From Maricaulis maris MCS10 (GTDB lineage Bacteria > Pseudomonadota > Alphaproteobacteria > Caulobacterales > Maricaulaceae): DNA of 64,000 bases. Positions 1 to 64,000 of the stretch are shown here, piece by piece. The notes under the pieces were generated by a model that made no database searches, was not told where the DNA came from, and saw nothing but the letters and a program-made list of their open reading frames with translations. The stretch covers positions 3,054,001 through 3,118,000 of the forward strand of contig NC_008347.1 of the NCBI RefSeq assembly GCF_000014745.1, in the 5' to 3' direction. Both the position numbers and the translations under genes were made by a program. How positions within the stretch are numbered: the stretch's first letter is position 1; each line of letters begins with the position of its first letter.

Positions 1-1728
1 ACGCACACTCGAGACTTCCTGATTGACCTCGAGCACCACCATGCCACTGGCATTGATACGCGGGGTGACTTGCAAGATCACCCCGGTTTCCCGCAACTCG
101 ACGGACGACACGATTGGCGCATTGCTCTCGGTTACGGAGGTCGCGGTCTGGGTCACGATTGGCACTTCATCACCGACCTGCAGGTGAGCCGTCTGATTGT
201 TCTGGACCATGATGGAAGGCGCCGAAAGCACCGTCACATCCGTGATCGACCGCAGCGCGCTGAGCGTCGCCGTCAGGTCGGTGCCGGAGAAGGCATAATT
301 GAAGCCCGGGAAGACGGGAGCTGTGGAACCCGTGTTGGAATCGGAGAATTGCAGGCTTGATGTCTCGTTCGATCCGGCGTTCTCGAAATACCAACGAACA
401 CCGAAATCGAGGCCATCTTCAAGACGAACTTCGGCAATTGTCGCTTCGATGAGAACCTGCGGCGGCATGACATCCATGCGCTGAACGAGGTCAAGGATCT
501 CGCGATATTCCTGATCCGTCGCCCGGATGATCAAGGCGTTATTGAGCTCGTCCGGGATGATAGTGAGCCGACTCTGTTCCTCACCCGGGGCACTGGGCTC
601 CCCGTGTGCGTCATCACCCTGAAAGCGCGGCTCGATCAATTGCCCGGCCCCGGTCTGGCCACCGGCAAAAGCGGCTGTGATCTGCGTGGCCAATGTAGAG
701 GCGGGTGTGTTGCGAACCACATAATAGCGCAATCGCCGCTCGGAACCTGCTGATGGTCGGTCCAGCCGCTCGATCCAGACCTGCGCCTGCTCGAACTGGC
801 TGCGGTCGCGTGCGGTCACCAGCAGCATGTTGAGGCGCGGCATGGCAATGGTCTGGATGGCATCAATCGACATGCCGGTTCCGGACAGCACCGTATCGAC
901 TTCACTCTTCGCCGTTTCGGCCGAGACATAGCGCAGCTCGAACATGCCAAAGACGCGATCGGTCAGGAAGGGGCGATCAAAGAGAATGGCCGCTCTCCGG
1001 GCGCCATCGACATCCGGCCCTGGTCCAGCCAGCACCAGTACTCCCAGCGCATCATGCGGCACGACCTCGACCCGGTCCGACAGGAAGGGGTCAATCAGGG
1101 ACACAATCGCGCTCGGTGTCGTGTGAGTGACCGGCACAACGCGGCCGCCATAGCCCAGCTCCGACGACAGTCCGGTCAGCCCCGGACGCGCCATATCCAG
1201 CCGGGTCAGCAGGTAGCCCTCTGCGCGCTCGGCAAGGACGAGATTGGATTCACCCAGCACCGTCTCAAGCGCCGCGAGTGCGGCACGGGCAGGCGCCGGC
1301 TCGGCAGATGTCAGCGAAATACGGCCGGTGACCCCGTCGGCCACCATCACTGTCTGGCCCAGCGCGTCGCCGACAATGGTCCGAACGACGTCAGCGACCG
1401 GCACATCAACGAAGTTCAGGCGCAAGGTCCGGCTGTCGAGATCCGCGCGGTTGGGTGACTGGCTGAGCCGAGACCCGTCACGCGCATCAAAATAAACCAA
1501 GCGCTCCTGTTCGATCGGAGCCTGCGCATCCACCGTGGACGCCGGAGGCTGCGCACCCGGCGCATCGGTGCCCGTCGCAGCCGCGACAGAGTCATCGGCC
1601 GGGAGGGTCGTGGCAGGGAATCGTCCTGCGTGCACGCCAGCGGCATCCGGCATGAGTTGCGCGCACGCCTGCAGCGTGAGCAAAAGCCCTCCGCACACCA
1701 AGCTGGTTAAAACAAAACGCTGTGACAC
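1..1728 (-). CDS. gspD: Type II secretion outer-membrane secretin GspD (partial, C-terminus beyond window)
   Basis: Forms the outer-membrane channel of the type II secretion system. I translated the reverse strand from a GTG at 1728, preceded by a GAGGGG ribosome site; 576 residues are visible and the frame stays open to the window edge. The N-terminus is a lipoprotein-type signal ending LQAC, so the protein may be lipidated. Several N-domain repeats follow (for example the stretch starting LRLNFVDVPVADVV), then the secretin core with VPIVTQTATSV and a VELRETGVIL segment typical of secretins. It is the last visible gene of the gsp operon, 77 bp after the gspC-like gene. The C-terminal part of the secretin lies outside the window. 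Confidence 0.9.
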   Translation of the reverse strand, partial: MSQRFVLTSLVCGGLLLTLQACAQLMPDAAGVHAGRFPATTLPADDSVAAATGTDAPGAQPPASTVDAQAPIEQERLVYFDARDGSRLSQSPNRADLDSRTLRLNFVDVPVADVVRTIVGDALGQTVMVADGVTGRISLTSAEPAPARAALAALETVLGESNLVLAERAEGYLLTRLDMARPGLTGLSSELGYGGRVVPVTHTTPSAIVSLIDPFLSDRVEVVPHDALGVLVLAGPGPDVDGARRAAILFDRPFLTDRVFGMFELRYVSAETAKSEVDTVLSGTGMSIDAIQTIAMPRLNMLLVTARDRSQFEQAQVWIERLDRPSAGSERRLRYYVVRNTPASTLATQITAAFAGGQTGAGQLIEPRFQGDDAHGEPSAPGEEQSRLTIIPDELNNALIIRATDQEYREILDLVQRMDVMPPQVLIEATIAEVRLEDGLDFGVRWYFENAGSNETSSLQFSDSNTGSTAPVFPGFNYAFSGTDLTATLSALRSITDVTVLSAPSIMVQNNQTAHLQVGDEVPIVTQTATSVTESNAPIVSSVELRETGVILQVTPRINASGMVVLEVNQEVSSVR

Positions 1729-1805
1729 GAACCCATCCCCTCGCCGATCAAGTTGGCGGTGACCCTAGCGCTACAAAGAGTGCAGCTCTAGCAAAACAAT
1801 CTGCA

Positions 1806-2225
1806 CTATCGTTGAGCGCGCGACAGCGTCACGCGGTCGTCGTCGCGCTCGAAGATCGCCGTCTGCGGCGTCAGCGATACCAGTGTATAGCTTTCGAGGC
1901 TTCTTCCCAGCGGGATTGTGACGAGTCCGCCATTGCCGCGAAACAGACCCCAGCCGCCGGAATCCGCCTCTACGACCCCGACCAGTTCATACCGCGCCAG
2001 CGGTCGCTCCGGAGCGACCGCCCGCTGTGCTGGTGCCATGCGGGGCTGCAGCGCCTGTGATACCATCGCACGCCAACCATCAGCGCGCGGGCCTTCCCCA
2101 ACCTCCTCTACTCGCGAAGCATCAGGTCGAACCACCGGCTGCAGAGGCCAGGCGCTGGCCCAAAGCGCGCCCGATACCAGCAAGAGCGTCGCAGCGCCCG
2201 AGATCATATTTGAGCCCAAACTCAT
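1806..2225 (-). CDS. gspC: Short GspC/GspN-like type II secretion inner-membrane protein
   Basis: 139 residues: one N-terminal membrane segment (about residues 8-27), a variable linker, and a C-terminal homology-region fold starting YELVGVVEADSGGW that resembles the periplasmic HR domain of GspC, which contacts the secretin. Classical GspC is near 270-300 residues and carries a PDZ or coiled-coil domain after HR; none is present here. Its start overlaps the gspM stop by 4 bp, indicating translational coupling, and gspD follows. The position next to gspD agrees with a GspC role. An alternative label is GspN. The family call rests on the HR-like sequence and the operon position. Confidence 0.7.
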   Translation of the reverse strand: MSLGSNMISGAATLLLVSGALWASAWPLQPVVRPDASRVEEVGEGPRADGWRAMVSQALQPRMAPAQRAVAPERPLARYELVGVVEADSGGWGLFRGNGGLVTIPLGRSLESYTLVSLTPQTAIFERDDDRVTLSRAQR

Positions 2226-2785
2226 CGCGTCGCTCTGATGAGATAGGGCTGACGAAATTCGAGAATGATTTCGACATCGCCGGGCACTCCGGTCGCGACA
2301 AGGCTCATTTCGGCGACACGAAGTGGCCGAAATTGAGGGGCTTCAAGAATTGTGAGCACGGTCTCGATGGGCGCCACTCCCACCCAGACAGCATGCAGCT
2401 CACCGACCCGCTCCGTCACAACGCTTTCGCCCACACCACTAGCCTGATCGGTCGCTACACCGGCCGCTTCAAGCTCGGACAGAAATGAGCCGAAGCGCTC
2501 GCTGAACGCCTCACGCGCGCGCGCCGCGTCCGCCAACTCGACCAAAGTCTCGGCCGACAATTGACGCGCCCGCATCCAACGCGTGCCAGCGGCATCCGCT
2601 TCGGCCAAACCCTCGGTCAACTGGGCAACCTCCGCTCGCAATGTCTCGCGTCGCGCCCAGCCGGTTATCGCTTGTTGTAGCGAAACCCACACGAACACCA
2701 CAAGCAAGACCACAGGAAGAACCACCAGAATCCAGGCCAACAGACTCGACCAGGGACGGGGAACGGTCAGCAAGATCGCCCTCAT
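2222..2785 (-). CDS. gspM: Type II secretion inner-membrane platform protein GspM
   Basis: 187 residues with one N-terminal transmembrane segment (about 14-36, very Leu/Val rich), then a helical stretch with an EVAQLTEGLAEADAAG coiled-coil character, and a C-terminal small alpha/beta domain. This is the layout of GspM, the bitopic partner of GspL in the inner-membrane platform. The start overlaps the gspL stop by 4 bp and the stop overlaps the gspC-like start by 4 bp, so it is in a tightly coupled operon. Sequence identity to GspM is normally low; the call leans on size, topology and position between L and C. Confidence 0.72.
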   Translation of the reverse strand: MRAILLTVPRPWSSLLAWILVVLPVVLLVVFVWVSLQQAITGWARRETLRAEVAQLTEGLAEADAAGTRWMRARQLSAETLVELADAARAREAFSERFGSFLSELEAAGVATDQASGVGESVVTERVGELHAVWVGVAPIETVLTILEAPQFRPLRVAEMSLVATGVPGDVEIILEFRQPYLIRATR

Positions 2786-3744
2786 GATCCGGACTCCGCA
2801 TCCACCGATCCGCCCAGGGACAGCAATCGTGACCCTAGCCCAGGATCCGTTGGCAAAACCCGAAGGGCATCAGGCGATTGAAGGTCCAGACGCGCGATCG
2901 CGTCGGGCATATCCGGATCGGTCATCGCATCGGCCATGCCATCCAGGAGATCACCAAGGCCGGTATAGGATTGCGCGAACAACAAGGCCGGCTCGACTTC
3001 CGCCTGCACTGACCGTTGAAGGCGGAGATCGCGTGCCTCCACAAGCAGGATATCCCGCTGCGCCTCGATACGATCCGCCTGCCGCTCGTAGCGGTCAGAT
3101 ACGGCCGCAAGACAAACAATGACTGCAGCTGCAACAACCAGAGCCCGTACAACCGGGCTGTGCCAAAGCCGGGTTTCGGCACCCGCTTGTGAATCTGCAA
3201 AAATTAGCGGCTTAGCATCCGGCCGGTCTGCGACCACCTGCCATCGAGTTGACTTTTCTCGGGCCATTCGCGCCGCCTCTTCGACCCTGGCCCGGTGGGC
3301 CACAGCGACATCCACCAGGACACGCCCGGCATCGCCCGGTCCGACTAGGGAATAGGCCAGCACGGCTCGCTGCTGCGGCAAGGGAGAGTGTTGCTGCAGC
3401 CGCGCGCGAAGGGCGTCGTCACCGCGGCGTGAAATCACTGCATTCACATCAACCCGCGTCCGGAAAATCTCGGAACCGGGAAGGACGAGCTCGACGTGAC
3501 CAGCCTCAGCCTTGCGGGCAGCCGCCCGGTCGTCGGTGCGGGAGATTGTGCCGAGCCAGGAACGCAGAACCTGCCCGACCGGGAGGAGTTGTCCACCCGA
3601 CGACACGTCATACCGGTCGGCGATCACACGCCGGCCAGCTTCCAGAACCGGTCGCGGGAGATCACGGCGCACTTCCTCAACCGCCCAGGCGGCAAGGCCA
3701 GCGACAGTGTCGCTAAACGCCCTTCCACTCGCCTGCAAATCCAC
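2782..3744 (-). CDS. gspL: Type II secretion inner-membrane platform protein GspL
   Basis: About 320 residues. The N-terminal two thirds is a soluble cytoplasmic domain, expected to bind GspE; one transmembrane segment follows at roughly residues 205-222 (VVRALVVAAAVIVCLAAV) and then a periplasmic ferredoxin-like end. That is GspL architecture. I chose the GTG at 3744, which overlaps the last base of the gspJ stop and has a GGGGGG tract upstream; an in-frame GTG at 3762 would add six residues. gspL directly follows gspJ, so the pseudopilin tip gene gspK normally found between them is absent here. Confidence 0.75.
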   Translation of the reverse strand: MDLQASGRAFSDTVAGLAAWAVEEVRRDLPRPVLEAGRRVIADRYDVSSGGQLLPVGQVLRSWLGTISRTDDRAAARKAEAGHVELVLPGSEIFRTRVDVNAVISRRGDDALRARLQQHSPLPQQRAVLAYSLVGPGDAGRVLVDVAVAHRARVEEAARMAREKSTRWQVVADRPDAKPLIFADSQAGAETRLWHSPVVRALVVAAAVIVCLAAVSDRYERQADRIEAQRDILLVEARDLRLQRSVQAEVEPALLFAQSYTGLGDLLDGMADAMTDPDMPDAIARLDLQSPDALRVLPTDPGLGSRLLSLGGSVDAESGS

Positions 3745-4349
3745 TAGCCGCCCCCCAAACACACGCCGAATCCTGAATCGAAGTCGCAGTCGAAACGGGC
3801 TTGAGCCGGCACATCAAGCTCAATCCGCCGGATTGTGCCATTAATTGGCGCCAAGTCCAAAACTATGAGCCGCGGCAAATGGTTATACTCCCATTGGGAG
3901 GTCCAGGCCAATGCGTCTCGCGTTTCGGTCTCGCCGTAATAGTAGAAACGGGCATCGCGCCCGACCCCGGCCAGCATCGAAGTTTGAGGCTCGCCGGTTA
4001 TTGAGCCGGATCCCGCCATCGCGATGATGACATCCTCACCCTCAATGGTGAGATTCAGCTGCACCAATTCTCCACTCGTCGGCATGCGGACCCACAGCGA
4101 CAGCCCCCGTGGCGATCCCGAAACCGCGCCCTGCCCGATCGTGTCTGGCAAGGGCTGGACCCTGGCGACACTATCGCGCAGCAAGGCTTCAAGCCGGGCT
4201 GTCGTTTCTCGTGATACGACGTGCTCCCGCACGCGGGTCTCTGCGAGACTGACTGCGCGTATCGCAGGGGCCAGAAGCCCGGCAAGCAAAGCAAGCAGGG
4301 CAACCGCGACCAGCGCCTCGAAGAGGGTGAAGCCGCTATCTCGGTTCAT
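3744..4349 (-). CDS. gspJ: Type II secretion minor pseudopilin GspJ
   Basis: 201 residues from the ATG at 4349. It begins MNRDSGFTLFEALVAV: a prepilin-peptidase site after the glycine, with Phe +1 and Glu +5, then a hydrophobic helix to about residue 26. The body is long for a pseudopilin and beta-rich, and ends in a Cys-containing tail (FDCDFDSGFGVC). Length and position after gspI match GspJ, part of the pseudopilus tip. A frame-compatible start 28 codons upstream exists but would place the cleavage site too far inside. The gene overlaps gspI by 14 bp. Confidence 0.82.
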   Translation of the reverse strand: MNRDSGFTLFEALVAVALLALLAGLLAPAIRAVSLAETRVREHVVSRETTARLEALLRDSVARVQPLPDTIGQGAVSGSPRGLSLWVRMPTSGELVQLNLTIEGEDVIIAMAGSGSITGEPQTSMLAGVGRDARFYYYGETETRDALAWTSQWEYNHLPRLIVLDLAPINGTIRRIELDVPAQARFDCDFDSGFGVCLGGG

Positions 4350-4734
4350 AGGCACTCGCTTCGAGGCCTTCGTCCCCGCTGGTTTCGACATAGACAAAAC
4401 GAAGCTGCCAGCCTGGCAGGTTAGCGCGCTCAAGAACCACGGCGGTCAATACGGCCCCGGTCCGCGGGTCGACGGGGCGATCGACCGCAGTGAATTCGAA
4501 ACGCCAGTCGGGGTATCGTTCGGAAAGTGCGCCAACAGGCAAGCCTGCGCGCAATCGCGCTTCAATGTTTCGGGCTTCTAGCATGGCTTGCTGAACCTGA
4601 TCCGCCTGGCGCGAGCCTCGGGCCAGGCCCGCCAAGCCCGCCATCGTGGCCGTCAGCACCCCCGCCGCGATCGCCAGCGCGACCAGGGCCTCAAGGATGG
4701 CATATCCGTCGCTATTGCATCGATCGGTCGACAT
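4336..4734 (-). CDS. gspI: Type II secretion minor pseudopilin GspI
   Basis: 132 residues from the ATG at 4734 (MSTDRCNSDGYAILEALV). The prepilin-peptidase site lies after Gly10, with Tyr +1, Glu +5 and a hydrophobic helix AIAAGVLTATMAGLAG. Tyr at +1 is less usual than Phe or Met. Small size and the following ARNIEARLRAG segment fit GspI, which nucleates the pseudopilus tip with J and K. In-frame ATGs at 4755 and 4767 give longer leaders; the shortest is most typical. It overlaps both gspH and gspJ, so this part of the operon is strongly coupled. Confidence 0.8.
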   Translation of the reverse strand: MSTDRCNSDGYAILEALVALAIAAGVLTATMAGLAGLARGSRQADQVQQAMLEARNIEARLRAGLPVGALSERYPDWRFEFTAVDRPVDPRTGAVLTAVVLERANLPGWQLRFVYVETSGDEGLEASAYEPR

Positions 4735-5164
4735 GAATTTGTCCCGAGATTGCATCCAGACGAACAATACGCTCTACCGCCTCCAGCCTGATGACTATTC
4801 GAGCTCCTTCGCGGGATAGCGGACGCCCGGACATGTTTAGCGTCTCCGTTTCCTGCCAGCCGAAGCGAGTACGGCTTAGCCAGCGAGCATTCAGTCCGGC
4901 CGGCCAGTCACGACCGACAGAGAGTGCGTCAATGTGATAGCCGGTCTCGGTGACGGCAACGAGCACGGCGGCCGCGGACCGCCTGGCTTGAAGTTGGGCT
5001 CGCCGCAAATCATCCGCCAAAAGCTCGGCCGCCTGATCCAGTCTTTCGGACGCGCTGGGAGGGCGAATGCGGCTCGCGACCAACCCGGTGGCAAGGGCCA
5101 GAACGACCAGCGCGGCCAGCATCTCGAAAAGAGAAAACCCCCGATGACGCCATGAGGCGGTCAT
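4712..5164 (-). CDS. gspH: Type II secretion minor pseudopilin GspH
   Basis: 150 residues. The leader MTASWRHRG is cut before FSLFEMLAALVVLAL, with Glu at +5 and a hydrophobic N-terminal helix. The next part (LLADDLRRAQLQARRSAAA) is characteristic of GspH/FimT, and the rest is a small beta domain. GspH links the major pseudopilin fibre to the I-J-K tip. It starts 3 bp after the gspG stop and overlaps gspI. Confidence 0.82.
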   Translation of the reverse strand: MTASWRHRGFSLFEMLAALVVLALATGLVASRIRPPSASERLDQAAELLADDLRRAQLQARRSAAAVLVAVTETGYHIDALSVGRDWPAGLNARWLSRTRFGWQETETLNMSGRPLSREGARIVIRLEAVERIVRLDAISGQIHVDRSMQ

Positions 5165-5167
5165 CGA

Positions 5168-5599
5168 TCAGCTACGAGAGAGGTCACTATCCTCTCCTTC
5201 GCCACCCGGCTCTCCATCCCGACCCAGGCTGCCAATTGTGAACCGTTCACCGGTTTCATCAAGCCCGTAGCTATAGGCCCGCCCCCAAGGGTCGGTCAGA
5301 CCGGACGTATTGCGCATGTATGGACCTTGCCAGGCGAGCGCCCCTTCCGGCGGCTCGACCAGGGCTGTGAGTCCTTCCGCTTCGCTCGGATACTGACCCG
5401 TATCAAGGTAATAGAGTTCCAGCGAGGTCTGGATCGAAGCGAGTTGCGCGGTCGCAATATTGACCTTGGAACGGCCCGCATACCCGATCACCCGCGGCGC
5501 AACGATCGTCGCCAGCAGCGCGATGATGACAAGCACGACCAGGAGCTCGAAAAGGGTAATGCCAGCATCCTTGCGAGATAGGCTGCGAACGAACTTCAT
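5168..5599 (-). CDS. gspG: Type II secretion major pseudopilin GspG
   Basis: 143 residues from the ATG at 5599, one base after the gspF stop. MKFVRSLSRKDAG is the leader; cleavage before ITLFELLVVLVIIALLA gives Ile +1 (unusual; mostly Phe or Met) and Glu +5. Downstream come the hallmark GspG segments LASIQTSLELYYLDTGQYPS, WQGPYMRN and DPWGRAYSY, and the acidic C-terminal tail (residues near 120-143) that binds calcium in this family. An upstream in-frame start would hide the leader inside gspF and is rejected. This is the main fibre subunit. Confidence 0.92.
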   Translation of the reverse strand: MKFVRSLSRKDAGITLFELLVVLVIIALLATIVAPRVIGYAGRSKVNIATAQLASIQTSLELYYLDTGQYPSEAEGLTALVEPPEGALAWQGPYMRNTSGLTDPWGRAYSYGLDETGERFTIGSLGRDGEPGGEGEDSDLSRS

Positions 5600-5600
5600 T

Positions 5601-6818
5601 TTAGAACACAGCGTCATTGAGACTGAGAACTCCCGACATAACCGCGGCGATGACACCGGCAACGCACGCTCCAAGGATGACAATCAAAACCGGCCCGAGC
5701 AACTCCAATGCCCGACTCAGGCGCGATCGCGCCATGCGTTCATAGCGATCGGCGGTTCGCAGCAGAAAGACATCAAGCTCACCGGTTTCCTCGCCCAGGC
5801 GAATTTGCCGGATCAGGTCGCCAGGCAGGATGTTCTGCTCATCAAGGGCCCGCGACAAGGCTGTTCCCCCACGAACCCGGTCCGCAGCCCGCGACATTCC
5901 GTCCCTCATGCCCGGATCCGCTACAGCGTCGCGCGCCACATGCTCGGCCCGGTTCACGGGAAGGCCCGCCTTCACCAACACTCCCAAAGTCCGCGCAAAC
6001 GCCGCAGCATCCAGTTTCCACAGAGCCGGCCCCACTATCGGCAAGGTTCGGCGGATACGGGTGGCGGCTATCGGGAAACGCGCTATGGCTGTTCGGGCCA
6101 GCCAAGCCAGTCCGACCACGGCAACGGGAATCCAGATAGCATAAGTGCGCAAGAAGGCGCCGACCCCGATCACGAACTGTGTCTCCGGTGGCGGCTCGAT
6201 AGCGGAATCCGCGAACACGATCTCGAATTGCGGGAGAACGATGAAGGCCAAGAAGACGAGGGTCAGATAGATAAGGCAAACCAGAACCGCAGGATAGGCC
6301 AGCTGACCCGCAAGGTCCCGTTTGAGGGCCTGCTCGGCCCGAAAGCGGACTGCGAGGTCGGAGAGCGTGGCGGCCAATTGCCCGGATTCCTCGCCCGCCG
6401 CTGTCATCGCAACCAGGATGCGCGGCGGGGTAGCAGGATCGGCCTTCATTGACGCACTGAGGGAATGCCCTCCACGCACACGGGCCTCAAGGCGCAGAAT
6501 GAATTCCCGGAGACGCCGGCGTGTTTCGCCCTCAGCCAGGCTAGCGAGCGCATCATGTATCGACAGGGCCGCCCCAAGAAGCTCAGCGAGGTCTTCCGTA
6601 AAGTCGGCAATGTGAGCGCTCGGCAACCGCCCGGAAGTCTCCGAGCCTCCGGACGAACCGACCTCCCTGACCTCGACAGCCACGATGCCCTGCGCCGCTA
6701 GTAACTGGCTGGCCTTGGTGGAATTGCTGGCTAGGATTTCGCCCCGCTCGACACCGCCGGACGCGTTTTCTGCAAGATAGCGCCAAAGTCGCGGTTCAGA
6801 CACTGGGCCGCTCCGCAT
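5601..6818 (-). CDS. gspF: Type II secretion inner-membrane protein GspF
   Basis: 405 residues with two copies of the T2SF domain (about 70-190 and 275-395), each followed by hydrophobic segments, for three predicted membrane spans (including PAVLVCLIYLTLVFLAFIVL and LLGPVLIVILGACVAGVIA). Conserved pieces such as TAAGEESGQL and LGEETGELD mark the two repeats. GspF is the polytopic platform protein that sits over the GspE ATPase. Its start overlaps the end of gspE by 23 bp. Confidence 0.93.
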   Translation of the reverse strand: MRSGPVSEPRLWRYLAENASGGVERGEILASNSTKASQLLAAQGIVAVEVREVGSSGGSETSGRLPSAHIADFTEDLAELLGAALSIHDALASLAEGETRRRLREFILRLEARVRGGHSLSASMKADPATPPRILVAMTAAGEESGQLAATLSDLAVRFRAEQALKRDLAGQLAYPAVLVCLIYLTLVFLAFIVLPQFEIVFADSAIEPPPETQFVIGVGAFLRTYAIWIPVAVVGLAWLARTAIARFPIAATRIRRTLPIVGPALWKLDAAAFARTLGVLVKAGLPVNRAEHVARDAVADPGMRDGMSRAADRVRGGTALSRALDEQNILPGDLIRQIRLGEETGELDVFLLRTADRYERMARSRLSRALELLGPVLIVILGACVAGVIAAVMSGVLSLNDAVF

Positions 6819-8442
6819 CAGCCTGGCCTGTATCTTCCAGCGCTCGCAACAATTCAGCGCGGGTCGTCAGACCCCGTTTGCACAGGGCGAGGCCGTCTTG
6901 CCACATTGTTTGATAGCCGGCGCGTTTCAGCACCGGCTCGAGACCGGTTTCACGGGCGCCTTCCCTGATTGACGCGCGAATAGCTTCATTGACGCGGAAG
7001 GCCTCAGCCACTGGCAGGCGCCCCCGAAAGCCGGATTCTTCGCAGCGTTGGCATCCCGCGCCTTCACAGGTCGGGCAGGTTCGGCGGACCAGGCGTTGCC
7101 CCACGACACCAACCAGTGTTGCGGCCAGCAGGAAATCCTCAATCCCCATATCCTGCAAGCGACTGATCGCGGACGGCGCGTCATTCGTGTGAAGCGTCGA
7201 CAAAACGAGATGGCCCGTCATGGCTGCCTGAATAGCGGTTCTGGCCGTCTCCGCGTCACGAATTTCGCCGACCATGATCACGTCCGGATCATGACGAAGA
7301 AACGCCCGCAAGGCGTTTGCGAAGGTCAGGTCGATCGCCGGATTTGTCTGGGACTGGGCCACACCGGCCAATCGATACTCGATCGGGTCCTCGATCGTAA
7401 GGATCTTGCGCTCTCCGCTCGCGAGACGACGGAGGAAAGCGTAAAGCGATGTGGTCTTTCCGGAGCCAGTCGGCCCCGTCACGAGGATCAATCCGTGCGG
7501 CATGTTCAGCATGGCCTCGACGGGCTCGCTGACGGATTGGGACAGGCCGAGACTCTCGATGCCCCGCAGGCTCGCTTCCGGGTCGAGCAGGCGTAGAACA
7601 AGGCTCTCGCCGTACTGACCGGGAACGACTGACACGCGAACATCGATCGTGCGTCCCGCAACCGGCATGGAAAAACGCCCATCCTGCGGCCGTCGCCGTT
7701 CGGCGATGTCGAGTTCCGCCAGGACTTTTACGCGCGAGATCACGGCGAGCGCCTGAGCGGTCGGCCAGGCAATATGATCCTTCAGCACGCCATCAACGCG
7801 CAGTCGTATCTGCGCTTCACGATGCTGGAGCTCGACGTGAATATCCGAGGCGCGAGCGTCCGTGGCGCGTGCGACCAGATTGTCGAGACGGCGCACAACC
7901 GGACCGGCGGATGCGAGGTCACGCAGCCGCTCGGCATCCAGGCTGATATCAAGACCGCCGTCGACCTCTTCAGTCTCATCACCAGGCTTGGCTGACAGAC
8001 GGTCGGCGCAAAGGGCGCTGAAGAGGGATTGAGTCACCACGACCGGGACCAGCGACCTCCCGCTGGCAAAGCGGATTCCGTCCAGCGCGTCGCTGTTCAT
8101 GGGATCAACGAGCCCGACAATACAAGCGTCACCGCGAATACCAAGCGGAATCGCGCGTTCCGAAACCAGAAAGTCTGAATTGAATTCAGAGAGATCGAGA
8201 GGGGCATCCAGAACACCGATATCGTCGATCGTTTCGGCATGATCGAGTCCGGCCTCGGCAGCAAGGAAAGCTGCAATTTTCGGCTCGCTGGCCAATCCTG
8301 CTCGCGTGAGGACGATATCCAATGGCTCGCGGGCACCGGCCTTCAAGGCCGCTGCGTGTGCAGCCTCGGCGGGACTGACGACCCCCGTCTCAACGAGTCG
8401 GTCAAGCCGGAGCTGTTCAATGTCATCGCGCGATAGAGTCAT
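6796..8442 (-). CDS. gspE: Type II secretion ATPase GspE
   Basis: 548 residues; hexameric ATPase powering pseudopilus assembly. An N-terminal GspE N1/MshEN-like domain (about 1-150) is followed by the catalytic core with Walker A GPTGSGKTT, Asp box LTIEDPIEY, Walker B VIMVGEIRD and His box STLHTNDA. The metal-binding tetracysteine motif CPTCEGAGCQRC is intact near residue 465. It is the first gsp gene of the operon and lies 114 bp downstream of the giant autotransporter-like gene on the same strand. Confidence 0.95.
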   Translation of the reverse strand: MTLSRDDIEQLRLDRLVETGVVSPAEAAHAAALKAGAREPLDIVLTRAGLASEPKIAAFLAAEAGLDHAETIDDIGVLDAPLDLSEFNSDFLVSERAIPLGIRGDACIVGLVDPMNSDALDGIRFASGRSLVPVVVTQSLFSALCADRLSAKPGDETEEVDGGLDISLDAERLRDLASAGPVVRRLDNLVARATDARASDIHVELQHREAQIRLRVDGVLKDHIAWPTAQALAVISRVKVLAELDIAERRRPQDGRFSMPVAGRTIDVRVSVVPGQYGESLVLRLLDPEASLRGIESLGLSQSVSEPVEAMLNMPHGLILVTGPTGSGKTTSLYAFLRRLASGERKILTIEDPIEYRLAGVAQSQTNPAIDLTFANALRAFLRHDPDVIMVGEIRDAETARTAIQAAMTGHLVLSTLHTNDAPSAISRLQDMGIEDFLLAATLVGVVGQRLVRRTCPTCEGAGCQRCEESGFRGRLPVAEAFRVNEAIRASIREGARETGLEPVLKRAGYQTMWQDGLALCKRGLTTRAELLRALEDTGQADAERPSV

Positions 8443-8481
8443 GTCGTTCCAGCTTAAGTCGCGCAGCCGTTCATGGCGAGG

Positions 8482-8512
8482 GCCTCCGCCAGTTCAGGTA
8501 CCCGGCGGAGGC
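8482..8512 (-). other. Perfect 9-bp hairpin between the giant gene and gspE
   Basis: GCCTCCGCC at 8482-8490 pairs with GGCGGAGGC at 8504-8512 across a 13-base loop. It lies in the 114-bp gap between the giant gene stop and the gspE start. There is no T-run after the stem on the minus strand, so it is not a standard intrinsic terminator; it could pause or stabilise a transcript crossing the junction. Confidence 0.4.
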
Positions 8513-8556
8513 GAACGCGTATTGGCAAATTGAAGCGCGGCAGCTGGCCTGGGCCG

Positions 8557-11500
8557 TCAGTGCATTGAAAGCGGCAAACGGATCCGGATCATAGCGTTAT
8601 TGGCTTCAAAATCGCCTTCGCCCAGACCGATCATCGAGACCTCGCCCGAGATGCGGCCACCATTTGCCATTTCCACTGTCAGACCCAAACGCGCGTCACC
8701 CCGCAAATGGCCGAGCGTTTGCAGTGTACCGGCAGCGTTGAACACATCGGCATCATCATAATCGTAGAGGGCCGTCACATTCAGGTAGGGCTCGACATAA
8801 CCGCCAGCGGCATTCTCGAACCGATATGCCACTTCAGGCCCGGCCGAAAGGCGCCCGATCGTGATGGTCTGACCGGGAATGAAAATGCCAAGCGTGTCGG
8901 TGTAGGAGTCCTGGCTTTCGTGGAAGTAAGCTAGGCCGACACCTGGCGTGACCCGCCATCCTCCGTGCAGGATATCGCCGGCCAGATTGGCCTCGATCAA
9001 CCAGCGATCCGTCTCGAAGCTGTCGGTATAGGTTCCAATCGGATTGACCGAATTGTCCGACCGCCCCCAGGCCGCACGCAAATCGAGATAGGTGCGGTCC
9101 GAAATCCGCGCGACCATATACGGGCCGGCCATCCAGCCATTCCCTTCAACCGCACTATTCCAGTCGCCCGTCGTCATGTCGGTCTGGTCGTACTGTAGCA
9201 AAACACCGGCGAGCACATTCGCGGAGACCATTATATCCGTCCCGACATGCACGATTGAGAAATCCGCATCCGAACCCAGGCCTGCCCGGTTGTCCGAGAC
9301 ACTTGCGACACTGGCCTGCATCCAGACATCAAGGCTGGACAAGCCGGTCCGGCCATTCAGCGAGAAGCGCTCAGCGCCCGGCTGTTGCGGTTGGCTCGCC
9401 TCGGCTGCCTGACGCAGCGCGCCCAGGCTCGTCGACATTTGTGCATTCAGGCGTCCGTCGCGGAAATCAGCAGCAAAACTGTTCGGCGTCGCCGAGCTCC
9501 GGTCGCTACGCATCCGCCCGGCTAAACGCGGGCTATTGGTCAGGATGAGATCGGCACGCGTAGCCATGAAGTTACGGATCGCAGACAGGGTCACTCCGCG
9601 GATATAGTCCTCATTCCGCCGATTGGCGAAGGTACAGACCATGTTCTCCTCGGCGTCGAGGTCGATCGTGACCTGACCGCTCGCGAGATCATAGATATTG
9701 CCGCCGTCCAGATCGCCGGTGCAGGACAGGGATGCGAGGTCCCAGCCTTCCGACGCCAACTGGGTCAGGACATAGCTCCCGCGAAGAACGTCATTGACGG
9801 TAGTGCTGGCACTACCACCGGCCGTCAGGACGGTTTGCCCGTCCAGCGCCGTGAGTGTCGAGGTGTAGGAGAAGCTTCCCTCCCCCTCTTCCGGGGCCGT
9901 TGTTCTCGTTATGATCGTCAGATCACCCAAGCGCGGTTCGATTGCAATGTTCACCGGTATCTCGAGCGTTTCCAGCGCATTGGCCTTTCTGCCCCCACCG
10001 CGCTGAGACGGCGGACTGACTTCGACCACCGTGATCGTTGCAGTGTAGGAGCCCGGGGCCAGGTCCAGGACGGCCGCGGTAAAGCTGACCGTGAACTCGA
10101 GGCTCCCGGTCGCAGGAATTGAACCTGAGGTCGGGTCGATCACCAGCCAGGGCTGGTCAGTCGATGCGGTGAAGTAGAAGGCTTCACCGCCGACGTTTTG
10201 CAGATCGAAACTGCTGGTGGCGCTGGTCGGATCATCGGTCAGCGTCGGCAGCTCGATTGTGACGTCAGGAATCACGGTCTCATCGACATCCGGCTCTGCG
10301 ATCTGGGTGAACTCACAAGTCACAGAGTCCGTCGGCCCCAGTGTCACTGTCGCGCTGCCCGTTGCAGAGTCCAGGACGGATGTCCCGCCGGTGCAGCCGA
10401 TCGCATCAAGATTAAACCCATCGACTGCGGCCGCCGTGAAGGTATAGCTACCCTCGACCAGGTCATTAAAGCTGGTCACGCCAGCCTGGCTAACTGTAGC
10501 GACGGAGAAGTCGCCAAGATCACCACTGAAGTCGAAACTTCCATCTGTAGCCCCGGTGATGGCAACGGCAACGAACAAAGAGCCGCGGCGCATTTCAACG
10601 CTGAGCAGGTCGGCCACCGGACTGTCCGGCAAGGCATTACCCGCGGCATCCGCGGCTGCAGAAACCGTGACATCCACATCCGCAGCCACCTGGCCGCCAT
10701 CGGTTACGCTATAGGTTGCGGTGTAGACGGTGTCACCCGCCGAGAAAGCGCCACTATCAAGCGACAATGTTGCCGAAAGGTCCGTCGAGAAAGTGAAAAC
10801 CGGCGCCTGGCCCGGATCCATGGCTTCGCTAAACGTGGCCGTAAGGGTGAAACTTCGGCCCACATCCTCGACTCGAAGATCGGCATCCGACACGGCAAGG
10901 CTGTCCAGCCCGGGCAAGCTCAGATCGGCATCCACTGCGAACTGCGTAGCGGCCACATTGGCGTTTCCGGCCGCGTCCTGAACCGAATTGGCGGCCAGAT
11001 TGACCGTCACCGATCCACTTGTTGCCGGCGTGACATCGACTGTGTAGCTGTTGCCTGAGCCGGCCAGATTGGCGGCGCTGCCATTGCCGACGGTGAAATC
11101 GGCCAACACCAAGCCGGTCACGTCCTCGGAGAAGTCCACAGAAACCGTGAATGTCCCGACTTGATCGATTGCCGGACCGGCAAGGGAGACCATCGGGGCT
11201 GTTTCGTCATTCTCGATCGAGAATTGCGCCGCCGCGACATTGCCATTGCCAGCGCCATCCTGGGCGGCGTTGCCGGCTACATTGACGGTAACCGTCCCGT
11301 CAGCCACTGGCGTAATCGTGGCAGTGTAAACGTTCGCACTGATTGCGGAGAAGCTCGACGCAGCACCATTTCCGACCGAGAAGTCGCCCAATGCTAAGCC
11401 AGTGACCGCTTCGGAGAAGGTCGCGGTGATTATGAAGGCACCGGATACCGGATCTGCAGAGCCAGTTGTCAGCACCACTGCCGGCCCGGTTTCGTCATTC

Positions 11501-14500
11501 TCGATCGAGAACTGGGTTGCTGCTGTACTGTCGTTGCCAGCGCTATCCTGAGCGGCACCGCCCGCGACATCAACTGTCACCGTGCCATCGATGGTCGGTG
11601 TGATCGTCGCCGTGTAAACTGTCGTGCTGGTTGCCGAGAAGTTCGAGGCTGATCCATTGCCCACAGACAAATCATCGACAGCAAAGCCTGTGACGGCTTC
11701 CGAGAAAGTCGCTGTGATTGCAAAGGCGCCAGAGACTGGGTCTGACGAGCCTGTTGTCAGGGCCACGGTCGGAACCGTCTCGTCATTATCGATCGAGAAT
11801 TGCGGTGCAGCGGTATTGTTATTGCCCGCCGCGTCCTGCGCGACAGCGCCGGCGACATCGACCGTTACCGTACCATCTGCCGCTGGCGTGATGGTCGCTG
11901 TGTAAACGGTCGCACTGGTCGCTGAGAAATCCGACGCCGTGCCGTTTCCGACCCCGAAGTCAGCTAGCACAAGGCCAGTGACGTTTTCGGAGAAGGTCGC
12001 CGTGATCGTGAAGGCTCCCGAGACCGGATCAGCCGATCCGGTTGAGAGGGCCACGGTCGGGGCTGTCTCATCGTTTTCGATCGTGAACTGGGTCGCCGCC
12101 AGGCTGGCATTGCCGGCGCTATCCTGGGCCGCGCCTGCTGCCACATCGATCGTGACCGAACCGTCGCCAGCCGGCGTGATGGTCGCCGTATATGCGGTGG
12201 CGCTGGTCGCCGAGAAGTTCGACGCCGCACCATTGCCAACCGAAAGATCACCCAGCCCGAAGCCGGTCACACTTTCAGAGAAGGTCGCTGTGATCGTGAA
12301 CGCACCGGACACCGGATCTGCAGAGCCAGTCGTCAGCACCACTGCCGGCCCGGTCTCATCGTTTTCGATCGAGAACTGGCTTGCTGCCGCATTGCCATTC
12401 CCCGCGCCATCGTGAGCGGCACCCGCCGCCACATCGACCGTTACCGTGCCGTCAGTGGCCGGTGTGATCGTGGCGGTATATACCGTCGTGCTGGTCGCCA
12501 AGAAATTCGACACCGACCCGTTGCCGACTGCGAAATCGTCCACAGCAAAGCCTGTGACGGCTTCTGAGAAAGTCGCCGTAATCGTAAAGGCGCCGGAGAC
12601 CGGATCCGAAGAGCCGGTGGTCAGCGTAACAGTCGACAACGTCTCGTCATTCTCGATCGAGAATTGCGTTGCCGCGGAATTGTCATTGCCCGCCGCGTCC
12701 TGCGCGACAGCGCCGGCCACATCAACCGTTACCGTGCCGTCAGCGGCCGGTGTGATCGTTGCGGTATATACCGTCGCGCTGGTCGCCGCGAAATCCGAGG
12801 CCGACCCGTTGCCGACCGAGAAATCGCCGACGGCAAAGCCGGTGACACTTTCCGAGAAGGTCGCGGTGATCGTGAACGTACCGGAGACCGGATCAGCCGA
12901 TCCGGTGGACAAGGCCACAGTCGGGAGCGTCTCGTCGTTTTCTATTGAGAACTGTGTCGCCGCAGCATTGCCATTGCCCGCGCCGTCCTGGGCAGCATTC
13001 GCCCCCACATCGACCGTCACCGAACCATCCGAGGCCGGTGTGATCGTCGCAGTGTAGACTGTGACACTCATGGCCGCGAAATTCGACGCCCCACCATTGC
13101 CAACCGAGAAGTCACCCAGTCCGAAACCGTTGACGCCTTCGGAGAAGGTCGCGGTGATCGTGAACGCACCGGACACTGGGTCCACAGAGCCGGTTGTCAG
13201 CACCACGGTCGGAACGGTCTCGTCATTCTCGATCGAGAATTGCGTTGCTGCCGTACTGTCGTTGCCAGCGCTATCCTGGGCGGCACCGCCCGCGACATCA
13301 ACTGTCACCGTACCATCTGCCGCCGGCGTTATTGTCGCCGTGTAGACGGTGGCACTGGTCGCCGAGAAGTTCGACACCGCACCATTGCCAACCGCAAAAT
13401 CCCCGGCCGCGAAGCTGGTGACATCTTCTGAGAAAGTCGCCGTGATTGTGAATGTACCCGCAATGGGGTCGGCGGCGCCACTTGTCAGCGCCACTGTCGG
13501 AACGGTTTCATCATTCTCGATCGAGAATTGCGTTGCAGCAGCATTGTTATTGCCCGCATCATCCTGAGCGACAGCGCCAGATATATCGACCGTGACCGTG
13601 CCGTCGGCGGCCGGCGTAATCGTGGCGGTGTAGACTGTGGCACTCGTGGCCGCGAAATTCGACGCCGCTCCATTGCCAACCGAGAAGTCACCCAGTCCGA
13701 AACCGTTGACGCCTTCGGAGAACGTCGCCGTGATTGCAAACGCACCGGAGACCGGATCAGCCGATCCGGTCGAGAGGGCCACTGTTGGGGGTGTCTCGTC
13801 ATTTTCGATGACAAATTGGGTCGCAGCCACATTGTCATTGCCGGCGGCATCCTGAGCTACGCCGGACCCGACATCCACCGTGACGGAACCGTCAGCCGAA
13901 GGGGTCACAGTAGCGGAGAAGTCACCGCCGCCATTATCGGAAAAGGCCGAAAGAGCCCCATTACCGACGCTGATATCGCCCACCAGAAAGCCAGTAACCG
14001 CCTCACCGAAGTCGACAGTGAGCGAGAAGGCGCCGGACACCGGGTCCGCGGAACCGGTTGAGATCGACGGTGTTGGCCCGGTCAGATCAAGCGCAACTGT
14101 ATTGGTGACAGCTGTCGCGGCATTGCCGGAGGCGTCCGTGAGGACGACACTGACGGTCAGCGTACCTTCATTGAGACCGGAAACATCGACCCCGGAGACC
14201 TGGAATTCAGACGGGTCCCCCGCAGCGGGAATAGGGATATTGCCGGTTCCGGTGACGTTAGCGCCACCGCCATCCGACGAGATTGTATAGCTGTAATTGG
14301 TCAGGGTTTCCGGGTCATCGATCGTAAATGACGCGGCCGCATAGTTTGATGCCCCGTAAAGCGCCGCGTCGAACGCGACAGTATGACCGGAGGGCGCGAT
14401 ATTGTCGGTGCCGACACCCATGATGCCAAACAGGAACGGGGCCTCGTCTCCATCATCATTGGCGATGGAAACCGTCGCATTTGACGCACCCGCTATAGCG

Positions 14501-17217
14501 GGATCAAACAAAATTGTGAACGTCGTCGAATCGCCCGCCGCCACGGTCGTGGCAGGTTGAGCGGTGACCGAAAAATCATTTGACCCTGAAATCGAGACGG
14601 CCTCGCTGCCAAGCGTGAGGGCGGCGCCGCCATCATTATTGATGGTGAAGGTGGCAGACGCGGCTCCGCTGTCCGCCGCCAAGCTGCCGAAATCCGTTCC
14701 ATCCGCAACGGATGGCGATGCGTCTGCGTAGGCGATATTGATTGTGTTACCAGCACCCGCCACGCGAATTTCCGGCAAAACGGTTCCCACGCCAGCAATG
14801 GCAAAATCATAGCTCGCCTCATCTGCGTCATCACTGGTGACAGTGACAGTCGCGGCGCGCGATGCAGCGACAGACGGATCAAACCCAATTGTAAAAGTCG
14901 TGGTCGCACCCGGCGTAACGCTGGCAGCCGGGGCTGAAGTAATGGAAAAATCCGCCATATTCGCACCCGAAAGCGCGACGTTTGTGATCGTCAGCGTGTC
15001 TGTGCCCAGATTTTCAATTGTGAAGGTCCGCGAGGAGGTACCAGCTGTCACATCGGTGGGCACGAATTGGGTATGGTCCGCCAGGCTCGGCGAGACGTCC
15101 CCATCGACAATCGAAACCGAATTACCTTCAATATCAATCTCCGGGTCGCCGGCCACCGCGTCGAATGTGAACGTGTTCGACAAGGCGTTATCATCGCCCT
15201 CAGCATCCTGAACGACAGCCGCCGGAAGGAAAACCGCGACCGCGCCGGTACCTACGGGCGAAACGGTGAGCGTCCAGTCAGAGCCAGACCCGGAAAGTCC
15301 GTCCGACGTCGCATTGGTGAGGGCGAAATCACCGGCGACAAGATCGGTGATCGGCTCACTGAAGCGGACAGCGATATCACGGGAGAACGCTACGCCGAGA
15401 TCATCTGTATCGCCTGAAATCGTGACGCTGGGCGGAGTGCCGCCCGGGACATTGACGTCAAAGCTGTCAGACGCGGGATCAATCGTCACAGCACCATCGT
15501 CGGAACGGGTCGCAGTCAGATTGCCGGTTGTATTTGTGTAGGTTCCATCAGCCGCGCCCGCAGGGACGCTGAGCGTGACGGTGAAGGTACAAGAGCCCTC
15601 GGATGCCAAGTTTCCACCCGTCAGCGACAGGACACTTGTTCCGGTCAGACTCGAACCGGCACCGCAAACATCCGACAGCGGCGTCCCCGTGGCAGTCGCA
15701 CTGCTCAACATGGCGTCGAGGTCATCCGTGAACGCGATGCCCGTTGTTGTGAAAGCACCCGTCGCTGCAATGAAAAACTCAACGTCGATTGTGTCGCCCG
15801 GCGCCACTTCGTCGTCCGCGAAGGTTTTGGTGAACTGGATCGTGCCACCGGCTCCCTCGGCGAAATCAACGGTCAGGACGTCTGCAGCCTGCGTGTCCGT
15901 GTAGCTATCGACGCCGAGATTGTAGTTCAGCGCGGTCGTACTGAAACCGTAATTGCCGGCTGCAAGCGCGTCATCAATCTCAATCGGCAGGTCAAATGAA
16001 CAGCTGCCGCCAGACAGAAGCTCCATCGAGCTGAACCGAACAAACGTGTTGGCACTAAACAAAGTCGCAGTCGAACTCGCACCGCAAGGCAGGGCAGCGG
16101 GCGCGACGCCGACAAAGTCGGTGCTCGACGAGGCATCAATGTCGAGGTCAAATTGGCCGGCCGTCAGGTCGTCGGCAGAATTATTGGTGATGGTAAAACG
16201 CAACGTCGCCTGATCAAGCGGGTCGACCGGATTCGCCACGAAGACTGCCGTGAAGTCGACATCATCCCGTGGATCACCATCAACATCGTAGACCACGCTG
16301 TAGACACTTGAAGCGGTATTGTCGTTGCCGGACTGGTCGACCACGGTCGCAGCAGGCAGTTGAACGGTAATCGGCGTACCGGCACCAGTCGGCGTCACCT
16401 CGATTGTGACCGAGGAAACACCGTCTCCCGTTTGAGCGGCGTCCCCTCCCAGGTCGGCGAAGGCAACAGTTGCATTCGCGACGACAAGATCGCTCACCGC
16501 GAAGCCGTCAATCGTCTCCGAATACAATCCAAACTCGAGGAAGCTGATATCAATGTTGAACGGTGCATCCACCGGTCCGCCCGGCCCTGTAATAACTGGC
16601 GATGGCGCGGCAGTATCGAGGCCGACCTCGATATTGAAATCGTCCCAGTCGCGATCAATCGCGCCAGAAGTGGAGCCGGTGCCCGTTATATTACTTGGAG
16701 ACGCCACATAGGTGTTCGAAGCGCTCGACGCAGGCGTCGACGCGGGGATCGAAACCGAATAGCGGATGAGGCATTGGCCAACCGGGTCGACGCTGGACAC
16801 AGAAACCAGCCCCAAACCGTTGGACGAGACCTCTGGAGTCCCGCAGTTAAAGGTGGAAATCGACCCGAGATCGAGACGCGCACCCGCCAATACCGCGCCG
16901 TAATCCACGGTAAATGTGAAGCCTGTAAGGGTCTCTGATCCGTTCCCCCAAATAGTGTGGCTGATGAATGCATTTTCACCCGGGTCGATCCGCGGCTCAT
17001 CGCCGGTCTCGTAAGTAGCGCTCGAGGCAGTCACGAAAAACTGCGCTGACGCATCGGAGGCCGCCAGGGCGCCACCCGCCAGGCCGGCCGCAAGAAGAGC
17101 CGCCAAGCGCACGGGCGCAATTCTGGGTATCGCTATACTGGATTTTGCCTGACCGGCTCCCCGCGACGGAAACTCAGAACGGCCAAAGATCGAAACAAAA
17201 CCCAAGATATCGCGCAT
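8557..17217 (-). CDS. Giant autotransporter-like surface protein with tandem bacterial Ig-like repeats
   Basis: 2886 residues, about 8.7 kb. The start ATG at 17217 has GGGGGA five bases upstream. Order of parts: a long signal peptide (hydrophobic core RLAALLAAGLAGGALAA, cut near residue 59); mixed beta domains; a DUF7933-like region (from about residue 450); two choice-of-anchor-D/ASPM-Hydin-like units (FTIENLGTDTLTITN and AGDSTTFTILFDP); eleven Ig-like (Big_12-type) repeats at about 1050-2095, each with TGSADPVSGAFTITATFSE and DGTVTVDV signatures; two prealbumin-like modules; then a roughly 290-residue C-terminal beta-barrel of autotransporter type (from about 2600). Likely a secreted adhesin or S-layer-like filament anchored in the outer membrane. 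The barrel ends PLSMH rather than in the usual Phe or Trp. No catalytic domain was seen. Confidence 0.85.
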   Translation of the reverse strand: MRDILGFVSIFGRSEFPSRGAGQAKSSIAIPRIAPVRLAALLAAGLAGGALAASDASAQFFVTASSATYETGDEPRIDPGENAFISHTIWGNGSETLTGFTFTVDYGAVLAGARLDLGSISTFNCGTPEVSSNGLGLVSVSSVDPVGQCLIRYSVSIPASTPASSASNTYVASPSNITGTGSTSGAIDRDWDDFNIEVGLDTAAPSPVITGPGGPVDAPFNIDISFLEFGLYSETIDGFAVSDLVVANATVAFADLGGDAAQTGDGVSSVTIEVTPTGAGTPITVQLPAATVVDQSGNDNTASSVYSVVYDVDGDPRDDVDFTAVFVANPVDPLDQATLRFTITNNSADDLTAGQFDLDIDASSSTDFVGVAPAALPCGASSTATLFSANTFVRFSSMELLSGGSCSFDLPIEIDDALAAGNYGFSTTALNYNLGVDSYTDTQAADVLTVDFAEGAGGTIQFTKTFADDEVAPGDTIDVEFFIAATGAFTTTGIAFTDDLDAMLSSATATGTPLSDVCGAGSSLTGTSVLSLTGGNLASEGSCTFTVTLSVPAGAADGTYTNTTGNLTATRSDDGAVTIDPASDSFDVNVPGGTPPSVTISGDTDDLGVAFSRDIAVRFSEPITDLVAGDFALTNATSDGLSGSGSDWTLTVSPVGTGAVAVFLPAAVVQDAEGDDNALSNTFTFDAVAGDPEIDIEGNSVSIVDGDVSPSLADHTQFVPTDVTAGTSSRTFTIENLGTDTLTITNVALSGANMADFSITSAPAASVTPGATTTFTIGFDPSVAASRAATVTVTSDDADEASYDFAIAGVGTVLPEIRVAGAGNTINIAYADASPSVADGTDFGSLAADSGAASATFTINNDGGAALTLGSEAVSISGSNDFSVTAQPATTVAAGDSTTFTILFDPAIAGASNATVSIANDDGDEAPFLFGIMGVGTDNIAPSGHTVAFDAALYGASNYAAASFTIDDPETLTNYSYTISSDGGGANVTGTGNIPIPAAGDPSEFQVSGVDVSGLNEGTLTVSVVLTDASGNAATAVTNTVALDLTGPTPSISTGSADPVSGAFSLTVDFGEAVTGFLVGDISVGNGALSAFSDNGGGDFSATVTPSADGSVTVDVGSGVAQDAAGNDNVAATQFVIENDETPPTVALSTGSADPVSGAFAITATFSEGVNGFGLGDFSVGNGAASNFAATSATVYTATITPAADGTVTVDISGAVAQDDAGNNNAAATQFSIENDETVPTVALTSGAADPIAGTFTITATFSEDVTSFAAGDFAVGNGAVSNFSATSATVYTATITPAADGTVTVDVAGGAAQDSAGNDSTAATQFSIENDETVPTVVLTTGSVDPVSGAFTITATFSEGVNGFGLGDFSVGNGGASNFAAMSVTVYTATITPASDGSVTVDVGANAAQDGAGNGNAAATQFSIENDETLPTVALSTGSADPVSGTFTITATFSESVTGFAVGDFSVGNGSASDFAATSATVYTATITPAADGTVTVDVAGAVAQDAAGNDNSAATQFSIENDETLSTVTLTTGSSDPVSGAFTITATFSEAVTGFAVDDFAVGNGSVSNFLATSTTVYTATITPATDGTVTVDVAAGAAHDGAGNGNAAASQFSIENDETGPAVVLTTGSADPVSGAFTITATFSESVTGFGLGDLSVGNGAASNFSATSATAYTATITPAGDGSVTIDVAAGAAQDSAGNASLAATQFTIENDETAPTVALSTGSADPVSGAFTITATFSENVTGLVLADFGVGNGTASDFSATSATVYTATITPAADGTVTVDVAGAVAQDAAGNNNTAAPQFSIDNDETVPTVALTTGSSDPVSGAFAITATFSEAVTGFAVDDLSVGNGSASNFSATSTTVYTATITPTIDGTVTVDVAGGAAQDSAGNDSTAATQFSIENDETGPAVVLTTGSADPVSGAFIITATFSEAVTGLALGDFSVGNGAASSFSAISANVYTATITPVADGTVTVNVAGNAAQDGAGNGNVAAAQFSIENDETAPMVSLAGPAIDQVGTFTVSVDFSEDVTGLVLADFTVGNGSAANLAGSGNSYTVDVTPATSGSVTVNLAANSVQDAAGNANVAATQFAVDADLSLPGLDSLAVSDADLRVEDVGRSFTLTATFSEAMDPGQAPVFTFSTDLSATLSLDSGAFSAGDTVYTATYSVTDGGQVAADVDVTVSAAADAAGNALPDSPVADLLSVEMRRGSLFVAVAITGATDGSFDFSGDLGDFSVATVSQAGVTSFNDLVEGSYTFTAAAVDGFNLDAIGCTGGTSVLDSATGSATVTLGPTDSVTCEFTQIAEPDVDETVIPDVTIELPTLTDDPTSATSSFDLQNVGGEAFYFTASTDQPWLVIDPTSGSIPATGSLEFTVSFTAAVLDLAPGSYTATITVVEVSPPSQRGGGRKANALETLEIPVNIAIEPRLGDLTIITRTTAPEEGEGSFSYTSTLTALDGQTVLTAGGSASTTVNDVLRGSYVLTQLASEGWDLASLSCTGDLDGGNIYDLASGQVTIDLDAEENMVCTFANRRNEDYIRGVTLSAIRNFMATRADLILTNSPRLAGRMRSDRSSATPNSFAADFRDGRLNAQMSTSLGALRQAAEASQPQQPGAERFSLNGRTGLSSLDVWMQASVASVSDNRAGLGSDADFSIVHVGTDIMVSANVLAGVLLQYDQTDMTTGDWNSAVEGNGWMAGPYMVARISDRTYLDLRAAWGRSDNSVNPIGTYTDSFETDRWLIEANLAGDILHGGWRVTPGVGLAYFHESQDSYTDTLGIFIPGQTITIGRLSAGPEVAYRFENAAGGYVEPYLNVTALYDYDDADVFNAAGTLQTLGHLRGDARLGLTVEMANGGRISGEVSMIGLGEGDFEANNAMIRIRLPLSMH
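10915..14065 (-). repeat. Eleven tandem coding repeats, exact 288-bp period
   Basis: The junction motif (plus strand GTCTCGTCATTCTCGATCGA and variants, coding for the ENDET linker) recurs at about 11201, 11489, 11777, 12065, 12353, 12641, 12929, 13217, 13505 and 13793, always 288 bp apart. That gives eleven 96-codon units with no insertion or deletion between the ten junctions. The first and last units are the most divergent. Inner units are near-identical over long stretches at DNA level, which suggests homogenisation by recombination. Confidence 0.92.
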
Positions 17218-17421
17218 ATTTTCCCCCGTGCAGACGCGCCAACAGTGCGCCTAACTCCCACTTACCCCAGACGGATTGGAACACCCCCGCCAACGAAGCT
17301 GATTCACGGTACAACTAAAGCCTGAAAGAACAAAGCCAAATCGGGCCTGAGCGGGAACTATTACCCGGGAGATGTCAGACAAAAACGGGTCGATCTCGCA
17401 TGACCGGGTCTGACCCTACTT

Positions 17422-17447
17422 TTGGCCGCGAGCTGGCGCCATTCGAC
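17422..17447 (-). repeat. Remnant of a second IS6-type transposase 3' end
   Basis: The segment GGCCGCGAGCTGGCGCC plus ATTCG differs at only two of 22 positions from 17523-17544, which is the 3' end of the neighbouring transposase gene (codons for EWRQLVA). It sits about 100 bp outside that gene, beyond the proposed IS end, in the same orientation. This looks like the trimmed end of an older related copy. Confidence 0.5.
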
Positions 17448-17468
17448 TAGGTTCTGTACCCATAAATT

Positions 17469-18276
17469 GGTGCTGTCAGACTAAACCGGACTGGTCTCGA
17501 AAGACATTCTTTGCCCCTGACTCAGGCCACGAGTTGGCGCCATTCGGCCAAGGCGACGGAGCGGTTTTCCTTGAAGTCGGGTCGCGAGTAGAGGTGGCGC
17601 TCGAGGCTGAAGTGATTGTGGATGGACGATTGGACGGTGGCGAACTTCTGGAGGCTTTTCGGGCGCCTGAACTTGCCCATGGTTTTCTCTCGGCGCCGTA
17701 GGGGCTGGTGCGAGTTTTCGGCCCGGTTGTTGCGCCACCTCCCGGTCTCCTGGCGGCCCACAACCCCCAGCTCCCGAAGCGCTGATTTGTAGCTGCGCAA
17801 CTTGTCGGTGACCACCACTTCCGGGCGGCCATATCGCTTCATCGCCTTGCGCAGAAATTTCAGCGCTGCCTTGCGATCACGATGCTTGGTGACATACGTC
17901 TTCAGCACCTCACCTTCGTGATCGACGGCCCGCCAGAGGTAGCGGAGCTCGCCGTTGATCCGAACGAAAACCTCATCCAGATGCCAAGTCCAATTTGAGT
18001 AGTGCCCATTCTGAACGCGGCGCTTGCGGATCGATTTCGCAAACAGCGGTCCGAAGCGGTTCCACCAGCAGCGAACCGTCTCGTGCGTGATGTCGATACC
18101 GCGCTCGTGGAGCAAATCTTCCACGTTCCGAAGCGAGAGCGGGGAACGGATATACATCATCACCGCCAGGCGGATGATTTCGGGCGAAGTCTTGAAGTAC
18201 CGGAACGGATTACGCATCGGAGAACGCTACGAAACAGGGACTCGGCGCTCAAGCGATTCTCCTCTGACACTGCCCC
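17469..18276 (-). mobile_element. IS6-family insertion sequence
   Basis: About 0.8 kb, the normal size for this family, enclosing one transposase gene. The proposed ends are imperfect: GGTGCTGTCAGACTAAAC at 17469 inward, and on the other side GGCAGTGTCAGAGGAGAA read inward from 18274, sharing TGTCAGA. The eight bases outside each end do not match, so I see no target duplication. That is common after IS6 cointegration and rearrangement. The element separates the promoter side of the giant surface-protein gene from tRNA-Ser. End positions are approximate. Confidence 0.65.
17522..18217 (-). CDS. IS6-family DDE transposase
   Basis: 231 residues, full length for IS6/IS26-like transposases. The N-terminal helix-turn-helix region includes SLRNVEDLLHERGIDITHETVRCW, split here only by the writing limit: SLRNVEDLLHERG then IDITHETVRCW. 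The catalytic acidic triad is visible in TWHLDEVFVRI (first Asp), VVTDKLRSYKSA (second Asp) and NNRAENSHQPLRRREK (Glu followed by the K/R helix). No frameshift or internal stop is visible, so the element may still be active. Confidence 0.93.
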   Translation of the reverse strand: MRNPFRYFKTSPEIIRLAVMMYIRSPLSLRNVEDLLHERGIDITHETVRCWWNRFGPLFAKSIRKRRVQNGHYSNWTWHLDEVFVRINGELRYLWRAVDHEGEVLKTYVTKHRDRKAALKFLRKAMKRYGRPEVVVTDKLRSYKSALRELGVVGRQETGRWRNNRAENSHQPLRRREKTMGKFRRPKSLQKFATVQSSIHNHFSLERHLYSRPDFKENRSVALAEWRQLVA

Positions 18277-18403
18277 GGTGGGCCATATCGCGCCCGGATC
18301 GCCGAGACACCCAAGTCTCCATGCAAGGAAAATTCCGCGAAGGCCCGGAACCACAGCGGGAAATGCGCGGCGCCATTTTATCTAATTATTTCAAGAAGAT
18401 ATG

Positions 18404-18493
18404 TGGCGGAGAGAGAGGGATTCGAACCCTCGGAACGCTTGCGCGCTCAACGGTTTTCGAGACCGCCCCGATCGACCACTCCGGCACCTCTCC
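18404..18493 (-). tRNA. tRNA-Ser (anticodon CGA)
   Basis: Reverse-strand cloverleaf of 90 nt including an encoded CCA. The acceptor GGAGAGG pairs with TCTCTCC; the anticodon loop CTCGAAA gives CGA (reads UCG); a long variable arm TGAGCGCGCAAGCGTTC marks a class II tRNA; the T-arm is GAGGGTTCGAATCCCTC. It stands alone, between the IS6 element and a small lipoprotein gene. Confidence 0.96.
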
Positions 18494-18647
18494 GCGGGGA
18501 AGCGGGGTTTTGACTGACTGGTGAGACAAAATCAAGAGGCGGATGCGGTCGCTGCGCTTGCGGGCACAGCAAAACCTGCTTTTGCCAACCTCCCAGTCTC
18601 CTACTAAGCTCATCGCCAACAACACACTAACGGGGTTCACGATCATA

Positions 18648-18959
18648 ATGACCAGGTTCAACATCAAGACATTTGCAGGCCTGCTTGCCGTCGCAACGCT
18701 CACGGCGGTTGCGGGCTGTGCCACCACCGCTGACGATGAAGTGGCCGAAGCCCTTCCCGATCACGGCCTCACAAGCGACGGGGATCGCTTCACCTGCCGA
18801 CGCATCCAGGTTACCGGAACACGGCAGCGGGAGCGCATCTGCTATACCGAAGCCGAGTGGGAGGCCTATCAGGAGCGTGTCCGCCAGGGTGTCGATGCTG
18901 TCCGCAACGGAGATCGCGGCGACGCTCGCCCGGCCGAGTTCGGCGGCCCGGGCGAGTAA
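18648..18959 (+). CDS. Small predicted lipoprotein
   Basis: 103 residues from the ATG at 18648. The signal peptide ends AVAGC, a lipobox, so the mature protein would begin at Cys near residue 24. The remainder has a conserved-looking patch FTCRRIQVTGTRQRERICYT with two cysteines, then a charged tail. I do not recognise a functional domain; small proteins with a CRRIxVTGTR-type motif are common in related alphaproteobacteria. An in-frame upstream start at 18543 would bury the signal peptide and is rejected. Confidence 0.75.
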   Translation: MTRFNIKTFAGLLAVATLTAVAGCATTADDEVAEALPDHGLTSDGDRFTCRRIQVTGTRQRERICYTEAEWEAYQERVRQGVDAVRNGDRGDARPAEFGGPGE

Positions 18960-18997
18960 CGGGGCCAGCGTCGCTGGATTCCGTGAAGCAGACTTGA

Positions 18998-19025
18998 TTG
19001 ACTCTCAAGCGGGCATGCGTATAAC
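18998..19025 (+). promoter_or_regulatory. Sigma-70-like promoter for rplU-rpmA
   Basis: TTGACT (18998-19003), a 16-bp spacer and TATAAC (19020-19025) form a near-consensus housekeeping promoter. It lies about 150 bp upstream of the rplU start, leaving a leader of roughly 145 nt. Confidence 0.6.
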
Positions 19026-19176
19026 GCCCGCTCCTGCTCGCGCGGCCTGCCGTCGCGGGCCCATAATTCATGAACAACGCTCCGGGCATACGGGGTGAAG
19101 AAAAAGGACCCGCCGGCCAACAGGATCAGGATGATCCCGCGGTATCGGACGGATCGGACAAAAGGATAGAACGATC

Positions 19177-19848
19177 ATGTTTGCAGTGATCAAGACCGGC
19201 GGTAAGCAATACCGCGTTGCCGCTGGCGACGAAATTCGCATCGAGAAGCTCGAGGGCGCCGCTGGCGATACGCTCGACCTCGGTGATGTGCTGATGCTCG
19301 GCTCGGAAGCCGGCGTCACGGTTGGCTCGCCGACCATTGATGGCGCCCAGGTGATCGGCGAGCTGCTGGACACCAATCGCGCCCGCAAGATCATCGTCTT
19401 CAAGAAGCGCCGCCGCCAGAACTACCGTCGCACCAAGGGCCACCGCCAGTGGGGCACGGTCGTGCGGATCGCCGAAATCGTCGCACCGGGCGAGAAGGCC
19501 AAGACCGCGCTGAAGTCGACCACGGCTGAACCGAAAGCCGCTGACGCGCCGAAGGCGAAAGCCAAGGCTGCCCCGAAGGCCGAAAAAGCTGCTGCACCGA
19601 AAGCTGAAAAGGCTCCGGCCAAGAAAGCCGCAGCGCCGAAGGCCGCAGCCGCCGACGCACTGACAGAGCTGACGGGTGTGGGCCCGGCCCTCGCCACCAA
19701 GCTGAATGAAGCTGGCATCACCACGTTTGCGCAGGTCGCAGCCTGGACCGAAGCCGACCTGGACGCCCTGAGCGAGACCATCACGGGTCTCAAGGCCAAG
19801 GCAGAGAAAAACGACTGGATCAACGCCGCCAAGGCGCTGGCCAAGTAA
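19177..19848 (+). CDS. rplU: 50S ribosomal protein L21 with C-terminal helix-hairpin-helix extension
   Basis: 223 residues, about twice the usual 100-105. Residues 1-103 are a complete L21 ([20 protein letters not shown] at the start, [16 protein letters not shown] in the rRNA-binding part). Then comes an Ala/Lys/Pro linker of about 55 residues (repeating AAPKAEK-like units) and a helix-hairpin-helix-like domain [20 protein letters not shown] near 165-220. Extended L21 forms are known in alphaproteobacteria. It is followed 15 bp later by rpmA, the usual partner. Confidence 0.95.
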
Positions 19849-19863
19849 TCGGAGGACTGATCA

Positions 19864-20133
19864 ATGGCTCACAAAAAAGCAGGCGGTTCATCCCGTAACG
19901 GTCGCGACTCCGCAGGTCGCCGCCTTGGTGTGAAGAAGTATGGCGGCCAGGAAGTCATTCCCGGCAACATCATCGTGCGTCAGCGCGGCACCAAGGTGAA
20001 TCCGGGTGCCAATGTCGGCATGGGCAAGGACCACACCCTTTTCGCGCTTACCGAAGGCCGCGTGGTCTTTGCGAAAAAGTCCGGCGGCAAGGCCTTCGTC
20101 TCGGTAGAGCCGATTGCCAAAGCAGCAGAATAA
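19864..20133 (+). CDS. rpmA: 50S ribosomal protein L27
   Basis: 89 residues, normal length. It begins [20 protein letters not shown], with the conserved flexible N-terminus that reaches the peptidyl-transferase centre, and includes [20 protein letters not shown]. Starts 15 bp after rplU with GGAGGA upstream. An intrinsic terminator follows. Confidence 0.97.
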
Positions 20134-20195
20134 GCGGTTCGCACATATCCGGACCGTGTCTTGAACAGGCAGGGTCCGACAGCGCCAGACGCGTT

Positions 20196-20227
20196 AAAGG
20201 GGAGACGGACCACCGCCTCCCCTTTTT
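20196..20227 (+). terminator. Intrinsic terminator after rpmA
   Basis: AAAGGGGAG pairs with CTCCCCTTT around a short loop and is followed by a T-rich run (TTTTTATTTG). It ends the rplU-rpmA transcript, just upstream of the GNAT gene at 20255. Confidence 0.85.
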
Positions 20228-20254
20228 ATTTGTTCCCCCCGCGAGGAGAGGCTC

Positions 20255-20776
20255 ATGGGCCCGCGGATTGAAACAGAACGCCTGGTGATGCGGCTTCCCG
20301 AACTGGGAGACGCCGAGAACATCTCGACCTATCTGGGCGATTATGACGTGGCGAAGAACACCGCCCGCGTTCCCCACCCCTATCCGGCCCTGGCGGCCGA
20401 GATATGGGTGCTTGTGACCCGCGCCAGCTGGCAGCCGGGCGGCAATGTCTCACTTTCGGTGGAAATGGATGGCCAGGTTGTTGGCGGTGGCGGTGTGTTC
20501 AAACGCACGACCGACGCGGACTGGGAGATCGGCTACTGGATCGGCAAGCCCTGGTGGGGTCGCGGCCTGGCAACGGAAATGGGGCGCGGGCTGATCGGTC
20601 ATGCCCGCGACACGCTGGGCACGCGCCGTGTGATAGCCGGATACTACACCGACAACCCCGCCTCTGGGCGTGTGCTGGAAAAGCTGGGCTTCGCCCATGA
20701 AGGCCCGGGAATCCGCGCTTTCTCGATGGCCCGGATGGGACCGGCAGACATGCACGAATTGTCACTGGCGCTTTAA
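20255..20776 (+). CDS. GNAT-family N-acetyltransferase (RimJ/RimL-like)
   Basis: 173 residues; GAGGAGAGG lies just before the ATG. MGPRIETERLVMRLPELGD is the classic N-terminus of RimJ-like acetyltransferases (Acetyltransf_3). The acetyl-CoA binding region is GYWIGKPWWGRGLATEMGRG followed by the helix, and the YYTDNPASGRVLEKLGF motif closes the fold. The substrate cannot be told. It lies alone between the rpmA terminator and a convergent gene. Confidence 0.85.
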   Translation: MGPRIETERLVMRLPELGDAENISTYLGDYDVAKNTARVPHPYPALAAEIWVLVTRASWQPGGNVSLSVEMDGQVVGGGGVFKRTTDADWEIGYWIGKPWWGRGLATEMGRGLIGHARDTLGTRRVIAGYYTDNPASGRVLEKLGFAHEGPGIRAFSMARMGPADMHELSLAL

Positions 20777-20929
20777 GTGAACATTGGGCCGTACCAGCGG
20801 CGATCGTTTCGCTGCACTCGCAAACCTCGCCGACCTTTCAATTTCCGGGATTGAAACAGACTTGATGCCTCACATCAGGCTGAGCGTGTCCGGTCACTGT
20901 TGTTTCATCGATATGCCCCAGAATTTCGC

Positions 20930-21919
20930 CTAACGATCCTGCGCCGTCATAAACTCGATAAGCGAGGTTGTGCCACTGCCATCAAGATCGTCGCCTCGTC
21001 CCATTGTCCACCAGTCGCAATCAGAACACTGATAGCTGAGTTCCGTGTAAGATGTCAGTTGGCGCAATTCGACATCAGAGAGCCGTGGCAGAGACGCCGC
21101 CAACGCGGCTTCAGCTGGGCATTGCGGGCGAACGCCAAACCCGTCGACCGGACGTATGCCGGGACTTGTTGTGGTCGAAACGCTCTCGAAACGCGTTCCA
21201 TGTACGCCGTTGATTACGCGCGGCTCAAGGCGGTCTGCGCGATCAAGAATACCGTCTCCGTTACGGTCCATTTGCCCGAACGTGTTGGTCCAGCGAGCGA
21301 GCAAAGCGTCGCTGAATTCAGTGGGGGTGATCTGGCTGTCCAGATCCCGATCAAATGCCAGGAATTCGGCATCGCGCATCATTTGATCGCGCTCAGCGAG
21401 GTCGGCCCAGCAAACGTCGGAAACCTGATTGGCGTGATCGACAAAAACTCTCGGGTCGAGATCAAAAAATTCGAACATTGATAGCAACGCCGCGCGCCGG
21501 GCGGGCGTTACGTCAGGTCTGTCGCTTGCGAATACAGCGCGGGCGTCTGGATATCTGGAGCGGTACTCCGCTCTGTCGATCAGCTGATCGCGGTTCACGT
21601 CGATCCGGCGAAACTCCGCGAACCCCCAGACGCGCTCTTCCGGCGAAGCATTGAAAACTCCGGTAACCGCAACAAACACCCACGCACCCAACGCGGCTCC
21701 AACGAAAGCAGATGAAATCATGATCGGACTCCCTGGCAGTCGCGCCATCGGGCCGAAATTGGCATAGGCGCGCATGGCGTCGCGAATGACCGAGCTCGCC
21801 GACCGGCCCGCCGCACGACAGACCTCAAGAAAAGCCGCCTTCTCCTCGGGAGAGACGCGGACTTCAAGCATGCCCGTCTTCTTCGACGGACGCCTCCGGT
21901 TCGGTTTTTGCTCAGTCAT
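20930..21919 (-). CDS. Membrane-anchored ribbon-helix-helix protein with four EF-hands
   Basis: 329 residues from the ATG at 21919 (a GTG at 21949 would add ten). Residues 14-54 form an RHH-like DNA-binding module (MLEVRVSPEEKAAF then RSASSVIRDAMRAY). A single membrane segment follows at about 66-88. The C-terminal part holds four canonical EF-hand loops: DVNRDQLIDRAE (107-118), DRDLDSQITPTE (190-201), DRNGDGILDRAD (218-229) and DLDGSGTTSLIE (311-322). With the RHH in the cytoplasm, the EF-hands would be periplasmic, suggesting a calcium-sensing transmembrane regulator; this is inference. The RHH module closely matches that of the gene at 22099. Cysteines at about 170, 267, 298 and 301 could form disulfides. 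Confidence 0.8.
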   Translation of the reverse strand: MTEQKPNRRRPSKKTGMLEVRVSPEEKAAFLEVCRAAGRSASSVIRDAMRAYANFGPMARLPGSPIMISSAFVGAALGAWVFVAVTGVFNASPEERVWGFAEFRRIDVNRDQLIDRAEYRSRYPDARAVFASDRPDVTPARRAALLSMFEFFDLDPRVFVDHANQVSDVCWADLAERDQMMRDAEFLAFDRDLDSQITPTEFSDALLARWTNTFGQMDRNGDGILDRADRLEPRVINGVHGTRFESVSTTTSPGIRPVDGFGVRPQCPAEAALAASLPRLSDVELRQLTSYTELSYQCSDCDWWTMGRGDDLDGSGTTSLIEFMTAQDR

Positions 21920-22062
21920 TCGACCATCATGGAAGCCTGCACATCGCACTGTTTTCCAGCGTTTTCGCGTTCATACGCCGGAACATTCGTGTGTGGACAA
22001 GCGCCTTTCACAAAGTTTGTACGGACGGACCGATGCAAACGGCAGCATGATTTTCCGCAAAT

Positions 22063-22091
22063 GCGTGCCGGGCACGGCTTCCCCGGCACGC
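22063..22091 (-). terminator. Possible terminator downstream of the RHH-TonB gene
   Basis: GCGTGCCGGG (22063-22072) pairs perfectly with CCCGGCACGC (22082-22091) over a 9-base loop, 8 bp after the stop of the upstream gene. The T-run is poor (ATTTGC), so termination may be partial. If it works, it separates the two RHH-membrane genes transcriptionally. Confidence 0.4.
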
Positions 22092-22098
22092 ACCCCGC

Positions 22099-22653
22099 TT
22101 ATCCCGCCTCAGGTGCAAGCTTGAAGTCAAAGGCGGTGCCCTGATCCGGCAAAACGGTGCCTGTCGGGAAACACCAGTCACGCAATGCAGCGACCGCCGC
22201 AGTGACAAAGGCGTCATAGCCTTCAGGCGCATCCGGCCGGATGTTTGTCGCGCGGCCCTCCGCCGTCTGGTCAAAGCGGAGCGTGACCCGTATTCCCTCC
22301 GGCGGTACGGCAAGCCCGTCCCCGGCCGCTCCGACCGGCCAGATTGGTGCCCGCCGCTCCACACCGCCAGAACACACAGGCCTTTCGGTCGTGACAGGCT
22401 CCGTCGCGGTCGACGGCTGGCCCACCTGCAACACGCCGGCGAGCGGCAACATCAGCATCATCGTCATGATCATTCTCTGTCTCCCTGGTTTCTCGTGGAT
22501 ACGACGCGCATGAATGCGCATCGCCTTGCGAATGATCATGCTGGCCGAATGTCCGCTTGCCACGCAGGCCGACAGGAATTCGGCCTTGTCTTCCGGTGCG
22601 ACCCTGACTTCAAGCATCGCAGTCTTCTTCGGGTATCGCTTCTTCGTCCGCAT
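22099..22653 (-). CDS. Membrane-anchored ribbon-helix-helix protein with TonB-C-like domain
   Basis: 184 residues from the ATG at 22653, which has GAGGTG at the right distance. Residues 10-50 repeat the RHH module of the next gene (KKTAMLEVRVAPEDKAEF, then HSASMIIRKAMRIHA). A membrane segment at 61-78 (MIMTMMLMLPLAGVLQVG) follows, then a roughly 80-residue domain resembling the TonB C-terminus (VTLRFDQTAEGRATNIRP and VAALRDWCFPTG). Two cysteines (94, 161) may pair in the periplasm. No proline-rich TonB spacer is present, so it is unlikely to be a true energy transducer. Function unknown; it may be a transmembrane regulator related to its neighbour. Confidence 0.78.
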   Translation of the reverse strand: MRTKKRYPKKTAMLEVRVAPEDKAEFLSACVASGHSASMIIRKAMRIHARRIHEKPGRQRMIMTMMLMLPLAGVLQVGQPSTATEPVTTERPVCSGGVERRAPIWPVGAAGDGLAVPPEGIRVTLRFDQTAEGRATNIRPDAPEGYDAFVTAAVAALRDWCFPTGTVLPDQGTAFDFKLAPEAG

Positions 22654-22838
22654 GATCACCTCGGGATTTTCACGGCAGCGCCGGGCAGGACCAGGGGAAA
22701 CGGGTTCATACTGTTCGCGTTTCGTGTCCGGACCCTGCGATTTGAACGTGTGGACGCGACCTCTGCAAGAAAAGCCGTGTCCGGACATCGTATTCCACGG
22801 CAGAAACGCACTGATTTCCGCCCATTTTGCCTGTATAG

Positions 22839-25047
<2,209 letters not shown>

Positions 25048-25051
<4 letters not shown>

Positions 25052-25650
25052 TGCGGGGCCGGGCATTGCGCGGCGAGGGCCTGGGCCGCGGCATGTGTGT
25101 CGGCCTGTTCGGGGGCAGTTTCGACCCGCCCCATGAGGGCCATCTGCATGTTGCACGCACAGCCTTGCGCCGACTTGGGCTGGACCAAGTCTGGTGGCTG
25201 GTCTCGCCGCAAAACCCACTCAAGGGAGCACCGGCCGACGACTTCACCAGGCGCTACGCTGCGGTCAGCAAACTGGCCCGGCAACCCGGCATGCGGGTAT
25301 CCGATATCGAAACCCGCCTGGGCTCGACCCGGACCATAGATCTGCTGAACCACCTCAAACACTCGCATCCAGGCGTCCGGTTTGTCTGGATCATGGGCGC
25401 CGACAATCTCGCCGGCATTCATCGTTGGGCCCAATGGACCCAGATCTTCCAGGCCTGCCCTGTCGCAGTGATTGCGCGACCACAGGATGCTGTGCGGGCT
25501 CGTCTGTCCCACGCCGCCCGGCAGTTCGCGAGCTCACGCATTCGTGAAAGCATGGCCACAGCCCTGCCCCTGCAAACGGCTCCTGCATGGACCTATCTGA
25601 CAGAGCGGTTACACTCGCACTCCTCGACAGCGCTCCGCGCGCGCAACTGA
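25048..25650 (+). CDS. nadD: Nicotinate-nucleotide adenylyltransferase
   Basis: 200 residues. Adenylates nicotinate mononucleotide in NAD synthesis. Nucleotidyltransferase motifs: GGSFDPPHEGHLHVAR with the HxGH signature (HEGH), and a C-terminal SSTALR equivalent of the ISST motif. The first 15 residues before MCVGLFGG are not conserved, so translation might begin at an inner ATG at 25093, but the 4-bp overlap with proB supports 25048. Confidence 0.93.
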
Positions 25651-25680
25651 CCCTCCAATCGACGCCAACAGGACGATACC

Positions 25681-26685
25681 ATGCACGACCGGGTCTCCGG
25701 CCGCCCGAACGGCCACGCTGCGCTTGCCTTCTTTGATGACCAGCACCCGCCCGCGGGGGACTTCCTCGCCGATGTGCTGGACGGGTTTTCCCGCCAACCC
25801 AAACAATTGGCGCCAGTCTATTTCTATGACGCGGCGGGATCAGCGATCTTTGACGAGATTACCCAGTTGCCCGAGTACTATGTAACTCGGACCGAACTTG
25901 CCATCCTGGACCGTATCGGACCGGAGCTTGCGACCCTGGCCGGGCCAGGAGCCGTGGTCATCGAACCGGGTTCCGGTTCCAGCGTGAAAATCCGCAAGCT
26001 GCTCGACTCGCTGTCTGACCCCGCCTCCTATGTCGGGCTGGATATTTCCGGCAGCCACCTGGAGGCCGCCTGCCTCGAGATCGCAGCAGCCTATCCCGAG
26101 CTGCAGGTTGGCGCGATTTGTGCCGACTTCACCCAGGGGCTCGATCTCTCGCACCTGCCGCTGGAAGACGGTCGGCGAGTCATTTTCTTTCCCGGCTCCA
26201 CGGTCGGCAATTTCGAGCCGGACGGCGCCCGGCAACTGCTCGCCGGTTTCCGCCAGGCGATGCGGCCGGGAGATGCTGTCCTGATCGGCACGGACCGTGT
26301 GAAGGATCCGGCCCGTCTGATCGCTGCCTATGATGATGCTCAGGGGGTCACGGCCCGGTTCAATCTCAACCTGATCCACCGGATCAATCGGGAACTCGAC
26401 GGCACGATCGACCCGGACGGCCTGTCCCATCGGGCCGTCTGGAACGCTGACCAGTCCCGCATCGAAATGCATCTTGTGGCCGATCAGGCCCAGGAATTTC
26501 ACGTTGCCGGCCGGACCTTCCAACTGCGCGAAGGTGAAAGCATCCACACGGAGAACTCCCACAAATTTACGCAAGAAAGCTTCACTTCCCTTGCAGAATC
26601 AGTGGGTTTCAATGTCCGGTCGACCTGGTCAGACGATGCTGACCTGTTCTCGCTTCATTGGCTCGAACCCACCGCCAAAGCGTGA
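25681..26685 (+). CDS. egtD: L-histidine N-alpha-methyltransferase EgtD (ergothioneine synthesis)
   Basis: 334 residues. EgtD makes trimethylhistidine (hercynine) from histidine and SAM, the first step to ergothioneine. Motifs: PEYYVTRTELAIL near residue 60, the SAM loop IEPGSGSSVKIRKLL, VGLDISGSHL, FFPGSTVGNFEP and the C-terminal ENSHKF. Full length. The partner EgtB is not in the window. It sits between nadD and rsfS, which are usually neighbours, so it appears to be inserted in a conserved housekeeping operon. Confidence 0.93.
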   Translation: MHDRVSGRPNGHAALAFFDDQHPPAGDFLADVLDGFSRQPKQLAPVYFYDAAGSAIFDEITQLPEYYVTRTELAILDRIGPELATLAGPGAVVIEPGSGSSVKIRKLLDSLSDPASYVGLDISGSHLEAACLEIAAAYPELQVGAICADFTQGLDLSHLPLEDGRRVIFFPGSTVGNFEPDGARQLLAGFRQAMRPGDAVLIGTDRVKDPARLIAAYDDAQGVTARFNLNLIHRINRELDGTIDPDGLSHRAVWNADQSRIEMHLVADQAQEFHVAGRTFQLREGESIHTENSHKFTQESFTSLAESVGFNVRSTWSDDADLFSLHWLEPTAKA

Positions 26686-26707
26686 TATAGATGATCATTG
26701 TGTTTGG

Positions 26708-27139
26708 ATGACAGAGAGGACTCTGACCCTGTCTACAGAATTATCGCGCCGCGCTGAGCAAGAGACGGCTGCTGCCGTTCGCGTCACCGGCGATGACGGT
26801 CCCACCGAGGCCCTTGAAACCCTGATCCTCGACTCGCTTGATGACGACAAGGCGGAAGACGTCGTCGCCATCGACCTGCGCGGCAAATCATCCATCACCG
26901 ACATCATGGTCATCGCATCCGGTCGCTCAGCCAGGCACGTCGCCTCGCTGGCCGATCATCTTGTGCGCAAGCTCAAGGATGCCGGCTGCGGCAAGGCCCG
27001 CATCGAAGGGACCCAGACCAATGACTGGGTGCTCATCGATGTCGGCGATGTGATCATTCACTTGTTCCGACCGGAAGTCCGGGAATTCTACAATCTGGAA
27101 AAGATGTGGTCGGTTGAACCGGACGCGTCGGCTGGCTGA
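26708..27139 (+). CDS. rsfS: Ribosomal silencing factor RsfS
   Basis: 143 residues from the ATG at 26708. RsfS binds L14 and blocks subunit joining under starvation. Family landmarks: KAEDVVAIDLRGKSSITD, MVIASGRSARHVASLADHL, GTQTNDWVLIDVGDVIIHLF and REFYNLEKMW. The N-terminal 35 residues are a variable extension. A frame-compatible start 78 codons earlier lies inside egtD and is rejected. rlmH follows with no gap. Confidence 0.94.
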   Translation: MTERTLTLSTELSRRAEQETAAAVRVTGDDGPTEALETLILDSLDDDKAEDVVAIDLRGKSSITDIMVIASGRSARHVASLADHLVRKLKDAGCGKARIEGTQTNDWVLIDVGDVIIHLFRPEVREFYNLEKMWSVEPDASAG

Positions 27140-27610
27140 GTGAGGCTTCGCGTCGCCGCCCTGGGCCGGATCAAGTCCGGCCCTGAACGCACCCTGGTGG
27201 ACGATTATCTTGATCGTGGCACGGCGACCGGCCGGGCCATCGGTCTTGGCCCGTTTGCCGAGAGCGAAATCGACACGCGATCACTCAAGTCCTCCAGCGA
27301 TGAAAGCCGTGCCCTTGCGGCTGGCCTCGACCCGGGTGCGCGCATCGTGCTCCTTGACGAGCGGGGCAAGGCACTGAACTCGCGGCAGCTGGCCCGGCAG
27401 ATCGGTCAATGGCGTGACGAAGGGTGCCGGGAAGCTGTATTCTGCATCGGCGGCGCCGACGGACATGACCGATCGCAATTGCCGCAACCGGACCTGATGC
27501 TGTCTTTCGGCCCCGCCGTCTTTCCTCACAAACTGGTGAGAGTCATGCTGGCTGAGCAACTCTACCGGGCGGTCTCCATCCTGGCCGGCACGCCCTATCA
27601 TCGTGATTGA
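27140..27610 (+). CDS. rlmH: 23S rRNA pseudouridine-1915 N3-methyltransferase
   Basis: 156 residues with a GTG start right after the rsfS stop. SPOUT-class methyltransferase with the C-terminal knot: CIGGADGHDRSQL, LSFGPAVFPHKLVRVMLAEQLYRA split as LSFGPAVFPHKL and VRVMLAEQLYRA, and final YHRD. rsfS-rlmH is a conserved pair. Confidence 0.95.
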   Translation: MRLRVAALGRIKSGPERTLVDDYLDRGTATGRAIGLGPFAESEIDTRSLKSSSDESRALAAGLDPGARIVLLDERGKALNSRQLARQIGQWRDEGCREAVFCIGGADGHDRSQLPQPDLMLSFGPAVFPHKLVRVMLAEQLYRAVSILAGTPYHRD

Positions 27611-27642
27611 GCGTTAACCGCGAGCGAGCTAGCCTTTCCGCC

Positions 27643-28848
27643 ATGTTGAGTGTTTTCGCCGCCCTGTTGTTGTTGCAGACCCAGCCGGCCACGCCGCCGG
27701 ATGTCGACGAAGCTGCGCGTCTGGAGCAGGAAGAGCGCGACAATGCAGCCCAGGCCGAGGCCGCCCGCCTGCAGGCTGAGCAACTGGCCGACGAAGTCGC
27801 TCTCATGCAGCAACAGCTCGTCGATGTCGGCACCCGTGTCGGCGCCAGCGAAAGCGCCGCTCTGAATGCCGAGCGTGAGCTGGTCCGCCTGGCCGAGATC
27901 GAAGGGGGTCTTCTGGCCCGCCTGACCGCGGATCGAGAGACGTTGATCGACATTCTGGCGGCCATACAGCGGATTGAGAGCCAGACTCCGCCAGCAGTCC
28001 TCGCCTCACCAGATGATGCCGCAGAGGCTGCCCGGGCGGCCTCGCTGATGGCGGAGGTTGCACCCGCTTTGCGCGAACGGGCTGACCAGATCGCGGATCA
28101 ATTGACCCAATTGCGCGATGTCCGGGCCGCAATCGAGGCTGAACGTAGTACGCTTGGCGTCGCCGAGCAGGCCTTGTCCGCCCAGCGCCTGGAATTGGAG
28201 ATGCTGATTGCCGAACGCCGGGCGCTCGAAGCGCGACACCGGAACGAGGCCGTCGCCCTTCTGGAGGCCTCCAGTACAGCGGGGCAACGGGCCCGTTCGA
28301 TCCGGTCACTGATCAGCGAATTGTCCCGGATGGCCGAAGTGATGCCAACACTCAGCCCGCGCCGCATACCTCCAGACACAACAATTCCGGCCCCGAGACC
28401 ACGCCCCCCGCGAAATCTGGTCGCCGCCCGAATTCCAAACGCGCCCATGGAAACCCTGCGGTTCGCTGATGCCCGCGGTCGCCTGCGCCCGCCTGCGGCA
28501 GGCGAGATTGTGCGTGGATATGGCGAACTGGCCGAAGATGGCACAGCATCTGAAGGAATTTTCATTCGGACGCGGCCCCGTGCGCAGGTAGTATCGCCGT
28601 TCGATGGCCGGGTTGAGTTTGCCGGACCGTTCAACACATACGGCGGTCTCTTGATACTCAATGTCGGCGATGGCTACTATGTCGTGCTGGCAGGCATGGC
28701 CGTTACATATGCCAGCGTCGGACAGAGCGTGCTCGCCGGAGAGCCGGTCGGCGCAATGTCAGAGAATGCCCAACCGGCATCAGACTTGTATCTGGAGCTG
28801 AGACGGAATGACGATGCGATCGACCCGGGCCCCTGGTTCCGGACCTGA
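27643..28848 (+). CDS. EnvC-like periplasmic murein-hydrolase activator with degenerate LytM domain
   Basis: 401 residues from the ATG at 27643. A signal peptide (MLSVFAALLLLQTQPATP) is followed by a long coiled coil (about 25-230, rich in Ala/Glu/Gln/Arg), then a LytM/M23 fold near 290-400 (VVSPFDGRVEFAGPFNTYGG, VVLAGMAVTYASVGQSVLAG). The zinc-binding His/Asp residues of active M23 enzymes are missing, as in EnvC/LdpF types that activate amidases instead of cutting peptidoglycan. The order rlmH-envC-ctpA is typical of alphaproteobacteria. Confidence 0.88.
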   Translation: MLSVFAALLLLQTQPATPPDVDEAARLEQEERDNAAQAEAARLQAEQLADEVALMQQQLVDVGTRVGASESAALNAERELVRLAEIEGGLLARLTADRETLIDILAAIQRIESQTPPAVLASPDDAAEAARAASLMAEVAPALRERADQIADQLTQLRDVRAAIEAERSTLGVAEQALSAQRLELEMLIAERRALEARHRNEAVALLEASSTAGQRARSIRSLISELSRMAEVMPTLSPRRIPPDTTIPAPRPRPPRNLVAARIPNAPMETLRFADARGRLRPPAAGEIVRGYGELAEDGTASEGIFIRTRPRAQVVSPFDGRVEFAGPFNTYGGLLILNVGDGYYVVLAGMAVTYASVGQSVLAGEPVGAMSENAQPASDLYLELRRNDDAIDPGPWFRT

Positions 28849-28893
28849 TTGCAGCCGGGCTTGGCCCATCGCGCTCAAAGGACGCGAGATTGC

Positions 28894-30207
28894 ATGCGTA
28901 TCAATGTCTTCGCTTCAGTGGTGGCTTTTGCCGTCGGTGCTGTTGCCATCGCAGTTTCCGCTGAAGGTGCCCAGGAAGATCGGTCGGCCAGCTTCCGCCA
29001 GATCGAGCTTTTTGGCGATGTCCTGAGCCGGATCGAGGCCGACTATGTGTCGGACACCGATCAGGCCGAGCTCATCGAAGCCGCAATCGAAGGCATGCTG
29101 GCCTCACTCGACCCCCATTCGGCCTACCACAGCCCCGATGCCTATGAGGACCTGCGCGTGACAACCCGCGGCGAGTATGGCGGGCTGGGGATGGAAGTGG
29201 TCCGGCGCGACCAGTACATCACCATTGTTTCCCCGATTTCCGACACGCCGGCCGAACGTGCCGGCTTGCGGACCAATGACCGAATCATTGCGGTCGACGG
29301 CGACGCGATCGTCGGCATTTCCGTTGACGAGGCCGTGGCCCTGATGCGCGGCGCTGTCGGCGACCCGGTCACCATCACCATCGCCCGCGAAGAAGATGAC
29401 CCATTCGACGTGACGCTGGTGCGCGACACGATTCCGCTTCGCACCGTGGCGACCCGTATCGAGTCCGGCGTTCCCTACATGCGGATTGCCGGCTTCAACG
29501 AGCGGACGACCGAAATGGTCCATGAAGGCCTGACCGAGTTGCGCGATGAATTCGGAACCGATCTGCCCGGCCTGATCATCGACATGCGCTACAATCCCGG
29601 CGGATTGCTTGATCAGGCGATCGGGGTGACGGATGTCTTCCTCGATGGTGGCGAAGTGGTCTCCACCCGCACCCGGGACCCGCGTGACACACAGCGCTAC
29701 AATGCCCGACCGGGCGACCGGCTGAACAATGCGCCGATCATCATCCTGATCAATGAAGGCACCGCGAGCGCGGCCGAGATCGTGGCCGGTGCATTGCAGG
29801 ACCGGGAAAGGGCTGTCCTCGTCGGCATGACGAGTTTCGGCAAGGGCTCGATCCAGACCATCATACCCTTGCGCGGCGGCCGGGATGGCGCCCTGCGTCT
29901 GACTACCGGTCGCTATTACACGCCGGCCGGCCGCTCGATTCAGGCAACCGGAATCATTCCCGACCAGCAGATTTCCGCCTGGGCGCTCAGCACCGACGAC
30001 GAGGCCGAGGCACCGCAGATCGGCTCGGAAGCCGACCTTGATGGCGCGCTCGTCAACGAGAATGGTGATGAACGCGAAAGCACCGACATTGCGGCTGTCG
30101 AACAGCCGCCCGTGGATTGGGCGGAAGACGAGGATTATCAGCTGCATCGCGCCGTCGAGCTGCTGAACGCGGCCATGGAAACCCAGCAGGCGTCCCTGCA
30201 GCCCTGA
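28894..30207 (+). CDS. ctpA: C-terminal processing peptidase (S41 family)
   Basis: 437 residues from the ATG at 28894. Signal peptide, PDZ domain (YGGLGMEVVRRDQYITIVSP to about residue 165) and S41 catalytic domain. The nucleophile Ser lies in EGTASAAEI and the general-base Lys in GMTSFGKGSIQ. The tail after about 370 is acidic and Glu-rich. Degrades or trims periplasmic proteins; next to EnvC-like and deacetylase genes it probably acts in cell-wall turnover. Confidence 0.94.
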   Translation: MRINVFASVVAFAVGAVAIAVSAEGAQEDRSASFRQIELFGDVLSRIEADYVSDTDQAELIEAAIEGMLASLDPHSAYHSPDAYEDLRVTTRGEYGGLGMEVVRRDQYITIVSPISDTPAERAGLRTNDRIIAVDGDAIVGISVDEAVALMRGAVGDPVTITIAREEDDPFDVTLVRDTIPLRTVATRIESGVPYMRIAGFNERTTEMVHEGLTELRDEFGTDLPGLIIDMRYNPGGLLDQAIGVTDVFLDGGEVVSTRTRDPRDTQRYNARPGDRLNNAPIIILINEGTASAAEIVAGALQDRERAVLVGMTSFGKGSIQTIIPLRGGRDGALRLTTGRYYTPAGRSIQATGIIPDQQISAWALSTDDEAEAPQIGSEADLDGALVNENGDERESTDIAAVEQPPVDWAEDEDYQLHRAVELLNAAMETQQASLQP

Positions 30208-30241
30208 CGGGGCCCGCCTGGTCGAGGACTACGGATGGAAT

Positions 30242-30265
30242 GGCGGCGGGTTTGATCCCGCCGCC
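30242..30265 (+). terminator. Hairpin downstream of ctpA
   Basis: GGCGGCGGG and CCCGCCGCC form a perfect 9-bp stem with loop TTTGAT, 34 bp after the ctpA stop. The following GTTAACCGTTTCTT is only moderately T-rich, so it may be a weak terminator or a processing site before the deacetylase gene. Confidence 0.5.
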
Positions 30266-30359
30266 GTTAACCGTTTCTTACAGCACACACAGGCACATTG
30301 GAGACTAACCGAAGGCTATCCGGCCTTCAGTCCGGCAACTCCAGACCCGTGCTGTTACG

Positions 30360-31697
30360 ATGTCGTCCGCCATTCTTCGCCACGCTCAACCGCTTCTGAC
30401 CTTGCGCGCCCCCCTGTTCGCCGGCCTCGCCGCAGCGGCCATGCTGAGCCTGATGATTGGTGGCGTCGCGCTGTTCGGAAATGGCGACATCGCATTGCCG
30501 CGGGCCATTGGCGGCGTACAGCCGGCTCCAGTGGAGGAGCAAGTCGCCAGTGATATGCGCGGAGACACCGGGGACCATGGCGCCGCCATTCGCTTCCTCG
30601 AGCCCGAGGGAGACGGCGAGGTCAGCCTGTCAGGCGTACGGGAAGACTTTCATGCCCCTGCCGCTGCGACCAGTCGGGAAATCGCCGCGGACACCAGCGG
30701 ATCCGACCCGGCGGACGCCGAGGCACGTGTAGCCGCGGCAGCAACCAATCCGAACGCGCTCGCGCAAGCGCCCATCGTCGGACTGACGGAACCGGGACCG
30801 GGCGGCCCCCTGCCAGTCATAGCAGCGAACGGCACCCGCCCCTCGCGAGCCTATGCGCGGCCCTATCATGGCGACCCCGGGGCACCAACGATTGCCGTCG
30901 TGGTCGGCGGAATGGGTCTCAATTCGACCGTGACACAGGCTGCCATCGATGAGCTGCCGCCGGAAGTGGCATTGAGCTTCGCGGCCTATGCTCGCGACCT
31001 CCAGGTCTGGATTGATCGGGCCCGGGCCGCCGGTCATGAGGTTCTTATCGAAGCGCCCATGGAACCGTTCGACTATCCCAACAATGATCCCGGCCCGCAC
31101 ACCTTGCTGGCGGACGGAACCGCGGAAGAAAACAGCCGGAGACTGGCTTGGGTGTTGAGCCGGGCGACCGGATATTTCGGTGTGACAAACTACCTCGGAG
31201 CGCGCTTTTCGGCATCACAGGACGCGATGCGCCAGGTTTTTGGTACGCTGGAAGGGCGCGGCGTCGCCTTCCTGCATGACGGCGCCGGTCGCCGTTCGAC
31301 CATCGAGGCCGCCGCCGGCGCCACGGATATCGAATACGCGGTTGCTGATCGGATCCTGGACGAGGATCTGTCACCCGACGCTATCGACGAGCGCCTGCTG
31401 GCCCTTGAAGCGCTGGCAATCCAGAACGGCTCGGCCCTCGGCACCGGCTTCGCCTATCCGGCCACTGTTGAACAAATACGCGATTGGGCTGTCAGCCTGG
31501 ACCTTCGGGGTTACCAGCTGGCGCCGCCATCAGCCGTCATGGCGCGTCGCCGCCTCGAAGCCCGCCTGGCGGCCGAGGCGGATTCCGCCCTGCCGCATGA
31601 CGAGACAGCCTCCACAGACCATCGCTGGGCACGCGATCCGAGTGACGCCGGGAGCGCTGATGACGGCTATGGCGCGCAGGCAGCCAGCGGTCACTGA
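30360..31697 (+). CDS. Divergent polysaccharide deacetylase family protein (YibQ-like)
   Basis: 445 residues. One N-terminal membrane segment (about 18-40), a 130-residue low-complexity Ala/Gly/Pro-rich linker, then the DUF610/divergent deacetylase domain from about 175: TIAVVVGGMGLN, EVLIEAPMEPFDYPNNDPGP, GYFGVTNYLGARFS and GSALGTGFAYPATVEQI. Known in conserved clusters with EnvC, CtpA and RppH; the enzymatic role is unproven. The stop overlaps the rppH start by 1 bp. Confidence 0.88.
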   Translation: MSSAILRHAQPLLTLRAPLFAGLAAAAMLSLMIGGVALFGNGDIALPRAIGGVQPAPVEEQVASDMRGDTGDHGAAIRFLEPEGDGEVSLSGVREDFHAPAAATSREIAADTSGSDPADAEARVAAAATNPNALAQAPIVGLTEPGPGGPLPVIAANGTRPSRAYARPYHGDPGAPTIAVVVGGMGLNSTVTQAAIDELPPEVALSFAAYARDLQVWIDRARAAGHEVLIEAPMEPFDYPNNDPGPHTLLADGTAEENSRRLAWVLSRATGYFGVTNYLGARFSASQDAMRQVFGTLEGRGVAFLHDGAGRRSTIEAAAGATDIEYAVADRILDEDLSPDAIDERLLALEALAIQNGSALGTGFAYPATVEQIRDWAVSLDLRGYQLAPPSAVMARRRLEARLAAEADSALPHDETASTDHRWARDPSDAGSADDGYGAQAASGH

Positions 31698-32200
31698 TGA
31701 CAACCGGAATGTCAGACCCTTATCCGCATCATCGCGCCAATGTTGGCATTGCCTTGTTCAACCGGGATGGCGAGATCTGGCTGGGCCGGCGTGATGGCAC
31801 GCCCGGCCCATGGAACTGGCAATTGCCGCAGGGTGGGATTGATGCCGACGAAGACGTCCAGGACGCCGCTCTGCGGGAGCTGGCTGAGGAAACGGGCATC
31901 CAGGCCCAACATGTGAGTTATCTCGGCGAGATCGACGGCTGGCTCGCCTATGATTACCCGCCGGAAGTCCGGGAAGACCCCCGCTTCCACAAAAAGCGCC
32001 ATCTTGGCCAGAAACAACGCTGGTTCGCCTTCCGATTTGAGGGCAGTGAAGCAGACATAGATCTGCAGGCCCACGCCGAAGTCGAATTTGATGCCTGGCG
32101 CTGGGGTCGGTTGAGTGAAATTCCTGACCTTATCATTCCGTGGAAACGGGATGTCTATCAGCAAGTTGCCCGCGCTTTCGCGCCATTCAGCAAAGAATAA
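31697..32200 (+). CDS. rppH: RNA pyrophosphohydrolase (Nudix)
   Basis: 167 residues. Removes pyrophosphate from 5' triphosphate RNA to start decay. The Nudix box runs from GGIDADEDVQDAALRELAEE into TG, with all catalytic Glu residues. PHHRANVGIALFNRDGEIWLG at the N-terminus and GQKQRWFAFRF later match RppH. An in-frame ATG at 31709 is an alternative start. Confidence 0.94.
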   Translation: MTTGMSDPYPHHRANVGIALFNRDGEIWLGRRDGTPGPWNWQLPQGGIDADEDVQDAALRELAEETGIQAQHVSYLGEIDGWLAYDYPPEVREDPRFHKKRHLGQKQRWFAFRFEGSEADIDLQAHAEVEFDAWRWGRLSEIPDLIIPWKRDVYQQVARAFAPFSKE

Positions 32201-32477
32201 TAGGCAAGATCATTCGGCCGCGCTGACAATCCGGCCCGATCAATCGACCGCCCCTCCACAATCACGGTTTCAATCTGCTCGAACGCCGAGATGGCGATAC
32301 GCGGGTCCGTACCGAGGATAATAAGGTCGGCATCATGCCCTGATACGATTAGGCCGCGACGATGTCTTGGGGTGCGATACCTGCCGCCTCCCAATCACGC
32401 ATTTCCCAATACCCTGCGAGGCCGGGCGGCGAGGACCACAGCGCCAGGGTTCCGAAACGGTCAGTGAAGAATGGGGG
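32158..32477 (-). pseudogene. Remnant of an amidohydrolase (3' end, frameshifted)
   Basis: Reverse-strand reading gives GYWEMRDWEAAGIAPQDIVA in one frame up to a stop near 32349. The next frame then continues SGHDADLIILGTDPRIAISA and FEQIETVIVEGRSIDR, which is the C-terminal strand pattern of imidazolonepropionase-type amidohydrolases (DADL..L..DP....A...V..V...G). The intermediate stretch is missing, so an internal deletion and frameshift killed the gene. The remnant overlaps the rppH end by 43 bp. Confidence 0.6.
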
Positions 32478-32693
32478 ATGTCCGTCAGCCGCCGGCTGAC
32501 GACCTATCGAGTTTCTGAGACCCAGCGCCTCATGCTCGAAACGCCAGACCGACCTCTTGTCGATCTCATGCTGGATTGCGGGTTTCAGACTCGATCGAAT
32601 TTCAACTGCGCCTTCAAAGACTTTACCGGCCAAACGCCGTCAGCCTGGCGAGCAGGACATGAAAAAGGGCCGCACCTGATGGAGCGGCCCTGA
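32476..32693 (+). pseudogene. Remnant of an AraC-family regulator (DNA-binding domain only)
   Basis: About 65 codons encode the second half of an AraC-type double helix-turn-helix: LTTYRVSETQRLMLETPDRP, LVDLMLDCGFQTRSNFNCAF and KDFTGQTPSAWR. The sensor domain and the first helix are missing; the homology starts where the amidohydrolase remnant on the other strand ends, so the join is probably a deletion scar. Not expected to be functional alone. Confidence 0.65.
32662..32691 (-). terminator. Intrinsic terminator after atpC
   Basis: On the minus strand AGGGCCGC pairs with GCGGCCCT over a 10-base loop and is followed by TTTTTC. It lies 28 bp beyond the atpC stop and overlaps the end of the AraC remnant. 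Confidence 0.85.
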
Positions 32694-32718
32694 TCAACCC
32701 AATATCAGTCGGTTCGCG

Positions 32719-33120
32719 CTAGTGCGCGGCAACGGCCTGCATGGCTTCATACTTGGCGACGAGGGCAGCGGCTTGGTCGCGCTCTTCCTCATCCTTCGCC
32801 GCAGTCACGTCTTCACGTGCGTCGGACAGGTCCCGAGCCAGCTTCTCGGTATCAATGTCGGCAACAGCAATCGCCTCTTCGGCCAGGATAGTCAGGCCGG
32901 CGGCGGTCACCTCGGCAAAACCTCCATGGATGAAGGTGCGCGTTTCCTTGCCATCATCAATGACAGTGATCGCGCCGGGGCGGATCACCGACATGAACGG
33001 TGCGTGGTTCGGCAACACGCCGAAATCACCCTCTTCGCCCGGCACGACAACCTGGTCGACATTGCCGGCGAACAGGCGACGCTCCGGAGAGACAAGATCA
33101 AAATGGAGTTTGTCGGCCAT
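32719..33120 (-). CDS. atpC: ATP synthase F1 epsilon subunit
   Basis: 133 residues, normal for alphaproteobacteria. Beta-sandwich N-terminus (FDLVSPERRLFAGNVDQVVV, GEEGDFGVLPNHAPFMS) and a C-terminal helical hairpin (residues about 90-133). Couples rotation to the central stalk and can inhibit hydrolysis. Unlike the usual order it does not follow atpD directly: a secreted-protein gene and a terminator lie between. Confidence 0.95.
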   Translation of the reverse strand: MADKLHFDLVSPERRLFAGNVDQVVVPGEEGDFGVLPNHAPFMSVIRPGAITVIDDGKETRTFIHGGFAEVTAAGLTILAEEAIAVADIDTEKLARDLSDAREDVTAAKDEEERDQAAALVAKYEAMQAVAAH

Positions 33121-33215
33121 GGGTCCACCCTTCGATAATCCGCGTCCGTCTAGCAGGTAATCCGGGGCTTGTGGACCCCTTTCCTTCAGCCCGCGACAGC
33201 GCCCCGACTGCGGCT

Positions 33216-33992
33216 TTACTGGCAGTCCGCAATACCGCGCGTCACCGCCTGCCAGAGGTCGGCGACCGCCCGGTTCCGAACACCTTCGATCCTTATGGTC
33301 ACATCAGCGCCACTGAATGCGTCGACCGGCAACTCTACAATCTGGCGGACGTGAATCGGGTAGGGCGGAATTTGTCGCAGAGGCTGGGCACCGGCAACAG
33401 GGCCAAGTGGCAATGCAGGCTCGGCGGCAAGCCGGTTGCGCCAGTCCCCGACAGTCGGACAGTCATGCTCCCACACGACCTGTACTTGGCGCATGCCTTC
33501 CAGGCCAGGCTCAAGCGCCACAAGGCCCGGGAACGCAACCGCGTCTCGCCGTGGCAAGTCCTGCGCCGATATCCCGCGCTCGCGCAGGTCTTCGGCAATG
33601 GCGGGACCGTCGAATGTGCGCACGGCGAGGTCATGAAACGCGTCGGGTTGGGCCGACAGGCGGGCACTTCGGAAGACCCACTCACACCTGTCCGTCGAGA
33701 TCTCGCAAAGCTGCACGAAGCTGGCCTCGAAGCCTTCATTCCAATACCCAGTCGAGCGGGTTGTTCTCGGCCCATCTTCGACACGTCGCCAGCCGCTCCG
33801 ATCCAGCCCGGCTGCGTAAGTGGCATCGCGTTCGGACAGCGCGCTGGCGCGAACCCAGGCCGACCAAGCCTGCCACAAGTCCTGGCCGCGATAGCCATCA
33901 TGATCGACCTGGGCAGCTTCCGGGCCCGGTGGGGGCGGCGGAGGTGGCGATGCGGTCCCTGCCATCAACGCAACCAAGACTGTCATGAACAT
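33216..33992 (-). CDS. Secreted protein of unknown function inside the ATP synthase operon
   Basis: 258 residues with GAGGGG seven bases before the ATG at 33992. A short signal peptide (MFMTVLVALMAGTAS) is followed by seven prolines. The mature part has no domain I recognise; it has Trp-rich segments (GQDLWQAWSAWVRAS) and cysteines at about 95, 102, 178 and 257 that could form two disulfides. It follows an intrinsic terminator after atpD and precedes atpC by 95 bp, so it probably has its own promoter and may be co-transcribed with atpC. Unlikely to be an ATP synthase part. Confidence 0.75.
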   Translation of the reverse strand: MFMTVLVALMAGTASPPPPPPPGPEAAQVDHDGYRGQDLWQAWSAWVRASALSERDATYAAGLDRSGWRRVEDGPRTTRSTGYWNEGFEASFVQLCEISTDRCEWVFRSARLSAQPDAFHDLAVRTFDGPAIAEDLRERGISAQDLPRRDAVAFPGLVALEPGLEGMRQVQVVWEHDCPTVGDWRNRLAAEPALPLGPVAGAQPLRQIPPYPIHVRQIVELPVDAFSGADVTIRIEGVRNRAVADLWQAVTRGIADCQ

Positions 33993-34054
33993 GTCGCTCC
34001 CCTCCGGTCACCGGCCTCGCTCGGGCCGACAGAAGGCTGCCCGGTTCGAACCCA

Positions 34055-34092
34055 AAAGAAAAGGCCAGCCCCCGGGGGAGCTGGCCTTTTTA
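34055..34092 (-). terminator. Intrinsic terminator after atpD
   Basis: AAAAGGCCAGC (34059-34069) pairs perfectly with GCTGGCCTTTT (34080-34090) with CCCCC/GGGGG continuing inward. On the minus strand the stem is followed by TTTTCTTTT, 25 bp past the atpD stop. It is also T-rich in the other direction, so it could work both ways. Confidence 0.85.
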
Positions 34093-34116
34093 CTTGATAT
34101 GCCGGAAGGGCCTATC

Positions 34117-36461
<2,345 letters not shown>

Positions 36462-36494
36462 CAGGCACTCCTCAGCGGTTGATCTCGATCAGGT

Positions 36495-38571
<2,077 letters not shown>

Positions 38572-38829
38572 GGCGTCTTCGCCGGTCTTCACCGTGACGT
38601 CACTCTCTAGCTGGATCAGCGCTCATCAATTTGTCGCGAACGACATAAACGCTTGATGTTCAACGATATAAGAAACGAGGCTTACCGTGTTGCACTGCAA
38701 GCCCCTCAGGTTCGGCGCTGCGATAGCACAGGGGGGAGCGGGCAGCAAGCCACTGGCACCGGGTGTTTCAGCGTACGGACGCAATCTGCTGCGACACAAA
38801 TCGAGACACGGCACCCCGGCCTTTGCCCA

Positions 38830-39558
38830 TCAGGTGTCCGGATCACCCTCGGTCCGCGACCGCCTCGCGAAAATATTCAATGTTTCGACCAGGAGCGAAA
38901 AAGCGATCGCGAAGTAGAGATAGCCGCGCGGAATGTGGAATCCCAACCCGTCGGCAACGAGTGCCACACCGACCAGGAGCAGGAAGGACAGGGCCAACAT
39001 CTTCGTCGTCGGATGGCGTTCGATAAAGGTGGCGACCGTGGTGGCAGCCAGCAACATCACCCCCATGGCTATAACAACGGCAGCAATCATGATCGGCACC
39101 TCATCCGTCATGCCGACCGCTGTGATCACCGAATCCAGGGAGAAGACAACGTCAATCACAACGATCTGGGCGACAATTGTCGCGAATGCAGCATGAACGG
39201 AATTGCCCGCGTGTTGGCCGGGACCTTCGACGGCGTGATGTATCTCCAACGTGCCCTTGCCAAGCAGGAAAAGCCCGCCGGCAACGAGGATCAGATCGCG
39301 CCAGGAATAGCCATGCTCGAAAATCTCGAAGAGCTCGGTTTCCAGCTTCGTGATCCACACCAGCCCAAACAGCATCACGACACGGAAGACCAGTGCCATC
39401 CCAAGACCAAGTGCCCGCGCCTTGGCGCGGTCTTCTTCCTTCAGTCGCGATGCCATCAACGCCACGAAGATCACATTGTCGATGCCCAGAACGATTTCCA
39501 GAAAGGTCAACGTGGCGAGGGAAAGCCAAATCTCAGGAGATGCGAGCAGATCCAGCAT
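38830..39558 (-). CDS. TerC-family integral membrane protein
   Basis: 242 residues with about seven hydrophobic segments. The family signature FLEIVLGIDNVIFVALMA at the N-terminus and VIDVVFSLDSVITAVGMTDE in the middle carry the paired acidic residues of TerC proteins. These transport metal ions (manganese exporter Alx/MeeY-like in some bacteria) or confer tellurite resistance; substrate unclear here. Starts 58 bp after priA. Confidence 0.92.
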   Translation of the reverse strand: MLDLLASPEIWLSLATLTFLEIVLGIDNVIFVALMASRLKEEDRAKARALGLGMALVFRVVMLFGLVWITKLETELFEIFEHGYSWRDLILVAGGLFLLGKGTLEIHHAVEGPGQHAGNSVHAAFATIVAQIVVIDVVFSLDSVITAVGMTDEVPIMIAAVVIAMGVMLLAATTVATFIERHPTTKMLALSFLLLVGVALVADGLGFHIPRGYLYFAIAFSLLVETLNIFARRSRTEGDPDT

Positions 39559-39616
39559 GATAAATATTCCCTCGTTGTGAGAACACTCTTTGCCTCCGGG
39601 TCTGGAGGCGCGGCGA

Positions 39617-41800
39617 TCAGATGAAGCTATAGGGTTCGACGTCGATTGACACCCGCACCGATGGGGGTGTCTTCACGCGCTTCGACCAGGCCCGAAGATA
39701 GGCGGAGATGTCGATTTCCTTGTCGGCGCGCACCAGGATACGGCGTCGGTGCCAGCCGCGGATCATCGCGCGTGGTGGTTCGGCGGGCCCCCAGATCTCG
39801 ACCCCTTCGGAATTGGGCGCCTTGGCGGCGTAATCATTCGCAACCCGGTCGACCTGTTCGGGATTCATCGACATGAAGCCGATTGCGGCGAGACGGCCGA
39901 AGGGGGGCAGCCCCAGCGATTCGCGGACCATCGCCTCCATTTCCAGGAAAGCGTCTCGGTCTCCGGCAATCAGGGCCTGGATGGCATCGTGCTCCGGCTG
40001 ATGGGTCTGCAGCAACGCCCGGCCCGGCCGGTCAGCCCGCCCGGCCCGACCCGCGACCTGGACCAGGGTCTGGAAAGTCCGTTCGCCGGCACGCGGGTCA
40101 CCACCGGCCAGGCCCAGATCGGCATCGACTACGCCGACCAAGGTCAAACCAGGAAAATTATGCCCCTTGGCGGCGATCTGGGTGCCGACGAGAATGTCGA
40201 TCTCACCCCGTTCCATGGCCGCAACAATCTCGGCCCCGGATCGACTGTCGGACGAATAGATCTCTACGCTCGCATCCGGAAAGGTGAGCTTCGCCTCTTC
40301 GGCGACCCGCTCAACGCCCGGTCCGATCGAGGTCAGGCTGTCTTGCGCATTGCAGGCCGGACAATGGGCCGGCTTTGGCATGGAAAATCCGGTGACATGG
40401 CAGACCAGGCGGCCAGTGTAACGATGCTCGACGAGATAGGATTGCGTATCTGGAGACACCATGCGGTGGCCGCAGGTCCGACACAGGACCAGCGGCGCAT
40501 ATCCCCGGCGATTGAGGTAGAGGAGGCATTGCTCGCCCCGCTCCAGCGTGTCGCGGACCGCTTCGATCATGGGCGGCGACAGCCAGCGCCCCGTCTCGGC
40601 CGGATGCTCGCGCAGGTCGATCGTGTCGACTTCCGGCAAAACGGCTGCGCCGGGACGGGCGGCCAGTCGGACATGAACATAGCGCCCGGCCAGCGCATTG
40701 GAGAGACTCTCAAGTGACGGGGTTGCCGAGGCGAGAATGACCATTGCCCCCTCTATCTTTGACCGCACCACAGCCAGATCACGGCCCTGATAGGGCAGGC
40801 CCTCATCCTGTTTGTAGGTCGGGTCATGCTCCTCATCGACAATGACCATGCGGAGCTTGGGAAATGGCAGAAACAGTGACGAGCGAGCCCCGACCACGAT
40901 CCGCGCCCGCCCCTCTGCGACCTCGCGCCAGGCCCGGCGCCTGGCTTTGGGGCTGGCGCCGGAGTGCCACAATGCCGGTTCGACTCCGAAGCGAGCCTTG
41001 AAGCGCGAAAGCACCGCCTCGGTGAGGGCAATCTCGGGCAGCATGATCAGGATTTGCGCCCCGGGTTCGCGGCGGAGCACCTCGGCAATCGCCTCGAAAT
41101 AGACTTCCGTCTTACCAGAGCCCGTGACCCCGTCCAGCAGCGCCGCCTGGAAGCCACCAGCACGAACAAGACGGCGCAAAACCCCCGCCGCTTCGGCCTG
41201 CATCATCGTCAGCGTCAGACCTTCACGCTCCGAGTCGGGCAGACCGAAGGGTGGATCAACCGGTCGCGTCAGTTCGGCAAGTGCCCCCGATTTCGCGAGG
41301 CCCTTCACGACCGACGCCGTGACGCCGGCTTCGCGGGCAAGGTCGGCAGCGCTGGCCTCGTGCAGCACCTCGACAGCATCAAGAACGCGACCCCGCGCAT
41401 CGGTCATACGGTCTGGCTCGCCGCTGCCACGTCGATACACAGTTTCCGTCGGAGAGGGTTTGAGGGCATCTCCCGAACGCAGGACCGAGCGCAAGACGAT
41501 CCCGGGCGACTGGACCAGATAGCGCGACAGCCAATCGACAAAGAGGCGGGTACCCTCCGGAAGGGGCGCCCCGCCGGCTGGCTCCTCCACCTGCTTTAGC
41601 GCCCGCTCGCCCGGGCCCGGCTTGACGGCCCAGACCACGCCCCGCGCCGCGCGCTTTCCCAACGGAGCGACGACATGGTCTCCCGGCTGCAGACACATCT
41701 CCGGTGGCACCAGATAGTCAAACGCCTCTGGCAAAGGCAGCGGAAACAGGATGGAGACGCGATACGGGCTATCTTCGGTCACGGTCGGGGCCTGCGGCAT
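39617..41800 (-). CDS. priA: Primosomal replication helicase PriA
   Basis: 727 residues, normal length. Restarts stalled forks. Order: N-terminal DNA-binding domain, winged helix, helicase lobe 1 with GVTGSGKTEVYFEAI (Walker A) and VIVDEEHDPTYKQ, the zinc-binding insertion near 435-480, and lobe 2 (VGTQIAAKGHNFPGLTLVGV, VAGRAGRADRPGRALLQT). In the zinc region CRTC and CPAC remain, while the other two cysteine pairs are reduced (HRMVSPDTQSYLVEHR and CHVTGFSMPKP), leaving five of eight cysteines. Confidence 0.95.
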   Translation of the reverse strand: MPQAPTVTEDSPYRVSILFPLPLPEAFDYLVPPEMCLQPGDHVVAPLGKRAARGVVWAVKPGPGERALKQVEEPAGGAPLPEGTRLFVDWLSRYLVQSPGIVLRSVLRSGDALKPSPTETVYRRGSGEPDRMTDARGRVLDAVEVLHEASAADLAREAGVTASVVKGLAKSGALAELTRPVDPPFGLPDSEREGLTLTMMQAEAAGVLRRLVRAGGFQAALLDGVTGSGKTEVYFEAIAEVLRREPGAQILIMLPEIALTEAVLSRFKARFGVEPALWHSGASPKARRRAWREVAEGRARIVVGARSSLFLPFPKLRMVIVDEEHDPTYKQDEGLPYQGRDLAVVRSKIEGAMVILASATPSLESLSNALAGRYVHVRLAARPGAAVLPEVDTIDLREHPAETGRWLSPPMIEAVRDTLERGEQCLLYLNRRGYAPLVLCRTCGHRMVSPDTQSYLVEHRYTGRLVCHVTGFSMPKPAHCPACNAQDSLTSIGPGVERVAEEAKLTFPDASVEIYSSDSRSGAEIVAAMERGEIDILVGTQIAAKGHNFPGLTLVGVVDADLGLAGGDPRAGERTFQTLVQVAGRAGRADRPGRALLQTHQPEHDAIQALIAGDRDAFLEMEAMVRESLGLPPFGRLAAIGFMSMNPEQVDRVANDYAAKAPNSEGVEIWGPAEPPRAMIRGWHRRRILVRADKEIDISAYLRAWSKRVKTPPSVRVSIDVEPYSFI

Positions 41801-41954
41801 GGGCGAAGGTTTGAGGGCTTGATTCTTATGCGACTATACCGGTCCAGCCGCATTCATTCGCCGACCCACCTCATGTTTTGTCTGCGCCGGCGCCGTCGGT
41901 TTGCATATCGTAAACCGAATACCCCAACAGTGACCGCTCAAACCGAGAGAGACA

Positions 41955-42632
41955 ATGACCATGTCCGACAATACCGCCCAATCCGATACGGACATGATCC
42001 GGGAGTTTCTGATCAGTAATCCGGATTTCGTCCGCGAAGATGCCGAGCTGTTTTCGCTGATTGTCGAGACCGATCGCGATGACGGCGCTATCGACCTGGG
42101 TGCGGCGGCGCGGGACAAGCTTCGTCATGAGATCAGGCAACTGAAGTCATTGAACGAGTCAATCGTCGAGACCGCCCGCGCCAATCTGGCCACCCAGTCA
42201 CAGATCCACATGGCCGTGCTCGCCCTGCTGGAAGCCGAGTCGCTGGCTGGGCTGGACAAGAAGATGTCCAACCGGCTCACCGGCGCACTTGGTGTGGACG
42301 TTTGCCGAGTACTGATTGAGGGGCACGCCCCAGTGCAGGCTGCCGAATCGATTCTGGGTGCCGCCAGCGGTTTTGTGGGCGATGTTCTTGGCGACCATGT
42401 CGAACTGCTGGGCCCGGTCGATCCCGCGAACGCGCACGCCCTGTACGGCCAACAGGGCGCGCGGGTCAGTTCGCAGGCCATTGTGCGGCTGGATTTCAAC
42501 GGGCAAGACGGGCTGATGGCCCTGGCGGCACGCGACGCCCACCTGTTCCAGTCCGGACAGGGGACGGAGCTTCTCAATTTCCTCGCCCGGGCGGTCGAGC
42601 GAATGGTGGTCCAATGGCTGCACCAGACCTGA
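41955..42632 (+). CDS. DUF484 family protein (GAF-like)
   Basis: 225 residues. Starts MTMSDNTAQSDTDMIREFLI then NPDFVREDAELF, the DUF484 N-terminus, with a coiled coil (about 50-80) and a GAF-like domain (about 95-220). DUF484 almost always precedes xerC, and overlaps it here by 19 bp; the function is not known. It diverges from priA, with the 155-bp gap between the starts as a shared promoter region. Confidence 0.9.
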   Translation: MTMSDNTAQSDTDMIREFLISNPDFVREDAELFSLIVETDRDDGAIDLGAAARDKLRHEIRQLKSLNESIVETARANLATQSQIHMAVLALLEAESLAGLDKKMSNRLTGALGVDVCRVLIEGHAPVQAAESILGAASGFVGDVLGDHVELLGPVDPANAHALYGQQGARVSSQAIVRLDFNGQDGLMALAARDAHLFQSGQGTELLNFLARAVERMVVQWLHQT

Positions 42633-43549
42633 AAACGCCCTGGACCGACGCACTTGCTGCATTCCTGGCCCACCTGTCCGGCGAGCGGCGACTGTCGCCG
42701 CGCACGCTGGACGCCTACCAGCGCGACCTCGATAACTTTGGCGCATTCCTGTGTGAGCATCACGGGCGCCTGCCCGATCTGATGACGCTGGGCGACCTGT
42801 CGTCGCGGGACTTTCGAGCCTATATGGCGTCGCGCCGCCGGGACGGATTGTCGGCAAGGTCACTTGCCAGGGCGCTATCGGCGATACGCACATTCTTTGA
42901 TTATGCCAAAAGGCGGTGGGGGGTCGACAATGCGGCCTTGTCTCTCGTCGAAAGCCCGAAGCTGTTACGTTCAGCGCCGAAACCGGTCAGCGAATCGGCG
43001 GCGAAGTCGCTGCTCGCAGAAACCGGCGCCAGAGGAGGCCCGGATTGGGTTTCGGCACGAGACAATGCCGTTCTCTTGCTATTATACGGCTGCGGCCTGC
43101 GAATCTCGGAAGCCCTGAGCCTGACCGGAAATGATCTTCCGATCGGCGATACTTTGCGCATCGCCGGAAAAGGCAACAAGACGCGAATAGTTCCGGTTCT
43201 GCCTGCTGTCGCCGAGGCCATTTCACAATATGTCGCGCTGTGCCCGTTTGCGACAAAGGATGATGCCGCCCTTTTTCGGGGCGTTCGTGGCGGCAACCTG
43301 TCTGCCCGCAGCGTCCAGGCCTTGATGCAGGAATTGCGCGGCCGGCTCGGATTGCCCGAAACGGCAACGCCACATGCCCTGCGTCATGCCTTCGCGACAC
43401 ACCTCCTGGCCCATGGCGGTGATCTGAGGGCGATCCAGGAATTGCTAGGACACGCCAGCCTCTCCACCACGCAGATCTATGCCGACGTGGAGAGCGCCCG
43501 ACTCCTCAGCATTTATGACGGGACCCACCCGCGCGCGCGTCGGCGGTAA
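42614..43549 (+). CDS. xerC: Tyrosine recombinase XerC (chromosome dimer resolution)
   Basis: 311 residues. N-terminal SAM-like core-binding domain (LAAFLAHLSGERRLSPRTLD) and catalytic domain with Arg in YGCGLRISEALSL, Lys in GKGNKTRIVP, His-x-x-Arg in TPHALRHAFATHLL, a second His in LLGHASLSTTQIY and the nucleophile Tyr. Acts with XerD at dif during division. Start at the ATG 42614 inside DUF484. Confidence 0.95.
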   Translation: MAAPDLKTPWTDALAAFLAHLSGERRLSPRTLDAYQRDLDNFGAFLCEHHGRLPDLMTLGDLSSRDFRAYMASRRRDGLSARSLARALSAIRTFFDYAKRRWGVDNAALSLVESPKLLRSAPKPVSESAAKSLLAETGARGGPDWVSARDNAVLLLLYGCGLRISEALSLTGNDLPIGDTLRIAGKGNKTRIVPVLPAVAEAISQYVALCPFATKDDAALFRGVRGGNLSARSVQALMQELRGRLGLPETATPHALRHAFATHLLAHGGDLRAIQELLGHASLSTTQIYADVESARLLSIYDGTHPRARRR

Positions 43550-43640
43550 GCCCCTATCCAAGCCCAAACAGGCCGCGGAATGCTCCCTTGCCTGCGGCAC
43601 CAATTCTTGTTACTTTGTTTTTCAAAGTTCTTGAGGGTTT

Positions 43641-44258
43641 ATGATGGCAGAACAATCCGATCTCGAATTTCTCCGCGATGTCGCCGCCAGCGGACAACAC
43701 GCCCCCTCCCTGAGCGGCCGCTTTTTTGTCTGGTGGGGCGGTCTGGCCGCTCCTGCTCTTCTGGCGCACTGGTCCATCATGACCGGGCTCATTGGCGTGC
43801 CCGGCCAATTCGTCGGCCTAGTCTGGCTGGCATATGGCGTGATCGGCATGATCGGCTCGGCGCTTTTGGGTCGCAGCCTGCGCGGCAAACCCGGGCGCGG
43901 TGCGGTCAATAATCGCGGCGAGGCGGCTGCCTGGCGCGGCGTGACCTGGACTGTCGCCGCATATGCAATTGGTGCAGTCATTGCCAACCTGCTTGGGCGT
44001 GGCCATCCGATCCTGTTCGACACAATCCCCTTGGTCGCATTTGCCGGATATGGGCTTTCATTCCACATCAGCGCCCAATTGGGCGGCGCCCGCTGGATGC
44101 ACGGGACGGCCGTCCTGGCTTGGCTCGCCAGCGGCGTCGGCCTCAGCCTGACCGGCACGCCAGGCCTCTATCTTTTTTCGGCGGCCACAGTCGGCCTGCT
44201 GGCCATCATTCCAGGAGTAGTGCTACTGCGCAGGGAGCCGGCGGCGGAGGCCGGATGA
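43641..44258 (+). CDS. Membrane protein of unknown function next to a winged-helix regulator
   Basis: 205 residues with five to six predicted membrane segments (for example GLAAPALLAHWSIM, IPLVAFAGYGLSFHIS, LYLFSAATVGLLAIIPGVVL). Short cytoplasmic N-terminus. GAGGG lies six bases before the ATG. The stop overlaps nothing but abuts the next gene's start directly, so the two are co-translated. No known family recognised. Confidence 0.75.
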   Translation: MMAEQSDLEFLRDVAASGQHAPSLSGRFFVWWGGLAAPALLAHWSIMTGLIGVPGQFVGLVWLAYGVIGMIGSALLGRSLRGKPGRGAVNNRGEAAAWRGVTWTVAAYAIGAVIANLLGRGHPILFDTIPLVAFAGYGLSFHISAQLGGARWMHGTAVLAWLASGVGLSLTGTPGLYLFSAATVGLLAIIPGVVLLRREPAAEAG

Positions 44259-44558
44259 ATGGCTGACAGTTTCGACGCGACAAATCTTGATGACGTGATT
44301 CACGGCAAGCTGCGACTGGCCGTGATGGCCTATCTGTCGGCGACCAGTGAAGCGACCTTTGGTGAGATCAAGACGCGCACCAACGCGTCCGACGGCAATC
44401 TTTCGGTTCACCTTCGAAAGCTGGAAGAAGCCGGCTATATCGCCATCGAAAAAAGCTTCGTGGACCGCAAACCGCAGACCCGCGCGTCATTGACGGAATC
44501 CGGCCGAACCGCCTGGCTGCACTATCTCGATCAATTGCGGTCGCTGATACAGCCCTGA
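44259..44558 (+). CDS. Winged-helix transcriptional regulator (HTH_34-like)
   Basis: 99 residues. A single winged-helix domain: IHGKLRLAVMAYLSATSEAT, FGEIKTRTNASDGNLSVHLR and KLEEAGYIAIEKSFVDRKPQ, then TRASLTESGRTAW. This is the PF13601-type domain. Its neighbour is a membrane protein with adjacent stop and start, a recurrent arrangement where the regulator may control the membrane gene. Confidence 0.87.
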   Translation: MADSFDATNLDDVIHGKLRLAVMAYLSATSEATFGEIKTRTNASDGNLSVHLRKLEEAGYIAIEKSFVDRKPQTRASLTESGRTAWLHYLDQLRSLIQP

Positions 44559-44587
44559 CCCCCGGCGGCGGCCCTGCCGGTGCGCAC

Positions 44588-45151
44588 TCAGGGCTTGGAG
44601 CGGTTCGGTGTGTGGTGCCAGGCGATCACGTCATGGCCAGCATCATCGGAACACCGGGTTTCGCCCTGAACAAAGCCCGCTTTTTCGAGCACACGGTGAG
44701 AGGCGTCCCGGTCATCGCGCGTGTGAGCGACTACCGATGTCACACGCTCATGCGTATAGGCCCAGTCGAGCAATGCCATCACCCCTTCAGTGGCAAGCCC
44801 TTGTTCGCGATAGGACGTCAGCATCGAGTATCCGATTTCGACGGCACCATCGGCATCCGGCGCGCCTTTGAATCCGCCGGTCCCCAGCAGCCTGTTCATC
44901 ACTGGCGAGATATAGATCCATGAGTACCAGCCCGTATCCGCCGGTGAGGCACGGAGCCGGTCCCGGGTCCACTCCATGGTCTGCTGATCCATCAATTCCG
45001 GGGGCCAGGCCGGTTCGGGATCAACGCCGAGCAAACGGAAAAAAGCCGCCCGATCTTCAAGCTGCGTGGTTGCAAGCTCTTGATTGAGCGCCACAAGCCG
45101 CAAGCGCGGCGAAGCGATTTCGATCAGCTTCGGCATCAGCGTGTAATCCAT
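44588..45151 (-). CDS. GNAT-family N-acetyltransferase
   Basis: 187 residues. IASPRLRLVALNQELA at the N-terminus; acetyl-CoA site EIGYSMLTSYREQGLATEGV, then the HTRDDRDASHRVLEKAGF motif. It is convergent with the regulator gene upstream (30-bp gap). Substrate unknown. Confidence 0.85.
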   Translation of the reverse strand: MDYTLMPKLIEIASPRLRLVALNQELATTQLEDRAAFFRLLGVDPEPAWPPELMDQQTMEWTRDRLRASPADTGWYSWIYISPVMNRLLGTGGFKGAPDADGAVEIGYSMLTSYREQGLATEGVMALLDWAYTHERVTSVVAHTRDDRDASHRVLEKAGFVQGETRCSDDAGHDVIAWHHTPNRSKP

Positions 45152-45363
45152 GACCCCAATTGTTCAGACCTGCCCGACTCGCCCGCACACGATCAGACAC
45201 CCCATCCTATCGCGCCTCGGCCCGGCCGCCTACTCCTGCCTTGGCAAGGATCGCCGACTCACACCGAAATCACGACTACCCCCTGATCGCCTACCCCCGC
45301 GACATTGTGATGACGTTTATACTGGGGATGACGCAAAATCACGTCATCCGGCTGGCGGGCGGG

Positions 45364-46764
45364 TCAGGACTGCATTGTCCAGCCTTCGACACCCATCGCG
45401 GCCTGTCGGATGGCCTCGGTCAGCGTCGGGTGAGGATGGCAGGTTCGGGCGATGTCTTCAGATGCCGCCCGAAACTCCATAGCGACGCACAGCTCGCCTA
45501 TCATTTCACCAACATTGGCGCCGATCATGTGGGCGCCCAGAATTTCGTCGGTTTCGGCGTCGGCAAGGATTTTCACAAATCCGTCGGTTGCATGATTGGT
45601 GCGCGCTCGTGAATTGGCCTGGAAGGGAAACTTGCCCTTCTTGTACTTGCGGCCTGACTTTTTGAGCTCATCCTCGGTGAGCCCGACGCTGGCAATCTCC
45701 GGAGCTGTGTAAACGACGCCCGGGATAACACCGTAATTCACATGCCCCGCCTTGCCGGCAATTCGCTCGGCGCAGGCGACACCTTCGTCCTCGGCCTTGT
45801 GCGCCAGCATAGGTCCGTGCGTGCAATCACCGACGACCCAGACATTCTCAGCCGAGGTCCGGTATTGATCATTGGCAATGAAGCCGCGCTGGTCTGTCTC
45901 GATGCCAACCGTTTCCAGCCCCAGCCCGTCTGTGAAGGGGCGGCGACCGATACACACCAAGACTGTGTCGGCTTCGATCGTTTCTGCTTCGCCCCCAGCG
46001 GCCGGTTCCAGTGTGACGCCCAGCCTGTCACCGGAAGTGTCCACACCGGTCACCTTAGTGCCCAGCTTGAAGTCCATGCCCTGCTTGGCAAAAGTCCGCT
46101 GCGCCGTCTTGGCGAGCTCGCTGTCCATGCCTGGCAGAATTCGGTCGAGATACTCGACCACCGTCACCTGCGCACCCAGCCGGCGCCAGACCGAACCGAG
46201 CTCCAGCCCGATAACGCCGGCGCCGATCAGAACGAGCTTGTCGGGCACTTGCTCAAGCGCCAGAGCGCCGGTTGATGAGACAACCCGCTTCTCGTCGATG
46301 GTTACGCCTGGCAGGGGGGTCACTTCCGACCCGGTGGCGATGACGATATTTTTCGTCTCAAGCGTCGACTTGCCGCCCTCGGCGTCGACTTCGACCTTGC
46401 CCGGTCCGGCAATCCGACCGCGCCCACGGATATATTCGACGCCGTTCTTCTTGAAGAGGAATTCAATCCCCTTCGTCAGCCCATCGACCGCTTCGTCCTT
46501 TTGCCCGAGCATGGCATCGAGATCGAGTTCGATCGCCCCGGTCTTGATGCCGAGGTTGGCGAACTGGGAGCCGGCCACTTCGTATAACTCAGAGGCATGC
46601 AGCAACGCTTTTGACGGAATGCAGCCGACATTCAGACAGGTGCCGCCCAGCGTGCCACGCATCTCGACGCAGGCCGTCTTCAAGCCAAGCTGTCCGGCAC
46701 GAATGGCACAATTATAGCCGCCGGGGCCGCCGCCAATGATTACGATATCATACGTGTCGGACAT
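45364..46764 (-). CDS. lpdA: Dihydrolipoyl dehydrogenase (E3)
   Basis: 466 residues. FAD site [19 protein letters not shown], redox disulfide [20 protein letters not shown] site [20 protein letters not shown], and the C-terminal catalytic [14 protein letters not shown]. Reoxidises the lipoyl groups of 2-oxoglutarate dehydrogenase E2, encoded upstream on the same strand. Confidence 0.96.
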
Positions 46765-46863
46765 GCTCGCCTCGCTCTGTTTGCCGCCATTGCGGCCTTT
46801 GAATTCTATATGCCCCTGCCGGGGGCCCTGTGTTAGGGGGTTAAACGTCGCTGCTGCAGCTGA

Positions 46864-47322
46864 TCAACCGGCTTTAATCACGTGGCGGGGCAAGACCCCG
46901 GCTTGTCGAAGCAAGATCATGACAATCAGCCCGACCATGAGCAGCCCGTTCACGACCCAATCCGCAGGCTCGGAGGTGGATGCTGCCCAGAAATCGTAAA
47001 TCGAGTTTGACGAGTAGACGACCCACCCCGTCAGATCAAAGACCATCGCGGCGGCATAAACCGGCAAGGCCGCGGCAAACCGGCCGATCAGAAGCACGGT
47101 ACTCGCCGCATAGCAGGTGGCGTTCGCCACGGTAAGCAATACGAGGAACGGTCCCATGGACTCGACGATGATAATCAGACTCGGGTCAATACCTGCCGAT
47201 ATCGCATCCCCGAACTTGATCGCCAGGACGTCCGCGGCGGACATGATCTGATTGATTGCCCAGGCACCAATGCCAAATGCCAGCAACCACCTCGCCACGA
47301 CCAGCCCCGATTTTACTGTCAC
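46864..47322 (-). CDS. Small membrane protein between E2 and E3 genes
   Basis: 152 residues from the GTG at 47322 (preceded by GAGGGG; an ATG at 47382 and a start at 47448 are possible). Four predicted membrane segments: VVARWLLAFGIGAWAINQIM, GPFLVLLTVANATCYAAST, FAAALPVYAAAMVFDLTGWV and WVVNGLLMVGLIVMILL. No family recognised. It shares orientation with odhB and lpdA. Confidence 0.6.
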   Translation of the reverse strand: MTVKSGLVVARWLLAFGIGAWAINQIMSAADVLAIKFGDAISAGIDPSLIIIVESMGPFLVLLTVANATCYAASTVLLIGRFAAALPVYAAAMVFDLTGWVVYSSNSIYDFWAASTSEPADWVVNGLLMVGLIVMILLRQAGVLPRHVIKAG

Positions 47323-47404
47323 ATCCAGGCCCCTCGTGCCAAGCGCATTCCGTGCCGTCCAAGCTTGGCGAGCCGGAGCCATGCCGTCAAATCCGCGCAA
47401 GCGA

Positions 47405-47851
47405 TCAATTCCGCCCCGTTGCTGCCCGAACCCCCAGAGCCAGCGCACCGGCCGCTATGAGAGTTTCAAGCGTGAACATGGCCCAGTCCAGGAATTCCGG
47501 ATCAAAATTCTGGTCGACCCGCTCCTGTTCGTGAGCCGCAACATCCTCCGGGCGCAGGCTGAAACCGATCCACATGGCCTGATCGACCAGATAGACTGCC
47601 AGGGCAATCCAGACCAACCATTTCGAACTGCGCCAGAAAGCCCAGGCGACGACGAAATAGCCAAGCTGGACCACAAGCGCCAAAGCCGACAGCAGCACCC
47701 CCGTTTCGGCGAGTGTCCGCGTGACAGCGCCGGTAAAGCCAAGCTGGCCTTCCAGGCCCAGCTGGTGCAGATACCCGGCAAGCGGCGAGCGGAGCCCATA
47801 TGCGCCCCGCAAGATCGCCAGAACGATGAGCGCTTGTCGAAGCCGCGGCAT
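47405..47851 (-). CDS. Small membrane protein downstream of odhB
   Basis: 148 residues with about four hydrophobic segments (for example TGVLLSALALVVQLGYFVVA and WLVWIALAVYLVDQAMWIGF). Starts only 10 bp after odhB, so it is probably in the same transcript. The acidic loop RPEDVAAHEQERVDQNFDPE is its most distinctive part. Function unknown. Confidence 0.7.
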   Translation of the reverse strand: MPRLRQALIVLAILRGAYGLRSPLAGYLHQLGLEGQLGFTGAVTRTLAETGVLLSALALVVQLGYFVVAWAFWRSSKWLVWIALAVYLVDQAMWIGFSLRPEDVAAHEQERVDQNFDPEFLDWAMFTLETLIAAGALALGVRAATGRN

Positions 47852-47861
47852 CGCGGAGCCT

Positions 47862-49385
47862 CTACAGGTCGAACATCATGCGTTGTGGATCTTCCAGGTT
47901 TTCCTTTACCCGCACGAGGTAGGTAACCGCTTCCTTGCCGTCGACAATTCGGTGATCGTACGAAAGAGCAAGGTACATCATGGGTTTGATGACAACCTGA
48001 CCATTCTCGGCCATCGGGCGTTCCTGGATCTTGTGCATACCCAGAATGCCTGACTGAGGCGCATTGAGGATCGGCATCGACATCAGCGAGCCGTACACGC
48101 CGCCATTCGAGATGGTGAAGGTCGCGCCCTGCATTTCGTCGATCGAAAGCTTGCCGTCACGCGCCCGCTTGCCCAGCCGGATGATCTCTTTCTCGATCTC
48201 CGCCAGGGTCATCTGGTCGGCGTCACGCACGACCGGTACGACCAGGCCGCGATCGGTGCCGACTGCGACACCCATGTCATAGTAATTCTTGTAGATGATG
48301 TCGGTGCCGTCGATTTCGGCATTGACCGCCGGCACTTCCTTCAGCGCGTGGCAACAAGCCTTCACGAAGAAGCTCATGAAGCCCAGCTTGACGCCATGCT
48401 TGGCCACGAAGGCCTCCTGGTGCGCCTTTCGGGCCGCCATGATCGCCGACATGTCGGCTTCATTATAGGTGGTCAGGATGGCAGCGGCGTTCTGGGCATC
48501 CTTGAGCCGCTTGGCGATTGTCTGGCGCAGGCGGGTCATACGGACCCGTTCTTCGCGTGGTCCCGTCTCGCGGGGAGCGACCGGCGCGGCGGCAGCCGCC
48601 GGAGCGGCTTTTGGCGCAGCCGGCGCACCAGCAGCAGCCTTCAATGCGTCACCCTTGGTAATGCGGCCGTCCTTGCCCGATCCGGTGATCGCACCAGCAT
48701 CCAGCCTGTTCTCTTCGATGACCCGGGCGGCAGACGGCATGGTCTTTGTGTCTGTCGAGCCCTCGGACGGCTGGCTTTCAGCGCTCGGCGCTGCTTGGGC
48801 GGCGCCCCCCTCGCCAATGCGGGCGACCGCATCGCCAGGCGCAACCGTGTCGCCCTCGGCTACCAACAGCTCGGAGACAACACCAGCAACGGGAGACGGA
48901 ACTTCAACCGCCACCTTGTCGGTTTCGATCTCGACCAGCGCCTGGTCGATCTCCACCGAGTCACCGGCTTTCACGAGCCAGGCTCCGATTGTTCCCTCGG
49001 TTACGCTTTCACCCATCTGCGGCACGGTGGCTTCGACGGTCTCAGCCGAGCCGGCGGCTTTGGACTCTTTGACGTCCGGTTCCGCAGCGGCCATCGGTGC
49101 CGGATCACTGCTGTCTTCAGCCGGTTCGCTCTTGGCTGCTGCATCACTGCCAGCAGCTTCGATCACAGCCAGCTTGGCGCCAATTTCAACATTGTCGCCT
49201 TCGGCGGCGAAAATCTCACCCATCACTCCGTCCGCTTCAGCACGGACTTCAACAGCGACCTTGTCGGTTTCCAACTCAACCAGGACATCATCCCGGGAGA
49301 CCGCGTCGCCGGTCTTGACCATCCAGCTGCCCACGGTGGCTTCGGTGACGCTCTCGCCGAGCTGCGGCACGGTGATATCGGTCAT
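47862..49385 (-). CDS. sucB: 2-oxoglutarate dehydrogenase E2 (dihydrolipoyl succinyltransferase) with two lipoyl domains
   Basis: 507 residues, about 100 longer than usual. Two lipoyl domains, at about 1-76 ([11 protein letters not shown]) and 117-192 ([11 protein letters not shown]), each with the lipoylation Lys; then an E3-binding domain around 208-248 and the catalytic core with the final [13 protein letters not shown] active-site His and Asp. Alanine/proline-rich linkers lie between. Starts 36 bp after sucA. Confidence 0.95.
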
Positions 49386-49421
49386 GTCTCTCGTCTTTCC
49401 TTCAAAAAGGTTGGTCGGCCC

Positions 49422-52406
49422 TTACGACAGGGCTTCGTCGACCAGGGCGTCTTGTTGCTGCTTGTGCTTGGAGGCGATGCCAGTCGCCGTCGAGGCCGTC
49501 GGCGCTCGGCCGACATAGCGTGGCCGTTGGGCGGCTCCGCCGACCTTGCCCAGCACAAACTCGATATTCGGCTCGACAAAGGTCCAGTAGCCCATATTGC
49601 GCGGCTCTTCCTGGCACCAGACGATCTCGGCGTTCGGGAAACGCCCGAGCTCGGCGATCAATGCCTTGTAGGGGAAGGGATAGAGCTGCTCGACCCGCAT
49701 CAGGTAGACATCGTCTGTGCCCCGGCTTTCGCGTTCTTCCAGCAGATCATAATAGACCTTGCCGGTGCACAGCACGACGCGCCGGATCTCGTCATCGGCC
49801 TTCAGCTTGACCGAAGTCTGCCGGATCTCGCCCTCGGGACGCGATGCCTCGTCGGCATCATCCCAGAGCACCCGGTGGAAGGACGAGCCCGGCCCCATGG
49901 CGGCGAGCTGCGAGACACAGCGCTTGTGCCGCAACAGGCTCTTGGGCGTCATGATGACCAGAGGCGTCCGGAAGTTGCGGTGGATCTGGCGGCGCAGGAT
50001 GTGGAAATAGTTCGCCGGCGTCGAGCAATTGGCGACCTGCATATTGTCTTCCGCGCACAGCTGCAGGAAGCGTTCAGGGCGGGCTGAAGAGTGCTCGGGC
50101 CCCTGCCCCTCATAGCCGTGCGGCAACAACATGGTCAGACCGGACATGCGCAGCCATTTGCGCTCACCGGACGAGATGAACTGATCAATGATCACCTGGG
50201 CGCCATTGGTGAAGTCACCGAACTGGGCCTCCCACATGACCAGCGTGTTCGGTGCCGACAGCGAGTAGCCGTACTCAAACCCCAGAACAGCCTCTTCGGA
50301 CAGCATGGAGTCGATGACCTCATACTTTTTCTGGTCCGGCGTGAGATGGTTTAGCGGCGTGTATTTCTCGGCGTTTTCCTGGTCGATGATGTGCGAATGG
50401 CGCTGCGAGAATGTACCGCGGCCGCAATCCTGACCCGACAGGCGAACCGGGAATCCCTCTGTCAGGAGGGTGCCGAAGGCCAGGTGTTCAGCGGTCGCCC
50501 AGTCAATGCCCGTGCCAGTCTCGATCGCTTCGCGGCGGCTGCCTATGACGCGTTTCAGCGTGCGGTGGATGTTGATCCCTTCGGGGATCTCGGTCATCGC
50601 CATGCCGACCGTCATCAGGCTTTCGGTGGTCGCCGACGTTTCGCCGCGACGGTCATCGCCCTCGGCCAGACCCAGACCGGACCAGCGCCCGTCGAGCCAA
50701 TCGGCCTTCTTGGGCTCGAAATCCTTGCCGGCGTTGAATTCCTTTTCGAGGAAGGTATCGAATTCGTTCTCGATGGCCTCGGCTTCGGCGGCCGTCAGCA
50801 CGCCTTCGGCCAGGAGCCGGTCCTGATACTTCTTTTTTACCGGCGGCATGTCCTTGATGATGCGGTACATGATCGGCTGGGTGAAGGTTGGATCATCGCC
50901 TTCATTGTGGCCGTAGCGGCGGTAGCAGATCATGTCGATGACCACGTCCTTGCCGAACAGCTGACGGTATTCCGTCGCCATGCGGGTGGCATGGGTCACC
51001 GCTTCCGGGTCATCACCATTGACGTGGAAAATCGGTGCCTGGACCATCAGGGCCACATCCGAGCAATACGGGCTGGAACGGCTGTCCTTGGGGTCGGTGG
51101 TGAAGCCGATCTGGTTGTTGACGATGAAGTGGATCGCCCCGCCGGTGCGATGGCCGCGCAGCCCGGACAGGCCGAGACACTCCGTCACAATGCCCTGGCC
51201 GGCAAAGGCTGCATCGCCGTGCAGCAGCAGCGGCAGCACGCTCGAGCGCGGCGTGCCCGCTTTCTTGCGGCAATTTTCTTCCTGCTTGGCCCGGGCCTTG
51301 CCAAGCACGACCGGGTCAACCGCTTCAAGGTGGGATGGGTTGGCGGTCAGCGACAAGTGAACCTTGTTGCCGTCAAACTCGCGGTCCGACGAGGCCCCCA
51401 GGTGATACTTCACGTCACCGGAACCGAACTCTTCCTCGCCCTGGGTATTGCCACCCTGGAACTCATGGAAGATCTGGTGGTAGGGCTTGCCCATCACCGA
51501 GGCGAGCACGTTCAGGCGTCCGCGGTGCGGCATGCCGATGATGATATCCTCGACGCCCATCGAGCCGCCACGCTTGATGACCTGCTCGAGCGCCGGAACC
51601 ATGCTCTCACCGCCATCCACGCCGAAACGCTTGGTGCCCGGATAGCGCTTGTGCAGGAACTGCTCGAAGCGTTCGCATTCGATCAATTTGGACAGGATCG
51701 CGATCTTGCCTTCTTTGGTGAAGGAGATGTCCTTGTCCGGCCCCTCGAAGCGTTCCTGCAGCCAGGCCTTCTCTTCGGGATTCGAGATATGCATGAACTC
51801 GACGCCGACCGGTCCGCAATAGGTGCGCTTGAGGATGTCGAGCATGACCCGCGGCGTTGCAGTCTCAAGACCGAGATAGCCGTCGATAAAAATGTCTTCG
51901 TCGAGCGCCGCACCGGTAAAGCCATAGGTCGCCGGGTCCAGCTCGGCCTGGTAGCCGAAATCGGTCAGCCCCAGCGGATCGAGATCCGCGGCCAGGTGGC
52001 CGCGCATGCGGTAGGCGCGGATCATCATGATGGCGCGGATCGAAGACTGGGTTGCCTTGCGGACATCGTCAGCACTGGCACCTGGATTGGTGGCTGCGAC
52101 GTGGCTGGCCACCTTGTCGACCATCGCGCCTTCATCGGGACCGATATCGCCCAGCGCCGAGACCATTTCGCCATTGGCCTGCCGCGGCCAGTCGGCGCGC
52201 TTCCAGGCAGGGCCACGTGCGGCATGCGAGCTGTCGCCCGGCGCATCGCCCAGGGCGGCAAAAAAGGCCTTCCAGCTGGGTGGTACCGAATTCGGGTCCG
52301 AAGCATAGGCGGCGGCCATCTGTTCGAGATAGACGGCGTTGGCACCCTGGAGGAATGAGGTGTCCAGGAAGTTCTGATTGTCTTGGGAACGGCTTTGGTC
52401 AGACAT
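49422..52406 (-). CDS. sucA: 2-oxoglutarate dehydrogenase E1
   Basis: 994 residues. N-terminus NQNFLDTSFLQGANAVYLEQ matches the E2-binding tail. The TPP-dependent core shows GMPHRGRLNVLASVMGKPYH, GDAAFAGQGIVTECLGL, RRYGHNEGDDPTFTQPIMY and the C-terminal EEPRNMGYWTFVEP. Oxidatively decarboxylates 2-oxoglutarate in the TCA cycle. Preceded by an intrinsic terminator that separates it from sucCD. Confidence 0.97.
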   Translation of the reverse strand: MSDQSRSQDNQNFLDTSFLQGANAVYLEQMAAAYASDPNSVPPSWKAFFAALGDAPGDSSHAARGPAWKRADWPRQANGEMVSALGDIGPDEGAMVDKVASHVAATNPGASADDVRKATQSSIRAIMMIRAYRMRGHLAADLDPLGLTDFGYQAELDPATYGFTGAALDEDIFIDGYLGLETATPRVMLDILKRTYCGPVGVEFMHISNPEEKAWLQERFEGPDKDISFTKEGKIAILSKLIECERFEQFLHKRYPGTKRFGVDGGESMVPALEQVIKRGGSMGVEDIIIGMPHRGRLNVLASVMGKPYHQIFHEFQGGNTQGEEEFGSGDVKYHLGASSDREFDGNKVHLSLTANPSHLEAVDPVVLGKARAKQEENCRKKAGTPRSSVLPLLLHGDAAFAGQGIVTECLGLSGLRGHRTGGAIHFIVNNQIGFTTDPKDSRSSPYCSDVALMVQAPIFHVNGDDPEAVTHATRMATEYRQLFGKDVVIDMICYRRYGHNEGDDPTFTQPIMYRIIKDMPPVKKKYQDRLLAEGVLTAAEAEAIENEFDTFLEKEFNAGKDFEPKKADWLDGRWSGLGLAEGDDRRGETSATTESLMTVGMAMTEIPEGINIHRTLKRVIGSRREAIETGTGIDWATAEHLAFGTLLTEGFPVRLSGQDCGRGTFSQRHSHIIDQENAEKYTPLNHLTPDQKKYEVIDSMLSEEAVLGFEYGYSLSAPNTLVMWEAQFGDFTNGAQVIIDQFISSGERKWLRMSGLTMLLPHGYEGQGPEHSSARPERFLQLCAEDNMQVANCSTPANYFHILRRQIHRNFRTPLVIMTPKSLLRHKRCVSQLAAMGPGSSFHRVLWDDADEASRPEGEIRQTSVKLKADDEIRRVVLCTGKVYYDLLEERESRGTDDVYLMRVEQLYPFPYKALIAELGRFPNAEIVWCQEEPRNMGYWTFVEPNIEFVLGKVGGAAQRPRYVGRAPTASTATGIASKHKQQQDALVDEALS

Positions 52407-52532
52407 GTTGGGGGGAGGCCTGAGTCAGGAGTGTGTCTGGATGGGGTTAAACCGAGTGGGTTAACCAACCCTCTATGCCCAATCCGCTCCACACGAAAGG
52501 GATTCACGCGGGTCTGCTGACAAATGGGTGAC

Positions 52533-52573
52533 AAAACAAAACCGCGCCCCGGAGGTCCGGAGCGCGGCTTTTG
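52533..52573 (-). terminator. Intrinsic terminator between sucD and sucA
   Basis: A GC-rich stem (CCGCGC...GGAGG on one side, CCTCC...GCGCGG on the other) spans 52541-52568. On the minus strand it is followed by TTTTGTTTTGT, 25 bp past the sucD stop. It indicates that sucCD and sucAB are separate transcripts. Confidence 0.85.
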
Positions 52574-52594
52574 TTGCAACAATCTTGCGGACAA

Positions 52595-53503
52595 TCAGCC
52601 CTTGAGCAATTCCGCCAATGTCGTTCCGAGGCGCGCCGGGCTCGGCGAGACCTTGATACCGGCCGCTTCCATGGCCGCGATCTTGTCTTCCGCGCCGCCC
52701 TTGCCGCCGGAGACGATGGCGCCGGCATGGCCCATCGTGCGACCCGGAGGAGCTGTACGACCAGCGATGAAACCGACAGTCGGCTTGGAGCGGCCCTTCT
52801 TGGCTTCATCAGCCAGGAATTGCGCGGCGTCTTCTTCGGCCGAGCCACCGATCTCACCGATCATGATGATCGACTTAGTTTCGTCGTCGGCGAGGAATTT
52901 TTCGAGCACGTCGATGAATTCCGTACCCTTGACCGGGTCGCCGCCAATGCCGACCGCCGTGGTCTGGCCGAGGCCGACCTGCGAGGTCTGGAAGACGGCT
53001 TCATAGGTCAGCGTACCCGAACGCGAGACCACGCCCACGGAGCCCTTCTTGAAGATCGAGCCCGGCATGATGCCGATCTTGCACTCTTCCGGGGTCAGGA
53101 TGCCCGGACAGTTCGGGCCCAGCAGCATGGAGGACGACTTGTCGAGGCGATCCTTGACCTTGACCATGTCCATCACCGGAATGCCTTCGGTGATGCAGAC
53201 GATGAAGGGGATCTCGGCATCAATCGCTTCGATGATCGCCGCACCGGCACCGGCCGGCGGTACATAGATCACTGAAGCATCGGCGCCTGTGGCTTCCTTG
53301 GCTTCACCGACAGAGGCAAAGATCGGCAGGGAGGCTGCGCCGTCCATGCCGGCCGACCAGGTCTCGCCACCCTTCTTCGGGTGAACGCCGGCAACCATCT
53401 GTGTGCCATAATACTCGAGCGCCTGCTCGGTGTGAAAAGTCCCCGTCTTGCCGGTAAGGCCCTGGACGATGACCTTGGTGTTCTTGTCTACGATGATCGA
53501 CAT
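52595..53503 (-). CDS. sucD: Succinyl-CoA synthetase alpha subunit
   Basis: 302 residues. [20 protein letters not shown] (CoA-binding Rossmann), [20 protein letters not shown], then the active-site His in [18 protein letters not shown]. Forms an alpha-beta pair with SucC and couples succinyl-CoA to succinate with nucleotide triphosphate formation. AAGGAGG lies before the ATG inside the sucC stop region, with overlapping stop and start. Confidence 0.97.
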
Positions 53504-54702
53504 CAGTTGGCCTCCTTCACGGCGGCGACAATTTTCTGGGCGGCGTCGTCGAGATCATCGGCGGCGATCACGTTGAGGCCGCTTTCATTGATGATCTGCT
53601 TGCCCTTGGCGACATTTGTGCCCTCGAGGCGAACCACGAGCGGGACCTGAAGGCCGACATCCTTGACCGCAGTAACCACGCCCTCGGCGATCACGTCACA
53701 GCGCATGATGCCGCCGAAAATGTTGACCAGGATGCCTTTGACGTTCGGGTCGGCGGTGATGATCTTGAAGGCCGCCGTGACTTTTTCGGTCGTGGCACCG
53801 CCACCGACATCGAGGAAGTTGGCCGGCTCGGCGCCATAGAGCTTGATGATGTCCATCGTCGCCATGGCGAGACCGGCACCATTGACCATGCAGCCGATAT
53901 CACCATCGAGGGCGACATAGGCGAGGTCATATTTGGAGGCCTCGATTTCCTTCTCGTCTTCCTCGGTCGTGTCACGCAGCTCCATGATGTCCGGGTGACG
54001 GAAGAGTGCATTGCCGTCGAAGGAGACCTTGGCGTCCAGAACGCGGACATGGCCATTGTCCATGACGATGAGCGGATTGATCTCCAGCATCGACATGTCC
54101 TTCTCGCAGAAGGCCGTATAGAGGATCTTCGCCAGACCCATCATGTCCTCGCGCGCCTGGCCTTCCAGCTTCAGCGCGTCGCAGACAGCGGCGGCAGAGG
54201 CATCGGTCACGCCGGTCGACGGGTCGATATCGATGGTCTGGATCTTCTCCGGCGTTTCTGCCGCTACTTCCTCGATATCCATCCCGCCTTCGGTGGAGAC
54301 GACAAAGGCGACCTGGCCGGTTTCGCGATTCACCAGCAGCGAGCAATAGAGCTCGGTGGCGATGTCGGCGCCGTCCTCGATATAGAGGCGATTGACCCGT
54401 TTGCCCTCAGGGCCGGTCTGGTGCGTGACCAGCGTATTGCCGAGCATTTCCTTGGCGTTCTTGACCACGTCTTCCTTGGAGAAGGCGAGGCGGACACCGC
54501 CCTTGGCGTCGGAACCAAGTTCCTTGAACTTGCCCTTGCCGCGTCCACCGGCGTGGATTTGCGATTTCACCACCCAGAGCGGGCCGGGCAGCTGATCAGC
54601 CGCCGCAGCAGCCTCATCGGCAGAGAAAATGGCAACACCCTCAGCGACCGGAGCGCCAAAGGATTTCAGAACGGCTTTCGCCTGGTGTTCGTGGATATTC
54701 AT
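53503..54702 (-). CDS. sucC: Succinyl-CoA synthetase beta subunit
   Basis: 399 residues. ATP-grasp domain ([40 protein letters not shown]), [28 protein letters not shown] and [11 protein letters not shown] in the C-terminal domain. Starts a TCA block on the minus strand, with lpdA at its far end. Confidence 0.97.
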
Positions 54703-54803
54703 GTAGGGGCCTCGCGGGAGGAAGGAAGCGACAAAACGGCCAGAATGGACTCGCCTTATAGCACTGGGCTGCTGCGGTGCAACGCACTCGCGACGGGTAA
54801 TTG

Positions 54804-56174
54804 TCAGTCAATCTCGAATGTGCCGCCATCGTCGTCATCTGCCGGCGGATTGAGGATTTCGGCCAAGCCGAGGCGTCGGGCCGGCGCGGGTTGATCAGTC
54901 TCCTTCCCGATGATCGGCCCTGAAAAATAGCGGATACCGGCCGACATCGCCGCCTCCACCAAGGCCGGACTGCTGATCTGGGTGAGACAGGTTTCAGCGG
55001 TCAGCGACCGGGCGGCCGCCACCCATTCCACACAGGACAACAAGTCCAGCTCGCTGACACTGCCATCATTGAGGCGCTTGGGAGTCTCGGCGCTGAGCAC
55101 GCCGATGCCGCAGCTTTCGAAGCGATCCAGTCGCTTCGATCCGAACGAATGGTGCGCCAGGACATAGGCCCCGAAATGCTTCATCGACCGGAATACTTCC
55201 TGCATTTGCGCCATCGGCGCACCATCGGGAATACCGTCCACCCGCAGCAGGAAAAACTTCCGCGCCGGCTCGGGAATGGGGTGCAAGACACTGAAATATT
55301 CCATCCGCCGGGACACCGATGACAGGCTGTCATAGTGGACCGGTACGACGATCATGCTGGCGTGGCCCGCAGCGCGGGCTCTCTGAAACCCGCGCTGCGC
55401 TGCCAAGGCAATCGCCCGGTCGAGCTGACGGTGTTGGTCGCGATCGGCGGCGCCGGACAGGGTTTCCCGACCATAATAGGCAAACCCGTCAATCACCTTG
55501 CGTGCCACACAAAGGCTGTGACTTATCACCGACTTCTGGCTGTCCCAGCAGGGTTTGAAGACGATGTCATCCCAGCTCGGTCGCGGACCGCTGGAGGCCG
55601 GAGCGGCACCGGCAATCATGGACGGTCGAGCACGCGGCTCGGGCTTCGGCCCTTCCACCCAGCGCGTCCGCTCCTCATCGTCGCGCTCCTTGGTCGGCGC
55701 CGCGCGCCAGGGCGGCGCCACTTCCCCGCCACGCACCGGCTCGGAAGCACGAGACCTTTCTGGTTCGGCATCGGGTTCATGCGGCTGCGAACGCGCCACA
55801 ATGTCCAGAAGCTCGCTGGTGGGAACATCGCGAGCCTCACCCTCGGCTCGCACCTCTGTCAGGTCCGACTGGCCCAGAAAGAACGAGTTGAGCTCGCCTG
55901 AAATCGCGGCGACCATTTCATCGGCCGCTTCGACATCTGCCGCCCCGAAAATGATCAAAAAGCCGCCCTGCACGCGCAACATCACATCGTCCGGCTCGAT
56001 CCGCCGCTCGATAAACTGGGTGGATGTCTCGTAGACTTTCTCACGCAAGCGCGGCCAGTCCGAACCGGCGCGGGCCTTGACCCGTTCCAGATTCAGAAAC
56101 TGGAACTGGCCCATATCGACAGAAGACCGACCGGCGAGGGCCTTTTTCAGCTTTTGACGCAATTCTGGCGACAT
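54804..56174 (-). CDS. Protein with degenerate EAL-like C-terminal domain
   Basis: 456 residues from the ATG at 56174. The N-terminal region (about 40-125) has a GGDEF-like pattern ([20 protein letters not shown]) but no signature loop. A charged, low-complexity linker (about 125-200) follows. The C-terminal 240 residues fit an EAL fold layout: [27 protein letters not shown] and the tail [18 protein letters not shown], which resembles the G...QGY.IG.P end of EAL domains. The EAL motif and metal-binding acids are not seen, so it is probably catalytically dead; a c-di-GMP-related role is inference only. Alternative: an unrelated protein with chance resemblance. Confidence 0.5.
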
Positions 56175-56258
56175 GAGTGGGCCATCCGTCCCGGGCAATC
56201 CCGATCATCCACACTCTGCGGTCGTACTTCTTGCGATTTTGTAAGCCTGCCTGCGCGA

Positions 56259-56687
56259 CTATCGCAATGTCGCGACAATCGCCCCGTCGACGGAAAGGGC
56301 TCCGCCCCCGCGGGCAAAGAGGTAGAAGCCGGCAGCCGCCATGACCGCGACCGAGGTCCACGCTTCCGGCATCACCCAGAAGGCGTAGATCGCACAAGCA
56401 ATCAGCAAGGTGAAGCCGACCAGTCGGGTAAGGAATCCAACCAGCAACAGAAATGCTATCAATTGCGCGCCCCAGACCGCGATCTGCGCCGTCTGGGAAG
56501 CCGAGAAAACGGGAATATTCCAGATCGCAGCCGCCGCTATCGTATCCGGCATGACCGCCGGCCAGATGTCCGCATTGGCACGCCCCCAGGCCCAAAGCCC
56601 GGGCACAAGGGCGAGCCTGATCGCGCCGCCGACTATCCAGTCCGGCAAAAAGCGCTCGGCCCGTGCCGATTGTCCGGTCGTGTCCAT
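56259..56687 (-). CDS. DoxX-like membrane protein
   Basis: 142 residues with four predicted membrane segments. Resembles DoxX/DUF1634-type small integral membrane proteins: AIRLALVPGLWAWGRAN, LLLVGFLTRLVGFTLLIACA. GGGGGG lies just before the ATG. Upstream neighbours are convergent or unrelated. The role is unclear. Confidence 0.65.
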   Translation of the reverse strand: MDTTGQSARAERFLPDWIVGGAIRLALVPGLWAWGRANADIWPAVMPDTIAAAAIWNIPVFSASQTAQIAVWGAQLIAFLLLVGFLTRLVGFTLLIACAIYAFWVMPEAWTSVAVMAAAGFYLFARGGGALSVDGAIVATLR

Positions 56688-56801
56688 CTACCCCCCCGGG
56701 TCACTACAGGCCGACCATGCCGCAGCCGCGAACCCGGAGCAATCAAACGCACCTATCGCGCGAAAAATCGTGGTGAATGACGCCTTCGATCGCCCTAACG
56801 A

Positions 56802-57671
56802 CTAATCGAGATAGGCCGTGAAGCGCGAGACATTCGGGCGGAAATCATGCGCGTTGAGGCGGACATTGCGCGTCGCATCGCATACGCCCCCATCGGCCAA
56901 AACCGGCCCGTCCGCGGTTTCGGGCAGACAGGCGCCAAGGCTGCCGCCATCGAGATTGCGGCCAACCGTACCGACAAAAACGCGATTGCCGGGCGGGAAG
57001 CCTCGATAGAGGTCAGCGCATTCACCGGCGGCCAGGGACTGACGCGCGGCAAGTTCGAACCCGCCGGACGTGCGATCCAGCAGCACCACCGCTTCCACTT
57101 CTCGCTGACCGCCATGACAGACCTCAAGCGTGCGGACGATCTGGGCCATACCGCGCTCGTCGCGCGGCGCTCCAACGCAAAGTGCGGCGTCTTCGGCCGA
57201 GAGGCTCTCACAACGCACCCGGTAATCCACCTGGCCAATGCCTCGGTAACGGCTGGCGCCGATAGGCAGGCGTATATAGTTGCGGGCCTGCCGTGCTCCC
57301 GAGCAAGGCTCGCCAGTCGCCAGGGCGAAGGTCGAACCGGCCGGCGTACAATAGACGGCATCACTTGTACGGGCAGGCCAACGCCACTCGCCGGACATCA
57401 CATGCACGTCCAGCGTGGCCCCGACCACATTGTTGACGGCCCCTTCCAGGCATTCGCCGGGCTCGACCAAGAACCAGCTGCGCAATGTCCGGTCGTCCGC
57501 AGCGGTCGTGCGATAGGCGGAGGCAATGGCGACACTGAAACCGGTCTCATTGCAGATATTGAGCAGGACATCGCGTTGGGCCAGCGCCTCGCTTGGCGAT
57601 ACGAGCGACAGCAAACCGGACACCACGGCAGCGGCAAGAAGACGAGGGGCAAGGAGGCGAAGGGAAGGCAT
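56802..57671 (-). CDS. Secreted protein with DUF1036 domains
   Basis: 289 residues from the ATG at 57671 (GGAGTT upstream). Signal peptide with LLAAAVVSGLLSLVSPSEALA cut near residue 32, then a DUF1036-like domain (LLNICNETGFSVAIASAYRT, WFLVEPGECL) and a second Cys-rich copy (IVRTLEVCHGGQREVEAVVL). Paired cysteines throughout suggest a periplasmic or exported protein. The function is unknown. Its neighbour at 57723 is on the same strand, 51 bp upstream. Confidence 0.8.
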   Translation of the reverse strand: MPSLRLLAPRLLAAAVVSGLLSLVSPSEALAQRDVLLNICNETGFSVAIASAYRTTAADDRTLRSWFLVEPGECLEGAVNNVVGATLDVHVMSGEWRWPARTSDAVYCTPAGSTFALATGEPCSGARQARNYIRLPIGASRYRGIGQVDYRVRCESLSAEDAALCVGAPRDERGMAQIVRTLEVCHGGQREVEAVVLLDRTSGGFELAARQSLAAGECADLYRGFPPGNRVFVGTVGRNLDGGSLGACLPETADGPVLADGGVCDATRNVRLNAHDFRPNVSRFTAYLD

Positions 57672-57722
57672 TGGGGTAACTCCGTGACTTGCCACTGGAC
57701 GTCGCAGAATTGCACCCGGTGG

Positions 57723-58475
57723 TCAATTGTTTGGGCCGGCCCCAGAGGCGGCCCCGACAAGCACCGGCGCCACAAATCGCATCGGCTGGCCACCAATGTC
57801 GATCCGCACGATGCGCCCGGTTTCGCGGTCTATGAAAATATCGTTGGCGGGCGTGCCGCCTCGCTGTTCGATTCGATGGGTGGCGAACGTGCCCGCAGGC
57901 GTTTCAACCTGCACTGCCTCGACGGCACTCAAAGTCACTTCGGCCGTCGAATTGCCCAAAGGCGCATACCAGCGGAAGGAAACTTCGTCGCCAATCTCCA
58001 TGGGTAGCGCAGCAGCCAGGATAAAGAAGCTCGCGCGCAAAATGGCCCCATCCGGCAGGGGTGTGTCGATCGCATGATTGACCGCTTCCTGCCCGGGACG
58101 CACCACGCGCGTTCTGCCCGTCGCCCGGCCCGGTTCAAAGTCACCGTCGATGACAAAGTAATGTCCGCCCTGATGAAAGCGGATGTCGACCGAGACCGGC
58201 TCCAGGTCGGCCAGGCGAACCCTCGCCTCCTGCGTCTCGTAGATCTCACGCGACGCCCACATGGTGCGGTCATAGATGGCGATTTCATCACCGTCGGCGT
58301 GCCAGCCAAAGCGCATGAAGCCGTCCGCCTGGCCTTCATATTGAAGTTCGAGATAGATCTCTCCGGTCGCCAGGGCGTCGCGGTCCAGCCGGGACCTCCA
58401 GCCTTCATCCTGCGCCGCGGCAGGCATGGCGATGAAACTCGCTGCGAAAACCGCAGCCAGGCAGAGGTTTTTCAT
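57723..58475 (-). CDS. Periplasmic DUF3108-like protein
   Basis: 250 residues from the ATG at 58475 (GGGAGAC upstream). Signal peptide MKNLCLAAVFAASFIAMPAA, then a beta-rich domain with segments YEGQADGFMRFGWHADGDEI and PLPDGAILRASFFILAAALP, and a final YxDxxTGxxV-like FIDRETGRIVRIDI. Resembles DUF3108 outer-membrane-associated proteins. Role unknown. Confidence 0.7.
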   Translation of the reverse strand: MKNLCLAAVFAASFIAMPAAAQDEGWRSRLDRDALATGEIYLELQYEGQADGFMRFGWHADGDEIAIYDRTMWASREIYETQEARVRLADLEPVSVDIRFHQGGHYFVIDGDFEPGRATGRTRVVRPGQEAVNHAIDTPLPDGAILRASFFILAAALPMEIGDEVSFRWYAPLGNSTAEVTLSAVEAVQVETPAGTFATHRIEQRGGTPANDIFIDRETGRIVRIDIGGQPMRFVAPVLVGAASGAGPNN

Positions 58476-58572
58476 AAGTCGTCTCCCAACGCCCGAGCCG
58501 GGACAGCAGGCTTTCACGCATTGGGTTTCGCTTGACTGTCCGACACATTAACTCGGCACGATGTGACAATGA

Positions 58573-60087
58573 TCAGCCTGGCCGCCAACAGCCGTGGAAA
58601 CCGAACGGACAGGCATAGGGCAAGCGCCAGCTGGCAACAGGGCCATCCGACAAATGCTGTGCGTTGAAGGCATGCAGCTCGGTCTGTTCGGCATGCGTGT
58701 TCAAGGCTGTGTGCAGGATCCACCCCTCACCTTCCGGCGCCGTTGGAGACGCAGGAATGAAGAGCGGCTCCTCGACGAATACTGAACCACCATGATCGAA
58801 TGCATCGCGTTCTCCGGTGTGGAGGTTTCGGCGCTCGATACGGGTGGCACCGCGCGGCTGGTCGACATCCCAAGCAATGTGCCAGGTTTCACGGCGACGC
58901 AAACCGGTCAAGCGCGGATCAATTTGCGGAAATTCGATGAAACCATCCCCGAGTGACTCGATCCGGCTGCGTCCACCAGGCGCGAGTGTCACCTGCATGT
59001 GACGCGCTTGCGAGTCAGTTTGGGTTTCAGCCAAGCCTCGCATGATGTCGTAGGCCCCCGCCATCGCAAAACGCGCATCCTGGGACAGGGCTGCATCGAG
59101 CCGAATCGTGCCGTCTGCTTCTTCCCAGGCGCCGCCGAAATGGAACAGGAAGCCGGGTGGCAATTCCCAGGTACGGCGACGGCTCCAGTCATTCTTGTCG
59201 ATCGCGATCGCCAGCATCGGTGCCTCAGCGTCGAAGGCGAAACTGTCGAGGAAGGGCAGGCGCATCTGCTGGAACCGGTAGCTTCCGACCAGAAAGACCA
59301 GCGAATGCTCTGTGATCACAAAGTCATGCACCATCCCGCCGGGAACATCTTCGACAATGCCCGCGTCCAGCAGGGCGCCATCCGGCCCGACTTTCCAGAT
59401 GATCATGCGATCGCGCATCGCGTCCTGCCCGAAATTCCAGACGATTCCGCTGCCTGCCTCGCGCTTTGGGTGCGCCGAGAAGGGAACGCCATCGAGCCCG
59501 CCACCCCAGCGCCGAGCGCCCTGGCTCTCGAGGGTGTCTGGATCGATCGACCAGGCAGAACCACCCTCCCAGAGGGCCAGCAACTCATCACCCAGCAACA
59601 GGACCGATGTGTTGGCGACATTCATGTCATCGGGTCCGCTGAGGCCGCCTGGCTGGGGCGGCACGGATGCAAGCGCTGGCAGGATAAAGCGGCCAGCGGC
59701 TTCCTCGGCCTGCCATTTAACAGTCTGGATAAACCGGCCGCGATGGCGCAGCCCCTCGGCGTCAAATGTCCAGGATTGCAGAAAGCCATCGCCATCAAAC
59801 CAGTGTCGATAGCGCCAGTCCTGTCGCGAGAACCGACCCGGTCCGTTGCGAAACAAGGTGCCTGCCAGGCCGTCAGGAGCGGATCCGGAAACAAGGGTCG
59901 CCTGACTGTCGAAGCCATTGGCCGGAGCATCCCTGACAACAAGCGTCCAGGGATCGGTCTGGCTGGCGGTTTGGTAGTCGGCAAACACCGGATCCACCTG
60001 GCGTGCCGCGGCAGGCGCCGGCATGGCAGCGACGCCTCCGGCGGCGGCCAGCATTTTGAGCGCCTCGCGGCGTGAGGTCGTCGCCAT
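58573..60087 (-). CDS. Carotenoid oxygenase family protein (RPE65/CCD-like)
   Basis: 504 residues with GGAGGTAAGC before the ATG. The N-terminus has a Tat-type pattern (TSRREALKMLAAAGG) and probably directs export. The seven-bladed propeller of carotenoid cleavage dioxygenases follows: LFRNGPGRF, a His in HRGRFIQTVKW, SAHPKREAGSGIVWNFGQDA, GMVHDFVITEHSLVFLVGSY and FHFGGAWEEADG. These hold candidate iron ligands. Probably cleaves a carotenoid or related conjugated polyene. It follows the DUF2141 gene by 9 bp. Confidence 0.87.
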   Translation of the reverse strand: MATTSRREALKMLAAAGGVAAMPAPAAARQVDPVFADYQTASQTDPWTLVVRDAPANGFDSQATLVSGSAPDGLAGTLFRNGPGRFSRQDWRYRHWFDGDGFLQSWTFDAEGLRHRGRFIQTVKWQAEEAAGRFILPALASVPPQPGGLSGPDDMNVANTSVLLLGDELLALWEGGSAWSIDPDTLESQGARRWGGGLDGVPFSAHPKREAGSGIVWNFGQDAMRDRMIIWKVGPDGALLDAGIVEDVPGGMVHDFVITEHSLVFLVGSYRFQQMRLPFLDSFAFDAEAPMLAIAIDKNDWSRRRTWELPPGFLFHFGGAWEEADGTIRLDAALSQDARFAMAGAYDIMRGLAETQTDSQARHMQVTLAPGGRSRIESLGDGFIEFPQIDPRLTGLRRRETWHIAWDVDQPRGATRIERRNLHTGERDAFDHGGSVFVEEPLFIPASPTAPEGEGWILHTALNTHAEQTELHAFNAQHLSDGPVASWRLPYACPFGFHGCWRPG

Positions 60088-60096
60088 GCTTACCTC

Positions 60097-60534
60097 CTAT
60101 TCGAAACTGATTGTGTGAACGGACCCGTCGACGGAGAGCTCGAAGGCAGCAGCGGTCCATTCGGGCGGGCCAAACCGGCCGCGTGCATTGTTCGAGAACG
60201 CAAACGGCTCGCTGGGAATGCCCATCAGATTGGTATCCATTTCGCCGTCTGCATCGACGTCGTGATACATTTTCACGCCGTATGTTCCGGTCGGCAGGTC
60301 GGCAAAGACAACGGTGACCTGGTTACCGTCGACAACAGCACGCGTACCGGCGATGGCCGTACCGTCATTCCAGCCGGCTTCGCTGTTGTAGAGCCCGACC
60401 ATCAAGAAACCGTCCGTCGGTGCAACGCTGCCGATCTCCAGGGTCAATGTTGCCGCGCCCTCAGCGGCGGTTGCCTGGCTCGCCATCGCGGTCGTCAGGA
60501 CGGTAGCCAACAGAGCGTGTGTCATCATGTTCAT
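60097..60534 (-). CDS. Secreted DUF2141 protein
   Basis: 145 residues from the ATG at 60534, nine bases after GGAG; ATGs at 60540 and 60528 are alternatives. Signal peptide MNMMTHALLATVLTTAMASQ, then the DUF2141 beta-domain: LTLEIGSVAPTDGFLMVGLY, VVFADLPTGTYGVKMYHDVD, FSNNARGRFGPP. Small secreted proteins of this family often sit near carotenoid-related genes. It leads the carotenoid-oxygenase transcript, divergent from a LytTR regulator. Confidence 0.87.
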   Translation of the reverse strand: MNMMTHALLATVLTTAMASQATAAEGAATLTLEIGSVAPTDGFLMVGLYNSEAGWNDGTAIAGTRAVVDGNQVTVVFADLPTGTYGVKMYHDVDADGEMDTNLMGIPSEPFAFSNNARGRFGPPEWTAAAFELSVDGSVHTISFE

Positions 60535-60636
60535 CGTCATTTCTCCGGTTGGGCCGGGGACGCCCCGGCTTGTTGGAAACAGTGATGACGGGTGCCGCTC
60601 CCGGGTGCGACTGCATTTGCGCAAACGGGCTGTCAG

Positions 60637-60678
60637 GCTTCGCGAATTGCGCTAGGTGTTCATTCGCGCTTCGTGAAT
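60637..60678. promoter_or_regulatory. Direct repeats in the divergent promoter of the DUF2141/LytTR genes
   Basis: GCTTCGCGAAT (60637-60647) and GCTTCGTGAAT (60668-60678) are direct repeats, 31 bp start to start, close to three helix turns. LytTR proteins bind paired direct repeats, so these are candidate operator sites for the adjacent regulator. The second repeat touches the LytTR start codon. A partly palindromic TCATTC/GAATGA pair overlaps. Confidence 0.5.
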
Positions 60679-61426
60679 GACGGTGATGATGACACGCGAA
60701 CGGCTACAATCCCTGCTCCCGAGTGTCGCCGCCATCCTTGCGCTGGGAAGCTTCCTGTCGATTCTGGGGCCCTACAACTCCCATCAGTTCGGCGTTCCGG
60801 GTGTCTGGTTCTACTGGACCGGCCTGATGGCGCTGGGCTGGGTATCCGGAAACCTCTTCTCCTGGCTGTTCGAGCGATATCTGCCGGACTGGCCGCGCGC
60901 CGCGACCGGGCTCGCCCTGTCGATACTGGTCAGCCTGCCGGTCTTTATCGGCGTCACGCTCATCCAGGCACTGATTGGTCAGCCCTTCCCGATATCGGTT
61001 GCACCGATTGTCTTCTTTCTGGTCTGGGTGATTTCAGCCGGCGTGGTCACGATCTCGATTCTCGCTGATCGGCGAAGCCAATCCGGTGACCCGACTTCGG
61101 ATGCCCGCCCTGCTCGCGCATTGACCGACAAGCTGCCACCACGATTACGGCGCGCCCGTCTGCTCGCGCTCGAGGCAGAAGACCATTATCTGCGCGTCCA
61201 TACGGATCGAGGCGACGCGCTCATCCTGATGCGCCTGAGCGATGCGATCGCCGCGGTGGAAGTTCTGGATGGTGCCCGAACGCACCGGTCCTGGTGGGTG
61301 GCGCGGGAGGCGGTCCAAACAGCGGAGCGTGGTGACGGACGGGCAAGGCTGGTCCTGACAGACACGCTGACGGCCCCGGTCAGCCGGACCTACGCGCCGA
61401 AGCTGCGCGAGGCAGGCTGGTATTAG
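60677..61426 (+). CDS. Membrane-bound LytTR transcriptional regulator
   Basis: 249 residues; ATGs at 60677, 60686 and 60689 are all possible. Four predicted membrane segments at about 14-125 (for example SVAAILALGSFLSIL, VFFLVWVISAGVVTISIL), then a LytTR DNA-binding domain at about 150-249 (LLALEAEDHYLRVHTDRGDA, RTHRSWWVAREAV). It lacks a response-regulator receiver domain, so the membrane part is the likely sensor. Divergent from the DUF2141/carotenoid-oxygenase genes. Confidence 0.88.
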   Translation: MTVMMTRERLQSLLPSVAAILALGSFLSILGPYNSHQFGVPGVWFYWTGLMALGWVSGNLFSWLFERYLPDWPRAATGLALSILVSLPVFIGVTLIQALIGQPFPISVAPIVFFLVWVISAGVVTISILADRRSQSGDPTSDARPARALTDKLPPRLRRARLLALEAEDHYLRVHTDRGDALILMRLSDAIAAVEVLDGARTHRSWWVAREAVQTAERGDGRARLVLTDTLTAPVSRTYAPKLREAGWY

Positions 61427-61965
61427 CGGAACGCCTTGCGGTTTACCCGCCATTCGTCGGCGCTCTGCCCCCAAATGTCGACGACCATTCCGAAACCGGG
61501 CACTTCGATATCCTCGCCCAGATCACCCGATCCGATTTTCCGGGCGACACCCTGGCTCGGCGTGTTGTCGGCATGGATGAGATGGACCACATCCGGCCAG
61601 CCCAGCGTGTCGACGGCGTGGTCCATGCACGCAGCCGCCGCTTCGGTCGCAAAGCCCTTGCGCCAGGTTGACCGATTGAGCGACCAACCGATTTCGGGTT
61701 GCAGCCAGCCATGGGGAAACCAGGGCCCGACCCGTCCGAGCCAGCGACCACTGTCCTTCTCGATCACGGAGAAGAACCCGTATCCGCGCAGCGCCCAATG
61801 ACCGACGATTCCACACAGGCCCCGCCACACCAAAGCCGGTTCCTGGACATCGCCAATAAAACGAGTGGTTTCCTCGTCCGCCATCAGCTCGCAGAGCGGT
61901 TCGAAGTCGGACAGGTCCGGTTGGCGCAAAATGAGACGGTCGGTTTCAAGCGTGCACTGGGTCAT
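61423..61965 (-). CDS. GNAT-family N-acetyltransferase
   Basis: 180 residues from the ATG at 61965; a GTG at 61977 adds four. MTQCTLETDRLILRQPDLSD is the usual Acetyltransf_3 start; the CoA site is EIGWSLNRSTWRKGFATEAA and the helix ACMDHAVDTLG follows. Its stop overlaps the LytTR stop region (convergent). Confidence 0.86.
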   Translation of the reverse strand: MTQCTLETDRLILRQPDLSDFEPLCELMADEETTRFIGDVQEPALVWRGLCGIVGHWALRGYGFFSVIEKDSGRWLGRVGPWFPHGWLQPEIGWSLNRSTWRKGFATEAAAACMDHAVDTLGWPDVVHLIHADNTPSQGVARKIGSGDLGEDIEVPGFGMVVDIWGQSADEWRVNRKAFR

Positions 61966-62169
61966 GCCCCAGTGCACGCATTGACGCGCGCCCGGTCAAG
62001 TGAATTCGCCGGGACGGTATTCACGCATTCCTTATGACTGCCTGCACCTGCACGCCGTCACCCCGGCCCGCTAGGATCACCAATAGACCGGGTGCGTGAC
62101 GGGATCGCGGATTGGATCAAATCTTGCACCGTGTGCGGTTGAAGTTGTTCAGAGTGAGTACTGTAGTCC

Positions 62170-62685
62170 ATGGCCGAGAAACGGCACGGTCCAGGTGTCA
62201 TTACCCTGCTGGTTTACCTGATTGGCGCTGCCTCGCTGGCAGGCGGCCTGTCGGGCTGGCTCCATGCGACCGGGGCGATGGAATGGGCCCGGACACTGGA
62301 CGCGCCGAACTGGGCGCCCAGTTTTGCGCTGATGAACATCATCGGCCTGTTCATTCCCATATTCATCATCATCGCATTGTGGATTGCCCAGCGCAGCGGC
62401 CGGGACGGCATGCGCCTGCTCTGCACACTGCTCATTGCCCTTCTGCTGGCGGGAATGGCCATGCAGATCTGCGTCTTCTTCGGCTCACGTGACCCGGCAC
62501 TGGGTTTCCTTGCTGCCATGGCCATGTGGGTCTATGCGCTGTTCGCGACCGGCATTGTCGGACGCGCATCATCGCCCGCCGGCGTGCTATTGTGGGTGCC
62601 CTTCGGCTGGCTCACCTTGCTGCTGGTCCTCGGCTTCGAATTGATGCGCCTGAACGCGCCCGGCACGTTTGCGGGCGGGCTCTGA
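62170..62685 (+). CDS. TspO/MBR-family-like membrane protein
   Basis: 171 residues with five predicted membrane segments. TspO-like features: the Trp/Pro-rich loop (LDAPNWAPSF) after the first helix and the aromatic-containing VLLWVPFGWLTLLLVL near the end. TspO binds tetrapyrroles and carotenoid-related ligands in some bacteria. The match is modest: not all TspO motifs are visible. Located near, but not in, the carotenoid-oxygenase cluster. Confidence 0.6.
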   Translation: MAEKRHGPGVITLLVYLIGAASLAGGLSGWLHATGAMEWARTLDAPNWAPSFALMNIIGLFIPIFIIIALWIAQRSGRDGMRLLCTLLIALLLAGMAMQICVFFGSRDPALGFLAAMAMWVYALFATGIVGRASSPAGVLLWVPFGWLTLLLVLGFELMRLNAPGTFAGGL

Positions 62686-62751
62686 GCCGAGAGGTCCTGG
62701 CGATGGGTGCGCAACCCATCATGATAGCCCTGGGAAGCTGGCTCCAGACAT

Positions 62752-62784
62752 GAAAACGCCGACCCGGTCGGGTCGGCGTTTCAC
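62752..62784 (-). terminator. Intrinsic terminator after mdh
   Basis: AAACGCCGACCCG and CGGGTCGGCGTTT form a long stem (about 62754-62782) with a small loop, and TTTTC follows on the minus strand, 23 bp past the mdh stop. Confidence 0.8.
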
Positions 62785-62804
62785 GTCAAACTGCCCGTCA
62801 CGCA

Positions 62805-63812
<1,008 letters not shown>

Positions 63813-63945
63813 CTAGCGCTGCGCGACAGGTTCGGCAAGACGGCGATATCGACGCAGGCGTCACGCGGACCCTTGAGGCGGTAGAATTCGTGCCGCCAGA
63901 ACACCGGGCAATGGGCAAGTGCCCGCACGCCTCCAACATGGCCGG

Positions 63946-64000
63946 TCAGCGCTGATACAGGACGTCGAACGCGGCCGGCTTGCGCGCGGGGACCGGCGTG
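63946..64000 (-). CDS. C-terminal tail of a gene running off the right edge (unidentified)
   Basis: The minus-strand frame reads ...TPVPARKPAAFDVLYQR then TGA at 63948-63946. Only 17 codons are visible, too few to identify. It would end about 180 bp upstream of mdh on the same strand. Confidence 0.35.
   Translation of the reverse strand, partial: TPVPARKPAAFDVLYQR

Follow-up and report, generated by a model that had tools for sequence, protein, structure and literature searches.

What would a ribbon-helix-helix (RHH) DNA-binding module do when fused to a membrane helix with an exported domain beyond it? RHH proteins are generally known to be small soluble repressors, and the question is raised by two adjacent genes in a 64,000-bp stretch of the Maricaulis maris MCS10 genome (hereafter, the window), which an earlier note made from the sequence had read as a pair of membrane-tethered RHH proteins with different periplasmic domains. 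Here we analyze these two genes (P0001 and P0002) together with a third paralogue located elsewhere in the Maricaulis genome (P0003), which also encodes an RHH module, a hydrophobic helix and EF-hands, and with a set of relatives from other genomes.

The reading we favor, to which we assign a probability of about 0.6, is that the two genes encode autoregulated, membrane-tethered RHH regulators and would, through a second start inside each, additionally supply the exported domain on its own. It draws on the homology of the module to RHH proteins, on a charge bias that places the N-terminal side inside the cell, and on operator and internal-start signals that emerge from the comparison of related genes; from these we infer the binding of the module to the operator, repression, the use of both starts and the sensing of a ligand.

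The two genes and their common module

Both genes lie on the minus strand. P0001 (329 aa; 20930..21919) encodes an RHH module, a membrane helix and an exported part with EF-hands, and P0002 (184 aa; 22099..22653) encodes the module and helix followed by a TonB_C-like exported part. Their starts were assigned from the position of the module, and longer open frames exist upstream, with alternative starts at a GTG (21949) for P0001 and at an ATG (22842) for P0002. An obgE-like gene is divergent from P0002 across a gap of 224 bp, and a GNAT-like gene on the opposite strand adjoins P0001 tail to tail, both named by eye. Elsewhere in the window we noticed, also by eye, a 2886-aa repeat protein with an autotransporter-barrel-like C-terminal end (8557-17217, minus strand), a 231-aa IS6-like transposase beside it (17522-18217, minus strand), and an rplU-like gene with a long Ala/Lys-rich extension and a helix-hairpin-helix-like end stretch (19177-19848, plus strand).

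The earlier note had described a nearly identical N-terminal module in the two proteins, and the own-genome search agrees: residues 13-55 of P0001 (21755..21883, minus strand) and 9-51 of P0002 (22501..22629, minus strand) are 66% identical across 41 residues (E 3.1e-12). The module spans about 45 residues and has four invariant positions in the aligned rows. When a 28-row profile of it was searched against the PDB, DinJ came out on top (E 6.6e-6), followed by weaker matches to VapB26, ORF56, MazE7, two CopG-type antidotes and ParG; the remaining four of the 11 matches (E up to 10) were two designed proteins, MALT1 and BcmD, all with E 0.34 or worse. At E<=0.1, the 28 rows matched the Pfam families RelB (18 rows), RHH_1 (14), RHH_9 (14) and NikA-like (13). 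Single sequences score lower: P0001 reaches 17.8 bits against RHH_1 at full length, under the cut-off of 20.5, and 22.2 bits, over it, as a 48-residue piece, and P0002 matches RHH_9 alone among the RHH families, at 12.9 bits and under the cut-off of 23.4. Judged by the leading DinJ match and by the RelB and RHH_1 rows, the module is RHH-like, as had been proposed, and its sequence places it in the RHH superfamily, nearest to RelB/DinJ.

Closeness to RelB/DinJ and the GNAT-like gene beside P0001 would both suit a type II antitoxin of the RelB/DinJ or TacA kind that had acquired a membrane helix and kept a toxin partner nearby. We set this reading aside as very improbable: no toxin was recognized by eye in the 25 largest neighbor clusters from 41 stretches, and the GNAT-like gene, on the opposite strand and convergent with P0001, is not in an operon with it.

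Membrane helix, topology and exported domains

Hydropathy reveals a single hydrophobic segment after the module in each protein, at residues 67-89 of P0001 (21653..21721, minus strand; best 19-residue stretch 71-89) and residues 61-79 of P0002 (22417..22473, minus strand), which bears out the single membrane helix that had been described. For family-wide statistics we compiled a set of 62 members, obtained from 77 distinct open-reading frames (ORF) by removing six incomplete and six redundant ones, and then, from the resulting 65, three short helix-less RHH proteins; the members are the best matches of each search and not a random draw, and the fetched loci are a part of all matches. In this set, net charge averages +2.6 over the 15 residues preceding the helix and -1.4 past it, with the N-terminal side higher in 59 of the 62 members. 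Because of this bias, the RHH side is predicted to be cytoplasmic, again as the earlier note had it. Just two properties, hydropathy and charge bias, thereby predict the layout of a membrane-integrated one-component regulator, in which a single helix separates an inner DNA-binding domain from an outer one.

Outside the membrane, P0001 matches Pfam EF-hand_1 in three stretches (E 1.1e-6, 28.1 bits, cut-off 25.4), and P0003 matches it with 28.7 bits against the same cut-off of 25.4. The loops of P0001, all on the minus strand, lie at residues 107-118 (21566..21601, from Pfam), 190-201 (21317..21352, by eye), 218-229 (21233..21268, from Pfam) and 311-322 (20954..20989, by eye). The four EF-hands claimed for this protein can all be counted by eye; calling them all canonical slightly overstates the case, because the third loop has Asp at position 12, where it ends, and the fourth is degenerate. 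For P0002, the TonB_C-like stretch covers residues 122-165 (22159..22290, minus strand) and stays under the Pfam cut-off (E 0.011, 16.6 bits against 24.6), whereas a relative with the same architecture, in locus L127, exceeds it (E 1.7e-8, 35.2 bits). The two cysteines described for this region are there, C94 and C161 being in the exported part, with C30 in the module; the TonB-C-like assignment of the domain is weak.

Across the family, the exported part is variable: it consists mostly of EF-hands, is TonB_C in L127, and has no Pfam match in three of five proteins scanned. In both aligned sets, conservation is highest in the module: 80% against 31% for the exported part in set A2, and 73% against 48% in set A3.

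Distribution of the architecture

Matches to the P0001 module were found in 30 of 101 genomes (E<=0.001) and to the P0002 module in 18 of 101 (E<=0.01), the Maricaulis genome included in both counts. A profile of the module matched 144 of 398 genomes, in 31 of 59 genera, within the order (E<=1e-9), 34 of 385 genomes within the class (E<=1e-3) and 26 of 398 within the phylum (E<=1e-6). Of the 28 class-level matches listed, a helix is not predicted for 23, which resemble ordinary RHH proteins; two belong to the own genome and order, and three outside the order (L058, L059 and L060) have a helix and EF-hands. In the phylum draw, the members in L252, L254, L256 and L260, all from outside the order, have a helix and EF-hands, and that in L258 ends shortly past the helix; the six phylum-level matches beyond the class are in open frames 63-106 codons long. 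Tandem copies are present (for example, in L127, L128, L136 and L139), and one relative (G034:C136) has a stop within its exported part. The search for the architecture across genomes that had been suggested thus shows the design recurring, with differing exported domains, and long members are also present in further alphaproteobacterial families.

A probable internal start

A feature that goes beyond what the earlier note had anticipated lies at the junction of linker and helix. P0001 has an internal in-frame ATG at Met67 (21719..21721, minus strand) with GGAG 7 nt ahead of it (21729..21732, minus strand), and P0002 has one at Met61 (22471..22473, minus strand) with GGAG likewise 7 nt ahead (22481..22484, minus strand). 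The predicted products, of 263 and 124 aa, would lack the RHH module; they carry no positive charge at their start and are poor candidates for a signal peptide.

The arrangement is common in the family. In 52 of the 62 members, a Met falls in the linker that runs from the module to the helix start; Met accounts for 5.1% of this linker versus 2.2% of the sequence after the helix, and GGAG stands at 6-8 nt ahead of 30 of 72 linker Mets, versus 1 of 214 post-helix Mets and 6 of 1406 linker codons other than Met. Under synonymous recoding, 6.7 +/- 2.2 of the 52 members would be expected to have the signal, and 30 were observed to have it. The spacing from GGAG to ATG is 6 nt in 16 cases and 7 nt in 12; these two spacings fall in two codon frames, and the signal is therefore not an amino-acid motif of the protein. 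With a looser definition (a Shine-Dalgarno-like 4-mer at 4-10 nt from a linker ATG), the signal is present in 43 of the 62 members, including both window genes, and is missing in 19, among them the five small f3 members that were examined. Two of five scorable new members from outside the order (L254 and L260) have an internal ATG with a Shine-Dalgarno sequence. As judged by this comparison, each gene probably also yields its exported domain free of the RHH module; that both starts are used is what the signal suggests.

Could the exported protein be all that matters, with the internal start as the main one and the RHH part as the leftover of a two-cistron fusion? The two window genes lend this idea some color, their internal Shine-Dalgarno duplexes being strong (-7.5 and -8.0) and their first starts weak by inspection, but across the family the duplex energies of the two kinds of start are alike (means -4.9 and -5.1), and the RHH module is the best conserved part. 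The module and helix also stay fused, since all open frames among the matches listed at E<=1e-9 have at least 111 codons; the 62-member set was chosen for the fusion of module and helix and is therefore no test of it. We consider a two-cistron leftover most unlikely.

A candidate operator upstream of the family's own genes

The region upstream of P0002 contains the 8-base palindrome GTCCGGAC (22726-22733) followed 22 bp on by GTATGAAC, together forming a candidate operator at 22699..22735 (minus strand), and a second operator-like site that includes TGTCCGGACA (22778-22787) at 22765..22788 (minus strand). Upstream of P0001, boxes read from the sequence form a candidate operator at 21964..21999 (minus strand), with a degenerate first box, GTCCACAC (21991-21998), and a second box, GTATGAAC (21969-21976), also 22 bp apart. 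Upstream distances depend on the assigned starts; were the start of P0002 at 22842, its operator sites would fall inside the gene. In the aligned upstream regions of 10 P0003-type genes, TGTCCGGAC is invariant.

Among the 57 members with an assignable start (five of the 62 were left out), 32 have GTCCGGAC within 250 nt upstream, where shuffling predicts 0.3, and no other 8-base palindrome occurs upstream of more than four of them. A real background is given by neighboring ORFs, 15 of 242 of which have the palindrome, and in 7 of these 15 it falls in a member's own upstream region. Over all 32 boxed sequences, a second copy of GTCCGGAC is apparent at exactly +22, with 5.19 of 8 positions matching; the mean for all offsets is 2.1 (sd 0.54), and the next best offset gives 3.19.

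An operator model was built from 24 of the 32 boxed sequences, eight having been dropped by eye, mostly for weak second boxes, which sharpens the second box in the model. The 24 training sequences included the site of P0002 and sites closely related to that of P0003; the P0001 site was not among them. In the window, the model matches 21964-21992 upstream of P0001 (E 4.2e-4). Over the 3.37-Mb genome, a scan with Infernal under stricter filters returned six matches at E<=1: P0003 (4e-6), P0002 (0.022 and 0.128), P0001 (0.022) and two sites elsewhere (0.35 and 0.40). The three paralogues outrank every other site, the ranking of P0002 and P0003 not being independent because of the training set. 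In 61 genomes, 27 matches were obtained at E<=0.01, 23 of them just upstream of a member; two of these 23 are one site on both strands, giving 22 of 26 sites, many of which are kin of the training set. The remaining four comprise one too close to a contig end, two within ORFs and one before a FliF-like ORF. This last site (L299; G020:C504:6276-6311) lies 33 nt before the ORF and scores E 0.0017.

A separate check used members from outside the order that had no part in box discovery. Among the five that could be scored, the exact box is present in three (L254, L256 and L260), occurs with one mismatch in L258 and is missing in L252; L259, which has no assignable start, was left out. Two further new members within the order divide, L255 having the box and L257 not. 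In the main set, the exact box is absent in 25 of 57 members, and 12 of 57 have no box within 300 nt even with one mismatch, including the small f3 members L109, L123, L124 and L125. None of the five small f3 members examined has an exact box, L113 having a distant one-mismatch site only, and by eye three of five (the genes in L118, L120 and L125) are directly behind another ORF.

Autoregulated antitoxins have a palindromic operator upstream of their own gene, and RHH dimers, on the precedent of MetJ, are expected to bind sites such as an 8-base palindrome. By this sequence comparison, the bipartite palindrome is the candidate operator of the module, which we infer to bind it. A simple sigma-70 promoter scan found no promoter, so that the case for repression is taken from RHH precedent.

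Specificity of the candidate operator and genomic context

The palindrome could instead belong to another, unrelated regulator, the RHH module having a different target or a protein partner. The 12 members lacking even a one-mismatch box would fit this, as would the wider occurrence of TGTCCGGACA, which is somewhat commoner across the 101 genomes than its reversed control (395 versus 313), and markedly so in a few of them (G032, 15 versus 0; G059, 13 versus 2; G041, 10 versus 0); the excess in these and other genomes is not explained by the genes studied here. In the Maricaulis genome, exact TGTCCGGACA occurs once, before P0002, and the reversed control three times. In four genomes with an excess (36 stretches, partly overlapping), all but one pair of the TGTCCGGACA sites among the matches listed lie inside an ORF, ORFs being taken here as at least 120 codons on either strand and not all being real genes. 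In G032, a genome where the P0002 module finds no match, paired copies of TGTCCGGACA stand 31-32 bp apart in L230 (G032:C1:260571, 260603) and L232 (G032:C1:1102769, 1102800), one pair ahead of an MFS-like gene and the other ahead of a different ORF; here perhaps another regulator with a like site is at work. Among the matches listed in the open-access literature for TGTCCGGACA, no title concerned a bacterial regulator. Against an unrelated regulator, the box accompanies the module across outer domains, genomic places and several families, the three paralogues are the best matches of the model in their genome, and the palindrome suits an RHH dimer; we accordingly think such a regulator unlikely.

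A wide regulon was also considered and rejected, the operator search centering on the family's own genes and giving no sign of one. The earlier note had envisaged an unfamiliar one-component signaling design; in this, signaling stays conjectural, because the operator search points to self-regulation and not to a wide regulon. Neighbor clustering of the same 41 stretches, with the genes of the 25 largest clusters named by eye, revealed no conserved partner genes, the common neighbors looking like housekeeping genes. The obgE gene adjoins the gene or genes in the window and in L135-L137, those in L128, L138 and L139 are near other genes of that stretch, and others are located elsewhere.

Self-regulation leaves room for a further explanation, in which the RHH module would be active only while the full-length protein is cytosolic, and membrane insertion, or cleavage after the helix, would remove it from the operator, so that the gene would sense the state of export and not a periplasmic ligand. 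Operator matches centered on these genes, and a constant module beside widely varying exported domains, as befits a signal independent of the outer domain, both agree with such an export-coupled autorepressor. AxA cleavage sites after the helix, however, are not enriched (27 of 62 members versus 29.6 by residue shuffling), and a tethered regulator is able to bind DNA, as described for CadC (PMC6320335). Its chances seem to us slim, on a par with those of the unrelated regulator.

Proposed mechanism

In the tethered, autoregulated reading that we prefer, the RHH dimer would bind the two-part palindrome that precedes its own gene (GTCCGGAC and, 22 bp further, a second copy) and control how much that gene is transcribed, most likely repressing it. 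Translation from the first start would give the full-length tethered regulator, and translation from the second ATG, which lies immediately ahead of the helix and has a Shine-Dalgarno sequence of its own, the exported domain alone. A ligand of the outer domain (possibly Ca2+ for the EF-hand type) or the state of a partner might then shift how the tethered dimers sit on the operator. Since the regulator bears the same outer domain as the product, the gene could adjust its own output of a periplasmic protein.

More broadly, the genes may represent a widespread alphaproteobacterial family with one gene, two products and one loop, in which a tethered RHH module controls the amount of the exported domain made from the internal start, through an operator that in the Maricaulis genome stands out only at the family's own paralogues; we advance this generalization tentatively, at somewhat less than even odds. 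On this view, one operator is common to paralogues whose outer domains differ, so that several periplasmic signals could each act on the genes of the other paralogues. If true, RHH would be an added DNA-binding fold in membrane-integrated one-component regulation, with its own conserved operator. If the internal start is used, a regulator and an exported product would come from one ORF, with the common outer domain closing a feedback loop, and a possible route from periplasmic EF-hand proteins to transcription would emerge.

Relation to known systems

We found no open-access paper joining ribbon-helix-helix with EF-hand or with membrane-tethered, subscription papers being mostly outside the search, and none in the open-access literature joining Maricaulis with EF-hand. 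The closest relatives by module sequence are the RHH (MetJ/Arc/CopG) repressors, nearest RelB/DinJ, with which the family also shares a palindromic candidate operator before its own gene; it differs from them in carrying a membrane helix and an exported domain after the module, with no toxin partner seen among the 25 largest neighbor clusters. NikR is an RHH regulator that recognizes two half-sites 22 bp apart, the distance found here; it is a soluble nickel sensor with another ligand domain.

Among membrane-bound regulators, CadC and ToxR have a winged-helix DNA-binding domain (OmpR-like) and act on other genes, whereas P0001 and P0002 have an RHH module, their candidate target is their own gene, and an internal start would free the outer domain. 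No OmpR-like winged-helix family appears in the Pfam results for the eight proteins scanned; the matches are to EF-hand, TonB_C and RHH-type families and, once and weakly, to DUF2613. The likeness to CadC and ToxR lies in the union of one membrane helix with a DNA-binding receptor; PMC6320335 presents CadC as a membrane-integrated receptor, with a single helix, that binds DNA while in the membrane.

Exported EF-hand proteins offer the other point of comparison. Excerpts of PMC9132961 describe EfhP of Pseudomonas aeruginosa as an exported EF-hand protein that affects transcription, and excerpts of PMC13171946 describe CaBP of Caulobacter vibrioides as an exported EF-hand protein that links Ca2+ to transcription. 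Both resemble the present family, as far as these excerpts go, in placing EF-hands in the periplasm, and they tie Ca2+ to transcription, as the present family may also do. They differ in that CaBP has 133 aa and a Sec signal peptide and the word "ribbon" is absent from the main text of PMC13171946, and in that "DNA-binding" is absent from the main text of PMC9132961. The component that relays the CaBP signal is, in a statement by its authors, still to be identified (PMC13171946), and the same source names CCNA_02234, a Caulobacter protein with an EF-hand, as a "probable transmembrane protein". This protein may be the small RHH-helix-EF member of Caulobacter. RHH repressors and membrane one-component regulators are both known kinds; what appears from the sequence to be new here is the joining of an RHH module, a membrane helix and an exported domain in one protein.
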